DNA of 64,000 bases from Paramacrobiotus metropolitanus (taxonomy: Eukaryota; Tardigrada; Eutardigrada; Parachela; Macrobiotidae): NCBI RefSeq assembly GCF_019649055.1, contig NW_026570252.1, positions 806,001-870,000 on the forward strand, written 5' to 3'. Below, piece by piece: positions 1-64,000 of this stretch. The position numbers and the translations under genes are program-made. The notes under the pieces are model-generated. The model was not told the origin of the DNA, searched no databases, and saw only the letters and a list, made by a program, of their open reading frames with translations. Every line of letters starts with the position of its first letter. The stretch's first letter is position 1.

Positions 1-600
1 TCGCCCATTGTCGTGATTTCGGTCAAAAACACAGCACACCGACAATTTGCTGACTGCTGTATTCCTGACAGACAACTTGCTGAACGACCTTTTGCTGAAC
101 ACCGACACTTTGCTGATGACACATTGCTGACCAACAAAACAACTTTTTTCGCAGCCCACAAAAATTCAAGAATTCTAGGAAACCCAAAGAAAACCTATAA
201 ATGACCTAAGTAAACTTTAGGAAACCTAAATCTAACAAAACCTAAGAAAACTTAAAAAAACCTACGTAAGCCAAAGAAAACCTAAGAAAAACTACGAAAA
301 CGCGTATTTGGACGTAATAAAACGCTAAGAAATCTAAGAAACCCAATTAAAGCACTCAGAAACTAAGAAACCTCGGAACGTGACCGAAAAGCAAGCTGCC
401 GGTCAACAAAATACTTCCCGCAAAAAGTCGGACAACAAAAGTGGGCAATAATGCAGAAGTGGGCCAGAGTTGCATGGATACATGTTTATTTTGTATTGTG
501 GGGGGGAGGACCCTGGAATATCTAATGCGCAGCTTGCGACACTGCGGCAGGCTGCAACACTGCGGCAGACTGCGAAACTGCGGCAGGCTGCGACATATAA
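1..600 (+). repeat. Left terminal inverted array of the Merlin-type element
   Basis: Three blocks: about five degenerate TTTGCTGAC/TTGCTGAAC motifs at 40-130; a purine-rich degenerate AAACCTAAG tract at 175-380; and from about 440 the TGCAGAAGTGGGCCA stretch, a G run and an ACTGCGGCAGGCTGC minisatellite (540-595). Blocks one and three match the right end in inverted orientation. The AAACCTAAG tract has no counterpart on the right. Confidence 0.65.
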
Positions 601-819
601 AATTAATAGCATACTAATATTATATTATGACGACTGTCTGGTGACCTTTTATATATTGACTTTTATATATTGACCTTTTATATTACCATAATACCGGCCA
701 TTTTAGGGTGCTGCTAGTTTTATTTTATTTCAGAGTTCTTATAGCTAGACATTTTCATAGATAGATAAATGTTTTCCGCGTTAAGACAACCCGTAAGAAA
801 ATGCATCAACAATTGTTTT

Positions 820-2685
820 CTAATAAATATTTAGCCCAGGTGGATAACCTTCGTCGTCGGGGACTATCCGTTTTGTGCCATGTGGTTGAGGTGCAGTAGG
901 GTGGTTGTAAGGGTTTTGACGCTTCAGTTCTTCAATTGTTTCGTTTAATTCCCGCCTTTTTGATGGAGGCAATGCAAAATCTGCATTATAAGCAGATTCA
1001 TACGCTGTAAACATAAGGCCGAAAGTGTTAACAGACTGCTTATCAACTTTATTTGGGGGACACTTGTACAACACATTTGCTTCCTTTCCGCTGGACATCA
1101 GAAACGGTTTCATAGTTCCAATACCAATTTCGTGCATTTGTTGGGCTGCATCAGAGAATTCTGCCTCTGTTAACCGCACAAACGCTTTCCGGGATCCAAA
1201 TGTATCGTTATAGATGCGGCATGTTACAAACTGCCCGGGTACAAGACCAAGCGAGAAGTTTGACGCTTTGGAAGATGTAGCGGGTCGGATGTTTTCATAC
1301 TCATTGAACGCATCGCCGCTGATATCCGCAAATTTAAATGCTTTTTCCACTGTTTCCAGAGCTATAATATTCGGGATATTGATCGATTTGACTGTGAGCA
1401 TACTGTGGTATGAGGAATCCAAAATATGCTGATCCATCGAAAGCTTCTGTATGTTGTCTTCCAGTTTCGAAATAAAGTCGGACCTGTCGGCAGAATCTTC
1501 GCCATTAGCAATTTTTTGGTTGTGCAAAATCCGCATTCGTTTGACATCAGTAGATATTTTTCCAATGAAATTGAAGGCTTCTGGGGAATAAGTAAGCAAC
1601 AGACCAGGATGTTTTTCCAAATATTCATGTAATTTTTGAAACATTTCTTTCAAATCAACCTTTGGCTTAGGGAGGCATTGCTTAGCTTCTTGGCATTCAG
1701 GTATATCAGTGACAACATTGTCAACTGCCGTGACCAACAGTCTATCCTCCAGGCCATTTCCTGCTGGCCAAGATTTTAATAGACTGCAAAATGGTTGCGG
1801 ATGAAGGCTTCCAAAAAATGCAGAAGATGATCGCGGTAACTTCAGAGATCCGGCGCTTTTGTAAGACACATTAAGGCTTTGACCACCCCAGACCTTGTTC
1901 ATGAGGCTTGCGGCATTTTCTTCTGATAATGTCAGTGTGGCGAGTGTTCCTGCTATTTCATCAGCTACGACGGAACCAAATCCCTTGGTGTCTGTTAGGA
2001 ATGTCCGATATGCTATAAAAATAAAAAAAATTTTTTTGAAATATTATGCTGTAAAAATAAAAATATTTTATTCAATATGCTATAAAAAATAAAAATACTT
2101 GTTATAGAATAACATATTATAATGTATGGTTAAGGTATGAAATTATGTTAAATAATGAATAAAAATTATTTGTAAATTTATATTAAATATACGTAAGTTA
2201 CCTGCAAACGTATGCGGATTATCGTAAAATTTCTTGTTCTTTTTTTGGGAAATTAAATCCAAAAAATCCGTGCAGTAATCTTGAAGGGCAGTGCTTTTTC
2301 CACCACCAGGCTTGCAGACAATGAGCAGATTAATTGCTGGACACTGTTTCTTGTAGTTTTCAGTTATCTGGAGCATCACTTTTTCTGCAGAAAGTGTTGC
2401 TGTTGTTGCGAGCAAAGAGCAATAAATGGCCATCTCTTTTGTCCTGTTTGTTCGAGCATGGTATATTATGCAGTTCAACAAATCCCCGCTGACATAGTCC
2501 TCAACGTGATGGCTAAAATTCTTTATGCACACTTCCTGAACATACTGAGCTTCCTGTTTTGAAACACTGGTCAACTTGCCCTTTGTTAAAGAATTCATAT
2601 TTTTTGCGTAGACGACGTACAAATGGTTGCAAAAGATGTAAAATAAAACGAACACTAATGCAAACAACCGTGCGCTATCTTGCAT
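820..2685 (-). CDS. DUF3987-type P-loop helicase/primase-associated ATPase
   Basis: Two exons, 2685-2202 and 2012-820, join in phase to 558 codons; the intron (2201-2013) has a GTAACT donor and a TATAG acceptor. Walker A (CKPGGGKST, K near residue 130) is in exon 1. Walker B (VVADEIAG, D179/E180) opens exon 2, followed by the pattern FFGSLHPQPFCSLL and GNGLEDRLL. That order (Walker A, DE, then Gly-Ser-Leu-x-Pro and GDGL-x-xR-like motifs) is how DUF3987 proteins look; in bacterial plasmids and phages these often accompany prim-pol primases. Role inferred: unwinding DNA during replication of the host element. Translation could instead start at M30, because the first 28 residues are hydrophobic. 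It is divergent from the primase gene across about 320 bp, so the two probably share a promoter region. Confidence 0.72.
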
Positions 2686-3003
2686 AACAACCGTGCATGT
2701 ACAGTAACAATATTAGTGCTATCGCTACCGCTGTAGTAGTAACAGTGTAGGTTGTACGTGCTTGCTTATTAATCATGATATTATAATAATGTAAGTACTT
2801 GCTAATGTTAAATGCTTAACGTTTTTCTGGCCGCTGCAATGCATGTTGTGCACCCGGCAACGTTAATGTTGGGTATAAACTCCCAGCAGCTAATCCGCAA
2901 CCAACTCAAGTAACACCAATTATAGTTGTATTATACATGTACTGCAAATGTACAGTGTTAATTACTTTTGAAACTGAATAAAATATCTGTTTCAGCCAAG
3001 ACG
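2686..3003. promoter_or_regulatory. Bidirectional intergenic region between helicase and primase genes
   Basis: This 318-bp gap separates two divergent replication genes. It contains ATGTACAGTAA near 2697 and TGTACTGCAAATGTACAGTG near 2937, a repeated TGTACAG motif. No core promoter element is convincing. Shared control is inferred from layout only. Confidence 0.35.
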
Positions 3004-4037
3004 ATGTTGTGGTATTCTAAACTGCTGGACGCTTTAAGTCATGTTGAAGAAAACACTTACGTATTTGCTGAACAAATAAGTATAAAAGGATCCAGAAAGT
3101 TTCTTGTCTGCACGCAAAATGAAATGTTTTCTATAATTGAAGCACGAAAACTGGAAGAACGAGCATTTTACGAAATCGTGCTGTGTGATCATTATTGTAA
3201 ATTCTATATGGACATAGAATTATCGGTAACGGACGGCGTGCACGATAAAAAATTGTTGGATTTATTGAAAGGCATTATCGAATTCGTGTGGGTAAAAAAA
3301 GGAACAAGGAACGTTATCGTTCTCGATGCAAGCACGCAGCATAAAGAAAGTTACCATTTGATATGGCCAAGAGTTTTGGCAGTGGGAAATCGGCAGCATG
3401 CCAGATTTGCAAAGGAAATGGTAGACGAACTGTCAACAAACATAATCTGCTATGCAAGTACTGTGGACCTTTCTGTGTACAGTAAAAATCAAAATTTCCG
3501 TATGTTTTTGTGCAACAAGAAAGCAGCATCCAATCACTTTGCTATTAACCAGTATACATCAGATTGCTATAAAAATATGGGAGATGATCAAATTTTTGTT
3601 AATTCGTTAATATGCGGAGAGCCCGTTGAAACGAGCGTGTCAAAAAGACAACAAGCGTCAGTGCAGAAAATCACCTGCGTGCTTCAGTCGGTCACGGAAG
3701 AATTTTAAAGAACGCAACATGTCTGCAATTTATCGAGATTCTCATAAAATGGCAGTTGCAGTACAATGTTTTGTCTGCAGAATCATTGCGGTTTTCCAAG
3801 CAAAGGGGGGTGCTTTTGTGTATTACCCGTGGACAGCGTTACTGTCTTATCGCAAAAAGGAAGCACTTAAAAAACAATATTTATTTCCTACACGTTCAAG
3901 GAAGCTGCTTCATACAATTTCGATGCACTGATTACATATGCAAGTCTACTGCCAAAGGAATATTTCCTAATTTCAACATTTGCACAGCAGACTGCGAAAT
4001 ACTTAAATGTTTACATTCGGCTTCTCAGGTAGTGTAA
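3004..4037 (+). CDS. PrimPol-like archaeo-eukaryotic primase
   Basis: From ATG 3004 (an upstream in-frame TTG at 2968 is possible) the frame shows the AEP catalytic set: DxE in FYMDIE (D70, E72), SxH in SYHLIW (S116, H118) and the third acidic residue in VDLSVYSKNQNFRMF (D155). A second open stretch, in another frame from about 3630 to 4037, carries the PrimPol/UL52-type zinc knuckle: YC, then KRKH, then NNIYF, then FRC and YIC. Known: PrimPol enzymes prime and extend DNA at stalled forks or in mobile elements. The two parts are joined by a frame change between 3627 and 3708. I found no plausible intron with correct phase, so a one-base frameshift (mutation or assembly error) is likelier. With the helicase it forms a divergent replication pair. 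Confidence 0.7.
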
Positions 4038-4254
4038 TACTTTATGACTGTATAGCAGTTATACCTACGTACTTAATACGTACTCAGCTAATCAAGCTAC
4101 TTGTACATATGATAATACGTAATGCTCAGTAACCTTGACAACTAAAACTGCGTAAAACATAAATTTCGACTTTGCATGAATAAATATTAAAAGAATTTAA
4201 AATATGATAATTTTTAGTTAACTTTGTTAAGTACAGACAGAGGGAAATGACAAA

Positions 4255-5852
4255 ATGAACATTTGTCTGGACGATATAAACCTGCCCAATGATGACCCCT
4301 GTGAGCTTTGCACAGATGCAGCTTTACCGACGGCTGATTTGCCTGTCATCAAGGTTAACCAAGCACTGTTTGGTTTAGTTACCAAAAAATTAATGTTGTT
4401 TTAAATTGAACAGATATTAATTATTGTTAATTTATTATAATGATATATTAATTATTGTTTAAATTAATCGAATATATTCTTATATCATTATTTAGCAAAT
4501 TATAAACGGGGAACCATTTGAAACCGTACTTGTGATAATACGCCATAAAAGGAAAATTGAAGCAACGTGGCTGCTCACCATACAGGATGCATTCAACTTA
4601 ACATCCAGTAATTTTTATAGCACGATTAGTGCACTTACACTTATAGATCGTACTCTGTACTTCAACAGCCAGTATTCAAACATTCGGAAGAATATAGCCT
4701 TCTTTTAATACAGCCCTTAGTTTATTATAATTAATGGCATTCTCTTGTTTTACTGTAACAGATGTGCAGATCGACAAAATGTGGAATGGGCTTATCGAAG
4801 AAACAACGTTACCCCGAGTCGCGAAATTAATGAATGTGAGCGTAATCCACACATCTCCCGAGTAAGAATAATTACACTGATAACAGCTGCGAAAGTGATA
4901 ACAGCTGCGAAACACTGATAACAGCTGCGAAAGTGTTAGTAATAACGTAACCGCCCTTGTAGAGGGTTGCTCGTATTGCTCGGTGGCCCAGATAAGTAAG
5001 AGTAATATAAGGGGAGCCCATATAAGGCAGCATTCGAAGTACGGTATGAAGCAGTACCAATATTCAGCAGTATTTCTATGCAGTACGACTGTACAAGTAT
5101 GCAGTAGTTTTATGCAGTACGAAGTACGAGCTCAATAAATGGATGAAGTTCATTTTTCTTTACGCGGTTCAGCATAGTACACTCTATAAATGTAGTTGAA
5201 ATTTTTAAAAATACTTTGAACCGTTATTTTTATAAAAAACTTTGGATCGTAATGAACAGTGGCAGAACGTGTTTGAATTTTGATGTCTGACGTTTCTCTT
5301 TATTGTAAAAATATTCGCTTATAGGAAATTTCTCTTTATACAAAAACTTGAACTACTTGAAACGCCAATTGACCAAATTCAAAAACAACTCGAACAATGG
5401 GAACCAGTTGGTATCAAAAGAGAGAACTTCCGAGTACCAAAAGAAATGATGATTATTGAATTGAATACGGAATGCACAAGGTAAAAATTTATTCTGACAA
5501 AACTAATTTTTAAATTCGCAATCAGCTAAGTTTCTTGCGCAGTTGTGTAATTAATGGCATCGTATCAAACATCAAAGGTCCCACCAAGTGGTTCAAAGAT
5601 CAAAAGTCCGGTGAATTTTTATCTTTCGATATCACGGACCAAAGCGCCAAGATACGTGGCGTACTGTTTCAAGATACTTTGATGGAATTTTCCGAATATT
5701 TTAAAGATGGAAATAAGCTTCGCATTATTAATCCTCGCGTCCTGGAGAAAAATGTAGACTTTGCTACTTCAGATTACGAGACCAATTACGAAATTCACAT
5801 CAAGCGCACTACAGTAGTGCAGAATTCATCCAAGCGTTTAAAATTTTCGTAG
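4255..5852 (+). CDS. RPA70-like OB-fold single-stranded DNA-binding protein
   Basis: A multi-exon model: exon 1 4255-4353, exon 2 from 4496, exon 3 from about 4763 to 4865 (donor GTAAGA), exon 4 5325-5480, exon 5 5543-5852. Exons 3, 4 and 5 join in phase; the exon 2/3 junction is unsettled, with a donor perhaps near 4608. Exon 5 has the RPA1 DBD-A signature: CVINGIVSNIKG, then KSGEFLSFDITDQSAKIR, VLFQD and a C-terminal DYETNYEIHI strand. Known: RPA1 OB folds coat ssDNA during replication. Only one clear OB fold is seen, so it is much shorter than host RPA1. A solo-LTR-like insertion sits in intron 3. Its role as the element's own ssDNA-binding protein is inferred from the neighbouring primase, helicase and kinase. 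Confidence 0.62.
4878..5177 (+). mobile_element. Candidate solo LTR inside the RPA-like gene
   Basis: A 300-bp block starting TGATAACAGC is flanked on both sides by TACAC (4873-4877 and 5178-5182), a possible 5-bp target duplication. It holds two TATAAGG-like stretches near 5010-5025 and AATAAA near 5136, in the order expected of an LTR. The 3' end reads CATAG rather than the canonical CA, so the borders are uncertain. Its 5' part has three tandem ACAGCTGCGAAA units. Confidence 0.42.
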
Positions 5853-6088
5853 AAAATATTAATGTGCTGCCTGCTACGTTCAGTATTAAATAGCGCTATA
5901 CTGTACGGAACAGTTTTGCATTCATAACGCTTTATGGCATTGTTGCTGTATTGGAACGTACTTGTTATTACTCAACTCTACATTATTAGTGTCATAGAAA
6001 CACTAACAGGTACCGAAATGCTAATACATACTGTAGAAAGAGAATCCTAAATATCCGATATCCCATAATTGCATTCACTGCTGCAGCA

Positions 6089-7177
6089 ATGTCTCCACCA
6101 ATAGTAAGTCCGTTACTCTCACCGTATTACTTATTACTGAAACGTAGAATATGGCATTTTGTATTGTGTGAAAGGTCATAATTGAAGGCAACATTGGATG
6201 TGGGAAATCTAATCTATTGCAGTATTTGAAAACAGACTCCCGGATTCAGGTAGTCTACTGTTGGAAATAAAATTAAAAAAAAACTAACGCCCGTAATGTC
6301 AATTTTTAAGGTTTTTGAGGAACCGATCGAACTGTGGACAACGAAAGACAATAAAAATCTTTTGGTTATTTTCACACTTAACTATGCGCTTATACAACTT
6401 TCTATATTACTAGATGATTTTTAGGAACTTATGTACAAGGAACCTCAGCTGTACAGCTTCGACTTTCAAAATTTGGTCATGGAAAGCATGATGACTCAGA
6501 GGCAACGCCCAGAATCAGGAAAAGTGGTTGTCTTTGAACGATCAATTTTTAGTGCTCGATATGTTTTTGCGGAGAATCTCTACCACAAGTAAAAAATATT
6601 TGAATCTCTACCACAAGAACTCAAGAATCTCTACCACAAGTTCTTGTTTTCTTATTTGCTTATTTTCTTGCAAGTAAAAAATAAGGCTCTCAAAATCCTG
6701 CATGCCGATTTACGTGTGTTCATGATTCCAGTAAAATGCTTACAAATCAGGAGCACGAACAGCTAAACCAGCAATTCAAGGAAAATGTACTGCAGCATCA
6801 TCCGGTAAACCTAATAATTTACATGAGAGTTGACGTTGAAACGTTGCAAAATCGAATTGCTCGTCGAGGACGAAAAGAAGAAGCTTCTGTGACAAAGGTC
6901 ATATTACTAAGAACATTAACAGAAATGTTGATCATAAATGAAGTACTTAAGTACAGTATTACATTTTGCAGACTTATATTGAGCAGCTAAACCATCTTTA
7001 CGACAATTGGCTCCTAAGAAAACACTTCCCTGCTCCCTGTCCCATATCTGTAAATTTGTTGATTGTAAGTTTGGTTTTGATTACTAATAATTGTTTTTAC
7101 AGACTGTAGATGCAACGATGGTTTCAGGAAATTTATACCCGTATGTAAAGGAGAAAGTGTTGCGGGCGATTCTTTAA
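6089..7177 (+). CDS. Deoxynucleoside kinase (dNK/thymidine-kinase-2 family)
   Basis: Seven exons (6089-6103, 6175-6249, 6311-6364, 6425-6588, 6732-6897, 6972-7064, 7103-7177) splice to exactly 214 codons including stop, a normal size for this family. Motifs in order: P-loop EGNIGCGKS; FEEPIELW; the ERS motif in FERSIFSARYVFAENLY; the arginine-rich LID RIARRGRKEEAS; and YIEQLNHLYDNWL. Known: these enzymes phosphorylate deoxynucleosides with ATP in the salvage pathway; viral relatives boost dNTP supply for viral DNA replication. Intron 4 repeats GAATCTCTACCACAAG, the exon 4 end with its donor, three times. It lies between the RPA-like gene and the transposase, so here it probably feeds element replication (inferred). 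Alternatively it is a captured host copy, which the intron-rich structure would suit. Confidence 0.85.
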
Positions 7178-7456
7178 TGTATATTTTGCTAAATAGAAGG
7201 AAATGCTGGAAAAGATATTTCATATGCGTCTTCATATGCGTCTTATGCGTCTTATTTCGTTTTCACATTTTATTATTTCGAACATAAAAATTTGAAATTT
7301 ATACATTTCGAAACAAATCTGCGCCTTTCATCGCCAGTGCAGCGTAACACCATGCCGCAACAACACAACATTTATTTCTGGCTACAGTATCGCGCTGGTC
7401 AAACTCCGATGATAAATACACGTACATATATACAGACTGAGCTATTAAGCATTTAA
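7178..7456. other. Spacer between kinase and transposase 3' ends
   Basis: The two genes converge here. The stretch is AT-rich and includes a short run of TCATATGCGTCT repeats near 7215-7250. No gene seen. Confidence 0.5.
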
Positions 7457-8383
7457 TCATTCTATTTGCAGATCATTATTATAATATTCTCGAATGTGCT
7501 TGATTATGTTTTCAAATGCGTCATTATTGACATCAAACTTTTTACGCCACAAAAATTCGTACACATACGATTCTTTCATATTTTCTGTTGTTCCGGTTGA
7601 AGGAAGCGATTCTTTGAGCCAACGCCACAAATTTTCCACCCGATTCGTGCATGCCCCTGTTATGGGATCGACAAAATTTTGCGAGTGATTAACGGTAAAA
7701 TGATCGTACCCCATATCTTCGATGCGACAGTAGGCTTTCCAACAGTCGCTCATTATCATTGTACCCACTTCGACATGAGCAGCAAGAATTGGTAGTAATG
7801 TTTGAGCACTTCGATCGTTTACGAAAACGATGAACGCGTCCTTTGTCTCTCGACAAATTCCACCAAATGCCCATTGCTTTTTCCTTTCGTTGGACAGCAG
7901 CCTACCTCGATTATATTTTCTCACAGATAACGCTGATTCATCAATCTCAACTGTTTTACCAATACCTCCAATTTTCGATTCTGAAAGAACTTTAAGCATT
8001 TTTGCTTCACATATACTTCGCAACTTAAACTGAGCCTCTACTACAGTATGCCCGCTCACATCCAAATGGAAACACATTTTCTGCTGATTGAACATTTCAT
8101 GTGCCCAAAAATATATCAGCTGAATTGATTTATGTAACGCTAAATGCGATTCTTCAAAAAATGTTTCAAATTTCGCAGAAAACCGTCTGTAAGATGGTTG
8201 ACCACATCTGAATATCCACGGAAATAATGGCCGATCGTTTCTTCTTGTAATATGCAATATTTCTTCATTATGATCCGGGCACACCATTTGTGACCTTAAC
8301 AAACCATGCTCAATACAAAAATTGAACGCATTTTCATCCGAATCATCAATCAGCTTCAAAAAAGGTTTCAATTTCAGTGCCAT
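7457..8383 (-). CDS. Merlin/IS1595-family (ISXO2-like) DDE transposase, intact
   Basis: A single uninterrupted exon of 308 residues. The ISXO2-like DDE pattern is clear: EIDES (D148), then the KYNRGR basic stretch and QWAFGGI, IMSDCWKAY (D213), VNHSQNFVDP, and TNRVENLWRWLK (E250), ending with EFLWRKKF. Known: this fold cuts and pastes DNA at terminal inverted repeats in bacterial IS1595 and eukaryotic Merlin elements. The N-terminal part (residues 30-65, with CPDH and FRCGQP) is consistent with a degraded zinc-ribbon. Absence of lesions suggests recent or ongoing activity. It sits next to the right terminal array and is the only recombinase in the 9-kb block, so it most likely mobilises the whole replication module. 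Confidence 0.9.
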   Translation of the reverse strand: MALKLKPFLKLIDDSDENAFNFCIEHGLLRSQMVCPDHNEEILHITRRNDRPLFPWIFRCGQPSYRRFSAKFETFFEESHLALHKSIQLIYFWAHEMFNQQKMCFHLDVSGHTVVEAQFKLRSICEAKMLKVLSESKIGGIGKTVEIDESALSVRKYNRGRLLSNERKKQWAFGGICRETKDAFIVFVNDRSAQTLLPILAAHVEVGTMIMSDCWKAYCRIEDMGYDHFTVNHSQNFVDPITGACTNRVENLWRWLKESLPSTGTTENMKESYVYEFLWRKKFDVNNDAFENIIKHIREYYNNDLQIE

Positions 8384-8920
8384 GTTTCTTGTTACTGATA
8401 ATTAATAATCATACGGCATACCTACACGTATTCAACAAATTGCCAGAATTCTTTGTAGACAGAATTAATTCTGTTCTACGGCGTGAATCTTATCAGGTCC
8501 GCGCATCTATCTTCCCAGTCGTGCTGCTTCCAGAACCTGGCAACGCTGCAGTGTACAGTCCGGCAGCGCCGCAGACCCGCAACGTCGCAGTCCCGCAACG
8601 CCGCAGTCTCGCAGTCCCGCAACGCCGCAGTCTCGCAGTCCCGCAACGCCGCAGTCTCGCAGTCCCGCAGTCTCGCAGTCCCGCAGTCTCGCAGACCCAC
8701 AGCCTCAGCCGCAGCCTCGCAGCGCCGCTGTCATTTTGGCTGCTTTCTCGCCCCGTAACAATTCCCCACTCCCCCCGTCTTAATATTCTATTATGGCCCA
8801 CTTCTGCACAATTACCCAAAAGTGTAGAAAAGCGAATTGTCGGTCAGCAATCTGTCGGTCAGCAAGTTGTGTCAGTCTGGAACATGTCGGTCAACAAATG
8901 GACAATACCCTTGTGCACGC
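8384..8920 (-). repeat. Right terminal inverted array with CGCAGTC minisatellite
   Basis: From 8560 to 8700 units of CGCAGTCTCGCAGTCCCGCAACGC are repeated. Then a C run, TGGCCCACTTCTGCA (about 8793) and three GTCAGCAA/GTCAACAA motifs to about 8905. This is the left array reversed. Open frames across the minisatellite are low-complexity translation, not genes. Confidence 0.65.
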
Positions 8921-9046
8921 GGGCATTAAATTGCACATGTGCACTCAGTATTTCAGAGTCATGAAACTGAAAGCATGGGATTACATGGCCCGATTCTGTT
9001 TTTCGCTGTTTATAAAGCATTTGCTAAAAGACCATGAGTGCCTAGA

Positions 9047-9087
9047 GAACTAAAATGTAGAGAATTTAATGCTCTACATTTTAGTTC
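9047..9087. repeat. Perfect 16-bp hairpin, first of a pair
   Basis: GAACTAAAATGTAGAG (9047-9062) pairs with CTCTACATTTTAGTTC (9072-9087) around a 9-base loop containing TTAA. A related hairpin lies at 9285-9307. Confidence 0.6.
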
Positions 9088-9284
9088 GTATAAGGTGTCC
9101 AGTGAAACTCTATGGGAAAGTTTTAGAAAGCGTCTGAACGAAACAGTCTTGTGCTAGACTAACCACTAAACTGTCCAACGAAGGTGGTCGCAATGTAGTC
9201 TTGACAGTGGGGATTTGGACTTTTCCTTTAAAACTCTTTTCGAATGCTCAGATTGAACTTCCCGAAACATTTGAGATCCCAGAC

Positions 9285-9307
9285 TGTAGAGAATTTAATT
9301 CTCTACA
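9285..9307. repeat. Second hairpin of the pair
   Basis: TGTAGAGAATT pairs with AATTCTCTACA around one base. It shares the GTAGAGAATTTAAT core with the hairpin at 9047. The pair could be the ends of a small 220-bp element flanked by TTAA. Confidence 0.5.
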
Positions 9308-9650
9308 TTCTAGTGTGCATACAATAACCAAAATAGCCCCAGAAAACGTAATACAAGCGTAAAAGGGTGACGCCAGTCAGCACTGCCATATGTCTATGGC
9401 AGTGCTGGCTCTGAAACATTTGATGCGCAAGCCATATAAAGGGAAATAGCGGGGCAAACCTGCACCAGAGTGACCAGACTATCGCTTATTGGCTGGCAGC
9501 AAAACGAAGGCCAGTATATTGACGTGCTACCCCCAAAGAGTGGCGTTACCATAGATAATACATGTAATTTTTATATGAGTTACGATAGTCAATTTTTTTC
9601 AGGCAGCGAGTTACGCTTTAGAGTTACGTCATACCTGGAAAATAGCTCGC

Positions 9651-12507
9651 TTAAATTTGAAACAAATTATGCAGATCTGGTATAGTGTAGACGTACCCGG
9701 CTTCCACAGGGGAATCATCCAAGGCTGTAGCCATGCCAGTGTACGTATCTATTTCCATAAAGCGCTGATTGTAACCCAAGATATAAATCTTGTGGTTGAC
9801 CACGATGAAGTCTTCGGCAAGACCCACGTTTAAGGGAAGCGCTAGCTCGCGCCATGTATTTCTGCCGACATTCCAGAAACGGAATTTGGAAAATCCGTTC
9901 GTGTCAACGTGTGACCGCTCTGTGAAGATGATTTCTATCGGCTTTATCTGACGGTGATGAGCTGACAACCCACCGCGGCGTAAAGCGGCTGGAGCGTTAA
10001 CCACCTTTTCAACCGTAAAACATCCCACTGTAGGATCGAACAATATCAAGAACCGGTGGTCGAATTTCCAGGCGGAAGGATAAAATACGATAAATTGTTT
10101 TTCTTGTAACTCATGAAGCAGTTGTTCAGCGGATATCCTATTGACAGCAACTGGATCCAAACATTTTTTGATAAGACCGGCCTGGAACTGCGCGTTGCGG
10201 TTGCTGACACAGGGCACGTAGCCATCGACAATCCTGATGACATACTGGTTATTCGGAAGGTTATCTGCAGCTTCGATAACCTTCGCACCTTTTACAAGTC
10301 GTTTTTCCAGCTGACCGCTGGCTAACTGGGCCATCTCCAGCATTATGCAGCCCAAACTCCAAATGTCGGTTTTTCGTCCGGGCGCCTCTTTGCTGTTCTG
10401 CAAAATTTCTTCAGCATCTCTGGGGACATATAGCGTGTCGTGCCGCGTAAATGCGAAACGTCGGCAGAACAGGTGTTATTTTCTTGCATCTGCACGAAAT
10501 CGTCCATGTCACCGATCAGCAGATTTTTCCAACCACCTTCCGCGATTTGTACAAGAACGTTCTCTGGTTTGAGATCCCCGTGAATTATCCCATTGCGGTG
10601 CAGGAAGTCCAGTCCTCGCGCGATGCAAATCACGAACTGAGCAACTATCATATGCCTGTTTAAGAGAGTTTGGTTGTCTTTGGCTTCCCTCAGCAAAGAA
10701 GCGAGATCCCCTGAAAAAATTTAACAGCTGGGACTTATCGAATACTTCGATTTTTTTTCATATTTCAGTCAATTTAAGTATACAGCTTCATATGTTAGTC
10801 ACCGGTCACTTATACCAGCCCCATGTGGCACGCTACTTGAACATCTCCTGCTAATTGCTATAACATGCTTTTTGATTTTTCTTCAGTGGCGCGTCTAGAA
10901 CTTTTTTCACGGGTGGGCCAGCAAACCCTTTTGTGAAATATTCTTATAACGTTAAGCGCTTTGTATTTGATTTTGCCTTTTTAATTGGACTTGGATTAAA
11001 AAATCTCGTTAATAAGGCAAACCTTAGCGGACTTAACTCGCTTATGCGGGCAGGTTCAACGGTTCAAACTTACATCGGTTGACATTTTTCGCGCGAAGCG
11101 CGAAGCCAACGAGCTATTTCGCTGCGAAAATCGCTAGAAATTCTATTTCAAATAGTAGAAATAACTCAAATTTTCTTGTAGCTGAAGGACAAGAAGGTAA
11201 GGCTGCATCATGTATAAAGTTTTAGAAAATGACAACCTTAGCGCGAAGCCGATGCACGCTTTTGATGCGTGGTTTGCTAAATAAAAATAGCTAAGGTATT
11301 GCGATTTTCTTGCGCGAGCACTTTTCAGAGCTTGGTTTTTTGGTTTTTAAATGAATTAGTAATGTGCACACATGCGTGTAAAGTGGAATGCGATGTGCGC
11401 TGTGCTTATATTTCGAGCAGGGACTTTAAGTTTATTTACATATTTATGTGAATGATAAAAGGCCATGCACTTCTGCCGAGCGGAAGTGCATGGCCTTTAC
11501 CTGTGATTATATACGACTAAAACACAAGAGATGAAAAAGTGGGAGACGGTGTGCCTACTATGTAGCGTCCTTGGCAGGCAGATTGCTGCTCACCGGCTGC
11601 TGCTGTCACCTTTCTTCGGTTATGCTACAGTACATTTATTGCACTTTCCTGTATCTCTCAAAGCACAGTGCTTCGACACGATTTACAGTGTATTCTCAAG
11701 TTTTGTAGCTACCACGAACGTTTTACCAAGGGGGGAGTACGTTGGAAAACTGGAAATATATCTGCGACATTCTCAAAGGGGTACCGTTGTGCATTTTGAA
11801 GTACCCAAATCTGCAGTTTACGGGGGGGGGGGGGGCTTTGGCCCCGGGAGCCCCCCTTAAACGCGCCACTGGCTGTAGTCATCAGAACAGAACTGAAAAT
11901 GTTGGAATTCGAAATTTCTGAAATTCGCAAACGCGCAAGAGCGTACTTTCGTTGCAATTCATGTTCGTAGTTTGGTCTTTTCATGGAAATGTCTATGCCT
12001 CGAAATTCATGAGCGAAGTTTTTACTGTGAAAAATATTTTTTTCTGGTAATTTTTGGTCGGGAAATGTAATACCAGGGGACCAAAATATGATAACACTTA
12101 CATACTTGAAGTGACCGCCGATGTACAGTAATGGAGAAGGGACAGCTTGCCTTACCTTGATGGTAATCCATTGCCAACTCCACGGTAGCCCCGACCGACG
12201 CTTTGGTGATGGACACTTTGTGATACATTACGAGATTTTCGTGAGAAAGTTCGGTGAGTCTTTTCAGTTTATTCACGGCGTGCATCAAGCTTTTATGATT
12301 AGCAGCTTTATCTACAGGAGTACAGATCTGAATTACTTTAACAGCCACAACATCGCCTCCGGCATAGTCACCGCGTTTTGTGACCTTGGCTTTGTAAACA
12401 ACACCAAACGATCCTCTTCCAATCAAATCCGCATGAGAGTAGCGATAATGCATTTTACGGCCAATCTTTTGCTTTCTGTCGGCGGTTATAGAGTTGTTGT
12501 TTCCCAT
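9651..12507 (-). CDS. Kinase K1: protein kinase with Kelch-like C-terminus, one frameshift
   Basis: Exon 1 (12507-12156) encodes the N-lobe: glycine loop IGRGSFG and lysine motif VAVKV. Exon 2 starts at 10710 in matching phase and encodes the C-lobe: catalytic loop IIHGDLKPEN (HGD in place of HRD), LIGDMDDF where DFG is expected, and RYMSPEML. Just after this, near 10410, the frame changes by one base and continues with GRKTDIWSLGCIML. The last 130 residues resemble Kelch/galactose-oxidase blades (WNVGRNTWRELALPLN, then IYILGY). ATG 12507 begins MGNNNS, an N-myristoylation-type start; an upstream in-frame ATG at 12615 would add a hydrophobic segment. A hAT-like element fills the intron. The frameshift means either a recent pseudogene or an assembly error. 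Paralogue of K2 at 56111. Confidence 0.72.
10884..11871. mobile_element. hAT-like non-autonomous element in K1 intron
   Basis: Terminal inverted repeats CAGTGGCGCGT (10884) and ACGCGCCACTG (to 11871) fit the hAT consensus YARNG. The right part has a G run and GGCCCCGGGAGCC. No matching 8-bp target duplication is seen. A perfect 16-bp hairpin lies inside at 11458-11498. Confidence 0.5.
11458..11498. repeat. Perfect 16-bp stem-loop within the hAT-like element
   Basis: AAAGGCCATGCACTTC pairs with GAAGTGCATGGCCTTT around a 9-base loop. Too short for a typical miRNA precursor arm; more likely element structure. Confidence 0.55.
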
Positions 12508-12624
12508 CTTATTGTTACGGATACCACTGTCCCGGTGCATTAATCTTGATCTCAAATGGAGGTACAGGGCGACCCAAATACAGTAAACGAGGCTCGTCAA
12601 ACTAATTACGAGCAATTAATTTAG

Positions 12625-12939
12625 GTACGAGGCAAGCGACAACTCTTTCCCATCGCTTCAGTAAATTTTATCACTTCCCTGCTGCATCTTACCGGTGTGC
12701 AGGCGCTCACGTGCTATCGTATCCATTGTAATCAGCGCTTACTGAGCCGGCGATAAAATCTCGCCTGCCGTGCTCTTCTCTGTATTCTTTATCAGTTTGC
12801 ACAATCAACTATAGCTGCAAACCGACGTGAAACGGCTGAAATCAGGCATCACGTGAGCGCCTGCATACGGGTAAGATTCAGCAGGGAAAGTGATAAAATT
12901 TACTAAAGCGATGGGAAAGAGTTGTCGCTTGCCTCGTAC
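12625..12939. mobile_element. Palindromic MITE upstream of K1
   Basis: About 95 bp starting GTACGAGGCAAGCGACAAC at 12625 recurs inverted, ending GTTGTCGCTTGCCTCGTAC at 12939, with a few mismatches. No coding capacity and no clear target duplication. It lies just before K1 exon 1 and may affect its promoter. Confidence 0.6.
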
Positions 12940-13496
12940 ATCAAGCAGAGCGCCCATCCGCGTTTCCTAGCAGAACCGGTATGTTTCGATCTCAATAATT
13001 GATTTTTAAGCACTTACTAGAACTACAGAGCCTCTGTATTATACCTATATGCTCGTACGAAATTATCAACAATCACTATTGCTATATTTTGTGTCATGAT
13101 GTTGTCAACACGATATGTAAGCCACATTCAGCATGCACGTGGCCTGGCGATTGTTATATCTACATTCGCATGATAGTGTTGTCCAATAATTGATACGTTC
13201 GTTTTCAGTAGCACATATCTGCACAAATGGATTTTAAGTTACGTAAAGGAAATGCCGTTCGCTTGATTTAGAAGTTTGATGAAAAACTTTTGTACAACCC
13301 AGCTCCAACCAAATTTATGAGCGAAATCATACCTTTATGTATTCTGATTTAAAGACACCACTATTTTGGCTTTATTCTTTCGCAAAAGTGCCGTTATTTT
13401 ATTTCACAAAAAGGTTTCTTAGGATTCTTAGGTTTTCTTGATTTTCTTAGGTTTTCTTAGGTCTCTTAAGTTTCTCAGGTTTCTTAGCCTTACCAG

Positions 13497-13640
13497 TTTT
13501 TTTCTAAGGAGAAGTCCAATTTAGAAGTGCAAGTCCAAGTTAGGAAGTCCAAGTCCAAGTTACGAAGTCCAAGTGAGGTCCAAGTCCAAGTTTTGGTAGT
13601 CCAAGTCCGAGTCCAAGTCCGAGCTTGAGCGCGGTCCGTG
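13497..13640 (+). repeat. GTCCAAG minisatellite, copy 1
   Basis: Irregular repeats of GTCCAAG/GTCCGAG end in GTCCGAGTCCAAGTCCGAGC. The same block recurs in direct orientation at 14725-14815. Both are preceded by CTTAGG- or CCTAAGA-type sequence. Confidence 0.6.
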
Positions 13641-14724
13641 AAAATGACGAAGAGTTCGGCGCGCGGCGCTCCAACGCTTCGCCCAGCCAACGCCACTTAC
13701 AACGCAGCCCAACGATACCAACGTCACGCTCCGCAGTCACGCTAATCACGCTGTATAAGATACCGAGACCAAAAGCATGACGCAGTCCGGGGCCTGCAGC
13801 TCGCTGCCACTGCCCGGCCGGGAGGAACTGCTAAGGTTGATGCCACCAGTCGGTGTTATAGCGGACAAAGTGGATGTTGGCCTGCAGTCACGCCTCTGCA
13901 AAAGGTCATCCTGCTCCTGAAAGCGAATTATTATTGCCCTAGTCAAATAATCTTTGGAAACTCACCATAAACTTGGTTCTCATTATTTCGTAAGCGAAAT
14001 ATTTCGTAAGCAGTGTCTTCAATAAACTTGGTTTTGTGAAAAAATTTGATACCTGGAGTGAACTAAAGAAAGCTGGTATGGAGCACATTATCGCCGGAGT
14101 GCACTTACGCCGGGCGGATATTTCAACGCTCTGGAAATCACGGTGCCCCTTACAGAAACTATTCCAAAACTCCCGCTGAATGTGTTGTCCCTGCCTGTCT
14201 TCCTTTGCTGAACGTTTTTGCCGGTAACCCTTTGGTCGCGCTTGTAGTGGCTCGCAAAACTACACTAGAAGATGCACCGGACTCCGCAAAGGTAGACACC
14301 AGAAGGTTCCTCTCATTAGGGTTGAAGGCCGACGGTACCTGTGATGCGAGAAGCTGATTGAGAAAAGCATGTGCTTCAACTGCCAGAACAACCACATTAA
14401 TTCGGCGTGACTGCCCTGTCTAGTCGCATGTACTGTACGTATTTGACAGACCAAAAAGTCCAGAAGAACAAAAGGCACAGCGCGTGTTCTGGTCGTAAAA
14501 CCGACCAGTACGCCCATGGGCTATAAAACCATTCGCTGTAAATTTTACTGGCCACGGATTCTACTATTTTTGTCTTTTCCCCTGCTTTGATCAAAGCGGT
14601 AATCTATTAGCCGAAATAGTGTTCTGGGGAAGCTGGATGGGAAAGCTGAATTGTAAGCCAGTCTGTTATACTACTCGTACTGTAGTTTGGACGCCTAAAA
14701 TCCTGAGATACCTAAGAAACGTCC
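13641..14724. other. No gene assigned between GTCCAAG repeats
   Basis: Short open stretches exist on the plus strand (about 14060-14340 reads like decayed coding sequence), but I recognise no family in them. The two flanking direct repeats make this a possible composite repeat unit. Confidence 0.3.
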
Positions 14725-14815
14725 AAGTTGAAGAGTCCAAGTTAAGAAGTCCAAGGGTGGTCCGAGTCCAAGTTTTAGTAGTCCAAGTCCGAGTCCAAGT
14801 CCGAGCTTGAGCACG
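14725..14815 (+). repeat. GTCCAAG minisatellite, copy 2
   Basis: Direct copy of the block at 13497-13640, sharing the terminal GTCCGAGTCCAAGTCCGAGC followed by TTGAGC. Confidence 0.6.
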
Positions 14816-15942
14816 GGCCCAATTTCACCACCGTCATGCACCGCTTCATCGTCCGCCTACCGGACGGCGGTCAGACGGCAGATCTAAAGCCCACGATGGG
14901 AGTTATCGCCGACACACATCCCCATCAGCTGTGCTTTATTCCTCGAAGTAACTAGCAACGTGCAAACGGTATCGTGTGTGCTGCGTATGCGATCGAAATA
15001 ATCATGGTTAACGTTACTAAAGATTCCTGAATAAACGAATCACGAATTATATAATGCAGTTTTTGGTGTTCTGACGGATGCTTCCAACGCCTAGTTCTTT
15101 TCTTACTGTAACTGTAGCGCTTCCAAAAAACTTTCAGACTGAGGATTGCACGTTTTAGTTAGGAACGCGCAATGCAATATTAATTTTTGTTTTCACAAAT
15201 TCCCTGGGTGCACTCAGCCAAAATTTGCAAACGCTCGCTCCTAAAAAAAAAAATGAACGATGGCAATTTGTATCCTCTTCTCCATTTACGGTTAGACTGC
15301 AAGTTTGATTCCATTATTCGGAAACCAAATGTCCATGATTATTGGTATCCGCATGCAAGAGGCATGTTGCTCATATTCATACGCAACTTCCGCTCTGTTA
15401 TTTTCCGGGCGTGTCATCACTGTCATGCGGCATTTATCATAAAAACATCGCCGAGCCTCGAGAAATCGATAAAGCAGGACAAAAGGAAGAGTAATAATTA
15501 CAGGATCAGCAATGCTAAGAAAAAGAAAGATCAACGAGAGGCGGGAACAGCTCGCAGCATACTGTATACAATGTTAGTACAGACGTCCCTGTATTTTATT
15601 GATTACTTTCCGTCAAAGCCACATATTCAACGTACCGGCAGCTGTAGCTTTCAGTGTTAAGAATCAAAGATGAGATTAGAAACGCCTGCGGCGTCTTGTG
15701 CTGTAGGATCTCACAATCAGTGCACTGACAAACACTGTACGCAGTTCCATGATATTTCTTGCTGTAGACTATTTTGAATTTTTCCCGGTTTGAGTTAGTT
15801 TCCTAAGAGCTTGTACATCGTGCGCATTTGAAAGACCTTGTAATTATAGACAAGCGAGTTTTCTGTACAATTTCCCTCAAGATGCGTTTAAAACGTCTGG
15901 AGGATCAGTTTTAAAATTCTTAATGCATTTATCCCGCTTACC
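14816..15942. other. No gene recognised upstream of NR1
   Basis: An open frame at 15187-15660 (about 157 codons) has no recognised motif and may be chance. I looked for zinc-finger DNA-binding exons (CxxC pairs) of a nuclear receptor here and saw none. Confidence 0.35.
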
Positions 15943-18119
15943 ATGGCGGATGGGGATGGACGCAGCACAAGGAAGCGATTCATGCGGAGTTGTTTGGAGG
16001 AAAGAGGTATAATTACACTTTCTCAGGTTTTATGGCAGTTAGTTATCAGAGAAGAGCAGCACGTCACTTACCGGATTGTAGTCACCAGTAAGCAAGTTTT
16101 GCAGTTTCCGCTGAGGATGCACCTAAAGAACAGGCAGCATCGAGCTCGTCCGTATTGGAGGAGCAGCGAGACAGCACCGCAGTGCAGGTGCTGCCGCGTG
16201 GACGCTTTAACGAAGATTTCCAGCCGACCACGACGACGTTTCCTTCCGGTTTCCGTAAAATGGTCCCGCCATGCGGTCCGTGTCTGTGACGTATTTTGTC
16301 AAACTGCAGTGCTATGGCTGAAAACACATACATAATCGTTTCAGATATTCAGAGCTTTATGAATGTCGCGGCGACATTTCGCCCAGCTTTGCCGTCCAAT
16401 TGGTATGTCGCTGGGTACGCTAATTTGAGCAGTTCCCGCGATACGATGATGCAGAAAGCCGGTGGCGCGGTGTGTGCGGCGTACGAGATCGCCTACGGAG
16501 ACCAGATTGCCGTGTTCTCCGCCTTCATGACGTCCGCCCTCGAAGCCAAAGAGATACCGGTATGATCTCAGTGCACATATCGCGGTGCGATACAAATACA
16601 GCCGCACCTTGCTATCGATTAAGTATTTCGAAAACCGGTTTCTCAAATATGCGTGAATGGTTTTTCCCAAGTTAACATGAACGCCAAAAATAAACCGGCG
16701 GTTGAAAAAAGGTCAACCGCCACAAAGCCGGTTTGATCTTGAATATTGGAGAAGCCGAAATGTAGTCCCACCATTCAAAGACCTTACTGCTACAATTTTT
16801 ACAGTATCAACCACAAGCATCACAGCAGCGTGCACTGATGCGACTCTACGAGAAACGCCAGGATGACAAATCCCGTCTGGCGCAGTTTGTCGCCATGCTG
16901 CCGGGTTTTGAGGACATTACTCTGGCCGATCGCGCTATTTTGCTGGCGGAAAAGGAGTTTATCAGCAGTTTGGTAGGGACTGTGCTGTTGCTGCTTAATT
17001 TTTCTTCGTGGTCAACTGTTGTTGCTTTTCCTAGCTGCATCATATGAGGTACTTTTACAAGGGAGAGTATTATTACACATTGCCGGGTGTGGAGCAGATT
17101 CACGCCAGCACCTACTGCATGGAGATTGTCGGAGCGGATCCGGATTTCCAAAGGTTCTGCTGCAACTTCAGTGGCGTTTTTAATGGGATCGGGCTGACTC
17201 TCACGGAATCCTATCTGCTCCTGGCCGCAGCGTTTTTCGATCCGAGTATGCATCGTAATATAAATAAAACGTTTTAGGATAATCTTCTTAACAGTTAACT
17301 ACTGTATTACCGTAATTATCGAATTTGCACCTCCCCCCGTAATAATGCCCACCTCCGCAATAAGCCCCCTCCCACAACCCGTTTGAAAAATAGCGCCTCC
17401 CCCCGAATTAGCCGCCCAGGAGGCGTTATTAAATGTTAAGCGCCACAAAATGATAGATATACCGCAAATAGCTTCATAATAATTGTTATGATTTAATGAA
17501 TAAACAGACAAACGTTACAAAAATAATGCGATGCGAGGCTTCGGAATGCTGCTCGTAAGGTTATAAAATTGCAAATACCGGTATCTACTGCGTTCAGTAT
17601 CAATAGAACTGGATGCGCAGTTGTTTGAAAAATAACGGCCCCTCGGAAAAATGATGTTTGAAAAATAGTACACCGCCCGAAATAACGCTCCCTCCCCGAA
17701 ATAATCCCCCCTTCACCGGGAAGTTTGAACTATTTGCACCCCAGGGGTGCAAATTCTAGAATTACGGTATTTTTCAATTTATTATTATTCGCATGCATAC
17801 GAATTCGGGTCTTTTTTCCTTTTGTATACGCGCACAACAGTTACGACTTTTCTTAGGCACGACCAGTGCGGCGGATAAGTCGTTACTCGGGTATCTCCGC
17901 GTATTTTATATGGATGCGCTGACATACATGATCGGCTATCATCGCCGGAACCCGACGGAACGAATCGCTGTTTTTAACAAGCTAAACGAAGCGGCCAAAA
18001 TGTTCCCCTGGCCCTGGGTACACCAGATTTCTCTCAAATGGTACCAGACTCCTGATCAGGCGCTGCCGCCGTTTCCCGCACCGTTGAAAACGCTGCTTCA
18101 AGAGTGCTTGAAACATTAA
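15943..18119 (+). CDS. NR1: nuclear-receptor ligand-binding-domain protein
   Basis: Six exons (15943-16006, 16105-16275, 16345-16559, 16805-16972, 17035-17245, 17857-18119) join in phase to 364 codons including stop. Exon 4 has the LBD signature FVAMLPGFEDITLADRAIL; exon 5 has the helix 5/beta-turn region (RYFYKGEYYYTLPG) and SYLLLAAAFFDP; exon 6 ends with helices like LKTLLQECLKH. Known: such domains bind lipophilic ligands and co-regulators. The first exon (RKRFMRSCLEE) is vaguely like the C-terminal edge of a receptor DNA-binding domain, but no CxxC zinc modules were found, so the DBD is absent or lies in exons I could not see. Intron 5 carries a MITE. NR2 at 59669 has the same exon plan. 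Confidence 0.75.
17308..17769. mobile_element. Tc1/mariner-like MITE in NR1 intron 5
   Basis: Inverted ends CCGTAATTATCGAATTTGCACC and GGGTGCAAATTCTAGAATTACGG are flanked by TA on each side. The interior is rich in CCTCCCCC and GAAAAATA segments. The TA duplication suggests Tc1/mariner mobilisation. Confidence 0.6.
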
Positions 18120-19806
18120 GTTCGCTTTACTCATACTCGTACCGTCGTGCGAATGTAAATGGCTTGGTAAAAATGCATTATTAACTAAAGTGTGAAAATG
18201 AAAAGTTCCGGATATCGCTACGCTCGCTCGGAATGTCATAATAATTATATTGTCAACAAAATGCACTACAGTACTTAAACCGCCTGTGCACGCTGCAGTC
18301 ATTTGAAAGTACCCGGGAATTAAATATCATTCGGGAGATCCAACCAGAGCCACACTTTTAATTTTGAAGAGAAATTAATATTGTGTAATCGTAGATCGAA
18401 AAAAGGTACGCAAGTAAAGAGTATAAAAATGATACGGTTGTAATAAAACCGATGATGCAGTTTAATCGTATAGAACTGGAGAGGTTGAAGAGAAGCAACT
18501 ATGATTATCGAAAACCACGCCGACTTAACCAATCCCGCAATCCGTAATTGCTTTCCAGCAAAGTTAAAACAAAGCAGTCCCGCCAAAAATGCTCAGTTAA
18601 AGAACAAATCGTGGATACTGGAAGAAAATGAGGTGCACAACATCAAAAAAGGTTTCGGACAGTTGGTTATCGTTCGGTGCACTAGCTACTAAACTGTCCG
18701 GACGACCAAGAGGTTCCAGTAACAACCAAAACATAGCCCGTAAACTTTGTTCCTTTCCTTAACGGTTTCTTGAATCCATTGCGCCTTTATGTATTTATTG
18801 TAGTATAATAATTTGCTAACGTAAGTTACGCCAAGCAAGCGTACCCACGACTGGTGCATTCTTCCGTTTTTTATCAGACACGGAAGACCTGGCTGATGCC
18901 CAGCACCGCTAATTTGCTCAGCTGGCACACGTCCAGCGTCCGCAAGTCCACGTGGTCCCAACGGCGTACTGTCCCGTCGCCATGGAACCCGCTGAATCTG
19001 CGAGATAACATTGCCATTGATTAATGATCATTGCCATTGATTAATGATCATGCCACTACGTCATCACTGTCGCATGCAGAAAGCCCTGCTGTGCTAATGC
19101 TGGCTATAGTCCCAAAGATTTTTTTGCCCCTTTTAAAAGATGTTCTCAAGTTTTTTTCTCATGAAACGCTTCCTAATAATTTAACAGATCATACTGAGTA
19201 TAAAAACCCAAATTTCGGGGGCTAGAAATAGAAGAGAAAAGAAATTTGCTGAGAAAACCGACGAAAATGCGCATTTGTCACCATGGAAGTCGCCCTCCAG
19301 TGTATGCTAGAGCGATGACGTCAAACGGTTAGGTACCAGTCCTTCTCACATTATAGTAAGGGCTCGTCCCCTTTCTGAAGCTAAGGTAGCTTCCGTACTC
19401 GTACAGTACACCACCGTCTCAGAACAGCAGGTACGCGATACGGTACGGCCGTTTTCGATTCGCGTACCTGGTTATCAGTGCAAAGATTCAGGACGGGGGT
19501 ATGGCGCGTAACCGATTGCGTCTCGTTTTCACAACTCTCTGATACGGTATCCCGCGAACCGAATCTCACAACCCGCACCAACCCCGCGTCTCATATCAAC
19601 CAAAAATAATACGCGCGCTTTTTGCGCATACCCTGAAATACAAAGAAAAAGTATACGGTACGGGAAGCCACCTCCAGAGGTGGTTTGCGACTGATCTGGC
19701 TCATCACCAACGACGGACGATGATGCCAAAGACAAAATTCAAATGAGGAACAACATTTCGTAATTTAAACTAGGAACTAACTAAGACTGTAGGCATCCCC
19801 TCGAAT
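18120..19806. other. Intergenic stretch, no gene recognised
   Basis: Contains a 20-bp tandem duplication (ATTGCCATTGATTAATGATC, about 19011-19050). Short open frames on both strands show no family resemblance. Confidence 0.4.
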
Positions 19807-22800
19807 TTATCCCAAGTGAAATAAAAATGCACAAAAAAACTGGTAAACAGTGCGATTTGTGATCGAAGCGATGGGACGCAAGTACAGTAATACGGAGCCA
19901 AAGCTAGAGATTCGATATAGGAAACCGATAGCGAGCCCAGTTTTGATATGCGAAGTCTGTACTGCATCAACGTGGCGCGCACCAATACGGTGCTGTATCG
20001 TAACGATATACGCTTTAGAAAGGGGACGAGGCCTAAGGGCTTGCATCAATGTAAAGCTGGAATAAAAAAAGACTCACTTCGGTCACTTACACACAGAAGT
20101 AGGCGCGAATTGCCGTCCATTGCACAGGATAATCCAGGCTGCGCACCCAATGCTGGTGCACGTGCGCCACATTGGCGTAAAGGTCATCACTGACCGGTGG
20201 ACAGTGGGCGTTGACGGTCCACATGAAACGGCTGGCCATGGCGTACATGCCCGTGTCGCAGTGGAAGACCAGGTTGGCCACAGTGATCTGCATCTGGTCG
20301 ATGGCCAGAAACGCCGGTGGGTGCAGCGGAACCATCAACTGTTGCTCCGTCAGCGGTAAAGGCTCGGGATCACCCTGGTGCTCGGGAGACACGAACAACG
20401 CCTGCATGGCGCGACCGAACAGATTGCACAACGTCCATTGGCGGATGATGATGCGCTGGGCGTAATCGCTGAACATAGTAACGTCCAAGGCAAAAAAATG
20501 GATGCCAGCGCAGCCGCCAAAATTGAGGCTGCAGTCGTGCAGGATTAGCAGCGGCAGCCGGGATTTAATGAGCCAGAACAAGTACACGCACGCATAAGAC
20601 AGTTCGCATCCGTCCTGGAGGCTATGGATCGTCAGGCTCTTTGTAGTGGGTCGGATGGAGCGAAACAGCATCAGCAGTGTGGTGGGGTCGCTCACGCTGC
20701 ATTCTGTTGCGCGGGTGCTGCAGAACCGGCAACGCATGATAATGTGCCGCGTGTTGCGCGGATTACTTAGAATTTGCTGCCACACTACGCATACCCTGTC
20801 ACAAATGAAAGGTCATCAGCCGTGTCACGTTTCGGCACAGTTATTTATTGTGCCACTCTGGCCGGATGGATACCGAATAATGATAACAACGAAATACCCG
20901 CAGTACCACATAAAATGCGTCCTCCACAGCTCAACACAACCATGCCGGTTGCTACGCGCTAATATGGCGCGTATGTAACCGTCAAAAACGAACGGTCGTC
21001 TCAGACGACCGCCGGTCGTTTTGGCCTCTTAACCGTCCGAAACGACCGGGGGCCGGCAAAACGACCGCCGTAAATTTTGCCCAGCAAGTTTTTTTTGCGA
21101 TTTTGATTTCAGCCAAAAGGAATAAATTAAATTACATATCCGGTCGTTTTTGCCGGAGTGTAATTTCGTATCCGGGCCATTCTGCCGGATTGTAAAAACT
21201 TGCCGCCTCTGGGTGGGAATTTACCACCTAGATGCAAGCATCTAGCGGTAGTTTACACCTACGTACACATTCCTGGGTGAAAATTTACCACCTGGATCCA
21301 TATCTCAGAGTAGGAATTTACCCCCTAGTTCAGTACATCTGGTCGAAATTTACCACTAAGGTTCACTCCGGCTAAAACGACCGGATACGAATTTACAATC
21401 TGGCAGAAACAACCGGATACGAAACAACACTCCGCCAGAAACGACCAGATAGAATTTACACTCGGGCAGAAACGACCGGATACGTAGCAACACTCCGGCA
21501 GAAACGACCAGACACGAAATTACACTCCGGCGGAAACGACCAGATACGAAACTGCACTTCGGGAGGAACGACTGGATGCGAATTTAAACTCAGGCAGGAA
21601 CGACCGGATACAAAATTTAACTCATGCATTTTCGTTGTATTTAAAAACGCAAAAAAAACTGGGCGGGCAAAATTTACGGCGGTCATTTAGCGGCCTCCGG
21701 TCGGTTCGGACGGTTTAGAGGCCAAAACGACCGGCGGTCGTCTGAGACGACCGGTCGTTTTGGACGGTTACAAGCGTTCCTGCCATTAACATTCTATGAG
21801 GTTCACCTGGTTGTACCTTAGTGCTGTAACCAGCTAAAAATGAGTGTATGATGACGGGGCACATTTTGTTTTATCGGAATCTGCCTATTCTGATTCACAG
21901 TGGACTCCATAAAGGCGGTTACACTCAAACCGCGCGCAACCAGAACCTTATCTGTACGAGTGTTGTTGTCCTTGCCGTTAAAATATCGGTCCTCATGGTC
22001 AGACCGATTGTCCTGTGTAACAACATTTATGGCTTCCACTGTAACTCTGGCCACTCGAGTTGAGATGATTCAAGGCGATACACCACTTTTGCTTCGCATA
22101 CAGTAAAGATAGATATATTACGGTAAAAATAGATATAGACGTGCTCGTAGAAAAAAAAGCGCTCTCTAAGATTGGTGGTCTTTTATTAAAGTTTTTTTTT
22201 CAAAGAAAACCCAGTGTGCAAATAATATCTGTTTCAAAGTCATAAAATTGTGCAAGCTATATGTAAACAGGTCTATCCCGTTTTTTTATGAACTTGTCTG
22301 TGTAACAAAACATAGTCAACGCTGACCTTATCATGGCCGCCTGTGTCCAGAGGTCCAAATGCAGGAGGATCTCCGTCCACAGCGGAGGAATCAAACGGCC
22401 AAAGTCCATGCCTTTCATGGTGAGTGTGGGGAGTGATGGACCGTTCAGCTGCGTGCTGAGCAGGGCCTGGTCGCTGCGATGCTGGTGCAGCACCTGCCAC
22501 AACTTGGTGGTTCTCCATTCGGCTGTCATGATTTCTGCCGGGGCGCTGAGGATTATAAAAGTACAGCTGTCCGTCCCGATGCGGAGATGGAAGCGACAGC
22601 TGTCACGCAGCTTCTTCAGGTACTCGTGACCATTCAAAGCATCACGGAGACGCTGAACGAAACGGTAGCGGTCCGCTGTTTTCTGTAGGACGGCCGACGC
22701 TCCGGGAAATGGGATAACTTGCTTGGCATAATGCAGGTCACTACTGATGTTGGCACGGGGTGTGAGGGCCGACGGTAATTGGACGATGACCTGACAACGG

Positions 22801-23036
22801 TCGACCGCTTCCCAGCCCGCTGCAGCATTCCCATCTGCCGCGGGCACTATACTGACAAAAAACACCCAAGAATGCTCACCGCGGACGCTGTCCCTGATCA
22901 CCGCCTCTCGGAAGCGGAAGGGCCCGTCATCCTCATCTTGCAGCGCCACTTGCACCGGTTTGTTCGTTACCGATCTATCAATGGCACTATTGCTAAGGTA
23001 GCAGAGGGTTCGCGCTGGCCCATCTGTGTATGACAA
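19807..23036 (-). CDS. F5: divergent Tudor-like/F-box-like family member
   Basis: Exon 1 runs from about 23036 (true start unclear, with stops just upstream) to 22327 and ends with an F-box-like stretch, LIPPLWTEILLHLDLWTQ. Exon 3-type sequence runs 20795-20091, begins VCVVWQQ at the same junction used by F1-F4, and ends DYPVQWTAIRAYF. A possible last exon (about 20064-19807) stays open for 80-odd codons but does not resemble exon 4 of the others. The 1.5-kb intron hosts a foldback element. Known: F-boxes bind Skp1 in SCF ubiquitin ligases. Substrate role is inferred; the F-box match is weak and rests on the conserved leucine/proline pattern. Confidence 0.5.
20975..21771. mobile_element. Foldback element with 120-bp inverted ends and internal satellite
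   Basis: The left arm (20975-21100, GTAACCGTC, then CGGTCGTCTCAGACGACCG) and right arm (21648-21771) are about 124-bp inverted repeats. Between them lie about ten degenerate units of roughly 38-40 bp built on AACGACCGGATACGAA and its reverse. No target duplication recognised. It sits in the intron of F5. Confidence 0.7.
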
Positions 23037-23768
23037 TCAAAACTGATTCCTCAGTCTTCAACATCGGCCAGTCTGGACAACTCTGGCTGGCCCTCTTTTG
23101 TGTCGTTGAAAGGTTAAGGGAACGGCCACGACATAAACGGTTTCGGCAGGACTGCAGAGCGTCGCTCTGTGGATCAGTCTGTATACCACTATTTGCCGAG
23201 CATACAGACTGGGTCTGCGCCGTACTCGCTGTTCTGTGTCCTGAATAATCTGTTATGTTCACTCATTTCACTGCCAGTGGCGGCCAGGCGCCAGATAAAC
23301 TGCAGAGCACTTGAACTGTACTAACCAAACACTCGCAGCGCAACCAGATTGTCCAAAGCATAGTACAAGCATTACACAGCACTTGCAAAATTGAATTTTA
23401 ACTGCAGCAAATCGGCTATCGGTACTCACTTTATGTGCAGTTAAGACGCTAAATTAGCTAACTACAATTCTAATTTTTGTTGCAAAGGTGAAAAAGGGAG
23501 TGTGGTTTATAACACCCTTACAGAGCTTGAGAATGCTTCGGTTCTGTGCGTTCGCACTCATCCATTCAGATTAAAAATCAGTGTGCAGCGGTAGTACAAC
23601 AAGTACAGCAAGCATACAATCACCCTCACTACTGTTAGTTTGAATCAAAAATTAGGCAATCGGCTGCAGTTTACATGATACCTCAAACTGCACAACATCT
23701 ATGGAAAACAAACTGGCGAGAAAAATCATAGGCGATAATTACGACACTCCGCAATACTAACATAGGCC
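23037..23768. other. Gap between F5 and F1
   Basis: On the minus strand at about 23189-23060 an in-frame stretch continuous with F5 exon 1 (VYVVAVPLTFQRHKRG) is cut off by two stops. It may be the decayed or differently spliced start of F5. The rest (23263-23768) shows nothing. Confidence 0.35.
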
Positions 23769-26288
23769 TTAGTCTACAAAGTATCGGTCCAGGACGTGTA
23801 GGGCCAATCGACTCAGCATAGAGATATCAATTTGCCTCACATCCGCTTCATCCCACCGCTGTGCATGGTCATCAGGCTGAGCACTAAAGACCAGAGAAAT
23901 GAGATACAGTCGCATAATAATCAAGCTAAAGGATGGCCTTTACTGTTACACTCACAAATCAAGGAACTTGCGGATTCCGGCCCATTGATCAGGATAAACC
24001 AGCGTCTGCACCCAGCGCTCATGCATCACCTTGACCCTGGCGTGTACCTCCGACCTAACAGCCGGACAGTGGTCGTTGACGGCGGTGACAAAGCATCGAC
24101 ACAGTTCGGCTAGCGTCTGCGTGCAGCGGAAACGCCGAAACGGGATGAGCACGTCCCAGTGAACGGTTCCTTCTGGCTGCTTATCCTGTGCCCGGTGCCC
24201 ATCTTCCAGCCAGTCGTGGTCGTCGTCATGGCATAACAGCGCGATCAGCAGTGAATCGCTGGATGGCGCTGAGGGAATGGATACGGTGTAGTTGATGAGC
24301 AACAGTTCGTCACACGAGGTCATTAACCACGCCAGTTGCTCATTTGTGTACTCTCCAACCCGATCTTCCTGGGGAATGCTCAAGAATGCGTTTTGCAAGG
24401 CATCCGCGACATCCCAGCAGTTCTTAAGAACGATCAGCGGCAAGCGAAGGCCTTTTAGCTTCAGCATGCGGGAGGTATTCCATAAAGTACACTGAAACTT
24501 GCCACTGTTATTGCACTGGCGATGACGCTGTCCGTCATCCGTAATGGCCATGCTGTGGATATGATGGGAGAGCGAGCCATTCAGCAGCGCAGCCAGTCTG
24601 TACCCGTAACTGCCGTATTCGACAGGAAACTCCCTGACGTTCGGTCGTTCAAAGCACAGTGGATGCAAGTCGAAAATGATGTGCCGGTTTGTCTCAGGCT
24701 GCTGCAGTAAGGTGCTCCAGAGTGCGCAGACCCTGCAAGGGCAGTTTTATAATGACACATTGACATTATTATAGGAACTGGTCATTTATAACACCCACGT
24801 TTTTTAGGGGCGTGTCTACGCATCAGCGTTACACGAAACATCATTCATCGCAATATACTAGCAATGGGCAGGTCCTTTAACTGTCTAACCTGCGGATCCA
24901 GCAGTGGCGAGTAACAATATCCAGATCACTCAGAATTTCACTCATAACAGGATAGGGAAGATCAGTGATGTTTGCCTCTTCCACGTCTGCAAAGTAATCA
25001 TTTAAAACACCCGTATGGACGAGACAAGGAATATCACTCATAAATTCATAACAGATGGGAAGAATACTGTCATAATAGACAGAGCGTTTTGGGGTGCGAC
25101 TTTTCCCTTGAAATATCATGATTATGACTGATAACATCCCTGTTTAAATCTCGGATTGTTACGATAACTGATAACAGTGATAAGTATGCTGAAAGGTAAA
25201 TCTATTTAACTTGTTTGCTACTTTATACTTATTCAAAAAATTACAAGTATAACCCTGTCCTTCTACCTCGAAATCTTTAATCTTGATACTATTTTAGATA
25301 CATTTCTTAGGCAGTTAGGTACTGTATGTTTCCTCAAAGTAAATTTAAAAAGGCTTAAATTTCGAAAGTAACTAAGAACGCTTTATTTTGCAGTTATTGA
25401 CACTATTGGGTGGCGTTCCAGCACTAACCTAACTGGAGAGGGCCGGTTACACAATTCCTGGGTAAAATCGTCTTTCCGTCGTTCTGCAGTTGCTGCTCAG
25501 CAAGGTATTGCTGACAGGCCTCCTTCAGGGCGTTCTCATTCCAGTACATACTGCGCCCGGCGGCGTCACCGTGCAGTTCGGCGCAGATGAGCATCACCGT
25601 GTCCGTTCCCAGGCGCGCAAACACCCGACATCCCACATTCAACTCAAAGATCTGCAGATGCGGTCCGGCACAATGGAACCGACTCATGTCGCTATGGAAA
25701 AACCTGGTCAACTGACAACTGACATCGCACACGAGGTCGCCATTGCCTAGCGTCAGGCGGCACGTGCGTATCAAGTACGTAGGCAGGAAATTTAATCCCC
25801 GCAGCAAATGCGCCTGGTGAAAGTCGATAACGTACTTACGGTACACGAGTCCGCCAGGTTTGCGGAATAAACTTGGTTCTTCGTCGGGTACCGGCAGTTG
25901 GCGGACCATGTGAGACGAATGCACCACGCAGGTAGTGGAATTATCTAAGCGCACTTCAAACAGCTCACAACACACGCTGTCAATAATGGTCCCCGGATGA
26001 AATACCATCGGTCCTCCCTGGACATAACAAAGCGCTACCTGAATCGAGGAACCAAAGAGCCGTGATGGGTTCGCTGAGGAAATAGTGCGGCCAGAGATGG
26101 CTGCCGTGAATCCATTCGGCGTGGACAGTGCTGGCGTCAAAATCAACGAAGAAGGAATCGCCGTCAATATCCTGAATGTATTCCAGCCACCGCTGGCCGT
26201 TGTCGCGATGTACCAGCACCGTGTTCCGGTAGTTGACTTCATGGCAGCCCGCATTTAGTTGGCGTAGGTAGAGAGCTGTTGTATTCAT
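23769..26288 (-). CDS. F1: Tudor-like/F-box-like protein, four exons, one frameshift
   Basis: Exons 26288-25429, 24986-24890, 24732-23956 and 23883-23769. Exons 2-4 splice in phase to the stop. Exon 1 has a Tudor/Agenet-like module (VLVHRDNGQ, then DIDGDSFFVDFDAS) and a second similar one (GGPMVFHPGTIIDSV). Exon 2 encodes an F-box-like segment (ITDLPYPVMSEILSDLDIVT). Exon 3 is the family domain of unknown fold ending DQWAGIRKFLDL. Exon 4 is a short leucine-rich tail. The only lesion is one extra base near 26057 in exon 1; removing it gives the phase exon 2 requires, so assembly error is as likely as decay. Known: F-box proteins recruit substrates to SCF ubiquitin ligases. The Tudor-like reading is from pattern only. 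Confidence 0.6.
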
Positions 26289-28319
26289 GGTGTGATGCGA
26301 TCTGCAACCGTTTAGGATTTGTTTAAGTTTAAATCGAATTTTAAGTAGATAGTGCAGCCTTATTTAGGAAAACTCATTAGAAAAATCCCGTTAAGAATAG
26401 CGCGTATGCAAAGCTCGCTGTTTTCTGCAGAGAAACTGGACGCGAGGAGTGAATTGGCGAAGGCCTGCGCGGAGACTCGGATTCTGAGTCCGAATGCCAA
26501 AACTCTGAGTTTGAGTGCTGATTCTACTGAATTCTGTGTCTATAACTTTTTCTGTCACCTGGACAGAAAATTCTGGTACAAGTAGTAATCTTAAGTTTCT
26601 TCGTATCCTAAGTTTGTACGTGATTTCGTGCGCGGTGTAAGTTTCTTAAAAACGAGAATGCTAAGAAAAAATTATTGTTGAAATACGTACTAAGAAAACC
26701 TAAAAAAACGGTACGAGAATGTCTCCAGCGTATTGTGGCGATCTAATCAATTGAGACCACAAAGTTTGTGTACTCGTACGGAAAACTACTAAACAAAGCA
26801 CAGAAGGCGCGAGTAATTTAGTAACGGTTGCCACGGCTCACCCCAGTATTGTTAGCGTAGCATCTCGGTTTCTCTTTCTATCTCGCGTGTTCGCTTCTGT
26901 TGCGAATTAATATTCACTGCCGCAATATAGCAAATACCGACATTAACGGTGTCTCACTGCATCAAGAATTATAATTTTTGTATAATTAGCTAAATTCATG
27001 CAAGTGTTATATGGTGTACAAATTCAGGATAATAACTACACTTTGTATAACTGCGAGAAATTGTTACCACATTGCTGTGCCATTGTTCCCAGGCCCGTTT
27101 TATGATACTTCTGGCAGTGCGCACTGCATCCCATTATGCTTCCGCTATTGGAAAGTGATTGTAAAAAAGTACTTAATAAAGAAGATCTGTAAAAGCCAAA
27201 CACTTTATCACATTGAAAAATGCGTCTTCAATTCGGCTAGAATATCCAGTATTGTATTTGTATTGGCGCCTCGCTAAATTTAAATATACAGTCACGCTGC
27301 CTATGGAGGTAGGTATGTCGGTTGGAAAAAAGCAAAAAGGTGTTACCCTGTGCAGTATAAGAGCTGGCAACCCTAAGAGGAACAAAACATTTGGTTGAAC
27401 CAAAACAATTCGTGCTAATGCGAGCATCCAAGACTTATCAAGAGATTCGCATAGAAATTTAAAGGGTGCACACAGCGGGACTCAAGAAATTAAGGGTTAA
27501 CAGCAAAAATTTCAATAGGTAATGACGCGTAATGTCACTGACGTGATCGGTAATGACAGGGTTGTTTACATGCCCACCCTAGTTATGAGCGTGTCAATCG
27601 ATCCAACAGTCAACCACACTGGTCCGTACCTTTGAATAAATTTGAAAGAAGTGTTAAAAGATAAAGGGATTAGTACGTAACCGACCATCAAAGCAAAGCC
27701 CTTCGGCATTGGGTAAATAAATTGGCTTCTGCACGTAATACGCCGCAACAGTAACACGTATGCTACCATGATAAATTATGTTGCCTTGTTAATATTTATT
27801 CAACATAATGTTATATTATTGTGTCTTGTTTAATACTTATTCAAAAGCAACGAGTAGTTTATATAACAATAAGACTGCGCTCAGAGCGCTGGTATAAAAT
27901 AAAATTGCATAGTAAGAATGATTTATGCCCCATCTATTGCTGTAAGATTTTTCAAAAATCGTTTCTTAGGTTTCTTAGGTTTCTTAGGTTTCTTAGGTTT
28001 CTTAGGTTTCTTAGGTTTCTTAGGTTTCTTAGGTTTCTTAGGTTTCTTAGGTTTATTCGCGAATTAATATGTAAATCATAATAAAATGGCCAGAAACTCT
28101 AATAGCGCCCCGACAAACCCAGCAGTCCAAACCGAACGGTAAAAGAATGTCCGAGAATATCCTACGATTTATGATGCAGACTACAACCATCTGCAATACA
28201 TACATAAATAACAGTAATAAATAACGAAATTCCGGATAAACTGATAACAGGCGCGAGCCAGTCACTCTTGTTCAACTGATGTGGATCTTGTGTGTAATAC
28301 TGCTCCGTCAGCGTGGGAG
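26289..28319. other. Intergenic stretch with telomere-like array, no gene
   Basis: 26,400-27,940 shows only short chance frames. Degenerate CTAAGAAAAC tracts occur at 26590-26720. The segment 28080-28319 recurs beside F3 (32490-32816) and F4 (42470-42760), marking the edge of a duplicated block. Confidence 0.5.
27962..28051 (+). repeat. Ten perfect copies of TTTCTTAGG
   Basis: A 90-bp pure 9-mer array. Degenerate versions of the same unit occur at 175-380, 13410-13490, 26590-26720 and 60830-60890. Confidence 0.9.
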
Positions 28320-30244
28320 TCAGTCGACGAAGTATCCGTTCAGGATATGCAGGGCCATTCGACTCAGCTCCGATACATCCATTTGCCGCAAATCCACTCC
28401 CTGCCACTGCTGCGGCTGGCCGTCAGGGCGAGTATTGCTGAATCTGACAGAAAAGAAATATCAGACCATAACCACATTACCCAGAGATTTTTGTTTTCCC
28501 TGTTACCTACAGATCCAGAAACAAACGGATGCCGGTCCATTGGTCGGGATAATCCAACGTCTGCACCCAGCGCGCATGCACCTCCGTGACCTTTGCGTAG
28601 GCCTCCGGATGAGCGACCGGGCAATGCTCATTGACGGCGGCGAGGAAGCGTCGACACTGCTCCGCCGGCGTCTCCGTGCAGCTAAAGCGCAGAAACGGAA
28701 TAACAACGTCCACGTTGTCTGGCCTATCGTTCCTGCCAAACGTATGCGCATGCCCGTCCTTCTTCCAGGTCAGGTAGTTGACAGCACCGAACATGTCGCT
28801 CATTAGGGAATCACTGCCTAAAGGATTGCAGGCGGTGTAGTTGATGAGCAGCAGCTGCTCGCACGCGGGCATCAACCACTCCAGCTGCCGGCATCCATAC
28901 GCCGAGGTTTGCCAGTTGCGGGTCATCCACTGAAAGGGCCTTCTAATTCCCTCCGCGCAATCGCCGCTGTCCTTGATAATAATAATCGGCAGGCGCAGTG
29001 CCTTGAACTTCAGCATGTGTGCGATATTCGAGGACATCAACTGCACATTGTTACGCTTCTTGTTCTGGTGATGTCGCTGTTCGTCATCGGTAAAGGTCAT
29101 GGTTCGAGTATGATGCGAAACAAAGCTGTTCAGCAGCGCAACAAGGTTATGACTGAACCTGGCGGATTCAACAGAGAATTCTGGATCGGATGGCCGCCTG
29201 AAGTTCATAGAACCGACATCCAAAACGAGGTGCCGGTTCGCTGATCGCTCCTGCAATATGACCATCCACAGCGCGCACACACTGTAAAGCACACATGATC
29301 ATTCCCTCCACGGTTATCGTTAAATTAACGAGAGGTACTAGGTTGTCTTACCGGCGTATCCAGAGATAGCGAGCAGCGATATCTGGATTGAGCAAAATAA
29401 GGGTCAGAATCGGAAGGGGTAGATCAGATATGCTTGTCTCTTCCGCATCTGCAAAGTAACCACAGAATATATATGCTGACGGTCCACGGAACAAAGGAGT
29501 CACCATGCCGTTCAGCGCAGACGATCGTCACCGCATGCGATCCCACGCGCGCAAAAAAACGGCAGCCCACATCCAGCTCGTACACCTGCTGGTGTGTTCC
29601 GGTACACCGAAACTGAATAGTGTTCCCGAAAATAAACCGGTAAAACTGACAACTGGCATTACACAGACCATCACCTTCGGCCAACGCCAAGCGGCTCGAG
29701 CGCATCAAGTACTTGGGGAGGAAATGCACCTCGCGCAACAAATGGGTCTGCTGAAAACTGATAACGTGCTTGCGAAAAGCGAGTCCGTCGTTCCTTCGGA
29801 AGAAACTCGGTTCTTCGTTGGGAACCGGCAATTTCTGGATAAACTGAGACGAATGTACAAAGTGGAGGTTTCCTTGATCGATCTGCTTTCGTTTGTCCAA
29901 ACGCACAGCTAAGAAAGTGCCACAGAAGTATTCGACTATCGTTCCCCGGGAGAACACCATTGGACCATCCTTTACATCGCGCACCGCCACCCGCACGGAG
30001 GAGCCGTTATACGGACTAGCGCTCCCTAGGGAGCGATGTGGCCATACATGCCGTGAGTGGATCCATTCGGCGTGGACAGTGCTGGCGTCGTAATCAACAA
30101 GAAGGAATCGCCGTCAATATCCTGAATGTATCCCAGCCACCACTGGCCGTTGTCGCGCTGTACCAGCACCGAGTTCCCGAAGTTCACTTTACGATTTCCC
30201 GAATACATCTGACGAAGGTACAGAGAAGTTGCCGCGATGTTCAT
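28320..30244 (-). pseudogene. F2: Tudor-like/F-box-like copy with damaged exon 1
   Basis: Exons 2 (29448-29352), 3 (29281-28511) and 4 (28443-28320) are intact and phase-compatible, with lengths 97, 771 and 124 nt exactly matching F4. Exon 1 begins at ATG 30244 (MNIAATSLYLRQM) but has a one-base deletion in the Tudor-like module (about 30100). It also has lost its 3' end and most of intron 1: the coding text stops at the HGDS position (about 29500) and runs straight into the exon 2 acceptor region. The family function is as in F1. Either a pseudogene or a gene now starting at an unseen exon; exons 2-4 show no decay, which suggests the damage is recent. Confidence 0.6.
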
Positions 30245-31296
30245 GGTGTTCCCCAGGTCACAGTTGCCGCTAAGAGTTCCTTCCTACACTAATGCCGACG
30301 GCGCGACGTTAGATAACGTACTCTGTATGTACGAATATATTACCGCCTGTAACCGTTGCACATGCAATAAATAATATAAAATTCAGTCATCACCTGGAAA
30401 CCTTAAATCAGATTTCTCGGCTCATGAAAAAACTGTCAAAATCCTAATCACTTTGGCTGGCGCTGCTCGTATAGCTGGCGCCGCTCGTACATATAATTAT
30501 CTGAACGTCGCCTTTTAAAAATTAAAAAAAGTTAATTACTGTATTATTTTATTGTTTACATCAGTGCATCATAGAATTCGGGTCATTTCTCTTTTGATAC
30601 AAGCTCATAACAATTACGATTGTTGTTCAACCGATTCTTGTTAGACCTGCTGCAGATAAGTCGTTACTCGGATATCTCGGCACGTTGTATACGGAAGCGC
30701 TGCCATACATGATCGGTTATCATCGCCGAAGCCCGACGCAACGGGCCGCTGTCTTAACCAGATGAATGAACCGACCAAAATGTTTTCCTTGGTGCTCCAG
30801 GTTTCTCTGGAATGGTACGGGCACCAAACTGCCGACCAGACGCTGTCGTCCTTCCTTCAGCGTTGAGGACGCTGCTTCCAGGGTGCTGCATACGCTAAGT
30901 TGGCTGGATGCGAAGGATTTTGTATTATTTTTTTTGCCATACTTTTATTGTGTGTGCGGTTACAAAATAGTTAAGAAATGGAATTTTAGTGGCCCTCTTT
31001 TATCGTAATAACTGTACGTGTGTAATTTCTTTCACAGCTTGAACTGCGTTTGTGTTTTTCAGTTGAAGCCAGTTGTGGATAATGCACCGGGAAAATGGTA
31101 ATAATTATTATGTGTTCGGTTTGTGATTTTGATCGTAGAGACAACTGTTGGTTGAGGCGAACCGCACCCCGACTAGTGTTACCTCGACTTTTGGCGACAC
31201 GCAATCAGTAAACGCAGGGCATTGTGTCGCAGTTCATTTGGCCATGTGCCATAAGGCGCTGTGCCATTTTTTCGAACAATTTATTTTGGGAGACCA
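30245..31296. other. Gap holding a nuclear-receptor exon relic
   Basis: Apart from the NR relic at 30634-30898 I see no gene here. Confidence 0.4.
30634..30898 (+). pseudogene. Relic of a nuclear-receptor last exon
   Basis: The text AADKSLLGYL, then YMIGYHRRSPTQRA, then VSLEWYG matches exon 6 of NR1 closely but has internal stops and frame changes. Even the intron before it (ATTCGGGT, then TACGA) resembles that of NR1. It is an isolated 3' fragment, so it came from a partial duplication of an NR1-like gene. Confidence 0.7.
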
Positions 31297-31995
31297 CAGC
31301 CATTAAAGGATTTGGCCCGGTACATAGTGCCAAATTCGGGTACATACACGGGACATTTTGCTGTCGCGCACTCCTAAACACTTCTTTGTATTGCTTTATG
31401 ACATTCTCTAGCCGAAGGATTTATATAAGTAGGCGTGCGTTTGCGCGCGCAACACCCGGTTCGGGAGTTATTAATGAAATAAAATTCCAAAAGTTTAAAT
31501 GCGCGGAGGTTTACCAAAAGTCTCATTATGAACCGATGCTCTTCAAATTCTGCGCGAAAACCCACATTACCATGAAAATCGTTTTGGTACCGATCCGCTG
31601 ATCTAGCATGTTCTTCAAATTTTAAAGCGAATTTCAAAAATTTATTTTAAAATTTGAAAAAAAAATTTGTGAAGTTTGGATCGGTGTAAAAACGATCTTC
31701 ACGGTTATATACATTTACGTGCAAAATTTGAGGGAAATCGGTATATAATGAGACTTTTGGTACACCTGAACGCATTAAAACTTTTTTGGAATTTTCTAAT
31801 AGCCATAACACCCGAACCGGATGTTGCGCGCACAAACGGTTTTCGCGGCAGTGTATATAAGTCTTCTGGCTACAGAATGCCATAGACCGAAACAAAAAAT
31901 TGTTTGGGAGTGCGGGAAAATAACCGTTTTCGTGCATGAACACGAATTTGGTTCCATGTGCCATTGTGCCGGGCCACTTCCCTTAAAAGTGGCTG
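31297..31995. mobile_element. Long imperfect palindrome, candidate foldback MITE
   Basis: The two halves (about 31297-31620 and 31680-31995) are inverted copies, for example TACCAAAAGTCTCATTAT at about 31515 and its complement at about 31745, and GCGCGCAACACCCGGTTCGG against its inverted partner near 31810. Ends read CAGCCA and TGGCTG. No coding capacity. Confidence 0.6.
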
Positions 31996-32149
31996 CCCAT
32001 TATCGTGGCAGCTGATCTTCTACGTTTGTCTGCAACCTCGTGCAGGTTTCGCCTGATCGTTGTAGACGTTAAGCTGATTAAACAAATAAACAATAACGCT
32101 CCCGGTTTTGGTTCAAGGCGATTCTCTTGGATAGTGCCTAAACTATATA

Positions 32150-32430
32150 CATGGAGCATTATGCACTGTATGCAATGATTGTGCCAGACGAGAATGGGTT
32201 CTGCCAGATAGCGTCAGTTGGTTTTGAGGCCAATGCGCGCATCGAGACCCTACTTCAAGAATCCACGATTTTCTGCGATCGGGAAAGTGGAAGCGTTGCT
32301 TGTTGACCGCGACTTAATCCGAATGCCGGTACTCGTACTATAAGAACGGTTTCCTGGTGTGCCAGTTCTCATCCGGGAATTTTACGCAATTAAACCATGG
32401 AAATTCAAACTTTATATCTCTGCATCAGCT
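32150..32430 (+). pseudogene. MULE-type transposase relic 1
   Basis: Reads HYALYAMIVPDENG, then a broken catalytic stretch, then ERFPGVPVLIREFYAIKPWKF. The ERFP, VLIC-FHA and WKF pattern is that of the MULE/ZSWIM-type DDE transposase around its second acidic residue and CxxH. Stops and a frame change make it dead. Relic 2 is at 43386-43640. Confidence 0.5.
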
Positions 32431-32816
32431 AGAGTAGTTAACGGAAAAATAAGACTACACTGGTAAAAAGTAAACAGGTAACTGCGCAGGTAGAAAGATA
32501 TCAAGAATGATTTATGTACCACATATTGCTGCAAAGCTGTTCCTCGAATCGCGATTCGTGAATGAATATGTGAATAATTAAATGGCCAGAAGTTCTAACA
32601 GCGCATCGATAAATCCAGTAGTCCAACACAAACAGTAGATGAATGCTCGAACAAATGCTACGATTTGCGATACAGACTACAACCATCTGTAGTACATAAT
32701 GAACACTGAACACTAATCAGAAACGGAATTTCGGTTAAATGATACCATGTACGAGCCAGCTACTCGTGTGCAAATGATGTGAATATTGTTAATACACTGC
32801 TTTGCTAATTTGGAAG

Positions 32817-35297
32817 TCAGTCCTCAAAGTATCCGTTCAGGATGTGCAGAGCCATCCGACTCAGCACCGTCACATCCATCTGCCGCAAATCCGCTCCATG
32901 CCACTACTGCGGCTGGCCGTCAGGGCGAGTGTTGCTGAACCTGACCAAAACAGAACGTCCGATCATAACCACATTAACGAGAAATTTTTAATGTCCTTGT
33001 CACTTACAGATCCAGAAACATTCGAATGCCGGTCCATTGGTCGGGATAATCCAGGTTCTCCACCCAGCGGGCATGCACCCCCGTGACCTTTGCGTACACT
33101 TCCGGACTAGCGACCGGGCAATGCTCGTTGACGGCATCGAGGAAGCGTCGACACTGCTCCGCCGGCATCTCAGTGCAGCGGAAGCGCAGAAACGGAACGA
33201 CAACGTCCAAGTCTGCAGGCAGACCTTTCGTATTGACCGTAACGGCATGTTCCTCCTCCAGCCACGTCAGGTCGTCCGCCATGTAGAACAAGGCACTCAT
33301 CAGGGATTCGCTGCCATGGAAAATGCAGGCGGTGTAGTTGATGAGCAGGAGCTGTTCGCACGCGGGCATCAGCCACACCAGTTGCTGGCATTCATACTCC
33401 GCGGTTTGCGAGTTATACGTGATCCACAGAAAGGGCCTTCTCAATCCCTCCGGAAAATCACCACCGTCCTTGATGATGATGATTGGCAGGCAAAGGGCCT
33501 TCAGTTTCGTCAGGTGTGTGATATTCCTTAACATCCGCTGCACATTGTTGTGCTTTTTGTTCAGGTGATGGCGCTGTTCATCGGTAAAGGTCATGCTACG
33601 AGTGTGCTGCGAAACGAAGCCGTTCAGCAGCGCAACAAATTTTTGTCCGGACCGGGCATATTCGACAGCGAATTCTCGATCGTAGGGACGCCTAAAGTTC
33701 ATAGGACCGACATCCAGGGCGATGTGTCGGTTCGCTGATTGCTCCTGCGATATGACCATCCACAGCCCGCACACACTGTAAAGCACACACGATTATTGCC
33801 GCCAGCGTTGTCAGTAAAGTAAATGAACGAGATGCATGTATCTGGTTGTTTTACCTGCGTATCCACAGATAGCGAGTAATAATATCTGGATGACACAAGA
33901 TAAGGGCCAGAATCGAATGCGGAAGGTCAGAGATGCTCGTGTCTTCCGCATCTGAAAAAGAACGATATATTGTATACATACGGAGTACTTCAAAAAATTC
34001 CATATTCCGGCCAGTTAAAAATGCTATACGAGCAAACGCACTGGTTGGCGACTGCAAGCTTATTAGCTGCAACCCATGCAACTGCTTTTCGAATTTTTTT
34101 CTTGGTCGGAGTAATACATCTTAGTATACACGGAACAGTCTTAAAGAAACAGCTCATTATTCGGCGTTCTCTTTCTGGTAGCCGTTAAACGAGTTGCTAT
34201 TCTACCACAGTCTTTGCGGTAAAATAGTCTATGGCAGGCTGGCAGCACTGTTGCAAAATAGCGCAGGGCGCCCAAAAAAAGTGAACGGCAAAAAAGTTAT
34301 TAATTGTACAACTGATGATATAATTATGATTGTCGACTGATATCTATGCCGCCTATCGTAATCAAATTTCAATAAAAATTTCTCAAGCATAAGAAATCTA
34401 AAGGAAATCACGCACTAACCAAGCTGCAGTGTGCCGTTTCCACAACTGTGGCCGATGGTCCGGCAGATATTTCGCAACGTCTGGTCCGCGAAATATTGTT
34501 GGCAGGCCTCCTTCAGGGACTCCTCATTCCAGAACATACTGCGCCCGGCGGAGTCGCCATGCCGCTCGGCGCAGACGAACGTCACCGTGTCCGTTCCCAC
34601 GTGCGCAAAAAAGCGGCAGCCCACATCCAGCTCGTATACTTGCTGGTGTGTCCCGGTACACCGAAACTGAATAGTGTCCCAGATAATAGACCGGTAAAAC
34701 TGACAACTGGCATTGCACAGACCATTACCTTCGCTCAATGCCAAGCGGCTGGAGCGCAGCAAATACTTGGGCAGGGCATCCACCTCGCGCAACAAATGGG
34801 CCTGCTGGAAAGTGGAAACTGATAACGTGCTTGCGGTAAACGAGTCCGTCGGTCCTTCGGAAGAAACTCGGTTCTTCGTCGAGGACCGGCAATTTCTGCG
34901 TGAACTGCGACGAATGTAAAAAGTGGGGGTTCTCTCTTCTCTGTATTTGTCTGTTTTTGCTTGTCCAAGCGCACAGCTAAGAAAGTGCCACAGAAGTATT
35001 CGATTATCGTTCCCCGGCAGAACACCATTGGTCCACCTTTGACATCGCGCACCGCCACCGGCACTGAGGAGCCGCAATAGGGACGGGCTTTAACCAGGGA
35101 ACGATGTGGCCATACATGCCGTGAGTGTATCCATTCGGCGCGGACAGTGCTGGCGTCAAAATCAACGAAGAAGGAATCGCCGTCAATATCCTGAATGTAT
35201 CGCAGCCACCACGCACCAGCACCGAGTTCTGAAAGTTCACTTCACGATGCCACGAATACATCTGACGAAGGTACAGAGAAGTTGCGGCGGTGTTCAT
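32817..35297 (-). pseudogene. F3: Tudor-like/F-box-like pseudogene
   Basis: All four exons are recognisable: exon 1 35297-34420, exon 2 33951-33855, exon 3 33775-33008, exon 4 32940-32817. Exon 1 has a 16-bp deletion in the first Tudor-like module (about 35220), a frame change near 34925 and a 7-bp insertion near 34815. Exon 4 has a TAG where F2 and F4 keep CAG (about 32907). Exon 2 keeps ISDLPHSILALILCHPDI and exon 3 keeps an open frame. Splice sites are intact. The mutations, spread over two exons, argue for real decay rather than assembly error. Closest to F2 and F4. Confidence 0.75.
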
Positions 35298-36132
35298 GGT
35301 GTTCCCCAGATTACAGTTGCCGCTAAGAATTCCTTCCGGTTCCTTACACTTAATGCTGACGGTGCGTCGTTACAATCGCGGTTGACAACATACTTTGCCT
35401 GTATATAATCCGCCTGTAAACTTTGCACATGCAATGAATAATGTGTAATTCGGCTCAATAAGATTTCTCAGCACCTGGATAAACTACGAAAACCTTCATC
35501 GCTGTTGAACGTCTTCTGTCACGAGCTTTTGAGGTTCTGCAGACCGACCATAGGTACAGAATAGACTGGAGTTGAAGTGTTGTATCGCCGTTGCACGCTA
35601 CACGAACTGTATCCGGGTTCACTGCGATTTGCTATTCCGGCTTCATTGTGGCCGCATATGTCGCAATCATTAGCTGGCAAAAGGGTTAACTTGTCTGAAT
35701 ACCTAATCTCTAATTTTCAACATGTTCAGTGATTTCACCCACACAAATTAGCAACAAGAGTTTGACCCAGTTACATGAACATGAAATGGGACAGTGCCCA
35801 ATACACTCACAACATTGAAAAATTGTCTCTCCGTCCCCAGACTGATGTACCTTTTAAGAACGAGCGAAGCGTTCCATTTTCCGGAGATCCTCAATAAATT
35901 CGACTCTTCTGTACGCAGTAGCCTTGAGGAAATTAGCAACGTGACCATTACTGATGAAATCTGGGAACAGGCAACCTTACCTGTACGGGTGGGCGGTTTA
36001 GGCATCAGACGCCAACTTTCAGAACGCCGCACGTCGCCAACCAGTGCGGGTGCTCATACTGCATGTTCAGCCGGAATATGGAATTAGTATTCCGCATGTA
36101 TACATTATATTATTTATGTGGTTCTTTTGCAG
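35298..36132. other. Gap between divergent F3 and F4
   Basis: Exon 1 of F4 would be expected here but is missing. A LINE fragment occupies 35794-36010. Confidence 0.5.
35794..36010 (+). pseudogene. LINE fragment (post-RT region)
   Basis: Text RLMYLLRTSEAF, then WEQATLPVRVGGLGIRR matches the region after the RT domain of the two larger LINEs in this window (QATLPVSRGGIGIRR) but is clearly a different subfamily. Confidence 0.6.
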
Positions 36133-36462
36133 ATGCGAAAGAGACTAGCATCTCTGACCTTCCCCATCCGATTCTGGCCCTTATCTTATGTAATCCAGAT
36201 ATTGGTACTCGCTATCTGCGGATCCGCCGGTAAACAAAGCTGGATTCACGCATACAACTATCTATCTTAATTGCTTAGTGGGATCTGAGTTCAACCGGGG
36301 ACAACCACCTAATTGCATTAGGTCCCAAAATTGCGTTCACGCAGCACACCTATGCTAACGTTAATTACCTAGCTCTTAATTGGTAGATAGCAATGCGCAG
36401 CCTGAACAGTGCTTTCCTATCAAAAGGTACCTTTTCGTTTGTTCCGTAGACACAATGGTTAA

Positions 36463-36496
36463 GACAAATAGGAACCACTCGAGGTTCCTATTTGTC
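36463..36496. repeat. 14-bp perfect hairpin
   Basis: GACAAATAGGAACC pairs with GGTTCCTATTTGTC around a 6-base loop. A 28-bp direct repeat (AAAATTCTTAGCTATGGCCT) lies just downstream at about 36570 and 36640. Confidence 0.6.
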
Positions 36497-36996
36497 ACGG
36501 ATACACATGTATTTCTGATTGAAATGCTTTCACCAGTAAAATGCTTTCACCAGCTTTCACCATTAATATTAAAATTCTTAGCTATGGCCTATTTATCAAG
36601 CCTATTTATATTAAAAAAAATTTCTGGTATGAGTTATTAATAGTAAAATTCTTAGCTATGGCCTATGACCTATTGATCGGAAGTGAGTTGGATACACGTT
36701 GATGGACTTTGCCCCACAAACATACAAATAACTGGATATAAGCAATCCCAGAATTATCGATTATCATTGGCACCCGATCATGGCGTTTAATTTCCCTACG
36801 CGACCAAATCGGGGTAGGAACCCTCTTGGTTTGAAGGGTGGCTTGGAGGATGTAAACGTGCTCGGGGGCTGCGCCGCAGAAGGGGACCCGTTTGCACGCT
36901 TCGGGTTTCGCTACTTGCAGCGGCCCGGTCCTTCAAGGATCCTGCTCTTTCATGGACTAATCAGGTCAGTCGCTCTCCTTTAGGCCGTTTTCCACG

Positions 36997-39900
36997 ATGA
37001 GTAACGACTAGAGCCCCCAAACAGTTGCAAATTTCTGTACGGCTACGTACGGTTTCCGCGTACGGCTCCTACTGTACGGTACGGTTACGGCAAAAATAAC
37101 TGGATTGACCGTACGGTATACCGTATACGGCAGTACCGTATACGGCCAGCCCATTGTAAAAGCGTGTTTTTGGCTTACGGTTACGTACGGCACTTTCGTT
37201 ACCGTACCAATTTTCACTACGGTTACGTACTGTTGTGCCGTACAGTATGCCGTATACGGCAGTACAGTATACTGTTTGGGGGCTCTAGTAACGACAAGGT
37301 TCCCTGTCCGTATTGTAAGAAACAGTATTGCAGAGGAGGAGGCCTCACCCGACACAAGAAAACGTGCCCACAGCGCCCACCCGATTCCGTGACTCTCTCG
37401 GCCTCCCCGGGCACCGCGGACAATTCTGGAGGGGCAGCTCCTACGCCACCACCGACGAAAACCTTCCAGCCGTCAAAGAAGCGAGTAAGAACGATAAGCC
37501 CTCCTGGGAAAAGCTGTTCTCCTTTGCCTCTACCGCACTCCGTGCACCGCCGAAAACTAAATCGGAACGGACAGAATCTTTAGCGACTGTTGTGAAACGG
37601 AACGTGGGCGCTTTCGATCGAGAAACCGAACTACCACCGACTCCGCCCCCGCCGGCCCCCAAAAAGAAATCAGATCAAGAGGATCTTGTACGCCGTGTCG
37701 GGCAGAAAATTGGCGACGGTAGCATCTCTGGAGCCATGCGGCTAATTCTCTGAACTGACGCTGTCGCCACCCCTTCTCCTGCAGTCCTACAGGAGCTACG
37801 GGAAAAGCATCCAGAATGCCCACCGCCCCCCACCTCGGCTCCGCTCGCTCCGCCAGCAGATGCAGCGCCACCTATCACAGCAGCAGAAGTGTTTTCCGCC
37901 GTACACACTTTTCCACGTGGCTCAGCAGCAGGGCCGGATGGTTTACGTCCACAACACCTTCTCGACATGGTCGGACACAAATTCGATGATCAATGTAGGC
38001 CACTTTGCGAAGCGCTAGCGAATGTTTTGAATCTGGCAGTTAACGGAAGCATCCCAGAGGAGATCCGACCAGTGTTTTTCGGTGGTAAACTGCTTGCCTT
38101 GAGAAAGAAGGACGGTGGCTTGCGCCCGATTGCGGTTGGTCTAACTTTACGCCGACTTACAGCGAAGATAATTTGCTATCGTGTTGCCGATCGTATTACA
38201 TCCGTTTTGTCGCCCGAGCAGCTTGGTTTTAACGTGCGTGGTGGTGCAGAAGCAATCGTGCATGCGACAAGAGTATTTGTAGAGTCGTCCGTTGCGGAGC
38301 TAAAAGTTGATTTCAAGAATGCCTTCAACACCGTTTCCAGAGAAGCCGTTTTAGCTGCCGCTGAACGTCACCTACCCGAATACAAAGCCTTTCTTCATTG
38401 TGCATATGGTAATCATTCTTCGCTATTTATTGAACAGATAATTATGTGTTCCTAGTCGGGAGTACATCAAGGAGATCCATTGGGCCCATTACTGTTCTGC
38501 CTTGCACTCCAGCCAGTCGTTGCATCTTTGAAGGCAGATTTAAACGCCTGGTTCTTGGATGATGGAACCGTGGGCGGCAAGCCAGCGACAGTAGCACACG
38601 TCTTCGGAGAGATTATCCGGAAAGCCCGTGACATTGGCTTAGTGGTGAACGAAGCGAAGTGCGAGCTTCATATCTCCTGAGGAACAGAACAAGCCCGGAA
38701 CGACGCTGTGGCTTTCTTCCAGGAGTTGTACCCGAAACTACGTATCCTGACTAACACCGATTTCCTGCTGCTAGGTGCACCGGTGTTCGACGAAGGCATC
38801 GGTCCAGCTGTTGCCGAGCAGTGCGCAACAGTAAAGATGGCGTGTGATCGCCTGGAGCTACTGCCCCGTCACCACGCACTTTTTCTCCTAAAACATTGCG
38901 TGGGGGCCCCGTAAATCATTTATATGCTGCGGTGTTGTAATGCCTGGAAACAACCGCAACAGCTCTACCAACTGGATGAAGCAATGCCGTTGTGTTTCCA
39001 GTCCCTGTGTAATGTACGGACCAGCCACAAGGGCTATCCATGTTGGCGGCAGGCGACTCTTCCAGTGAGCAGAGGCGGTATTGGTATACGTCGGGCGGAA
39101 GAATTAGCGCTTCCAGCCTTCTTGGCTTCGATTCACTCCGTAACCGACTTAATATCATTATTGCTCCCTGATCACCCCGCTGTTAATATCTCGGCCGCTT
39201 TTGAGTTATGGAAAACTAACGCACGCCTGGCAGAACTCCCGGAGCATAATGCTAGAAAAGCCCAACGAACATGGGACCTTCCACTGTGTAACGCATCACT
39301 ATCCGTACTGCTGGACTCTTCCGCGACGATGAAATCAACAGGGCCCGCCTCCTCGCACAGTCGACACCGGAAGCTGGCATATGGTTAAATGCCTTGCCCT
39401 CGGCTCATATCGGTAACCTCTTGGACGATGACACCGTGAAGATATCAGTCGGCCTGAGACTTGGTGTAAGTATCTGTGAAGCACACTCTTGTTCGAAGTG
39501 CCACAAGCCAGTTGATGTGTATGGTCACCACGGCTTGTCCTGCGCATTCTCAGCTGGAAGGCATCCACGCCATGGCGGCCTAAACAGTATTTTGTGCAGA
39601 TTGTTAGTATCAGCCGGCATGCCTGCAAAATTGGAGCCGCGAGGTACATCCCACACATCGGACCGCCGCCCAGATGGCTGCACCACGTTTGCGTGGCAAC
39701 GCGGTATGTGTTTGGCGTGGGACGTGACCTGCGTGGATACTGTTGCTACGTCTCACCGGAAAGCCACATCAGTCACCGCGGGATCCGCCGCCGCACAGGC
39801 GGAGGATAGGAAAGCGGGATTGTACTTGTACCTTCAGGGCAGATACATCTTCGTACCGCTGGCTTTTGAAACTCTCGGACCATGGGGAAAGTCAGCTAGC

Positions 39901-40130
39901 CGATTAGTGAAAGAAATTGGCAAGCGACTTCAACAGCATACGGGTGAGCCTCGCTCCCATGAGTACCTCCGTCAACGACTGTCGCTGGAAATTCAGCGAG
40001 GCAACGCTGCTTCCGTGCTCGGGACAATGGAGGGAGCGGCAGCATTAAATGAGTTATTTTTATTTGATTTATTGTTTTAAAACAGTGATGTTACCGCTTC
40101 TTGTGAAATCAATAAACACATTAAAATTTC
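36997..40130 (+). mobile_element. LINE 1: R2-superclade-like non-LTR retrotransposon, decayed
   Basis: The coding order fits a REL-endonuclease LINE: an N-terminal C2HC-type zinc finger (VPCPYCKKQYC, then LTRHKKTCP), a linker, an RT domain (SAAGPDGLRPQHL, then KDGGLRPIAVG, then LKVDFKNAFN, QGDPLGPLLF, and FLDDGT where YxDD is usual), then a C-terminal Cys/His cluster (CEAHSCSKCHKP, then HHGLSC) and an endonuclease-like core (RPDGCTTFAW, then WDVTCVD). The frame is broken by stops at 37751, 38453, 38678 and 38912 and shifts near 39388. A hAT MITE splits the start of the ORF. AATAAA lies near 40110. The short open frame at 36780-36983 is probably 5' untranslated sequence. Confidence 0.8.
37009..37287. 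mobile_element. 279-bp hAT MITE inside the LINE ORF
   Basis: Inverted ends TAGAGCCCCCAAACAGT (37009) and ACTGTTTGGGGGCTCTA (to 37287), flanked by the perfect 8-bp target duplication GTAACGAC (37001-37008 and 37288-37295). TAGAG fits the hAT YARNG rule. The interior is built of TACGG and CCGTA units. Without it, ATG 36997 is directly in frame with the LINE zinc finger. Confidence 0.9.
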
Positions 40131-41505
40131 ACCATAGTTATGCATGACCTAAGAAAATGTTTGATCCAGGATACAACTGATCTGGCTTTCAAGAGCAACA
40201 GACAAATGCCGTACTTTAACGTGTATAATCTCAGAAACATTTTAAATGGTATCGTGCGTTTGCTACATAAGCAAATCTGCATTCAATGCATAGTGCGATT
40301 AATATAATTATAACACACGCGATGAGATTTTGTTCTATATGTGTATTTATAAAATTAGAGATCTAGCGCTGTCATGAAACATATGTACTTTTCACTGGGT
40401 GCGAAATTTAATTTAAGAAAGACCGTCGGTACTGGTAAGTCTGCACCTGCAGTTAAATATATCGCTTATTGTGACCAGTCGTTTGATGAACATGGAATTT
40501 CAACTGTGCTAACACCCTGGAAATATTACTTTTATACTTTAAAGGAACAAAACTCATTCAAATTTATTTATTGATTTATTATGATAGACTTTCACTGCTT
40601 TATACAGCGATCTTCATACATGTACTCAGTCCGTGCTTTTTAGTTTTTACAATTTATTCTCGATATACTATTACAGATACCTATTAAGTGTATTAAAGCT
40701 GTGGTTACACATTGCAGCTAATAAACTTTTCACCTCGGCACTAGGCAGTAGGCACCCGCCCGCTGATTCGGCAACTGGCAACCGCCCACGTTAGCTGCAG
40801 GCAGCGTTATAAGCATCCGCCCGCTGTGACGGTTACAAGCAGCCGCCCGAGGCGGTTGAGCGGTGCAATATGGTGAGCCGATATTAGCCGAATGGCAAGC
40901 CGGATAATTAACAAACCAACTGGATAGATAGATATGTGTCGGGTAAATACGAAATTACGAATACTGTATTATCTGGTGTCTTGTGTGATGTTCCAATTTT
41001 TGAACCTGGAAACCTGATTTCGACCTTTGTCCGCTTTCGAAGCAGACTTTAAAATACATTTAATAATTTACTGTATTTGTTGCAACAAATAAATGGCACC
41101 CAAAGAACTGAAATACTGAGCTAGCGTAAGCGTGAAATCAGTTTTTATTCTATGCAGTTGGGATTAAATAACATTATTATGGCGAAGCACACGGAACTGT
41201 TACCGTTAATTCAGATAGGCGGCATGCGTTCACTCAAACCCGACTGACTATCGCAGGCGCCTAAACAACAGCTTTTATTGCACCTATTGAAAAATGTCTG
41301 TGTGAACGCAGTTTTGCTCCCTATTTAGGTAACTATTTAGCAAAGCGCTCCGCGTTCACGCATACTGCTAAAAAACTGGCCGTTTTGGGCGGCGCTTCGA
41401 TAGAAAATGGATAGATAGAAGTCAACGTGAATCCGGCCCAATTCAACGACAAGCCTTTCTTATTCAAAAATAACAGTGGCGAGAATATTCATATGTGCAT
41501 TATAG
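40131..41505. other. Rest of F4 intron, no gene
   Basis: A GC-rich stretch at 40735-40880 repeats CCGCCCG motifs. Nothing else recognised. Confidence 0.4.
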
Positions 41506-42469
41506 TGTGTGCGCCCTGTGGATGGTTATATTGCAGGAGCAATCAGCGAACCGGCACCATGTCTGGGATGTCCGCCCGATGGATTTTAGGAGACCTTATT
41601 ATGAGGAAGTCTCCGTTGAATACGCCAGGTTCAGTCATAAACTCGTTGCGTTGCTGAACGGCTTCGTTTCGCAGCACACTCCAAGCTTGACCTTTATCGA
41701 TGACGAACAGCACCACCACCAGAACAAGAAGCACAACAATATGCAGTTGAAGTTACTGCATATCACACAAATGCTGAAACTTAGGGCCTTTTGCCTGCCG
41801 ATTATCATCATCAAGGACAGCGGCGATTTTGCGGACAGAAGTAGAAATCCCATTCAGAATATCACATACAATCCGCAAACCGCAGCGTATGAATGTCGGC
41901 ACCTGGTGCGGCTAATTCCCGCGTGCGAGCAGCTCCTGCTAGTCAACTACACCGCCTGTATTATTCGTGGCAGCGATTCAATGATGAGCGACTTGTTCTA
42001 TACTGCCGACGACATGACCTGGCTGGAGGACGGGCATCGCGTTACAGTCAACACAAACAATCCGCCCGCGGATGTGGACGTTGTCATTCCGTTTCAGCGC
42101 TTCCAGTGCATGGAGACGCCGGCGCAGCAGTGTCGACGCTTCCTCGATGCCGTCAATGACCATTGCCCGGTCGCTGGTCCGGAAGTGTATGCAAAGGTCA
42201 CGGGGGTGCATGCCCGCTGGGTGGAGACCCTGGATCATCCCGACCAATGGACCGGCATCCGAATGTTCCTTGATTTGTAAGTGGCCAGGAAACTAATAAC
42301 AATTTTAAATAATATGGTTATGAGCGGACTCTCCTTTTCGGTCAGGTTCAGCAACGCTCGCCCTGACGGCCAGCCGCAGCAGTGGCAGGGAGTGGATTTG
42401 CGGCAAATGGATGTATCGGAGCTGAGTCGAATGGCCCTGTATATCCTGAACGGATACTTCGAAGAGTAG

Positions 42470-43385
42470 CTCCCCAGTTAGCGAAACAGTTTAATACGAG
42501 ATCAAGATCCACATGAGTGGCTGGCTCACGCATGGTATCATTTTAGCCGGAATTCCGTTTTTTATTACTGCTTGCTATGTAGTGCGGGTGGTTGTAGTCT
42601 GTATGACTTTATCGTAAAGCGTTGCATCTTTTTGAAAATTCTGAAATTCGTGTTGGTCTACGACTCTACTGCAGTTGTCGGGGCGCTAATAAAATTTCTG
42701 GCCATTTTATTATTCACATATTCAATCGCGATTTGAGAAAAGCTTTACAGCAACAGGTAATTCATAAATCATTCTTACTAAGTTACTTTCTACCATCGCT
42801 TTGAGCGCAAGCTTATTGTTATGTTTACTACTCGTAGCTGTTGAATAAATACTGCGTCAAAGGAGGCATAATATGTGTTGAATAAATAATAACAAGGCAA
42901 CACAGTTAACACGGCCATGAGTACTGTACTTTTAAACTACTCATTGCGTTATTCTGCCCATTAGAGACCTACATCGAACTGGAAAACCGATACAATTCAG
43001 TCCAAATCCATAGTGACCTTTAGGGATTGAATCGGATTCAGAGTAACTGAAATGGATCTGGACTGGGTTCGGAGATACACTTCCCGATTTAGTTTGATTC
43101 GCGAGTGAGAACCTTATTCTACATTTCCATTTTTAAAAAAAAAAGCATAATAATCATTTTTGTGTAATTAAAAAAAAAGTTTTGACTTCTCAGTTCTCAC
43201 TGCTTCTAAAATCCCGTCTCCAAGCTGTTACAGCAAACCCAAGAAAGCCAGACGCACTACCACCAGGCTACGGGCAGAACCTGGTGGTAGTGCGCCTGGC
43301 TTCCATATTGTTAGTTCTGGATTTGTAGCGCTTTATTTGTAAACGACGGTAGAGTACAAATCAATAAACATTTACAAGTTCTGGA
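42470..43385. other. F4 downstream flank and hairpin region
   Basis: 42470-42760 is homologous to the 3' flanks of F2 and F3. The rest is AT-rich without genes apart from the hairpin at 43246. Confidence 0.45.
43246..43301. repeat. 22-bp stem-loop with one mismatch
   Basis: AGCCAGACGCACTACCACCAGG (43246-43267) pairs with 43280-43301 around a 12-base loop, one mismatch. The length is in the range of a miRNA precursor, but no other support exists. Confidence 0.55.
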
Positions 43386-43640
43386 TTAGATGCCTAGATT
43401 GGGTAGCTTTCGAATCAGCAAAGTAAAACTCCCAAATTGGATTCGGAATTTCCATGTTTTAATGGCGTGAAATACGCAGATGAGAACTGGCACACCAGGA
43501 AACCGTTCTTGTAGTACGCGATTCGGAAAAATGCGATATATCGCGATTCGGAAAAAGTCGCGGTCAACAAAAATCGCTTCCCCTTTGCCGATCGAGAAGT
43601 TGTGGACCCTTGGATGCAATCTGCAGCGGTGATTGCCGAT
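43386..43640 (-). pseudogene. MULE-type transposase relic 2
   Basis: Text EAIFVDRDFFRIAIYRIF, then LQERFPGVPVLICVFHAIKTW, has the DRDF, ERFP and CxFH pattern of MULE/ZSWIM-type transposases. Only a 77-codon open fragment remains. Homologous to 32150-32430. Confidence 0.55.
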
Positions 43641-44825
43641 GTATAGGATCTACTCGATCATATTATAACTGCTGTACGGCCTGTACCACCAGCTGTCTCT
43701 TTAAACTGCGCCTGCGGGTACAGTGAAACCTCTCTTATACGTACACCTCCTTTAAAGAAAATTTCGTACTTAATGTAGAGGTGTACGGAACTCGAGGTAT
43801 TTTTTCAAGTTTACAGTAATTTTGGTTAGCGTTTTGGTGTACCTAATACAGAGTGTGTACGTACATAAGAGTGCACGTATCAGGGGGTTTTACTGTATGT
43901 TGATACACGGTTTCCCTCGCCCAGCTGCACTTCCTGTTCCGCTCTTTTTTGTCCTGACTAAGTTCCGTACAATCCACGACGGATAAGCGCTTTCTATCGG
44001 TATTGTCAGCGGTCTTGGCCGGTAAACCGTATCCCAGGCGTCTATAATAATCCACATCCTTCTAATGGAAGATCGTTTTATATATACTGTAGTAGGCAAG
44101 TACGATGCTTTCATGAGTATAATTCCATGAGTATCCATGAGTACAGAATATACTGGAAGCCAATCTCAATGTGCATTGTATGAGCGAAACCAACATTGTG
44201 CAGAATGACAGTGCGCACTGGCTGACCAGATACTCTGTAGAAGTACATGTACTTACCCCAGCGCTAATTACACGGTAACAGTTACAAAAACAAGCAACCT
44301 CTCGAATCATTTTCATTGTGCAAGCTACGAAGCGCCGAAAGTGCGATATTTATCCACAATGGTTTTCGATACATTTAAATCAATCTGACAAAAATGAAAC
44401 TAAGGATCTATCCATGGAACACAATGAGAGGCTGAATGTTATTACCTTCTGTCCTGGGAACGTGCCATTCGTGCTATTAGCCGTGAGTGCCATGTGCATG
44501 GACTTTTTTCCGGCTTCGTATCTCTTGAACTAATATCGCGTGCTGAGTGATCCAGTAGATGAACCGTACACTGATCAAATGACGGATCAAATCCAAGTAT
44601 GCTTTGTACGTCAATCTACTTTACCGAAAATTACTGCACATGGCGCCAATGGACCAGTGATTTCAAAACTTGTTTCCAACAAACGTTTCTGTCGATGAAT
44701 ACGCAGATGAATTTCAGTTGCTTTTTACATAGACAATAAAATTTATTGCAAATACGAATAACCAAGATGCGACAAGCCACAACGGCCAATATAGCCCTGT
44801 GGATGCATAGGTCATAGGGAACCGT
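43641..44825. other. Duplicated upstream flank, no intact gene
   Basis: 43650-44060 matches the 5' flanks of the two membrane-protein genes (47790-48040 and, more weakly, 53095-53340), and about 44590-44800 matches their 3' flank (51340-51540). It appears to be the edge of further partial duplicates. Confidence 0.45.
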
Positions 44826-45253
44826 TCACCATCTTGATAATGCCTCTATAAGAACCTGTAGCCCGCCCGCTACCCTAATCCATCGACACAGACAGCCGAC
44901 GGCGATGCATGCTGCCAGAAATCCCGTCCAACCGGCGAGCCCAGAGTTCATGCAGCACGAGAGCAAACCATACACGATAAGCCCTACCACGAAAACGACA
45001 ATGCCCAGAACAAAGATAAAACGAGTAGCATCTAGCGAGCCTGACAGTCTCTTCGGAAAAGTTTCATGCTTGTCAGCAGCGTCTTTCTCGGGCTCGTTCT
45101 TCTCGGATCTGTGTCCTATTCTGTGTGGAATGCGGAGAAAGTGGTGTCACCGCTGTAGTGGGAAGCTCTTTGGGACTATTGTAGTGCTGCTGCACTTGAA
45201 GAATAGCTTTTTCCAACTGTGCGACACGCGTCCTATACGTGGCAAATTCGTGC
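44826..45253 (-). pseudogene. Membrane-protein family copy C (exon 2 only, frameshifted)
   Basis: Starts at an intact acceptor (TTTTTAG) with HEFATYRTRVAQLEKA, as in copy B. It changes frame within about 60 codons, then runs through the family membrane segment (FIFVLGIVVFVVGLIVYGLL, then AGWTGFLAACIA) to a stop near 44826. Exon 1 with the signal peptide is missing; copy A abuts instead. A hAT element sits just upstream. Dead copy. Confidence 0.65.
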
Positions 45254-45521
45254 CTAAAAATTAATCAGGTTTTATTGTCAAATGTCGAAATCAACAAGAA
45301 ACGATGCACTCAAACGCAGTTATATTACTGTGTAAAAATCAATCGCAGTCGCACTTATTTTTCGCTGCCTGGGACGCGAATACGCAACAGTTCTCTTAAA
45401 ATCGAGCGTTTTCTAGTAAGAATTACTTTAATTATCACTTACATTCCGCGAATAAGGTTGAACGTTTCAATGGCGATAGACTTCCGGGATTTGAACCATT
45501 TGCAATTTTCTTTGTTTATAA

Positions 45522-46241
45522 TAGTGATGTGCTACTAAATAAAACTAAATAAATGCTATTTAATTAGTAAAAGCTTCCCTAAAATTAAATGTGTAGTAAA
45601 CAGTAAAGTTTACAGGCAAAATTAGTAAAAGTAAGTAGATATTCAGCTACAATAGTAAATAGTAAGTAAATTGTAAGATTTAGCTTTCGTTAAATAAAAG
45701 TTATTTACTAATTCATTTACTAATAGAAATTTAGCGAATAACCAGATAAAAAACTCATTGCTGTACTTGGGTGGGTTCATCATTAACGGCTTTGCATACT
45801 AAAGTTGGTGCTCTAGCAGACGGTGGTAGTGCTGTTCACGTAAACGCAATGTACCGCCAACCCGAAACTGCGGTTACGTTACGTATAATTATAGGCATTT
45901 GAAACAGTGAAATGCAGCAGCAGCCTGGCAAGCCGATTGTGCAGCACAGTTGTACTGTTACATTTTGCCTTTACAGACCATATATTCGCATAAAGTACAG
46001 TAAATTTTAATTCCTTCATGAAATGCACAAGCGTCTCAGTATGATAATAACATTGAGTTACAAATTAAATTAAATTTATTTAGTATAATTAGTAAGTAAG
46101 TGGTTGGGAAAAATGGGAATAGTAAGTAATAGTAAGTATTTGAAAAATTTTGAGGTTAATAGTAAGTAATAGTAAGTAAAAGTTTTGGAAGATTAGTAAA
46201 TAGTAAGTAAGGTAGCAGGAAGCTGTAGTAGCACATCACTA
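45522..46241. mobile_element. 720-bp hAT element beside copy C
   Basis: Ends TAGTGATGTGCTACTA and TAGTAGCACATCACTA, with perfect 8-bp target duplication GTTTATAA (45514-45521 and 46242-46249). TAGTG fits the hAT rule. The interior is AT-rich with TAGTAAGTAA repeats. The homologous position in copy B (about 52438-52460) has one uninterrupted GTTTAAAA, a paralogous empty site. Confidence 0.9.
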
Positions 46242-46451
46242 GTTTATAACTTTGGAAAATCTCAATTTTCGTTTAAAACTTTTCTTCACTTACAACTGTT
46301 TCAGAAAATTAGACGTAAGGAACACAAGATATTAAACGAAAAATTCAAATTAAACTGGAAAGCATTCATTTTAATTTGCAAATACATGTAATACGTAATT
46401 TCATGAACATGAAATCTGACAGTTCCCCGGTAACTATCCGTTAAGGGCGCG

Positions 46452-47632
46452 TTACAGTAGGCATCCAAACTTAAGCAAACTGATTCCGGCGATGCATGCG
46501 GCGAGAAAACCCATCCAACCGGCTAGCACCGGGTTTACGCAGCACCAGAGCAAACCAAACACGATAAATCCTGCCCAGTACATGGCGATGATCACACAGA
46601 GGATGAAAGTAAAATGTAGGAGCCAGCACGGCATCCTCATCGGCCACAGTTCTATGCTGGTATCCGCATCCTTTCCCGGCTCGATCTTCTCAGACTGTGC
46701 TGTGGTCGGAGTGGAACGCGAAGATCCTGGTGTTTCAGCGATGCCGAAATGCTCTTGCGGCTGCTGGAGCTGAGCGATAGTTTGCTCAAGCTGCTGTACA
46801 CGCTCTGTACACTTTGCAATGTGATGACTGCAAAATAGCGGCTCGTTGGTTTCAGTGCCAATAACCGTGTGTGACGTAACCACAAGAACGTCACATGACT
46901 GCTTTGTAGTGCCATTAATTTGGCAAAGGCTATTTTGCCGCATTTTTTCCCAGTGCGGCAAAATACTGTAGCTAAAGGCTATTTTACCGCAAACACTGCG
47001 GCAAAATAGCCACTTCGCATTAATTTGGTCTTTTCTACAGTGTCAGTGTAGTGAATCTATATAATGGGCATAGCGCCCTAGAATTCAACGTAGAGCCTTA
47101 GCGTTCACCTAGATACATAATATATTATTAACAAATCAGTCATTTTCTTATTTTCTTAGAGCGACGAAGGATGCCGATCCAAATAGACGTTAAATAAGCC
47201 GATTTCTTTTGTGGAATACAGTGAAGCCTGTCTTTTACAAACACCGGTAAATACATACACCTGGAAATTACATACGCCGAAAGTTTAACCGGCGCGTCCC
47301 ATAGACTGTAATATAACTCTGTGTAATACATACACCTGGATAATACATACGGTTTTGCTTTAACCGTAGGTGTATTTAGTAAACAAGTTTCACTGTACCG
47401 CCTTTCAGTACAGATACCTTGGACTTGGGAAACAGTGCATCGCCTCCTTCGTCTTCTCATCGCCATTGACGGCTATCGGAAACTCTTCTTCCATGCACAA
47501 GAGTTCATCGTCTTTCGCTGTGGTATTGGCACTGTTCGGGTCGCCGTCGAATAGTTGGTCAGGCTGGTTCATTGCCAATAATGCTGGCAAAACTGCCGCA
47601 AGGACACACAGCCAGACCTGCATAACGTGCAT
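46452..47632 (-). CDS. Membrane-protein family copy A (secretory signal plus C-terminal membrane segments)
   Basis: Two exons (47632-47418, 46827-46452) give 197 codons including stop. Exon 1: signal peptide (VWLCVLAAVLPALLAM), then NQPDQLFDGDPN, an N-x-T site and two cysteines (LLCMEE, MHCFP). Exon 2: a glutamine-rich heptad-like stretch (RVQQLEQTIAQLQQ) then two hydrophobic segments, about LLHFTFILCVIIAMYWAGFI and VLAGWMGFLAACIAGISLL, at the C-terminus. No known family recognised. Inferred: a small secretory-pathway protein anchored by a C-terminal hairpin. Copies B and C are paralogues. The intron (46828-47417) includes GCAAAATAGCC inverted repeats near 46940-47010. Confidence 0.65.
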
Positions 47633-49261
47633 TCCTGCTGGGATCGCTTGGTCAGTCAGCGAAAATTACACAGGAAAAGACTGTCGGGACGATAATTATT
47701 CCCAATAATACATAATTCAACTGGTGGCTCGAGAACGGGGCGGAATTCGGTGCGCTGTGTCTATAGGGACTTTCAGCAGGGATCGTTGGTGCATAGGATC
47801 CACTCGATCATGTGATAAAAGTTTTACTGCCAGCTGTCTCTTTACACTGCGAGTCTGCGGGTATGTTGATACAAGGTTTTCCCCGCCGAACAGCACTTTA
47901 TATGCAAACCAACGCACTTCCTGTCCCTGTCTTTTTTGCCCTGAGCAAATTCCGTACAGTGATCGATTGCTAAGTGCTTTCTATCGGTACATATTGTCAG
48001 GGTTCTCGGCCGGTAAACGGTGTCTACAATAATCCACATCCTTTTAAGTTATTGCTCTAATATATCTTAAATTCATGCACCATAAGACACTATAAACTTT
48101 ACATATTGTACTGTAATTATAAAAAAATACTGGAGACTGCTTTTGACTAAACACATTTTATGGAGCTTTTGCGAACTAAATGCGAAGCGCACGTGGGATG
48201 TCATAAATTTCCTAAGTTTTTTCCGAAACGCTCGAGGTGAGTATTTTGCATTTAGGGTTTTGATTCCAATTTCAAAAACAAATATAAAATGTCGTTATAA
48301 AAAAAAAACGGTTTTAAGTCCACGTAAATTTCCAAAAGCTGTTGTACAGAGGGTTATTCAGCCAAGTGTGTTCACTTTCGAAAAAAAATTCATATGAATC
48401 GGCTTTTGGTTGGAGGGTCGCTGTAAACATTTCACTAAAACGACAAAATAGTTTGACTGCTTTTTGCAAATTTTGGTGAGAATCCAGCTTTAAATGCATT
48501 CCTTATCTGCTGTTGACCAGAAGACTTCGACTTCAAATTCTTGACCAGTCGAAATTTCACTTTTATTTGGCTGGTTTCAAAAGGCAAGTCCGTTTCTCGA
48601 ATCTACACGTTTACAACTTTAAAAAACGCTGATCCGGATTATTTTTATGGGGAAATCGATGTAATGCTTTCGCGGGTAAGTGTGTAGGACCGGTTGAAAA
48701 AAACGCAAAAAAGGGAACAAACCCGCGGGAACCATGCCCGTTATGCGAATTCTTACACACCGAAATGCAGCAATCCTTTTCGTCCTCCCACAAACCAAGA
48801 CTGTAGTGGAGGTCTTTATTGATCGCCCTAAGGGTCTACTGTTTGCGAAAAACGTCCCGTGGCTCCAGCCAGGCGGGGAAGGAACCTTCATCCCGAAGCA
48901 GGATGGTGCTCCCGGGAAACAGTGCCGACCCAACCGGGGCTACTTCCGAATCGTACAAAAAACCAGTTGATCCATCAGAAAACTGTTTGCTGAATACCCT
49001 TGACACGTTTTCGATGGAATACTTTGTGATCCCAAATTTTAAGGGATTTTTTAATCAAAGGCACGACAGTTGCTGTACCTGAACTGGTCGACTGTTGGCA
49101 ACATGTCTTTCAGGCATTTAATTTTTTCTTGTGTCAAAAGATAAAGAAATCTAAACTTAATCATATTTTTATTACGACTGAATGTTGTGGTTATCCGATG
49201 AAATATTTGGAAAAGCAATATGATCTTGTGGGGACTAAATATAAGTTCGACTCGTTGAAGG
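47633..49261. other. Upstream flank and unassigned sequence
   Basis: 47790-48045 is the duplicated 5' flank of copy A. At 48610-48975 both strands stay open; the plus frame contains IPKQDGAPGKQ, and I could not place it in a family. It may be a transposase relic. Confidence 0.35.
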
Positions 49262-50700
49262 TGCACGGACAATTGGCTTGGAAATAAACGTCACAAAGTG
49301 GGAACTATACGTTACAGGCGGGTCGGAGACAGCTCGACAGAAAGCAGTAGATGACTTTCTTGCACAACATCCCGGAGTCCGTGTCATGTCCAGCTCCAGT
49401 CTGACTTTGCTTGGAGCTCCCGTTTTGGACTCCGTGATCGCCCCCTTGTTTGCTGAGAAAGCGCAATCATTAACTGCGGTGTGTGAACGGATGCAGCTGC
49501 TCCCACGACACCACGCGCTTTTTCTTCTACGGCACTGCCTCGGGGCACCAAAGATCGTCTATATGCTGAGATGTAGCAACGCCTAGAAATACTCAGAGCA
49601 ATTGTATAAAATCAACGAAGTTCTGCGTGCCTGTTTCCAACAGTTGTGCAATGTGCGAACCAATCACGATGACTATCCCAGCTGGCGGCAGGCAAGCCTT
49701 CCGGGTAGCAGAGGTGGTATTGGCGTTCGTCGCTCGGAGGAATTAGCACTCCCAGTCTTTCTGACTTCGATTCACTGCGTTGCCGACCTGGTGTCATTGC
49801 TACTTCCGAACCGACCGGCCGTCGATGTCTCTGCAGCGCTAGAAATTTGGAAGACCAATGCCCGGTTGACAGAACTGCCTTCACCAGATTTTCGAAAGTC
49901 ACAGAAAGCGTGGGACCTCCCGTTGTGCAACGTGTCTCTCGCTACCTTGTTAGAAGTATTCCGCCACGATCAGGCGCGTCTACTCGCTCATTCGAGACCG
50001 GAAGCCGGTATTTGGCTTAATGCATTGCCGTCGGCCCATATCGGTAACCTGCTCGACGATGACACGCTAAAAATCTCCGTCGGACTTAGACTCGGCGCCA
50101 AGACCTGCGAACCGCACAACTGCGCGAAGTGTTGCAAGCCTGTCGACTGCTATGCCCATCACGGTCTCTCCTGTTCCTTTTCCGCAGGCCGGCATCTACG
50201 GCATGGTGCACTTAACAGTCTCGTTTGCCGCGCATTCGTATCAGCCGGAATCCTAGCAAAACTAGAGCCTCGCGGCACTTATAATACTGGTGGCAGACGC
50301 CAAGATGGATGCACAACATTTGCGTGGCAGAGGGGCATGTGTCTGGCATGGGATGTCACGTGTGTTGATACGGTCGCCGCTTCTCACATTAAGTCTACAT
50401 CGGCAAACGGGGGTTCCGCCGCCGTCCAGGCAGAAGACCAATCTATATTCTTATTTGGTTGGTCGTTACATTTTCGCGCCCATCGCTTTTGAAACAATGG
50501 GCCCGTGGGGACCGTCAGCCATCTCTATCATCAAAGAACTGGGAAAGCGTTTACGGACCCATTAAGGAGAAGTCCGCTCTCACGAATTTCTTCGGCAGCG
50601 ACTATCTCTTGAGATACAACGCGGCAATGCCGCCTCTGTTTTGGGCACCGCAGAGAGAGCGGAAATGTTTAATGAGCTCTTGTTTATTTAGCTGTTCTTA
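49262..50700 (+). mobile_element. LINE 2: 5'-truncated R2-superclade-like copy
   Basis: Starts just after the FLDD position (INVTKWELYVTGGSE) and continues through FLLRHCLGAPKIVYML, a stop at 49584, then SRGGIGVRRSEELALP, the Cys/His cluster (CEPHNCAKCCKP, then HHGLSC) and the endonuclease-like core (RQDGCTTFAW, then WDVTCVD). The frame shifts near 50440. It lacks the zinc finger and most of RT, as expected from incomplete target-primed reverse transcription. About as close to LINE 1 as a sister copy or subfamily. Confidence 0.8.
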
Positions 50701-51686
50701 AACCGTGTACGCGTTCGGTTTGAAATGAAAATTACCCAATACGAATTTTTCAAAAAGTGAACACAGTTGGCTGAATAACCCTATTAGTTAGGAAAAATAC
50801 AGTAGAAGTAGTGTACAGTATGGCTTTAGTATACTGCGTATATTAACGTTATTATAATTTTAGTGTTTGCTGTCAGACAGAAAATGGTAGTAGTGTATGT
50901 AAATGGTGTATGAACGGTCGTTTTAGTTTTTAAATCGTTTTACGACCATAGCAACAGTAATAAGTCTGTATTTCAGTAAAGTACTGAGGAACTTTACTAA
51001 AGTACTTATGGAGATACTTATATTAGGTGGTTGAGGTATGCCGAAATAATTTGTTTGCTCTGTTACAGTATAAGAATCTTTTTCTTTAGAAAAAGTAAGA
51101 CGGTCTGGCCAGGTATCGAATTACGGGCTTTCAGATTATACAGTAGGTATGGTTTTGCTAATATATTGGATTATAGTTATGGTATTCTGTACGGCTAAAC
51201 TGGGTTGGCGTATCCCTTTTTATTTTTTGTAGCAATAAAGAACTATTGCATTTAGAAAATGCTTGATGCAGTGAGACACCGGTAATTGTTGGTATTTGCA
51301 ATACTGCGACAAGGAATAAATAATTCACAATTTCTGCGTATGGCGCACATGGGTCAGTGATTTCAATCTTTTTCCAGCGAACTGGTCACTGGTCAGTCGA
51401 AGACTAGTGAATTTCGGCTGTTTTTCGGCGCATATAGAATATTTCGGCGAATACAGACAATGAAATCTAGTGTTAAGCAAATACGGATAGCCGATACGCG
51501 ACAAGTCACAGCCCCCAAAATAATTCTGTGAATGCAAAGGTTACACGGAATGCAGTCCAGTGGAGCCTCCCGGTCACGGTATGCTTTCCGGGATCAGAGG
51601 CTACTGCCAATGTGCTGCATCGCACCGGTGCGAAGCAATCTTGGCTGTTTTGTGCGGTCTAACTGGATGTCTTCGTTCAGGGGTGA
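50701..51686. other. Gap downstream of LINE 2
   Basis: 50,700-51,300 shows nothing. 51340-51540 is the duplicated 3' flank of copy B. Confidence 0.4.
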
Positions 51687-52957
51687 TCAAACGCGGAGGT
51701 ACAACTGTGTAAGCCTCCGTGAATCCTCTGCAAGAATCCATAAGCCGCCCGCTTCCCTTACCCATCGACCCAGGCCGCCGAGGAAGATGCATGCTGCCAG
51801 AAAGCCCATCCAACCAGCTAGGATAGAGCTCATGCAGCACGAAAGCAATCCATACACGATAAGCCCTATGGCGAACGCGACGAAACCCCAACTAAAGATC
51901 AATCGACCAGCATGTAGCCAGTATGACAATCTCGTCAAAAAAGGTTCTTGACTAGCGACCGCATCTTTTTCGGTTTTGTTCAGCACTGACTGGTCCGCAT
52001 TCCGGCTGGAGTATGGAGAATCTTGTGTCTCCGCTCTACCGACAAACCCTTTGGTGCGCTTTAGCGGCTGCTGAGGTTGAAGAACAGCTTCTCCCAGCTG
52101 TTCCATAAGCTTCTTATACGTGGCAAATTCCTGCCTAAACAGGGACAAATGAAGGCGGTGTAACAAAACAGGGATTCATTTGATATACTGGAGATTAACA
52201 AGAAAAGACAATTCTCATCGATGCAATTCGATACTCCCATGTTACTGACATCAATTTTAAGCAACGCAATCGCAGTATTTTTACTGCTTGGAAGACGCAT
52301 ACGCAGTTCTCTTCAAATTTCTACCGGAACGCCATTCCGGTAGAAATTACTTTCATCATAATTTTATGTGCCGCAAGTACCCTGAAGCTAAAATTTTTAT
52401 GGATAGGGATTTTCGGGATTGGAGACAGTTGCCATTTTCTTGTTTAAAACTATGGAAAATTTTCGTTTTTTTCCTTTAAAATTTTTTCTGCAAAAGACCT
52501 CTCATAAAATTTGACTTTCCTTTCAGCTTGCATTACATAGCATTACAAGAATATTATTAAAAAAATAAAAAATCTGGAAAGCATTTGTTTTAGATTGAAA
52601 AACACATGTGATAATTTCAAGATGCACACAGAAATGCAACGCAAACGGACCAGCACAATCACTGACGCGGCGTTACTTCATATTTTTGCAATAGCGATTA
52701 GGACGGCTCATGAAAGACAGTACATACGGGTAACGGTGTAAATACCTTAGAAACGGGAAGCAGTGCATCACGGCCTTCCTTTTCTCCGCGCCAGTGGCTG
52801 CTCGCTGAAACTGGTCTTCCAGGCACAACAATTCCTTGTCTGCTGTTGTAACTGTAGCGTTTGGGTTGCAGTGGTGCAGTTGATTAGGTTGTTGCATAGT
52901 ACAGAATGCAGGCAACAAAGCACCCAACAGTGCAAGCACACACAGACACACACGCAT
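51687..52957 (-). CDS. Membrane-protein family copy B
   Basis: Two exons (52957-52746, 52134-51687) splice in phase to 220 codons including stop. Exon 1: signal peptide (VCLCVLALLGALLPAFC), an N-x-T site and conserved cysteines (LLCLEDQ, MHCFP). Exon 2: QEFATYKKLMEQLGEAVLQ, a polar linker, then membrane segments (FSWGFVAFAIGLIVYGLLSC and ILAGWMGFLAACIFLGGLG) and a longer tail than copy A. The signal peptide and GWMGFLAAC are conserved among paralogues while the linker varies, a pattern seen in fast-evolving secreted or surface proteins. Function unknown. Confidence 0.65.
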
Positions 52958-54377
52958 TTCGACTGGGATAGCTTGGTCAGTCGTAAGGTCGAAAAGGTCA
53001 GTCGAAAGAGAAGAAAGTCAGTCGTAGCGAAAATGATTAACCATAATTTAGGTGGGATGGAAATCCCGTATGTAGAAGTCAAGCGGCGATTCCTGGTGTA
53101 TGAGATCTATTCGAGCAGACTTGTTTTATTGCCAGGTTTCTGTTTACAGTGTGGTTATACAGATATTGACATAATGCTGCACCGCCAAACAGAATTCTAT
53201 ACTAATGCATTTCCCTGCACCGGTATTATTCTTCTTGAGTACAACGATCGATTGTCAAGAGCGTGGCATCGTTATTGTCACCGCTGTCTGCCGGGAAAAG
53301 GCGGCATGATTCATGAACATGATATACAGCATCGGTTTGTTGACTGATGTTGCAGTTCGGTACAGCGATGCTTCCAGGAATAACAACGCAGTGGAAAGCA
53401 TATTCATAGTATGAGGAAAAAGCATCAACCGTGCGCCACAACATTGTCCACATCAACATGAAAAACTCCCAGCGCTAGAAGATTGAAACTACAGTGTAAG
53501 GGGTACAACCTACACTCTTTCTACTGATTTTATTACGCACCGACAAATCGGTGGTCACAAAATGTGTCCTTGCAAGCGGCTGTTACGATGCCGCGAATCC
53601 AGTTAAATTTAGTAAATACACCGTCCAGACATTGAATCTGTATGCGCTCTCTTCTGCGGCCTGACAGGCAGCCGCCCACCAGTTAGGAAATGCCTTCTTC
53701 CGAATTCAGCTTTTGCGACCGGGTGGTTTCACTTACCGCTTTGGCTTGCCATACACGCTCCGTCCTGGTTATCCTAGTCACAACGATTTTTTTTAAACCA
53801 TCAGCGGTTATCACAATCGTTTCTCGCGCAAACAAACCATACCTTGCAAATAACTACCGTCAATATTTCGGGCCAACCGCATCGTTTCTTGGAATACCTC
53901 GTCGGTAAACCGCAGCTAAAGTGCTTCCATTTCCATCGGGAGTCCGTATAAGATACCAACTGTTTTCAGCTTCTTATCTGCAACTTGGTGTTTGGCTATT
54001 TTGCCTGTTACCGGGAGAGGTCAATTTGTCTGTGTGTGAACTTTACGCGACGCTCAAGCGGCAGTCGCATGACGTCGCTCAAGCGGCAGTCGTACCGAAA
54101 CTACATGTGTGTACAGATCAACAAGAATTTGTGTTTGGTTGGAGCGAAAATCACACACACAAATGTCAGGCTGAAGCATCGTTTTTCGGCGTGATACCAC
54201 GGTCAGTTACTCTTGGAGCTTGCAAGTACAGTATATTCGTCTTGCGATTTGTGACCATTTGTTTTGCAGTACTTCGATCTGACCATTACTTTGAACGGTT
54301 GCAAGCAAGTGCAATCAGTACTTCTAAAACCCACCACACATATTTTCCCGTGTTAGTATACGATTCTCACACTCGAC
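52958..54377. other. Flank of copy B and unassigned open frames
   Basis: 53095-53340 resembles the duplicated 5' flanks of the family. Frames at 53690-53908 and 53921-54382 are open but show no motif I can name. Confidence 0.35.
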
Positions 54378-54770
54378 TGTGACCGGCAATAATGTCCCCC
54401 ATGCCGGACACCGCTAAATTCGTTCCGGCAATAATGTCCCCCATGCCCGACACCTAGCAGTTCACTCCGGCAATAATGTCCCCCATGCCCGACACCGCTA
54501 AATTCGTTCCGGCAATAATATCCCCCATGCCGGACACGACAAATTTTATTGCCGCAATCGGTCCCTACATTATACAACTTTCGCAGTTGGTTTTCACTGG
54601 TAACGCTGTGGTAACGCTAGTGGCAGTTTTTCAAAGGTCACCGATTGACCTGCAAATCAGCTTTTCGTTCTAGGTCCCCCGTGTCACTTTTCTGGCCAAA
54701 GGGTTACCTTTTTGGCGATGGTGGCAGGGGGAACGCGGCAAAAATGTCCGGGGGACATTTTCGCCGGTCA
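54378..54770. mobile_element. 393-bp element with 8-bp target duplication and internal tandem repeat
   Basis: Ends TGTGACCGGCAATAATGTCC and (reverse) TGACCGGCGAAAATGTCC; flanked by CACTCGAC at 54370-54377 and 54771-54778. The left half is four to five units of about 42 bp (GGCAATAATGTCCCCCATGCC). Non-autonomous; superfamily unclear. Confidence 0.75.
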
Positions 54771-56110
54771 CACTCGACATTTGGATTGAGCCAGTCCAAC
54801 AATCACATATGTTTTGGCTGCTTACACATAATTATTATGTTAAGCCATTCTCTGCTAAACTTGTAATACATACCGTTTTTCAGTATCATGAATGTACAGA
54901 TACTAGTATTCTGTGACTTACAGTGTAGTGTTACAAGTGGTATTTCTCTAACGGAGATGGCAAACAATAAACTAAACTAAACTACTCGTAGCAAACATCA
55001 ACTGATGGGGAATGGTTTTATTCAAGTGAAAATCCAAGTGAGAAGAGCGCGCATTTTTGGCAGCGACCGAGCGCTGCTTTTATACTAGAACATTTGGGGC
55101 AGCAGGTTGCATTAGCAGATTTTAGCAATTCTAATAAGCGTAGAACAACGTCATAATAACCAGAGCGTAAATTAACAATAAGGCGTGCCTTACAATAGAA
55201 ATTAAGCATACAATGATGAATCAGTGCAATGCTCCTTATTGTTTGATGGTAACAATTAAGGTATAGTTATTAATAACTTTTGCTGGCCTAATTATGAATT
55301 TATGACGCTTCGAGGATCATATAATTATGCAGCAATATTTTTACCGTTAACAGTAGTACATAGTAGTGCCTCTGTAGTGTATTGAATTAATTTTTGTATC
55401 ATTTCCATGACTGTTTTCGAAGCAAAGTCGTGTTCTGACAGCCTTATACAAGTTTGCCACAAAGCGGTCGATTTACTGGAAACCGCGCGCTTACCAAACA
55501 TGGAACAAAATCCTTCATTACACATGCCGATAACATAATGTTGTCTCAAGCACAACATTGAGCTTAGCCAATAATTATGTAAACGTGGATTCTCGCTGCA
55601 CGCAGACGCCGTCAGTGTTAGTGGTGTGTATTAATCTGTACCCTACTCTATGAAATTCAGAAAGTACGGTACATACAGAACCTATTCAAGGCAACAGAAA
55701 GACCAAAATATTAAATCGACACAAAAAATCTTAGAATTGACAAAAAAGTACAAGCTTTATCGTGGTGGTAAATTTTACCGGCAGTCGTCTATCAGACTTT
55801 GGTTCGCCTTAAAAGGGAGAAGAAATTAATGTTCTGTGTAGCGGTAAGGGAAAATTTTGCTGTCGCGCTTGAAGTACTGCTAATCTTATCTTGCTTTTCA
55901 TTGCTCATTGGTAAATAACTGCTTGGCACTGCACGCAAACAAATGGTCAAAATAAATGGAAGAACTGTACCCAGCATCAAATATCTCACCACAGTTTAAC
56001 GAAGTTTTTAGATTTGTTAAAATTACCGTAGATCTGCTTTAGCGCACTGACATACTTTTCTTAGGGTTGCCTTTAAAATACATAACTTGTCCTGAAAGTG
56101 TTTATTTACC
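54771..56110. other. AT-rich gap upstream of K2
   Basis: A minus-strand frame at 55018-55209 has CCPKCSSIKAALGRCQKC, a four-cysteine knuckle-like pattern, and 55325-55558 is also open. Both are too short to assign. Confidence 0.3.
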
Positions 56111-58896
56111 ATGAATATTTCCGAAGTGCCTCAAGACCAATCTGACTCAATTTTAAACAAATATGCAGAGTGCGAAAATCTTTCTGATCCTGACCTATAT
56201 CGTGCGTGGGAAGACGAAAATCGTGGACGGGAAGCCCGCATAAAATGTTTGGAAATGTTATACCATGAATATGGTGCCATTATTCGAGCATGGGAAAACA
56301 ATAACTCCTTACAACAAAATAGTGTTGCTGAGTGGAGAGGGAAGGTTAAAATATGGAGGGAACTGCTTCGAGCCCATAGAAATCCTTCTCGAAAATTGGA
56401 CGTCATCGCCAGGATGAGGAGAGATGCCGATTCGCCACAAAATCCACCTCTTCAAATGTCACCGGGCTTAAAAGATCTGGTTCCGGTTGATGTGGATGCT
56501 GCTGGACTGCTGGGAGACCTCGATGGAGCCTGGAAAGACGTCAATAAGGCCTTAAGAAAAATTATGGCGGTTAATTGTAGCCATTGGCAAAATATTAGAG
56601 CCGCCCATTGCCCAGGCTACATCCATCTAACCGAACCATACTCTGAAGGAGGCCATTATTCCTGTGTTCAGAACCAAATACGAGCTCACAAATCCGTGGG
56701 GATCGATGGCAATTTTTTGGACAATTTGCACCAAGAAGCTCGGCGAGTTCTCAAATCAGACGGCATCGGCAAGACGTTGGAGGAAAGAATCAAATTTATG
56801 ATTGATGATCACTTGAGAGAGGTTAGAGACGAAACGGTTATTTTTTAAGAATTTCCGGCGATTTCCGTAGTAAAATGTAGTTGAAATATCTGATTGTCGC
56901 ACGGTCCACTCCGCCACATGTGCCGGCTTTGGCACATTACAAAACCTTTTCTCTATTCTGCTTTGCAATGTGCATGGAACGAATGCAGACGTTACTAGTT
57001 ACGATTTAGGACCAACTGGTCGCGCGCTCTCATACCCAGTATATTATGCAGCTGTGGTGGAATGGACTGTACGACAGCTGGATACTAATTTCAACTCCGT
57101 CGTTTTGGCTGTGAAATGGCAGTTTGTGACTCATCAAATCCAACCATTCCGGGCTAAATCTTAGCTTGAGTAATGTATGAGAACTGCATTCAGCTGCACT
57201 TGTAATCCTTTTGTATCTGCTTGTAGATACGCAAGGATATCTCGCAGTTTTCAGGAACGCATTTTATTATTCTTCTGTCCTCGTTACAGTCCCTATTGGG
57301 CATGGTTTTGTTCGATATCAAATGGACGTACCTAAATCAGGTAAAATTGCCAAATTTTTAACAATTTTTTAAAAAATGCGCAAATCAGTGTACGTACATC
57401 CAGCACACAGAATTTACTTTGACAAGCAGAAACGTTGCCAATATCTTTTTGTTATTTTTCAGAACGATTTTCAAGGCATTGGAGATTGGAATATAAGTGC
57501 TTTTGGTGATGAAGTCCTTCGCAGTTTTGTTGAGAAAGATGATCAAGTTCGCTTTAAATTACGCCACGCTCTGGTGGACAGTAGATTACATGGCTTATTG
57601 GGCAACGAAACTCATTTGAAAATGGGATTTAATATGCTGTTGAAGCTTGGAAAGGGAACATTCGAAGTGTACGAGGCCGTCTGCATGCATGCGGATGTAC
57701 GCTTGCACGATAACCTTCTGGTAGGTCAACCTAAACAAGCATTAATAATTATGTTTTTATTTAGGGCCTTTCCACTGACCAATTGAAAAATTATTTAGAT
57801 ACGTGCGCAAAGTTGGCAAGCCCAGTTTCACGAATCACAACCGATACCAGTATCCGACACCATGTTGGCTGTGAGCGAGAACAGTGAGACCAGCGGTGTT
57901 CAGGAACTCGTCTTATTTGGCCGCCCCGGTCAATTCAGTTATTCGGGGAAAAAGTATCTTGGAGGTGGAAGCTTTGGCATAGTTTATAAAGCCACGGTAA
58001 ATGATAGCGGAAATACACGCGATATTGCCGTTAAGGTTGTATCAGCTATGGAGCTGCATAAAGAAACTGTTCGTGCAAAGTGGAAAGACTATTGCCGACA
58101 GTTTAGTACTGTATTAGAACTGCAAAATCCCTATGTGGCGAAATACCATAAGGTCACCGCTACCAGCGAGGGAAATATTGAGATCATAATGGATTATTAC
58201 GGTAAATTCGTTTTGGCAGTTAACTAGTACGTTACGTTAACGGGACACCCATTTGCAGATGGTGACTTATCAGCGATTTTGCGAGCAAAAATCAAGCTCA
58301 GTTACGGTGTGACTGTATGCTTTGCGGGTCAGATTGCCGAAGGACTGCGCTATTTGCATGACAACCACATTATACATGGTGATTTAAAACCGGAGAACAT
58401 TCTCTTACAGAATGGTGGCCAGCTATACCGGCTAGTTATTGGTGATCTGGATGATAGTGTGGTTATGCGGAGAATGATGACATGTCCAGAAGACATGGAA
58501 GAGATGCGTGGCACAATGCATTATATGGCTCCAGAAATGCTTAAGAAGATGATTGGCCAATCTGAAGACGACGATATGCCGGGAAGGAAATCCGACATGT
58601 GGAGTTTTGGTTGTATCGTCCTGGACCTGGTAAATTGTCACACGGGAATTGATAAGAAATGGCTGATCAAAGGCTCCCAGAAAATCGAAGCCGGAACAGA
58701 ACTTCCAAAGCTTCGTTTTATACAGTTGATTGTGGACGAGTTGTTTGTTCCGTATGTGGACGATTCTACGCCGGCAGCTCTCGCAGAATGCATTCAGGGC
58801 TGTTTGCACATAGAGGAATATGCAAGAAGTTCTGCAGAGGAAGTAAAGCGATTTCTTTGCGAAGGTAAACTGTTAAATGCTGCAAATCCACTTTGA
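56111..58896 (+). CDS. Kinase K2: complete protein kinase with novel N-terminal domain
   Basis: Four exons (56111-56836, 57463-57720, 57799-58201, 58259-58896) splice in phase to 675 codons including stop. The N-terminal 330 residues are mostly helical-looking and charged and match no family I know. The kinase domain has GGGSFG, IAVKV, IIHGDLKPEN, a DLD (VIGDLDDS) in place of DFG, MAPEMLKK, and GRKSDMWSFGCIVLDL, then a C-lobe to the end. Catalytic D and K are kept and the metal-binding D of DFG is kept, so activity is plausible. K1 shares the HGD and D-[LM]-D changes, so they are diagnostic of a paralogous group. An alternative acceptor at 57764 would end the protein before the kinase; the end of exon 1 could also be 56821. 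Confidence 0.8.
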
Positions 58897-59668
58897 GACC
58901 ATATGCATTAATTTGAGATGTTTTTAACAAACCTTATTGCATTCCAGAGCTTCTTACTTGGCGTAATAAGTTTGACTTGCCGAGAGCCAAAGGAAGAGAA
59001 CACGGCGACAACTGGAATGATTTTAGCGATTTCGATTTTTGCTCCATGAATTTTGGAAAAATTTAATACGACGTTCATGTACCCGGTACTCATGCCGAGA
59101 AACTGTCTGTTTCTTTGTTGAGATACTTTTACTTAGAGTAGTTTTAAGGTCCGGAAAAAGTACCATATGTGTATATATATATATATATATTTGTATTTAT
59201 CTTGCTGTATTTTTCTGTGACTATGCTTTTCCAGTGTAGTGTACTTTGCATGCTAGTGCTGTAGATTTGTAATGACGTCCAACCCGAGACAATGCCGAAT
59301 GTGCTTTACTGTATTTACGAGCCGAACCGGGATTCTGGCGTCCGTAACGATCGCCATTATAGCACAAGCTGGTGCGCATAAAAAATATTTTGAGTCAAAA
59401 TGGGCAAGAGGTCCAGCTCAGTTAAATTAAAAGACGAATCCGAGCCAAAACCACTCCACGACCTTGTTTTCAAGACTACAGAACAATTTTTAAATTTTTG
59501 AAGCTATGACTTTCAGCTCCATGTACATACATCATTTGACTAGGAATGATGAAAAACCGAAAAACGGGTGCTTTGAGCTTGGATGCCTACCAAAACAACG
59601 ATTGCATTAAAAAAACAGTCAAAACGGCGGCACTCGCCCCAATTCGTACGTAGACGGTGTAAGAGATT
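58897..59668. other. Gap with (TA)n microsatellite
   Basis: 59171-59192 is a TA dinucleotide run. No gene seen. Confidence 0.5.
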
Positions 59669-61530
59669 TCAGCGTTTCAGGCAGTCTTGAAGCAGCGTTC
59701 TCGACGGTGCGGGTAAAGGAGGCAAGGTCCGCTCTGTAACGTACCAATCAAGAGACATTTGGTGCACCGCGGGGAACATCTTTGCTGCTTCGGCCAGCCG
59801 ATGGTACACAACGGCGCGCTCCGCCGGGTTCTCGCGGCGAACAAATCCGATCATGTACGTTAGGGCATCCATATAAAACACGTGCAGATGCGCAAGTATT
59901 TCTTTGTCCGCAGCACTGGTGGTGCCTAAAAAATGCCCGTGATTGTTGTGTGCTCGTATTAAACACGTTGAAAATGCCAGTGCTCCTGATACATCTGCGC
60001 TGGTAACTAACTACCTTGTCGCTTTTTGCAATCCGGACATTTTCATAATACGCATTTTCGTACCGGACACCAGAGACACGGGATTCTTCGCGCTGTTCCA
60101 CATGACAAAAAAATTTCAAAAAAACTGATTATATAAGACAGTAATTAGCGTTTTTCTGCAAGCTTGTGCACAAGAATAATAAAAATTTAGAAAAATTAAA
60201 GATATAGAATTTAAAATTCAGTCAGAATTCTACTACTGTCAGAAATGTTAGTAGAATTTAAAGTTTCCTAATGTGGAACAACGCAGGGAATACCGTGTTT
60301 CCAATGCCCGGTACGCGAATCCGTATTATGAAAATGTCCGGAATGTGATAAACGTCGAAGTATGCACATACGTGGATCGAAAAACACAGCGGCCAAGAGG
60401 AGATAGGTCTCCGTCAGCGTCAGCCCGATTCCGTTGAATACAGCGCTAAACCTAAGACAGAACCGGCGGAATTCCGGATCCACACCCATAAGGTCCATCC
60501 AGTAGTTGCCGGCGTGAATTTGCTCGGGACCCGGTAATGTGCAATAATATTCCCCCTTGTAGACGTACCTCATATGGTGCAGCTACGAATATCAGCCACG
60601 GTTAGGCAGAGGCAGGTCTCTGATAAGATTACTGATAATTCGTACCAAAGTACTGATGAACCCTTTTTCCGCTATTAAAATATCGCGATCCGTCTGACTG
60701 ACACTATCAAATCCAGGAAGCATGGCAACAAACTGCGCCAGACGGGCTTTGTCCTTATGGCGTTTTTCGTGCATTCCCACCAGGTAACGCTGCAGTGACG
60801 TCTGTGGCTGATACTGCAAAGCACTAACTTAAGAAAACTTAGGAAGCCCAAGGTCATTTTCGAAACCTAAGAAAACGTAAAAAAAAACGCAAAAAGTCGT
60901 AAAAAGAGCAAGAATCCGCAAGTATGTCCTGAACAACTAGGTTCCTAGGTCAGTTTGGGTATTTCTATGCTCGTTTACCATTTCTTAGGGCTTCTTTCAT
61001 TTTTAAATTTTGATCATTTTTTAAGCGGTCAGAACCAGAGTTTGCGATATTAAAGTCAGAGTTTAGCGCGACCCGCTAAGATCGTACCGGTTTCTGGTGG
61101 GCTTCGAGGGCGGATGCCATGAAGGCGGAGAACACAGCAATTTGATCGCCGTAGGCGATTTCGTATGCCGCGCACACTGCGCCACCGGCTTTCTGCAGCA
61201 TCACGTCGCGGGAATTGCTCAGATCTGCGTACATACTGCAGTACGAAAGGGACGGCAAAAATTGACGAAATGTCGCTGAGGCACCCATGAAGCCATGAAG
61301 CTCTGTCAAAATTATTTACTGTTAACTAAGGCAGGTAGCATGAATAACACAGCAGGGGCACTGACCGCATGGAGGGACCACTTTGCGAAAGCCGGACGGG
61401 AAAGTCGTCTGTGTCGGCTGAAAATCCTCGCTGAAATGTCCACGCAACAGAGCATCCATGTCTGTTTGGTCCAGTTGCGATTTGTCAGCACTGGGTTCGT
61501 ACAGAGAAGCGTCTGTTCGTGCAGTTTGCG
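59669..61530 (-). CDS. NR2: nuclear-receptor ligand-binding-domain protein (first exon not found)
   Basis: Five exons seen (61530-61366, 61302-61088, 60813-60646, 60582-60372, 59925-59669), all joined in the same phases as NR1. The three internal ones are exactly 215, 168 and 211 nt as in NR1. Features: QPTQTTFPSGFRKVVPPC, GGAVCAAYEIAYGDQIAVFS, the LBD signature FVAMLPGFDSVSQTDRDIL, RYVYKGEYYCTLPGPEQIH, and a last exon ending SRTLLQDCLKR. Exon 1, which should end in phase 1, was not located upstream. No DNA-binding zinc fingers were seen. Known LBD role: ligand-controlled transcription. No lesion found, so probably functional. The intron at 60814-61087 contains degenerate CTAAGAAAAC repeats. 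Confidence 0.75.
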
Positions 61531-64000
61531 CTGCAACGAAGCATCGACGTTTTATCGTCTAAACATTGTGCAGACCACGAAATCAAACAACATGAAGCTG
61601 TATACTTGTAAATTGGAACCGTACTTCTGCCCACAGAAGAATTCCTGACTTACTTTCATCGTGTCTTTCCAAATCTTCCATCACGATAGTACGATCGCAT
61701 TAATGCTCAACCGGAATGAACTCATCTTAACCAATATTTTGTAATCTGGTATCCACTGTTTTTCGGATTTATCTGTGCTGTGTAGCACTGCGTGTCTGTT
61801 TATTCAGTGAACAGTCGGAAAAAGGTAGAAACTGTAAAGAGACACTCCAGAACATGAGAAAACTTGAAGAAACACTGCAAACGTATTCACTGCAAAAATC
61901 AGCGTGTATAAATCAGCATTTCCACAGAAACTGCATACACTCCTTATATCCACTTCAGTCAGCAGTGTTTCCTGAACAGCTACCGCACAAAACGCTTGAG
62001 GTATCTTACACTGTACACATGCATCGACAGCTACGGCTGCGTGCACGCTGGATGTTCGGCTTTTCGAAAACCGGTCGATACTCGCTTATATGATTCTGCG
62101 ATCTTACCGGTGCCGGTTATGAAAGCAGTAAGCATCAGACTGATTGATGCTGTCTGCCGCGTTCTGGCTGTAGCCTGTTTTATAATTTAATTTAATCTGA
62201 ACGTGTTCGTGTTGTACACTCTGTTGATTAGACAAAATCAATATGTTCGTATCATCAGATATTTGAACCGTGCACTGACCGGTCGATCGATCTCCACTGT
62301 GTTTAATCTGAAGATGTGTCGCGATTTAATTACGTATTCTAACCATAATTGCCTATCAATTGCCGGCACTGGGCTCGAACAGAGAAGCGCTAGTTTGTAC
62401 ATTTTGCGTTAAAAGAAGACATTTAATTTTTAGTTTTCCATTGTACTGCAATGATTGCATAGACCTGAAATCAAACTTCCAAGAATTCTGAATTAAAAAG
62501 TAAATGTTGATAGAATTCTTTTTAAAATCAAATCAACCTTGAAGAAATAAAAGAAATAATTTATAAATATAATTAACTTTCTAATATAGAAAATTCAGTT
62601 TCAATATTAATAATGATTAGAATAAATTTGCAAGAAATTGAGTTTTAAGCAAAATTAAACTAATTTCGAAAGAAATTAAGAAAGATTTGCCAAATAAAAA
62701 AAAATGTTTCCAGAAGTGCTCATTGCCAAAATGTAAAAATAACGAGTAGTCTTTTAACGCTTCAAACCAAAACGTTTTCGAAAAAAATAAAACTATTACC
62801 ATTAGGTTGCAAACTTCGTTGCATTCCTAACCAAATTTGGCTCTAAATCGTTCGATAACCGGTTTGAGACTATTCGAATTTCGACCCTATTAATTCACTA
62901 ACAGATGACCACTACCTGGGATAACTGGGCAATAGTGCGTCATACGGCAGCCTAATAGTGCGCCATTAGGCTGTCGTCTCCGTAAAATTCTCAACAGACA
63001 ATTCTGTTTAACTTTAGTCCAAGTGTATCAAAATTAATCGCGGTTTGCGGCCTGACGATTTGTAAAGAAAGACTGACAGTAACCGGAAATTTCTTTCATT
63101 AAATAATTGGTGGCTCGGTAATTCAATTATTCTTTAGTTGAATATATTGTTTGTGAAAATTCGCGAAAACTACAGACGGTGCACCACCCAGGATGCTACA
63201 CTTTTAGCAGAGAATCATTTGTAAACTGGTTGACTCCCCATATCCCGAATCCGCTAGAACAGTTTTCTTCCTTATTGTTCTGTTGTTGAGAAAAACAACT
63301 CTCCATGAAGATTTTGCGCACACGTGAGACAGCATGAAGACCAGTGTCCGCGACCAGCGACAAAAATGCAATCAAAACAAAACTTTTATTTTCTATTTTA
63401 AAGCGATGAACAAATGAAGCAAGCATTTTTTGTCATATTGATATTCTGATTTCAGAAGATTCTGAGTGCTATAGAAGAAAGTATAGCACTGCGTGCTAAG
63501 CTTGTTTCGGTCCCGAATTACCTCCGGGATTCGGACGGCATTGCAACGAGCATTTGGCGGCTATAACTATCGACCGCTGTCATCAAACGAATGCCATTAA
63601 AATGCTTAGAATTCATTTTTTAATTGTAAAAAGAGGGCCGAAGTTAGTTTTAGTTTAGACAAGGTGGATAAGGGGTACTTGGTTTAGATTCATAGTACTG
63701 GTTAACTGCCTTTTGCAGTGATGTTTCCAGAGAAGCAGGACAGTAACCACGGTTGGGTTTTGTTGCAAACCAAAGTGCTTAGGCTGTTATCCATTTTTAA
63801 TTTGTCATACCAAATCTCTTGTGCGCGAGAGCGGTTTTCTGGCCGGTGCAATTTGTAGAATACTCAAATATCTGACATATCAGTCATTTACAGCCAGCGT
63901 GATATAAAAAATAATAATACAGAGAGAGTGTTTTGGATAGCCGCTAAGGCGAAAGTATCAGAGGGTTTATAACGAAAGTGATGTGCGTAATAAAAATAAC
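61531..64000. other. AT-rich region downstream, no intact gene
   Basis: Besides a duplicated receptor fragment (62340-62400), a weak hairpin lies at about 62948-62978 and a 76-codon minus frame at 63196-63426. None is convincing. Confidence 0.4.
62340..62400 (-). pseudogene. Relic of an NR exon start
   Basis: The sequence CTGGGCTCGAACAGAGAAGC resembles 61495-61515 in NR2 exon 2, reading SLFEPSA in place of SLYEPSA, then a stop. Downstream bases up to about 62480 (GACCTGAAATCAAAC) also match the NR2 flank. A remnant of another NR copy. Confidence 0.4.

What the first reader, a model, noticed from the sequence alone, without database searches (positions are those of the whole stretch)
1..8920. 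Merlin-type transposon that appears to carry its own DNA-replication and nucleotide-supply genes
An intact ISXO2-like transposase, a PrimPol, a DUF3987 helicase, an RPA70-like OB-fold protein and a deoxynucleoside kinase lie within one block with mirrored terminal arrays. Known Merlin elements, as far as I recall, encode only a transposase (sometimes with small extras). Self-synthesising eukaryotic transposons such as Polintons use a PolB and a retroviral-type integrase, which is different. The set here (primase, helicase, ssDNA-binding protein, nucleotide kinase) lacks an evident processive polymerase, so PrimPol itself may extend DNA, or host polymerases are used. A replicative or rolling lifestyle is possible.
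Basis: partly seen in the sequence, partly recalled or inferred. Interest (0 to 1): 0.95.

Follow-up and report, generated by a model that had tools for sequence, protein, structure and literature searches.

The report
Tardigrade Merlin transposon carrying replication genes
A family of recently mobile jumping genes in a tardigrade carries, besides its cut-and-paste enzyme, what looks like its own DNA-copying kit (primase-polymerase, helicase-like ATPase, single-strand-binding protein and sometimes a nucleotide kinase), which could make it a new kind of self-copying transposon.

Summary
The core claim holds, with corrected borders. The window lies in the tardigrade Paramacrobiotus metropolitanus. 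The element is 444-8816 (8,373 bp): 23-bp imperfect TIRs beginning GG, an exact 8-bp TSD and a paralogous empty site. The outer "mirrored arrays" belong to the repeat it landed in. Inside are an intact ISXO2/Merlin transposase, a PrimPol, a DUF3987 ATPase, an RPA1-like OB protein and a deoxynucleoside kinase. Four copies of a sister family (about 72% identical) carry all five genes, each with a different perfect 8-bp TSD, and differ from one another's reference copy by 0.045-0.120% substitutions: the whole unit moved recently. A third lineage (C74, C81) has transposase, PrimPol, DUF3987 and OB pieces but no kinase. Third-codon changes dominate, as under purifying selection. Against it: the transposase frame is split in 4 of 4 sister copies (mostly homopolymer indels, perhaps assembly error); short TIR derivatives, transposase-only remnants and diverged PrimPol/DUF3987 loci without a Merlin transposase also occur. 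Most likely this is a Merlin transposon that copies itself, or helps copy itself, with its own replication module. Mobility as a unit is well supported by sequence; self-replication is inferred.

The parts
436..443 (.). left target-site duplication CAAAAGTG
   Evidence: identical 8-mer at 8817-8824; paralogous empty site on C240 continuous across the junction
444..466 (+). left TIR GGCAATAATGCAGAAGTGGGCCA
   Evidence: 20 of 23 positions match the right TIR; 16 places within 2 mismatches in the genome versus 1 for the reversed control pattern
529..595 (.). left subterminal 18-bp GC-rich array
   Evidence: matched in the sister copies
820..2598 (-). DUF3987 P-loop ATPase, helicase-like by family; NCBI model LOC129588939 isoform X2 (P0122, 513 aa), spliced; Walker A-like CKPGGGKS (motif recalled)
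3004..3708 (+). PrimPol AEP core; DxE, SxH and D motifs (recalled) invariant in the 5 sequences aligned
3630..4037 (+). PrimPol C-terminal UL52-like zinc-knuckle segment (13.1 bits, below cut-off 21), in a different frame from the core in this copy; in frame with the preceding part in copy C59
4231..5852 (+). RPA1-like OB-fold protein, five exon-like segments (4231-4404, 4496-4708, 4731-4865, 5284-5484, 5514-5852); splicing not shown
   Evidence: all five segments matched in the sister family
6178..6990 (+). deoxynucleoside kinase, several exon-like segments; a further weak segment near 6951-7109
7457..8383 (-). Merlin/ISXO2 (IS1595-type) transposase, intact 308-aa frame; D148, D213, E250 (my reading of the DDE triad) invariant in the 9 sequences aligned
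8556..8702 (.). right subterminal 8/24-bp GC-rich array, mirrored to the left one
8794..8816 (-). right TIR, outer end ...TTACC
8817..8824 (.). right target-site duplication CAAAAGTG

Best explanation
This is an autonomous Merlin-superfamily DNA transposon whose cargo is a replication module. SHOWN by sequence: the Merlin transposase, PrimPol, DUF3987 ATPase, RPA1-like OB protein and, in two of three lineages, a deoxynucleoside kinase lie between the TIRs and have moved together to new sites with 8-bp TSDs, recently in the four-copy family. INFERRED: the transposase excises the element by cut-and-paste. DUF3987 unwinds the element, PrimPol primes and extends it (or primes for host polymerases), and the OB protein coats single strands as RPA does for cellular PrimPol. 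The kinase raises dNTP supply in non-S-phase cells. The element is thus copied outside the chromosomal programme, as an excised form or at the donor gap, before reinsertion. It would be a 'self-synthesising' (at least self-priming) transposon built from parts unrelated to Polintons and casposons.
For: 5 of 5 full-length A/B copies have exact 8-bp TSDs and matches to all five genes. Flanks joined with one TSD align without a gap at the junction to a paralogous repeat on C240. B copies versus C59: 4 of 8,936 (C65), 5 of 8,949 (C154) and 13 of 10,870 (C94, duplicated part counted twice) aligned columns substituted; 13 of 13, 17 of 24 and 20 of 29 indels are in homopolymers. Candidate catalytic residues are invariant in 9 transposases and 5 PrimPols. 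Third- versus second-codon-position changes between A and B: transposase 150:33, DUF3987 183:43, OB 69:9, PrimPol 121:56. A third, diverged lineage (C74, C81) has transposase, PrimPol, DUF3987 and OB matches (the C74 OB evidence is one 24-residue match), C81 bounded by inverted repeats with a 9-bp TSD read by eye. Of 9 ISXO2 places over the Pfam cut-off, 6 lie in elements that also carry PrimPol and DUF3987. Of 11 contigs with a PrimPol hit, 7 have an ISXO2 transposase within 10 kb.
Against: No replication product, excised form or enzyme activity was observed. No processive polymerase was recognised. The kinase is missing from C74 and C81: no hit on C74, and the nearest on C81 is about 24 kb away, so it is accessory. 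PrimPol/DUF3987 occur without a detectable Merlin transposase at C139 and C68, and a solo DUF3987 at C7. In 4 of 4 B copies the transposase match is split between frames, in C154 only near its end; mostly homopolymer indels suggest assembly error but do not prove it. The window's PrimPol has its two parts in different frames. TIRs of C74 were not found. DUF3987 as a helicase rests on family membership; the structure prediction failed (mean pLDDT 34.7) and no PDB chain matched (one chain, E 0.62).
Confidence: 0.6

Rival explanations
1. The replication genes act in repair rather than self-replication: they refill the donor gap or complete integration gaps in non-dividing or desiccated and rehydrated cells, so the element stays a cut-and-paste transposon with improved recovery of the donor copy.
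For: PrimPol is a repriming and damage-tolerance enzyme in animals (recalled); no processive polymerase recognised; dNK supplies dNTPs outside S phase (recalled).
Against: A helicase-like ATPase and an RPA-like protein kept under constraint along with the transposase go beyond gap filling.
Confidence: 0.2
2. The unit is a capsid-less relic of a DNA virus or plasmid-like replicon that gained a Merlin transposase; the PrimPol-OB-DUF3987 cassette is the older replicon and the transposase a later integration tool.
For: Diverged PrimPol+DUF3987 loci (C139, C68) without ISXO2 transposase, with an OB-like frame read by eye at C139. C139's PrimPol matches AEP_C962R (24.4 bits, cut-off 23) and Herpes_UL52 (23.1, cut-off 21); the window's scores are below those cut-offs, and a nematode protein named primase/polymerase also matches AEP_C962R, so this is not specific to viruses.
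Against: No relatives in 4 scans of viral contigs or in phages (DUF3987 only); exon-like gene segments; best PDB matches are DNA-directed primase/polymerase protein, deoxynucleoside kinase and replication factor-A protein 1, which I take to be eukaryotic (recalled); no capsid gene over a Pfam cut-off in the ten frames scanned (one sub-threshold Capsid_N match of 12.9 bits, cut-off 24).
Confidence: 0.12
3. The replication genes are chance passengers (captured host genes without a role for the element).
For: The kinase is lineage-restricted and sits at different places in A and B; dNK and PrimPol show weaker constraint than the other genes.
Against: PrimPol, DUF3987 and OB accompany the transposase in three lineages, with third-position excess in each gene tested between A and B; five of five full-length A/B copies retain them.
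Confidence: 0.05
4. Chance neighbourhood or misassembly: a small Merlin element near host replication genes.
For: None found.
Against: Exact TSDs at five different sites, an empty-site paralog and near-identical 9-kb copies.
Confidence: 0.01

Closest known systems
Merlin superfamily (IS1016/IS1595-related) DNA transposons
   Same: ISXO2/IS1595 DDE transposase, TIRs starting GG, 8-bp (C81: 9-bp by eye) TSDs, short TIR-ended derivatives; TIR and TSD features as given in PMC8101967 (abstract, passages and section 10 part 1 seen)
   Different: 8.4-9 kb (C94 longer through a duplication) with three to four replication genes; PMC8101967 has no occurrence of primase, helicase or tardigrad- in its main text
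Polinton/Maverick self-synthesising transposons
   Same: A DNA transposon with its own replication genes
   Different: Polintons use protein-primed PolB (passage of PMC4046053) and a retroviral-type integrase (recalled); here PrimPol, DUF3987 and a Merlin transposase, no capsid gene recognised
Casposons
   Same: TIR/TSD element with an integrase-type enzyme plus replication genes
   Different: Prokaryotic, Cas1 and PolB (start of abstract and passages of PMC4046053)
Helitrons with RPA-like proteins
   Same: Some carry an RPA70-like protein and a helicase (recalled)
   Different: Rolling-circle HUH Rep, no TIR/TSD (recalled)
Virophage primase-helicase modules and transpovirons
   Same: Small eukaryote-associated elements with primase-helicase genes (passages of PMC3671162)
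   Different: No capsid gene recognised here; no relatives in viral contigs by four scans

Membership tests
Merlin superfamily | DDE_Tnp_IS1595 (ISXO2-like) transposase with DDE triad | tested here: met
   PF12762 65.4 bits, cut-off 27; D148, D213, E250 invariant in 9 sequences; NF033547 IS1595 74 bits, just under its cut-off of 75
Merlin superfamily | TIRs with terminal 5'-GG | tested here: met
   window and four B copies; C81 TIR differs (starts AGTGG if the 9-bp TSD is taken); C74 ends not found
Merlin superfamily | 8- or 9-bp TSD | tested here: met
   8 bp exact in 5 of 5 full-length A/B copies; of 4 short paired-TIR elements 2 exact, C12 7 of 8, C31:717611 none; the 1.3-kb C31:1216764 element none; C81 9 bp by eye
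Merlin superfamily | transposase the only gene (usual content; stated as single gene for the IS1595 family in PMC8101967) | tested here: not met
   three to four further genes between the TIRs
Self-synthesising transposon (functional class) | encodes own replication-type enzymes between TIRs | tested here: met
   PrimPol, DUF3987, RPA-like, dNK by sequence
Self-synthesising transposon (functional class) | self-encoded processive DNA polymerase (PolB in known cases) | tested here: not met
   no polymerase other than PrimPol among the ten element frames scanned against Pfam; the smaller frames were not scanned
Self-synthesising transposon (functional class) | element DNA is actually synthesised by its own enzymes | not testable with these tools
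   needs experiment
Polinton/Maverick | PolB, RVE integrase, capsid genes | tested here: not met
   none over a Pfam cut-off in the ten element frames scanned

The most novel reading that the evidence does not exclude
A new class of self-replicating eukaryotic transposon: a DDE cut-and-paste (Merlin) element that copies itself with a PrimPol-DUF3987-RPA-like module plus, in some lineages, its own dNTP-supply kinase, independent in origin from PolB-based Polintons and casposons, and recently or currently active in a tardigrade; the same replicon cassette may also pair with other or no transposases (C139, C68).
Probability: 0.5. Interest if true: 0.95.

Novelty: new variant of a known kind. Interest (0 to 1): 0.87.

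Why it matters
Cut-and-paste transposons are taken to depend on host replication. A DDE transposon family that stably carries a primase-polymerase, a helicase-like ATPase, an ssDNA-binding protein and a nucleotide kinase would show another route to transposon self-synthesis, without PolB, and a use of PrimPol as a mobile-element replicase. The near-identical copies give material for a direct test in an animal that can be reared (recalled). It also hints how replicons and transposases recombine into new mobile elements or viruses.

Tried and rejected
Outer mirrored arrays (1-443, 8827-8920) as element termini: rejected, they match other genomic repeats and are continuous in the empty-site paralog on C240. 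Rolling-circle reading: no support; TIRs and TSDs fit DDE transposition. Viral origin by close relatives: four viral-contig scans, one prokaryote genome scan with DUF3987 and one phage search with DUF3987 gave none. PHROGs: nothing strong for DUF3987, PrimPol or OB. Structure of DUF3987: AlphaFold model unusable, so no fold search was run. Protein-database homologues: PrimPol profile 2; DUF3987 profile 4, two of them this species, two unnamed ENA proteins at 40-41% identity, with only the 7,998 best candidates scored. C74 ends: not found by two searches. Literature: ten searches listed no paper that by title or abstract start describes a Merlin element with primase or helicase; only open-licence papers were searchable, four papers were opened in part (PMC8101967, PMC4046053, PMC11071193, PMC3671162), and Repbase was not searched. 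PMC11071193 (tardigrade repeats; passages only) has no occurrence of Merlin or Paramacrobiotus in its main text.
Full report
What the window is. The window is contig C32:806001-870000 of a 169.8-Mb genome in 533 contigs. An NCBI protein of Paramacrobiotus metropolitanus (LOC129588939 isoform X2), a eutardigrade, matches the window's DUF3987 gene at 99% and lies on a contig of the same length as C32 (1,283,027 bp).

Borders. The element is 444-8816, 8,373 bp. The TIRs GGCAATAATGCAGAAGTGGGCCA and GGTAATTGTGCAGAAGTGGGCCA match at 20 of 23 positions, and the 8-bp TSD CAAAAGTG is exact. Scanning end pairs around the genes gave 23 with an exact 8-bp repeat; the proposed pair has 3 TIR mismatches in 22, the next best 13. 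Joining 250 bp of left flank (with one TSD) to 120 bp of right flank gives a sequence that aligns across the junction without a gap to C240, a diverged paralog of the repeat that was hit. The element's own GC-rich subterminal arrays are at 529-595 and 8556-8702.

Genes. Transposase (7457-8383, minus, intact 308 aa): PF12762 65.4 bits, and the IS1595 model at 74 bits against a cut-off of 75; D148, D213 and E250 are invariant in 9 sequences that include proteins of Centruroides and Meganyctiphanes. DUF3987 (820-2598, minus): the NCBI model of 513 aa shows splicing; 45.9 bits against 27; Walker A-like CKPGGGKS. PrimPol: a profile of five relatives matches PDB 5l2x (DNA-directed primase/polymerase protein) at E 6.5e-25, with DxE, SxH and D residues invariant in the five; the window's core alone is under the Pfam cut-off. 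Its UL52-like zinc-knuckle part is in a different frame in this copy but in frame with the preceding part in C59, and scores above the Pfam cut-off in the diverged C139 relative. OB protein: segments within 4231-5852, RPA1-like. dNK: segments within 6178-6990, best PDB entry group deoxynucleoside kinase 1j90, insect by recall. No polymerase other than PrimPol was recognised among the ten element frames scanned with Pfam.

Other copies. A sister family B, about 72% identical at DNA level in its best-aligning parts, has four copies: C59:342056-351038, C65:779553-788628, C154:49549-58506 and C94:542509-553399, the last with an internal duplication of DUF3987. All four have matches to all five genes and exact 8-bp TSDs: GATTACAG, AGCGCAGC, TACCCGCC and GAATTTGA. 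Against C59 they differ by 4 of 8,936 (C65), 5 of 8,949 (C154) and 13 of 10,870 (C94, duplicated part counted twice) aligned columns; pieces under 400 bp or under 97% identity were dropped before this count. Indels are 13, 24 and 29, of which 13, 17 and 20 are in homopolymers. The transposase match is split between frames in 4 of 4 B copies, in C154 only near its end. Indels far exceeding substitutions and concentrating in homopolymers look like long-read error in repeats, so these split frames need not be real; I cannot prove this. The near identity points to recent movement of the whole unit.

Gene order differs: in A the kinase lies between OB and transposase, in B between DUF3987 and PrimPol. 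A third lineage (C74, C81) has transposase, PrimPol, DUF3987 and OB matches (the C74 OB evidence is a single 24-residue match), no dNK hit on C74, and on C81 none nearer than about 24 kb. C81's transposase, PrimPol and DUF3987 frames are split or carry stops. The transposase is on the opposite strand to the other genes in C74 and on the same strand in C81. C81 is bounded by inverted repeats (114190-114216 with 123147-123173, plus about 127-bp subterminal arms), and by eye shows a 15-bp perfect TIR with a 9-bp TSD GTACTTTAC. Ends of C74 were not found. Identities to the window, best B copy, C74, C81: transposase 74, 48, 36%; DUF3987 76, 39, 38%; PrimPol 54, 32, 32-35%. C74 and C81 are closer to each other for all three (transposase 59-68%, DUF3987 53-89%, PrimPol 49-70% over the pieces). 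The same grouping for three genes suits common descent of the unit.

Selection. Between A and B the changes at codon positions 1, 2, 3 are: transposase 52, 33, 150 (277 codons); DUF3987 78, 43, 183 (353) and its other exon 18, 10, 62 (138); OB 22, 9, 69 (105); PrimPol 79, 56, 121 (214); dNK pieces 13, 12, 26 (52) and 23, 13, 28 (57). Synonymous sites are saturated or nearly so, so dN/dS values are only rough (DUF3987 about 0.05; the second dNK piece 0.29). DUF3987 and OB are constrained like the transposase, PrimPol and dNK less so.

Results against an exclusive unit. Of 9 ISXO2 places over the Pfam cut-off, 6 are in elements with PrimPol and DUF3987; C150, C249 and a fragment at C31:1224982 are not. 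Degenerate transposase pieces at C110 and C41 have none of the other genes in the 9-10 kb read. Two loci on C56 keep only transposase and OB pieces in the 9-10 kb read. C7 has a solo DUF3987. Of 11 contigs with PrimPol hits, 4 (C139, C68, C91, C29) have no ISXO2 hit on the contig; some of these may be host genes. C139 has PrimPol, a frame I read by eye as OB-like with no Pfam support, and DUF3987, but no transposase was recognised in the 13 kb read. Short elements with the A-type TIRs exist: the TIR pattern has 16 places within 2 mismatches versus 1 for the reversed control. Of the four paired short ones, C6 and C153 have exact 8-bp TSDs, C12 7 of 8, and C31:717611 none. One B-type 1.3-kb element holds a broken transposase piece and has no TSD.

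Mechanism. Shown by sequence: one mobile unit containing transposase and replication-type genes, moved recently. Inferred: cut-and-paste by the DDE transposase; priming and perhaps extension by PrimPol; unwinding by the DUF3987 ATPase; strand coating by the RPA-like protein, echoing the cellular PrimPol-RPA partnership (recalled); dNTP supply by the kinase outside S phase, which could matter in an animal with many non-dividing cells (recalled). Host polymerases may do bulk synthesis. Confidence that the genes serve replication of the element is about 0.6.

Known kinds. By transposase, TIR and TSD it is a Merlin element; by gene content it is unlike the Merlins in PMC8101967 (abstract, passages and section 10 part 1 seen; no primase, helicase or tardigrade in the main text). 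Casposons and Polintons share only the idea of carrying replication genes (PMC4046053, start of abstract and passages). Ten literature searches listed no such element; closed-access papers and Repbase were not searched.

Noticed in passing
window 1-443 and 8827-8920: The target is itself a dispersed repeat with AAACCTAAGA-type arrays and GTCGGTCAGCAA motifs; copies on C240, C136, C159, C161 and others.
   Followed up: partly
L045 (C139:65001-75000) and L048: Diverged PrimPol with UL52-type zinc knuckle, an OB-like frame (by eye) and DUF3987 on one strand over about 11 kb, without a recognised transposase; palindromic ~690-bp repeats between them.
   Followed up: partly
C7:624375-626170 (L037): Solo open DUF3987 annotated as LOC129582396; no PrimPol, OB or transposase match in the 10 kb read: fragment or possible domestication.
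   Followed up: partly
C31:1227256-1227487 (L041): A DUF3987 fragment of the C139 type about 2 kb from a Merlin transposase fragment.
   Followed up: no
window 12620-12944: Inverted repeat with 60-nt arms (93%) plus 39-nt inner arms, MITE-like, beside a frame (12022-12615) that I read by eye as kinase-like.
   Followed up: no
window 27961-28054: 10.4 perfect copies of GTTTCTTAG, the same 9-mer motif as the diverged array at 13412-13487.
   Followed up: no
window 21364-21623 and 54383-54558: 32-bp and 42/84-bp tandem arrays.
   Followed up: no
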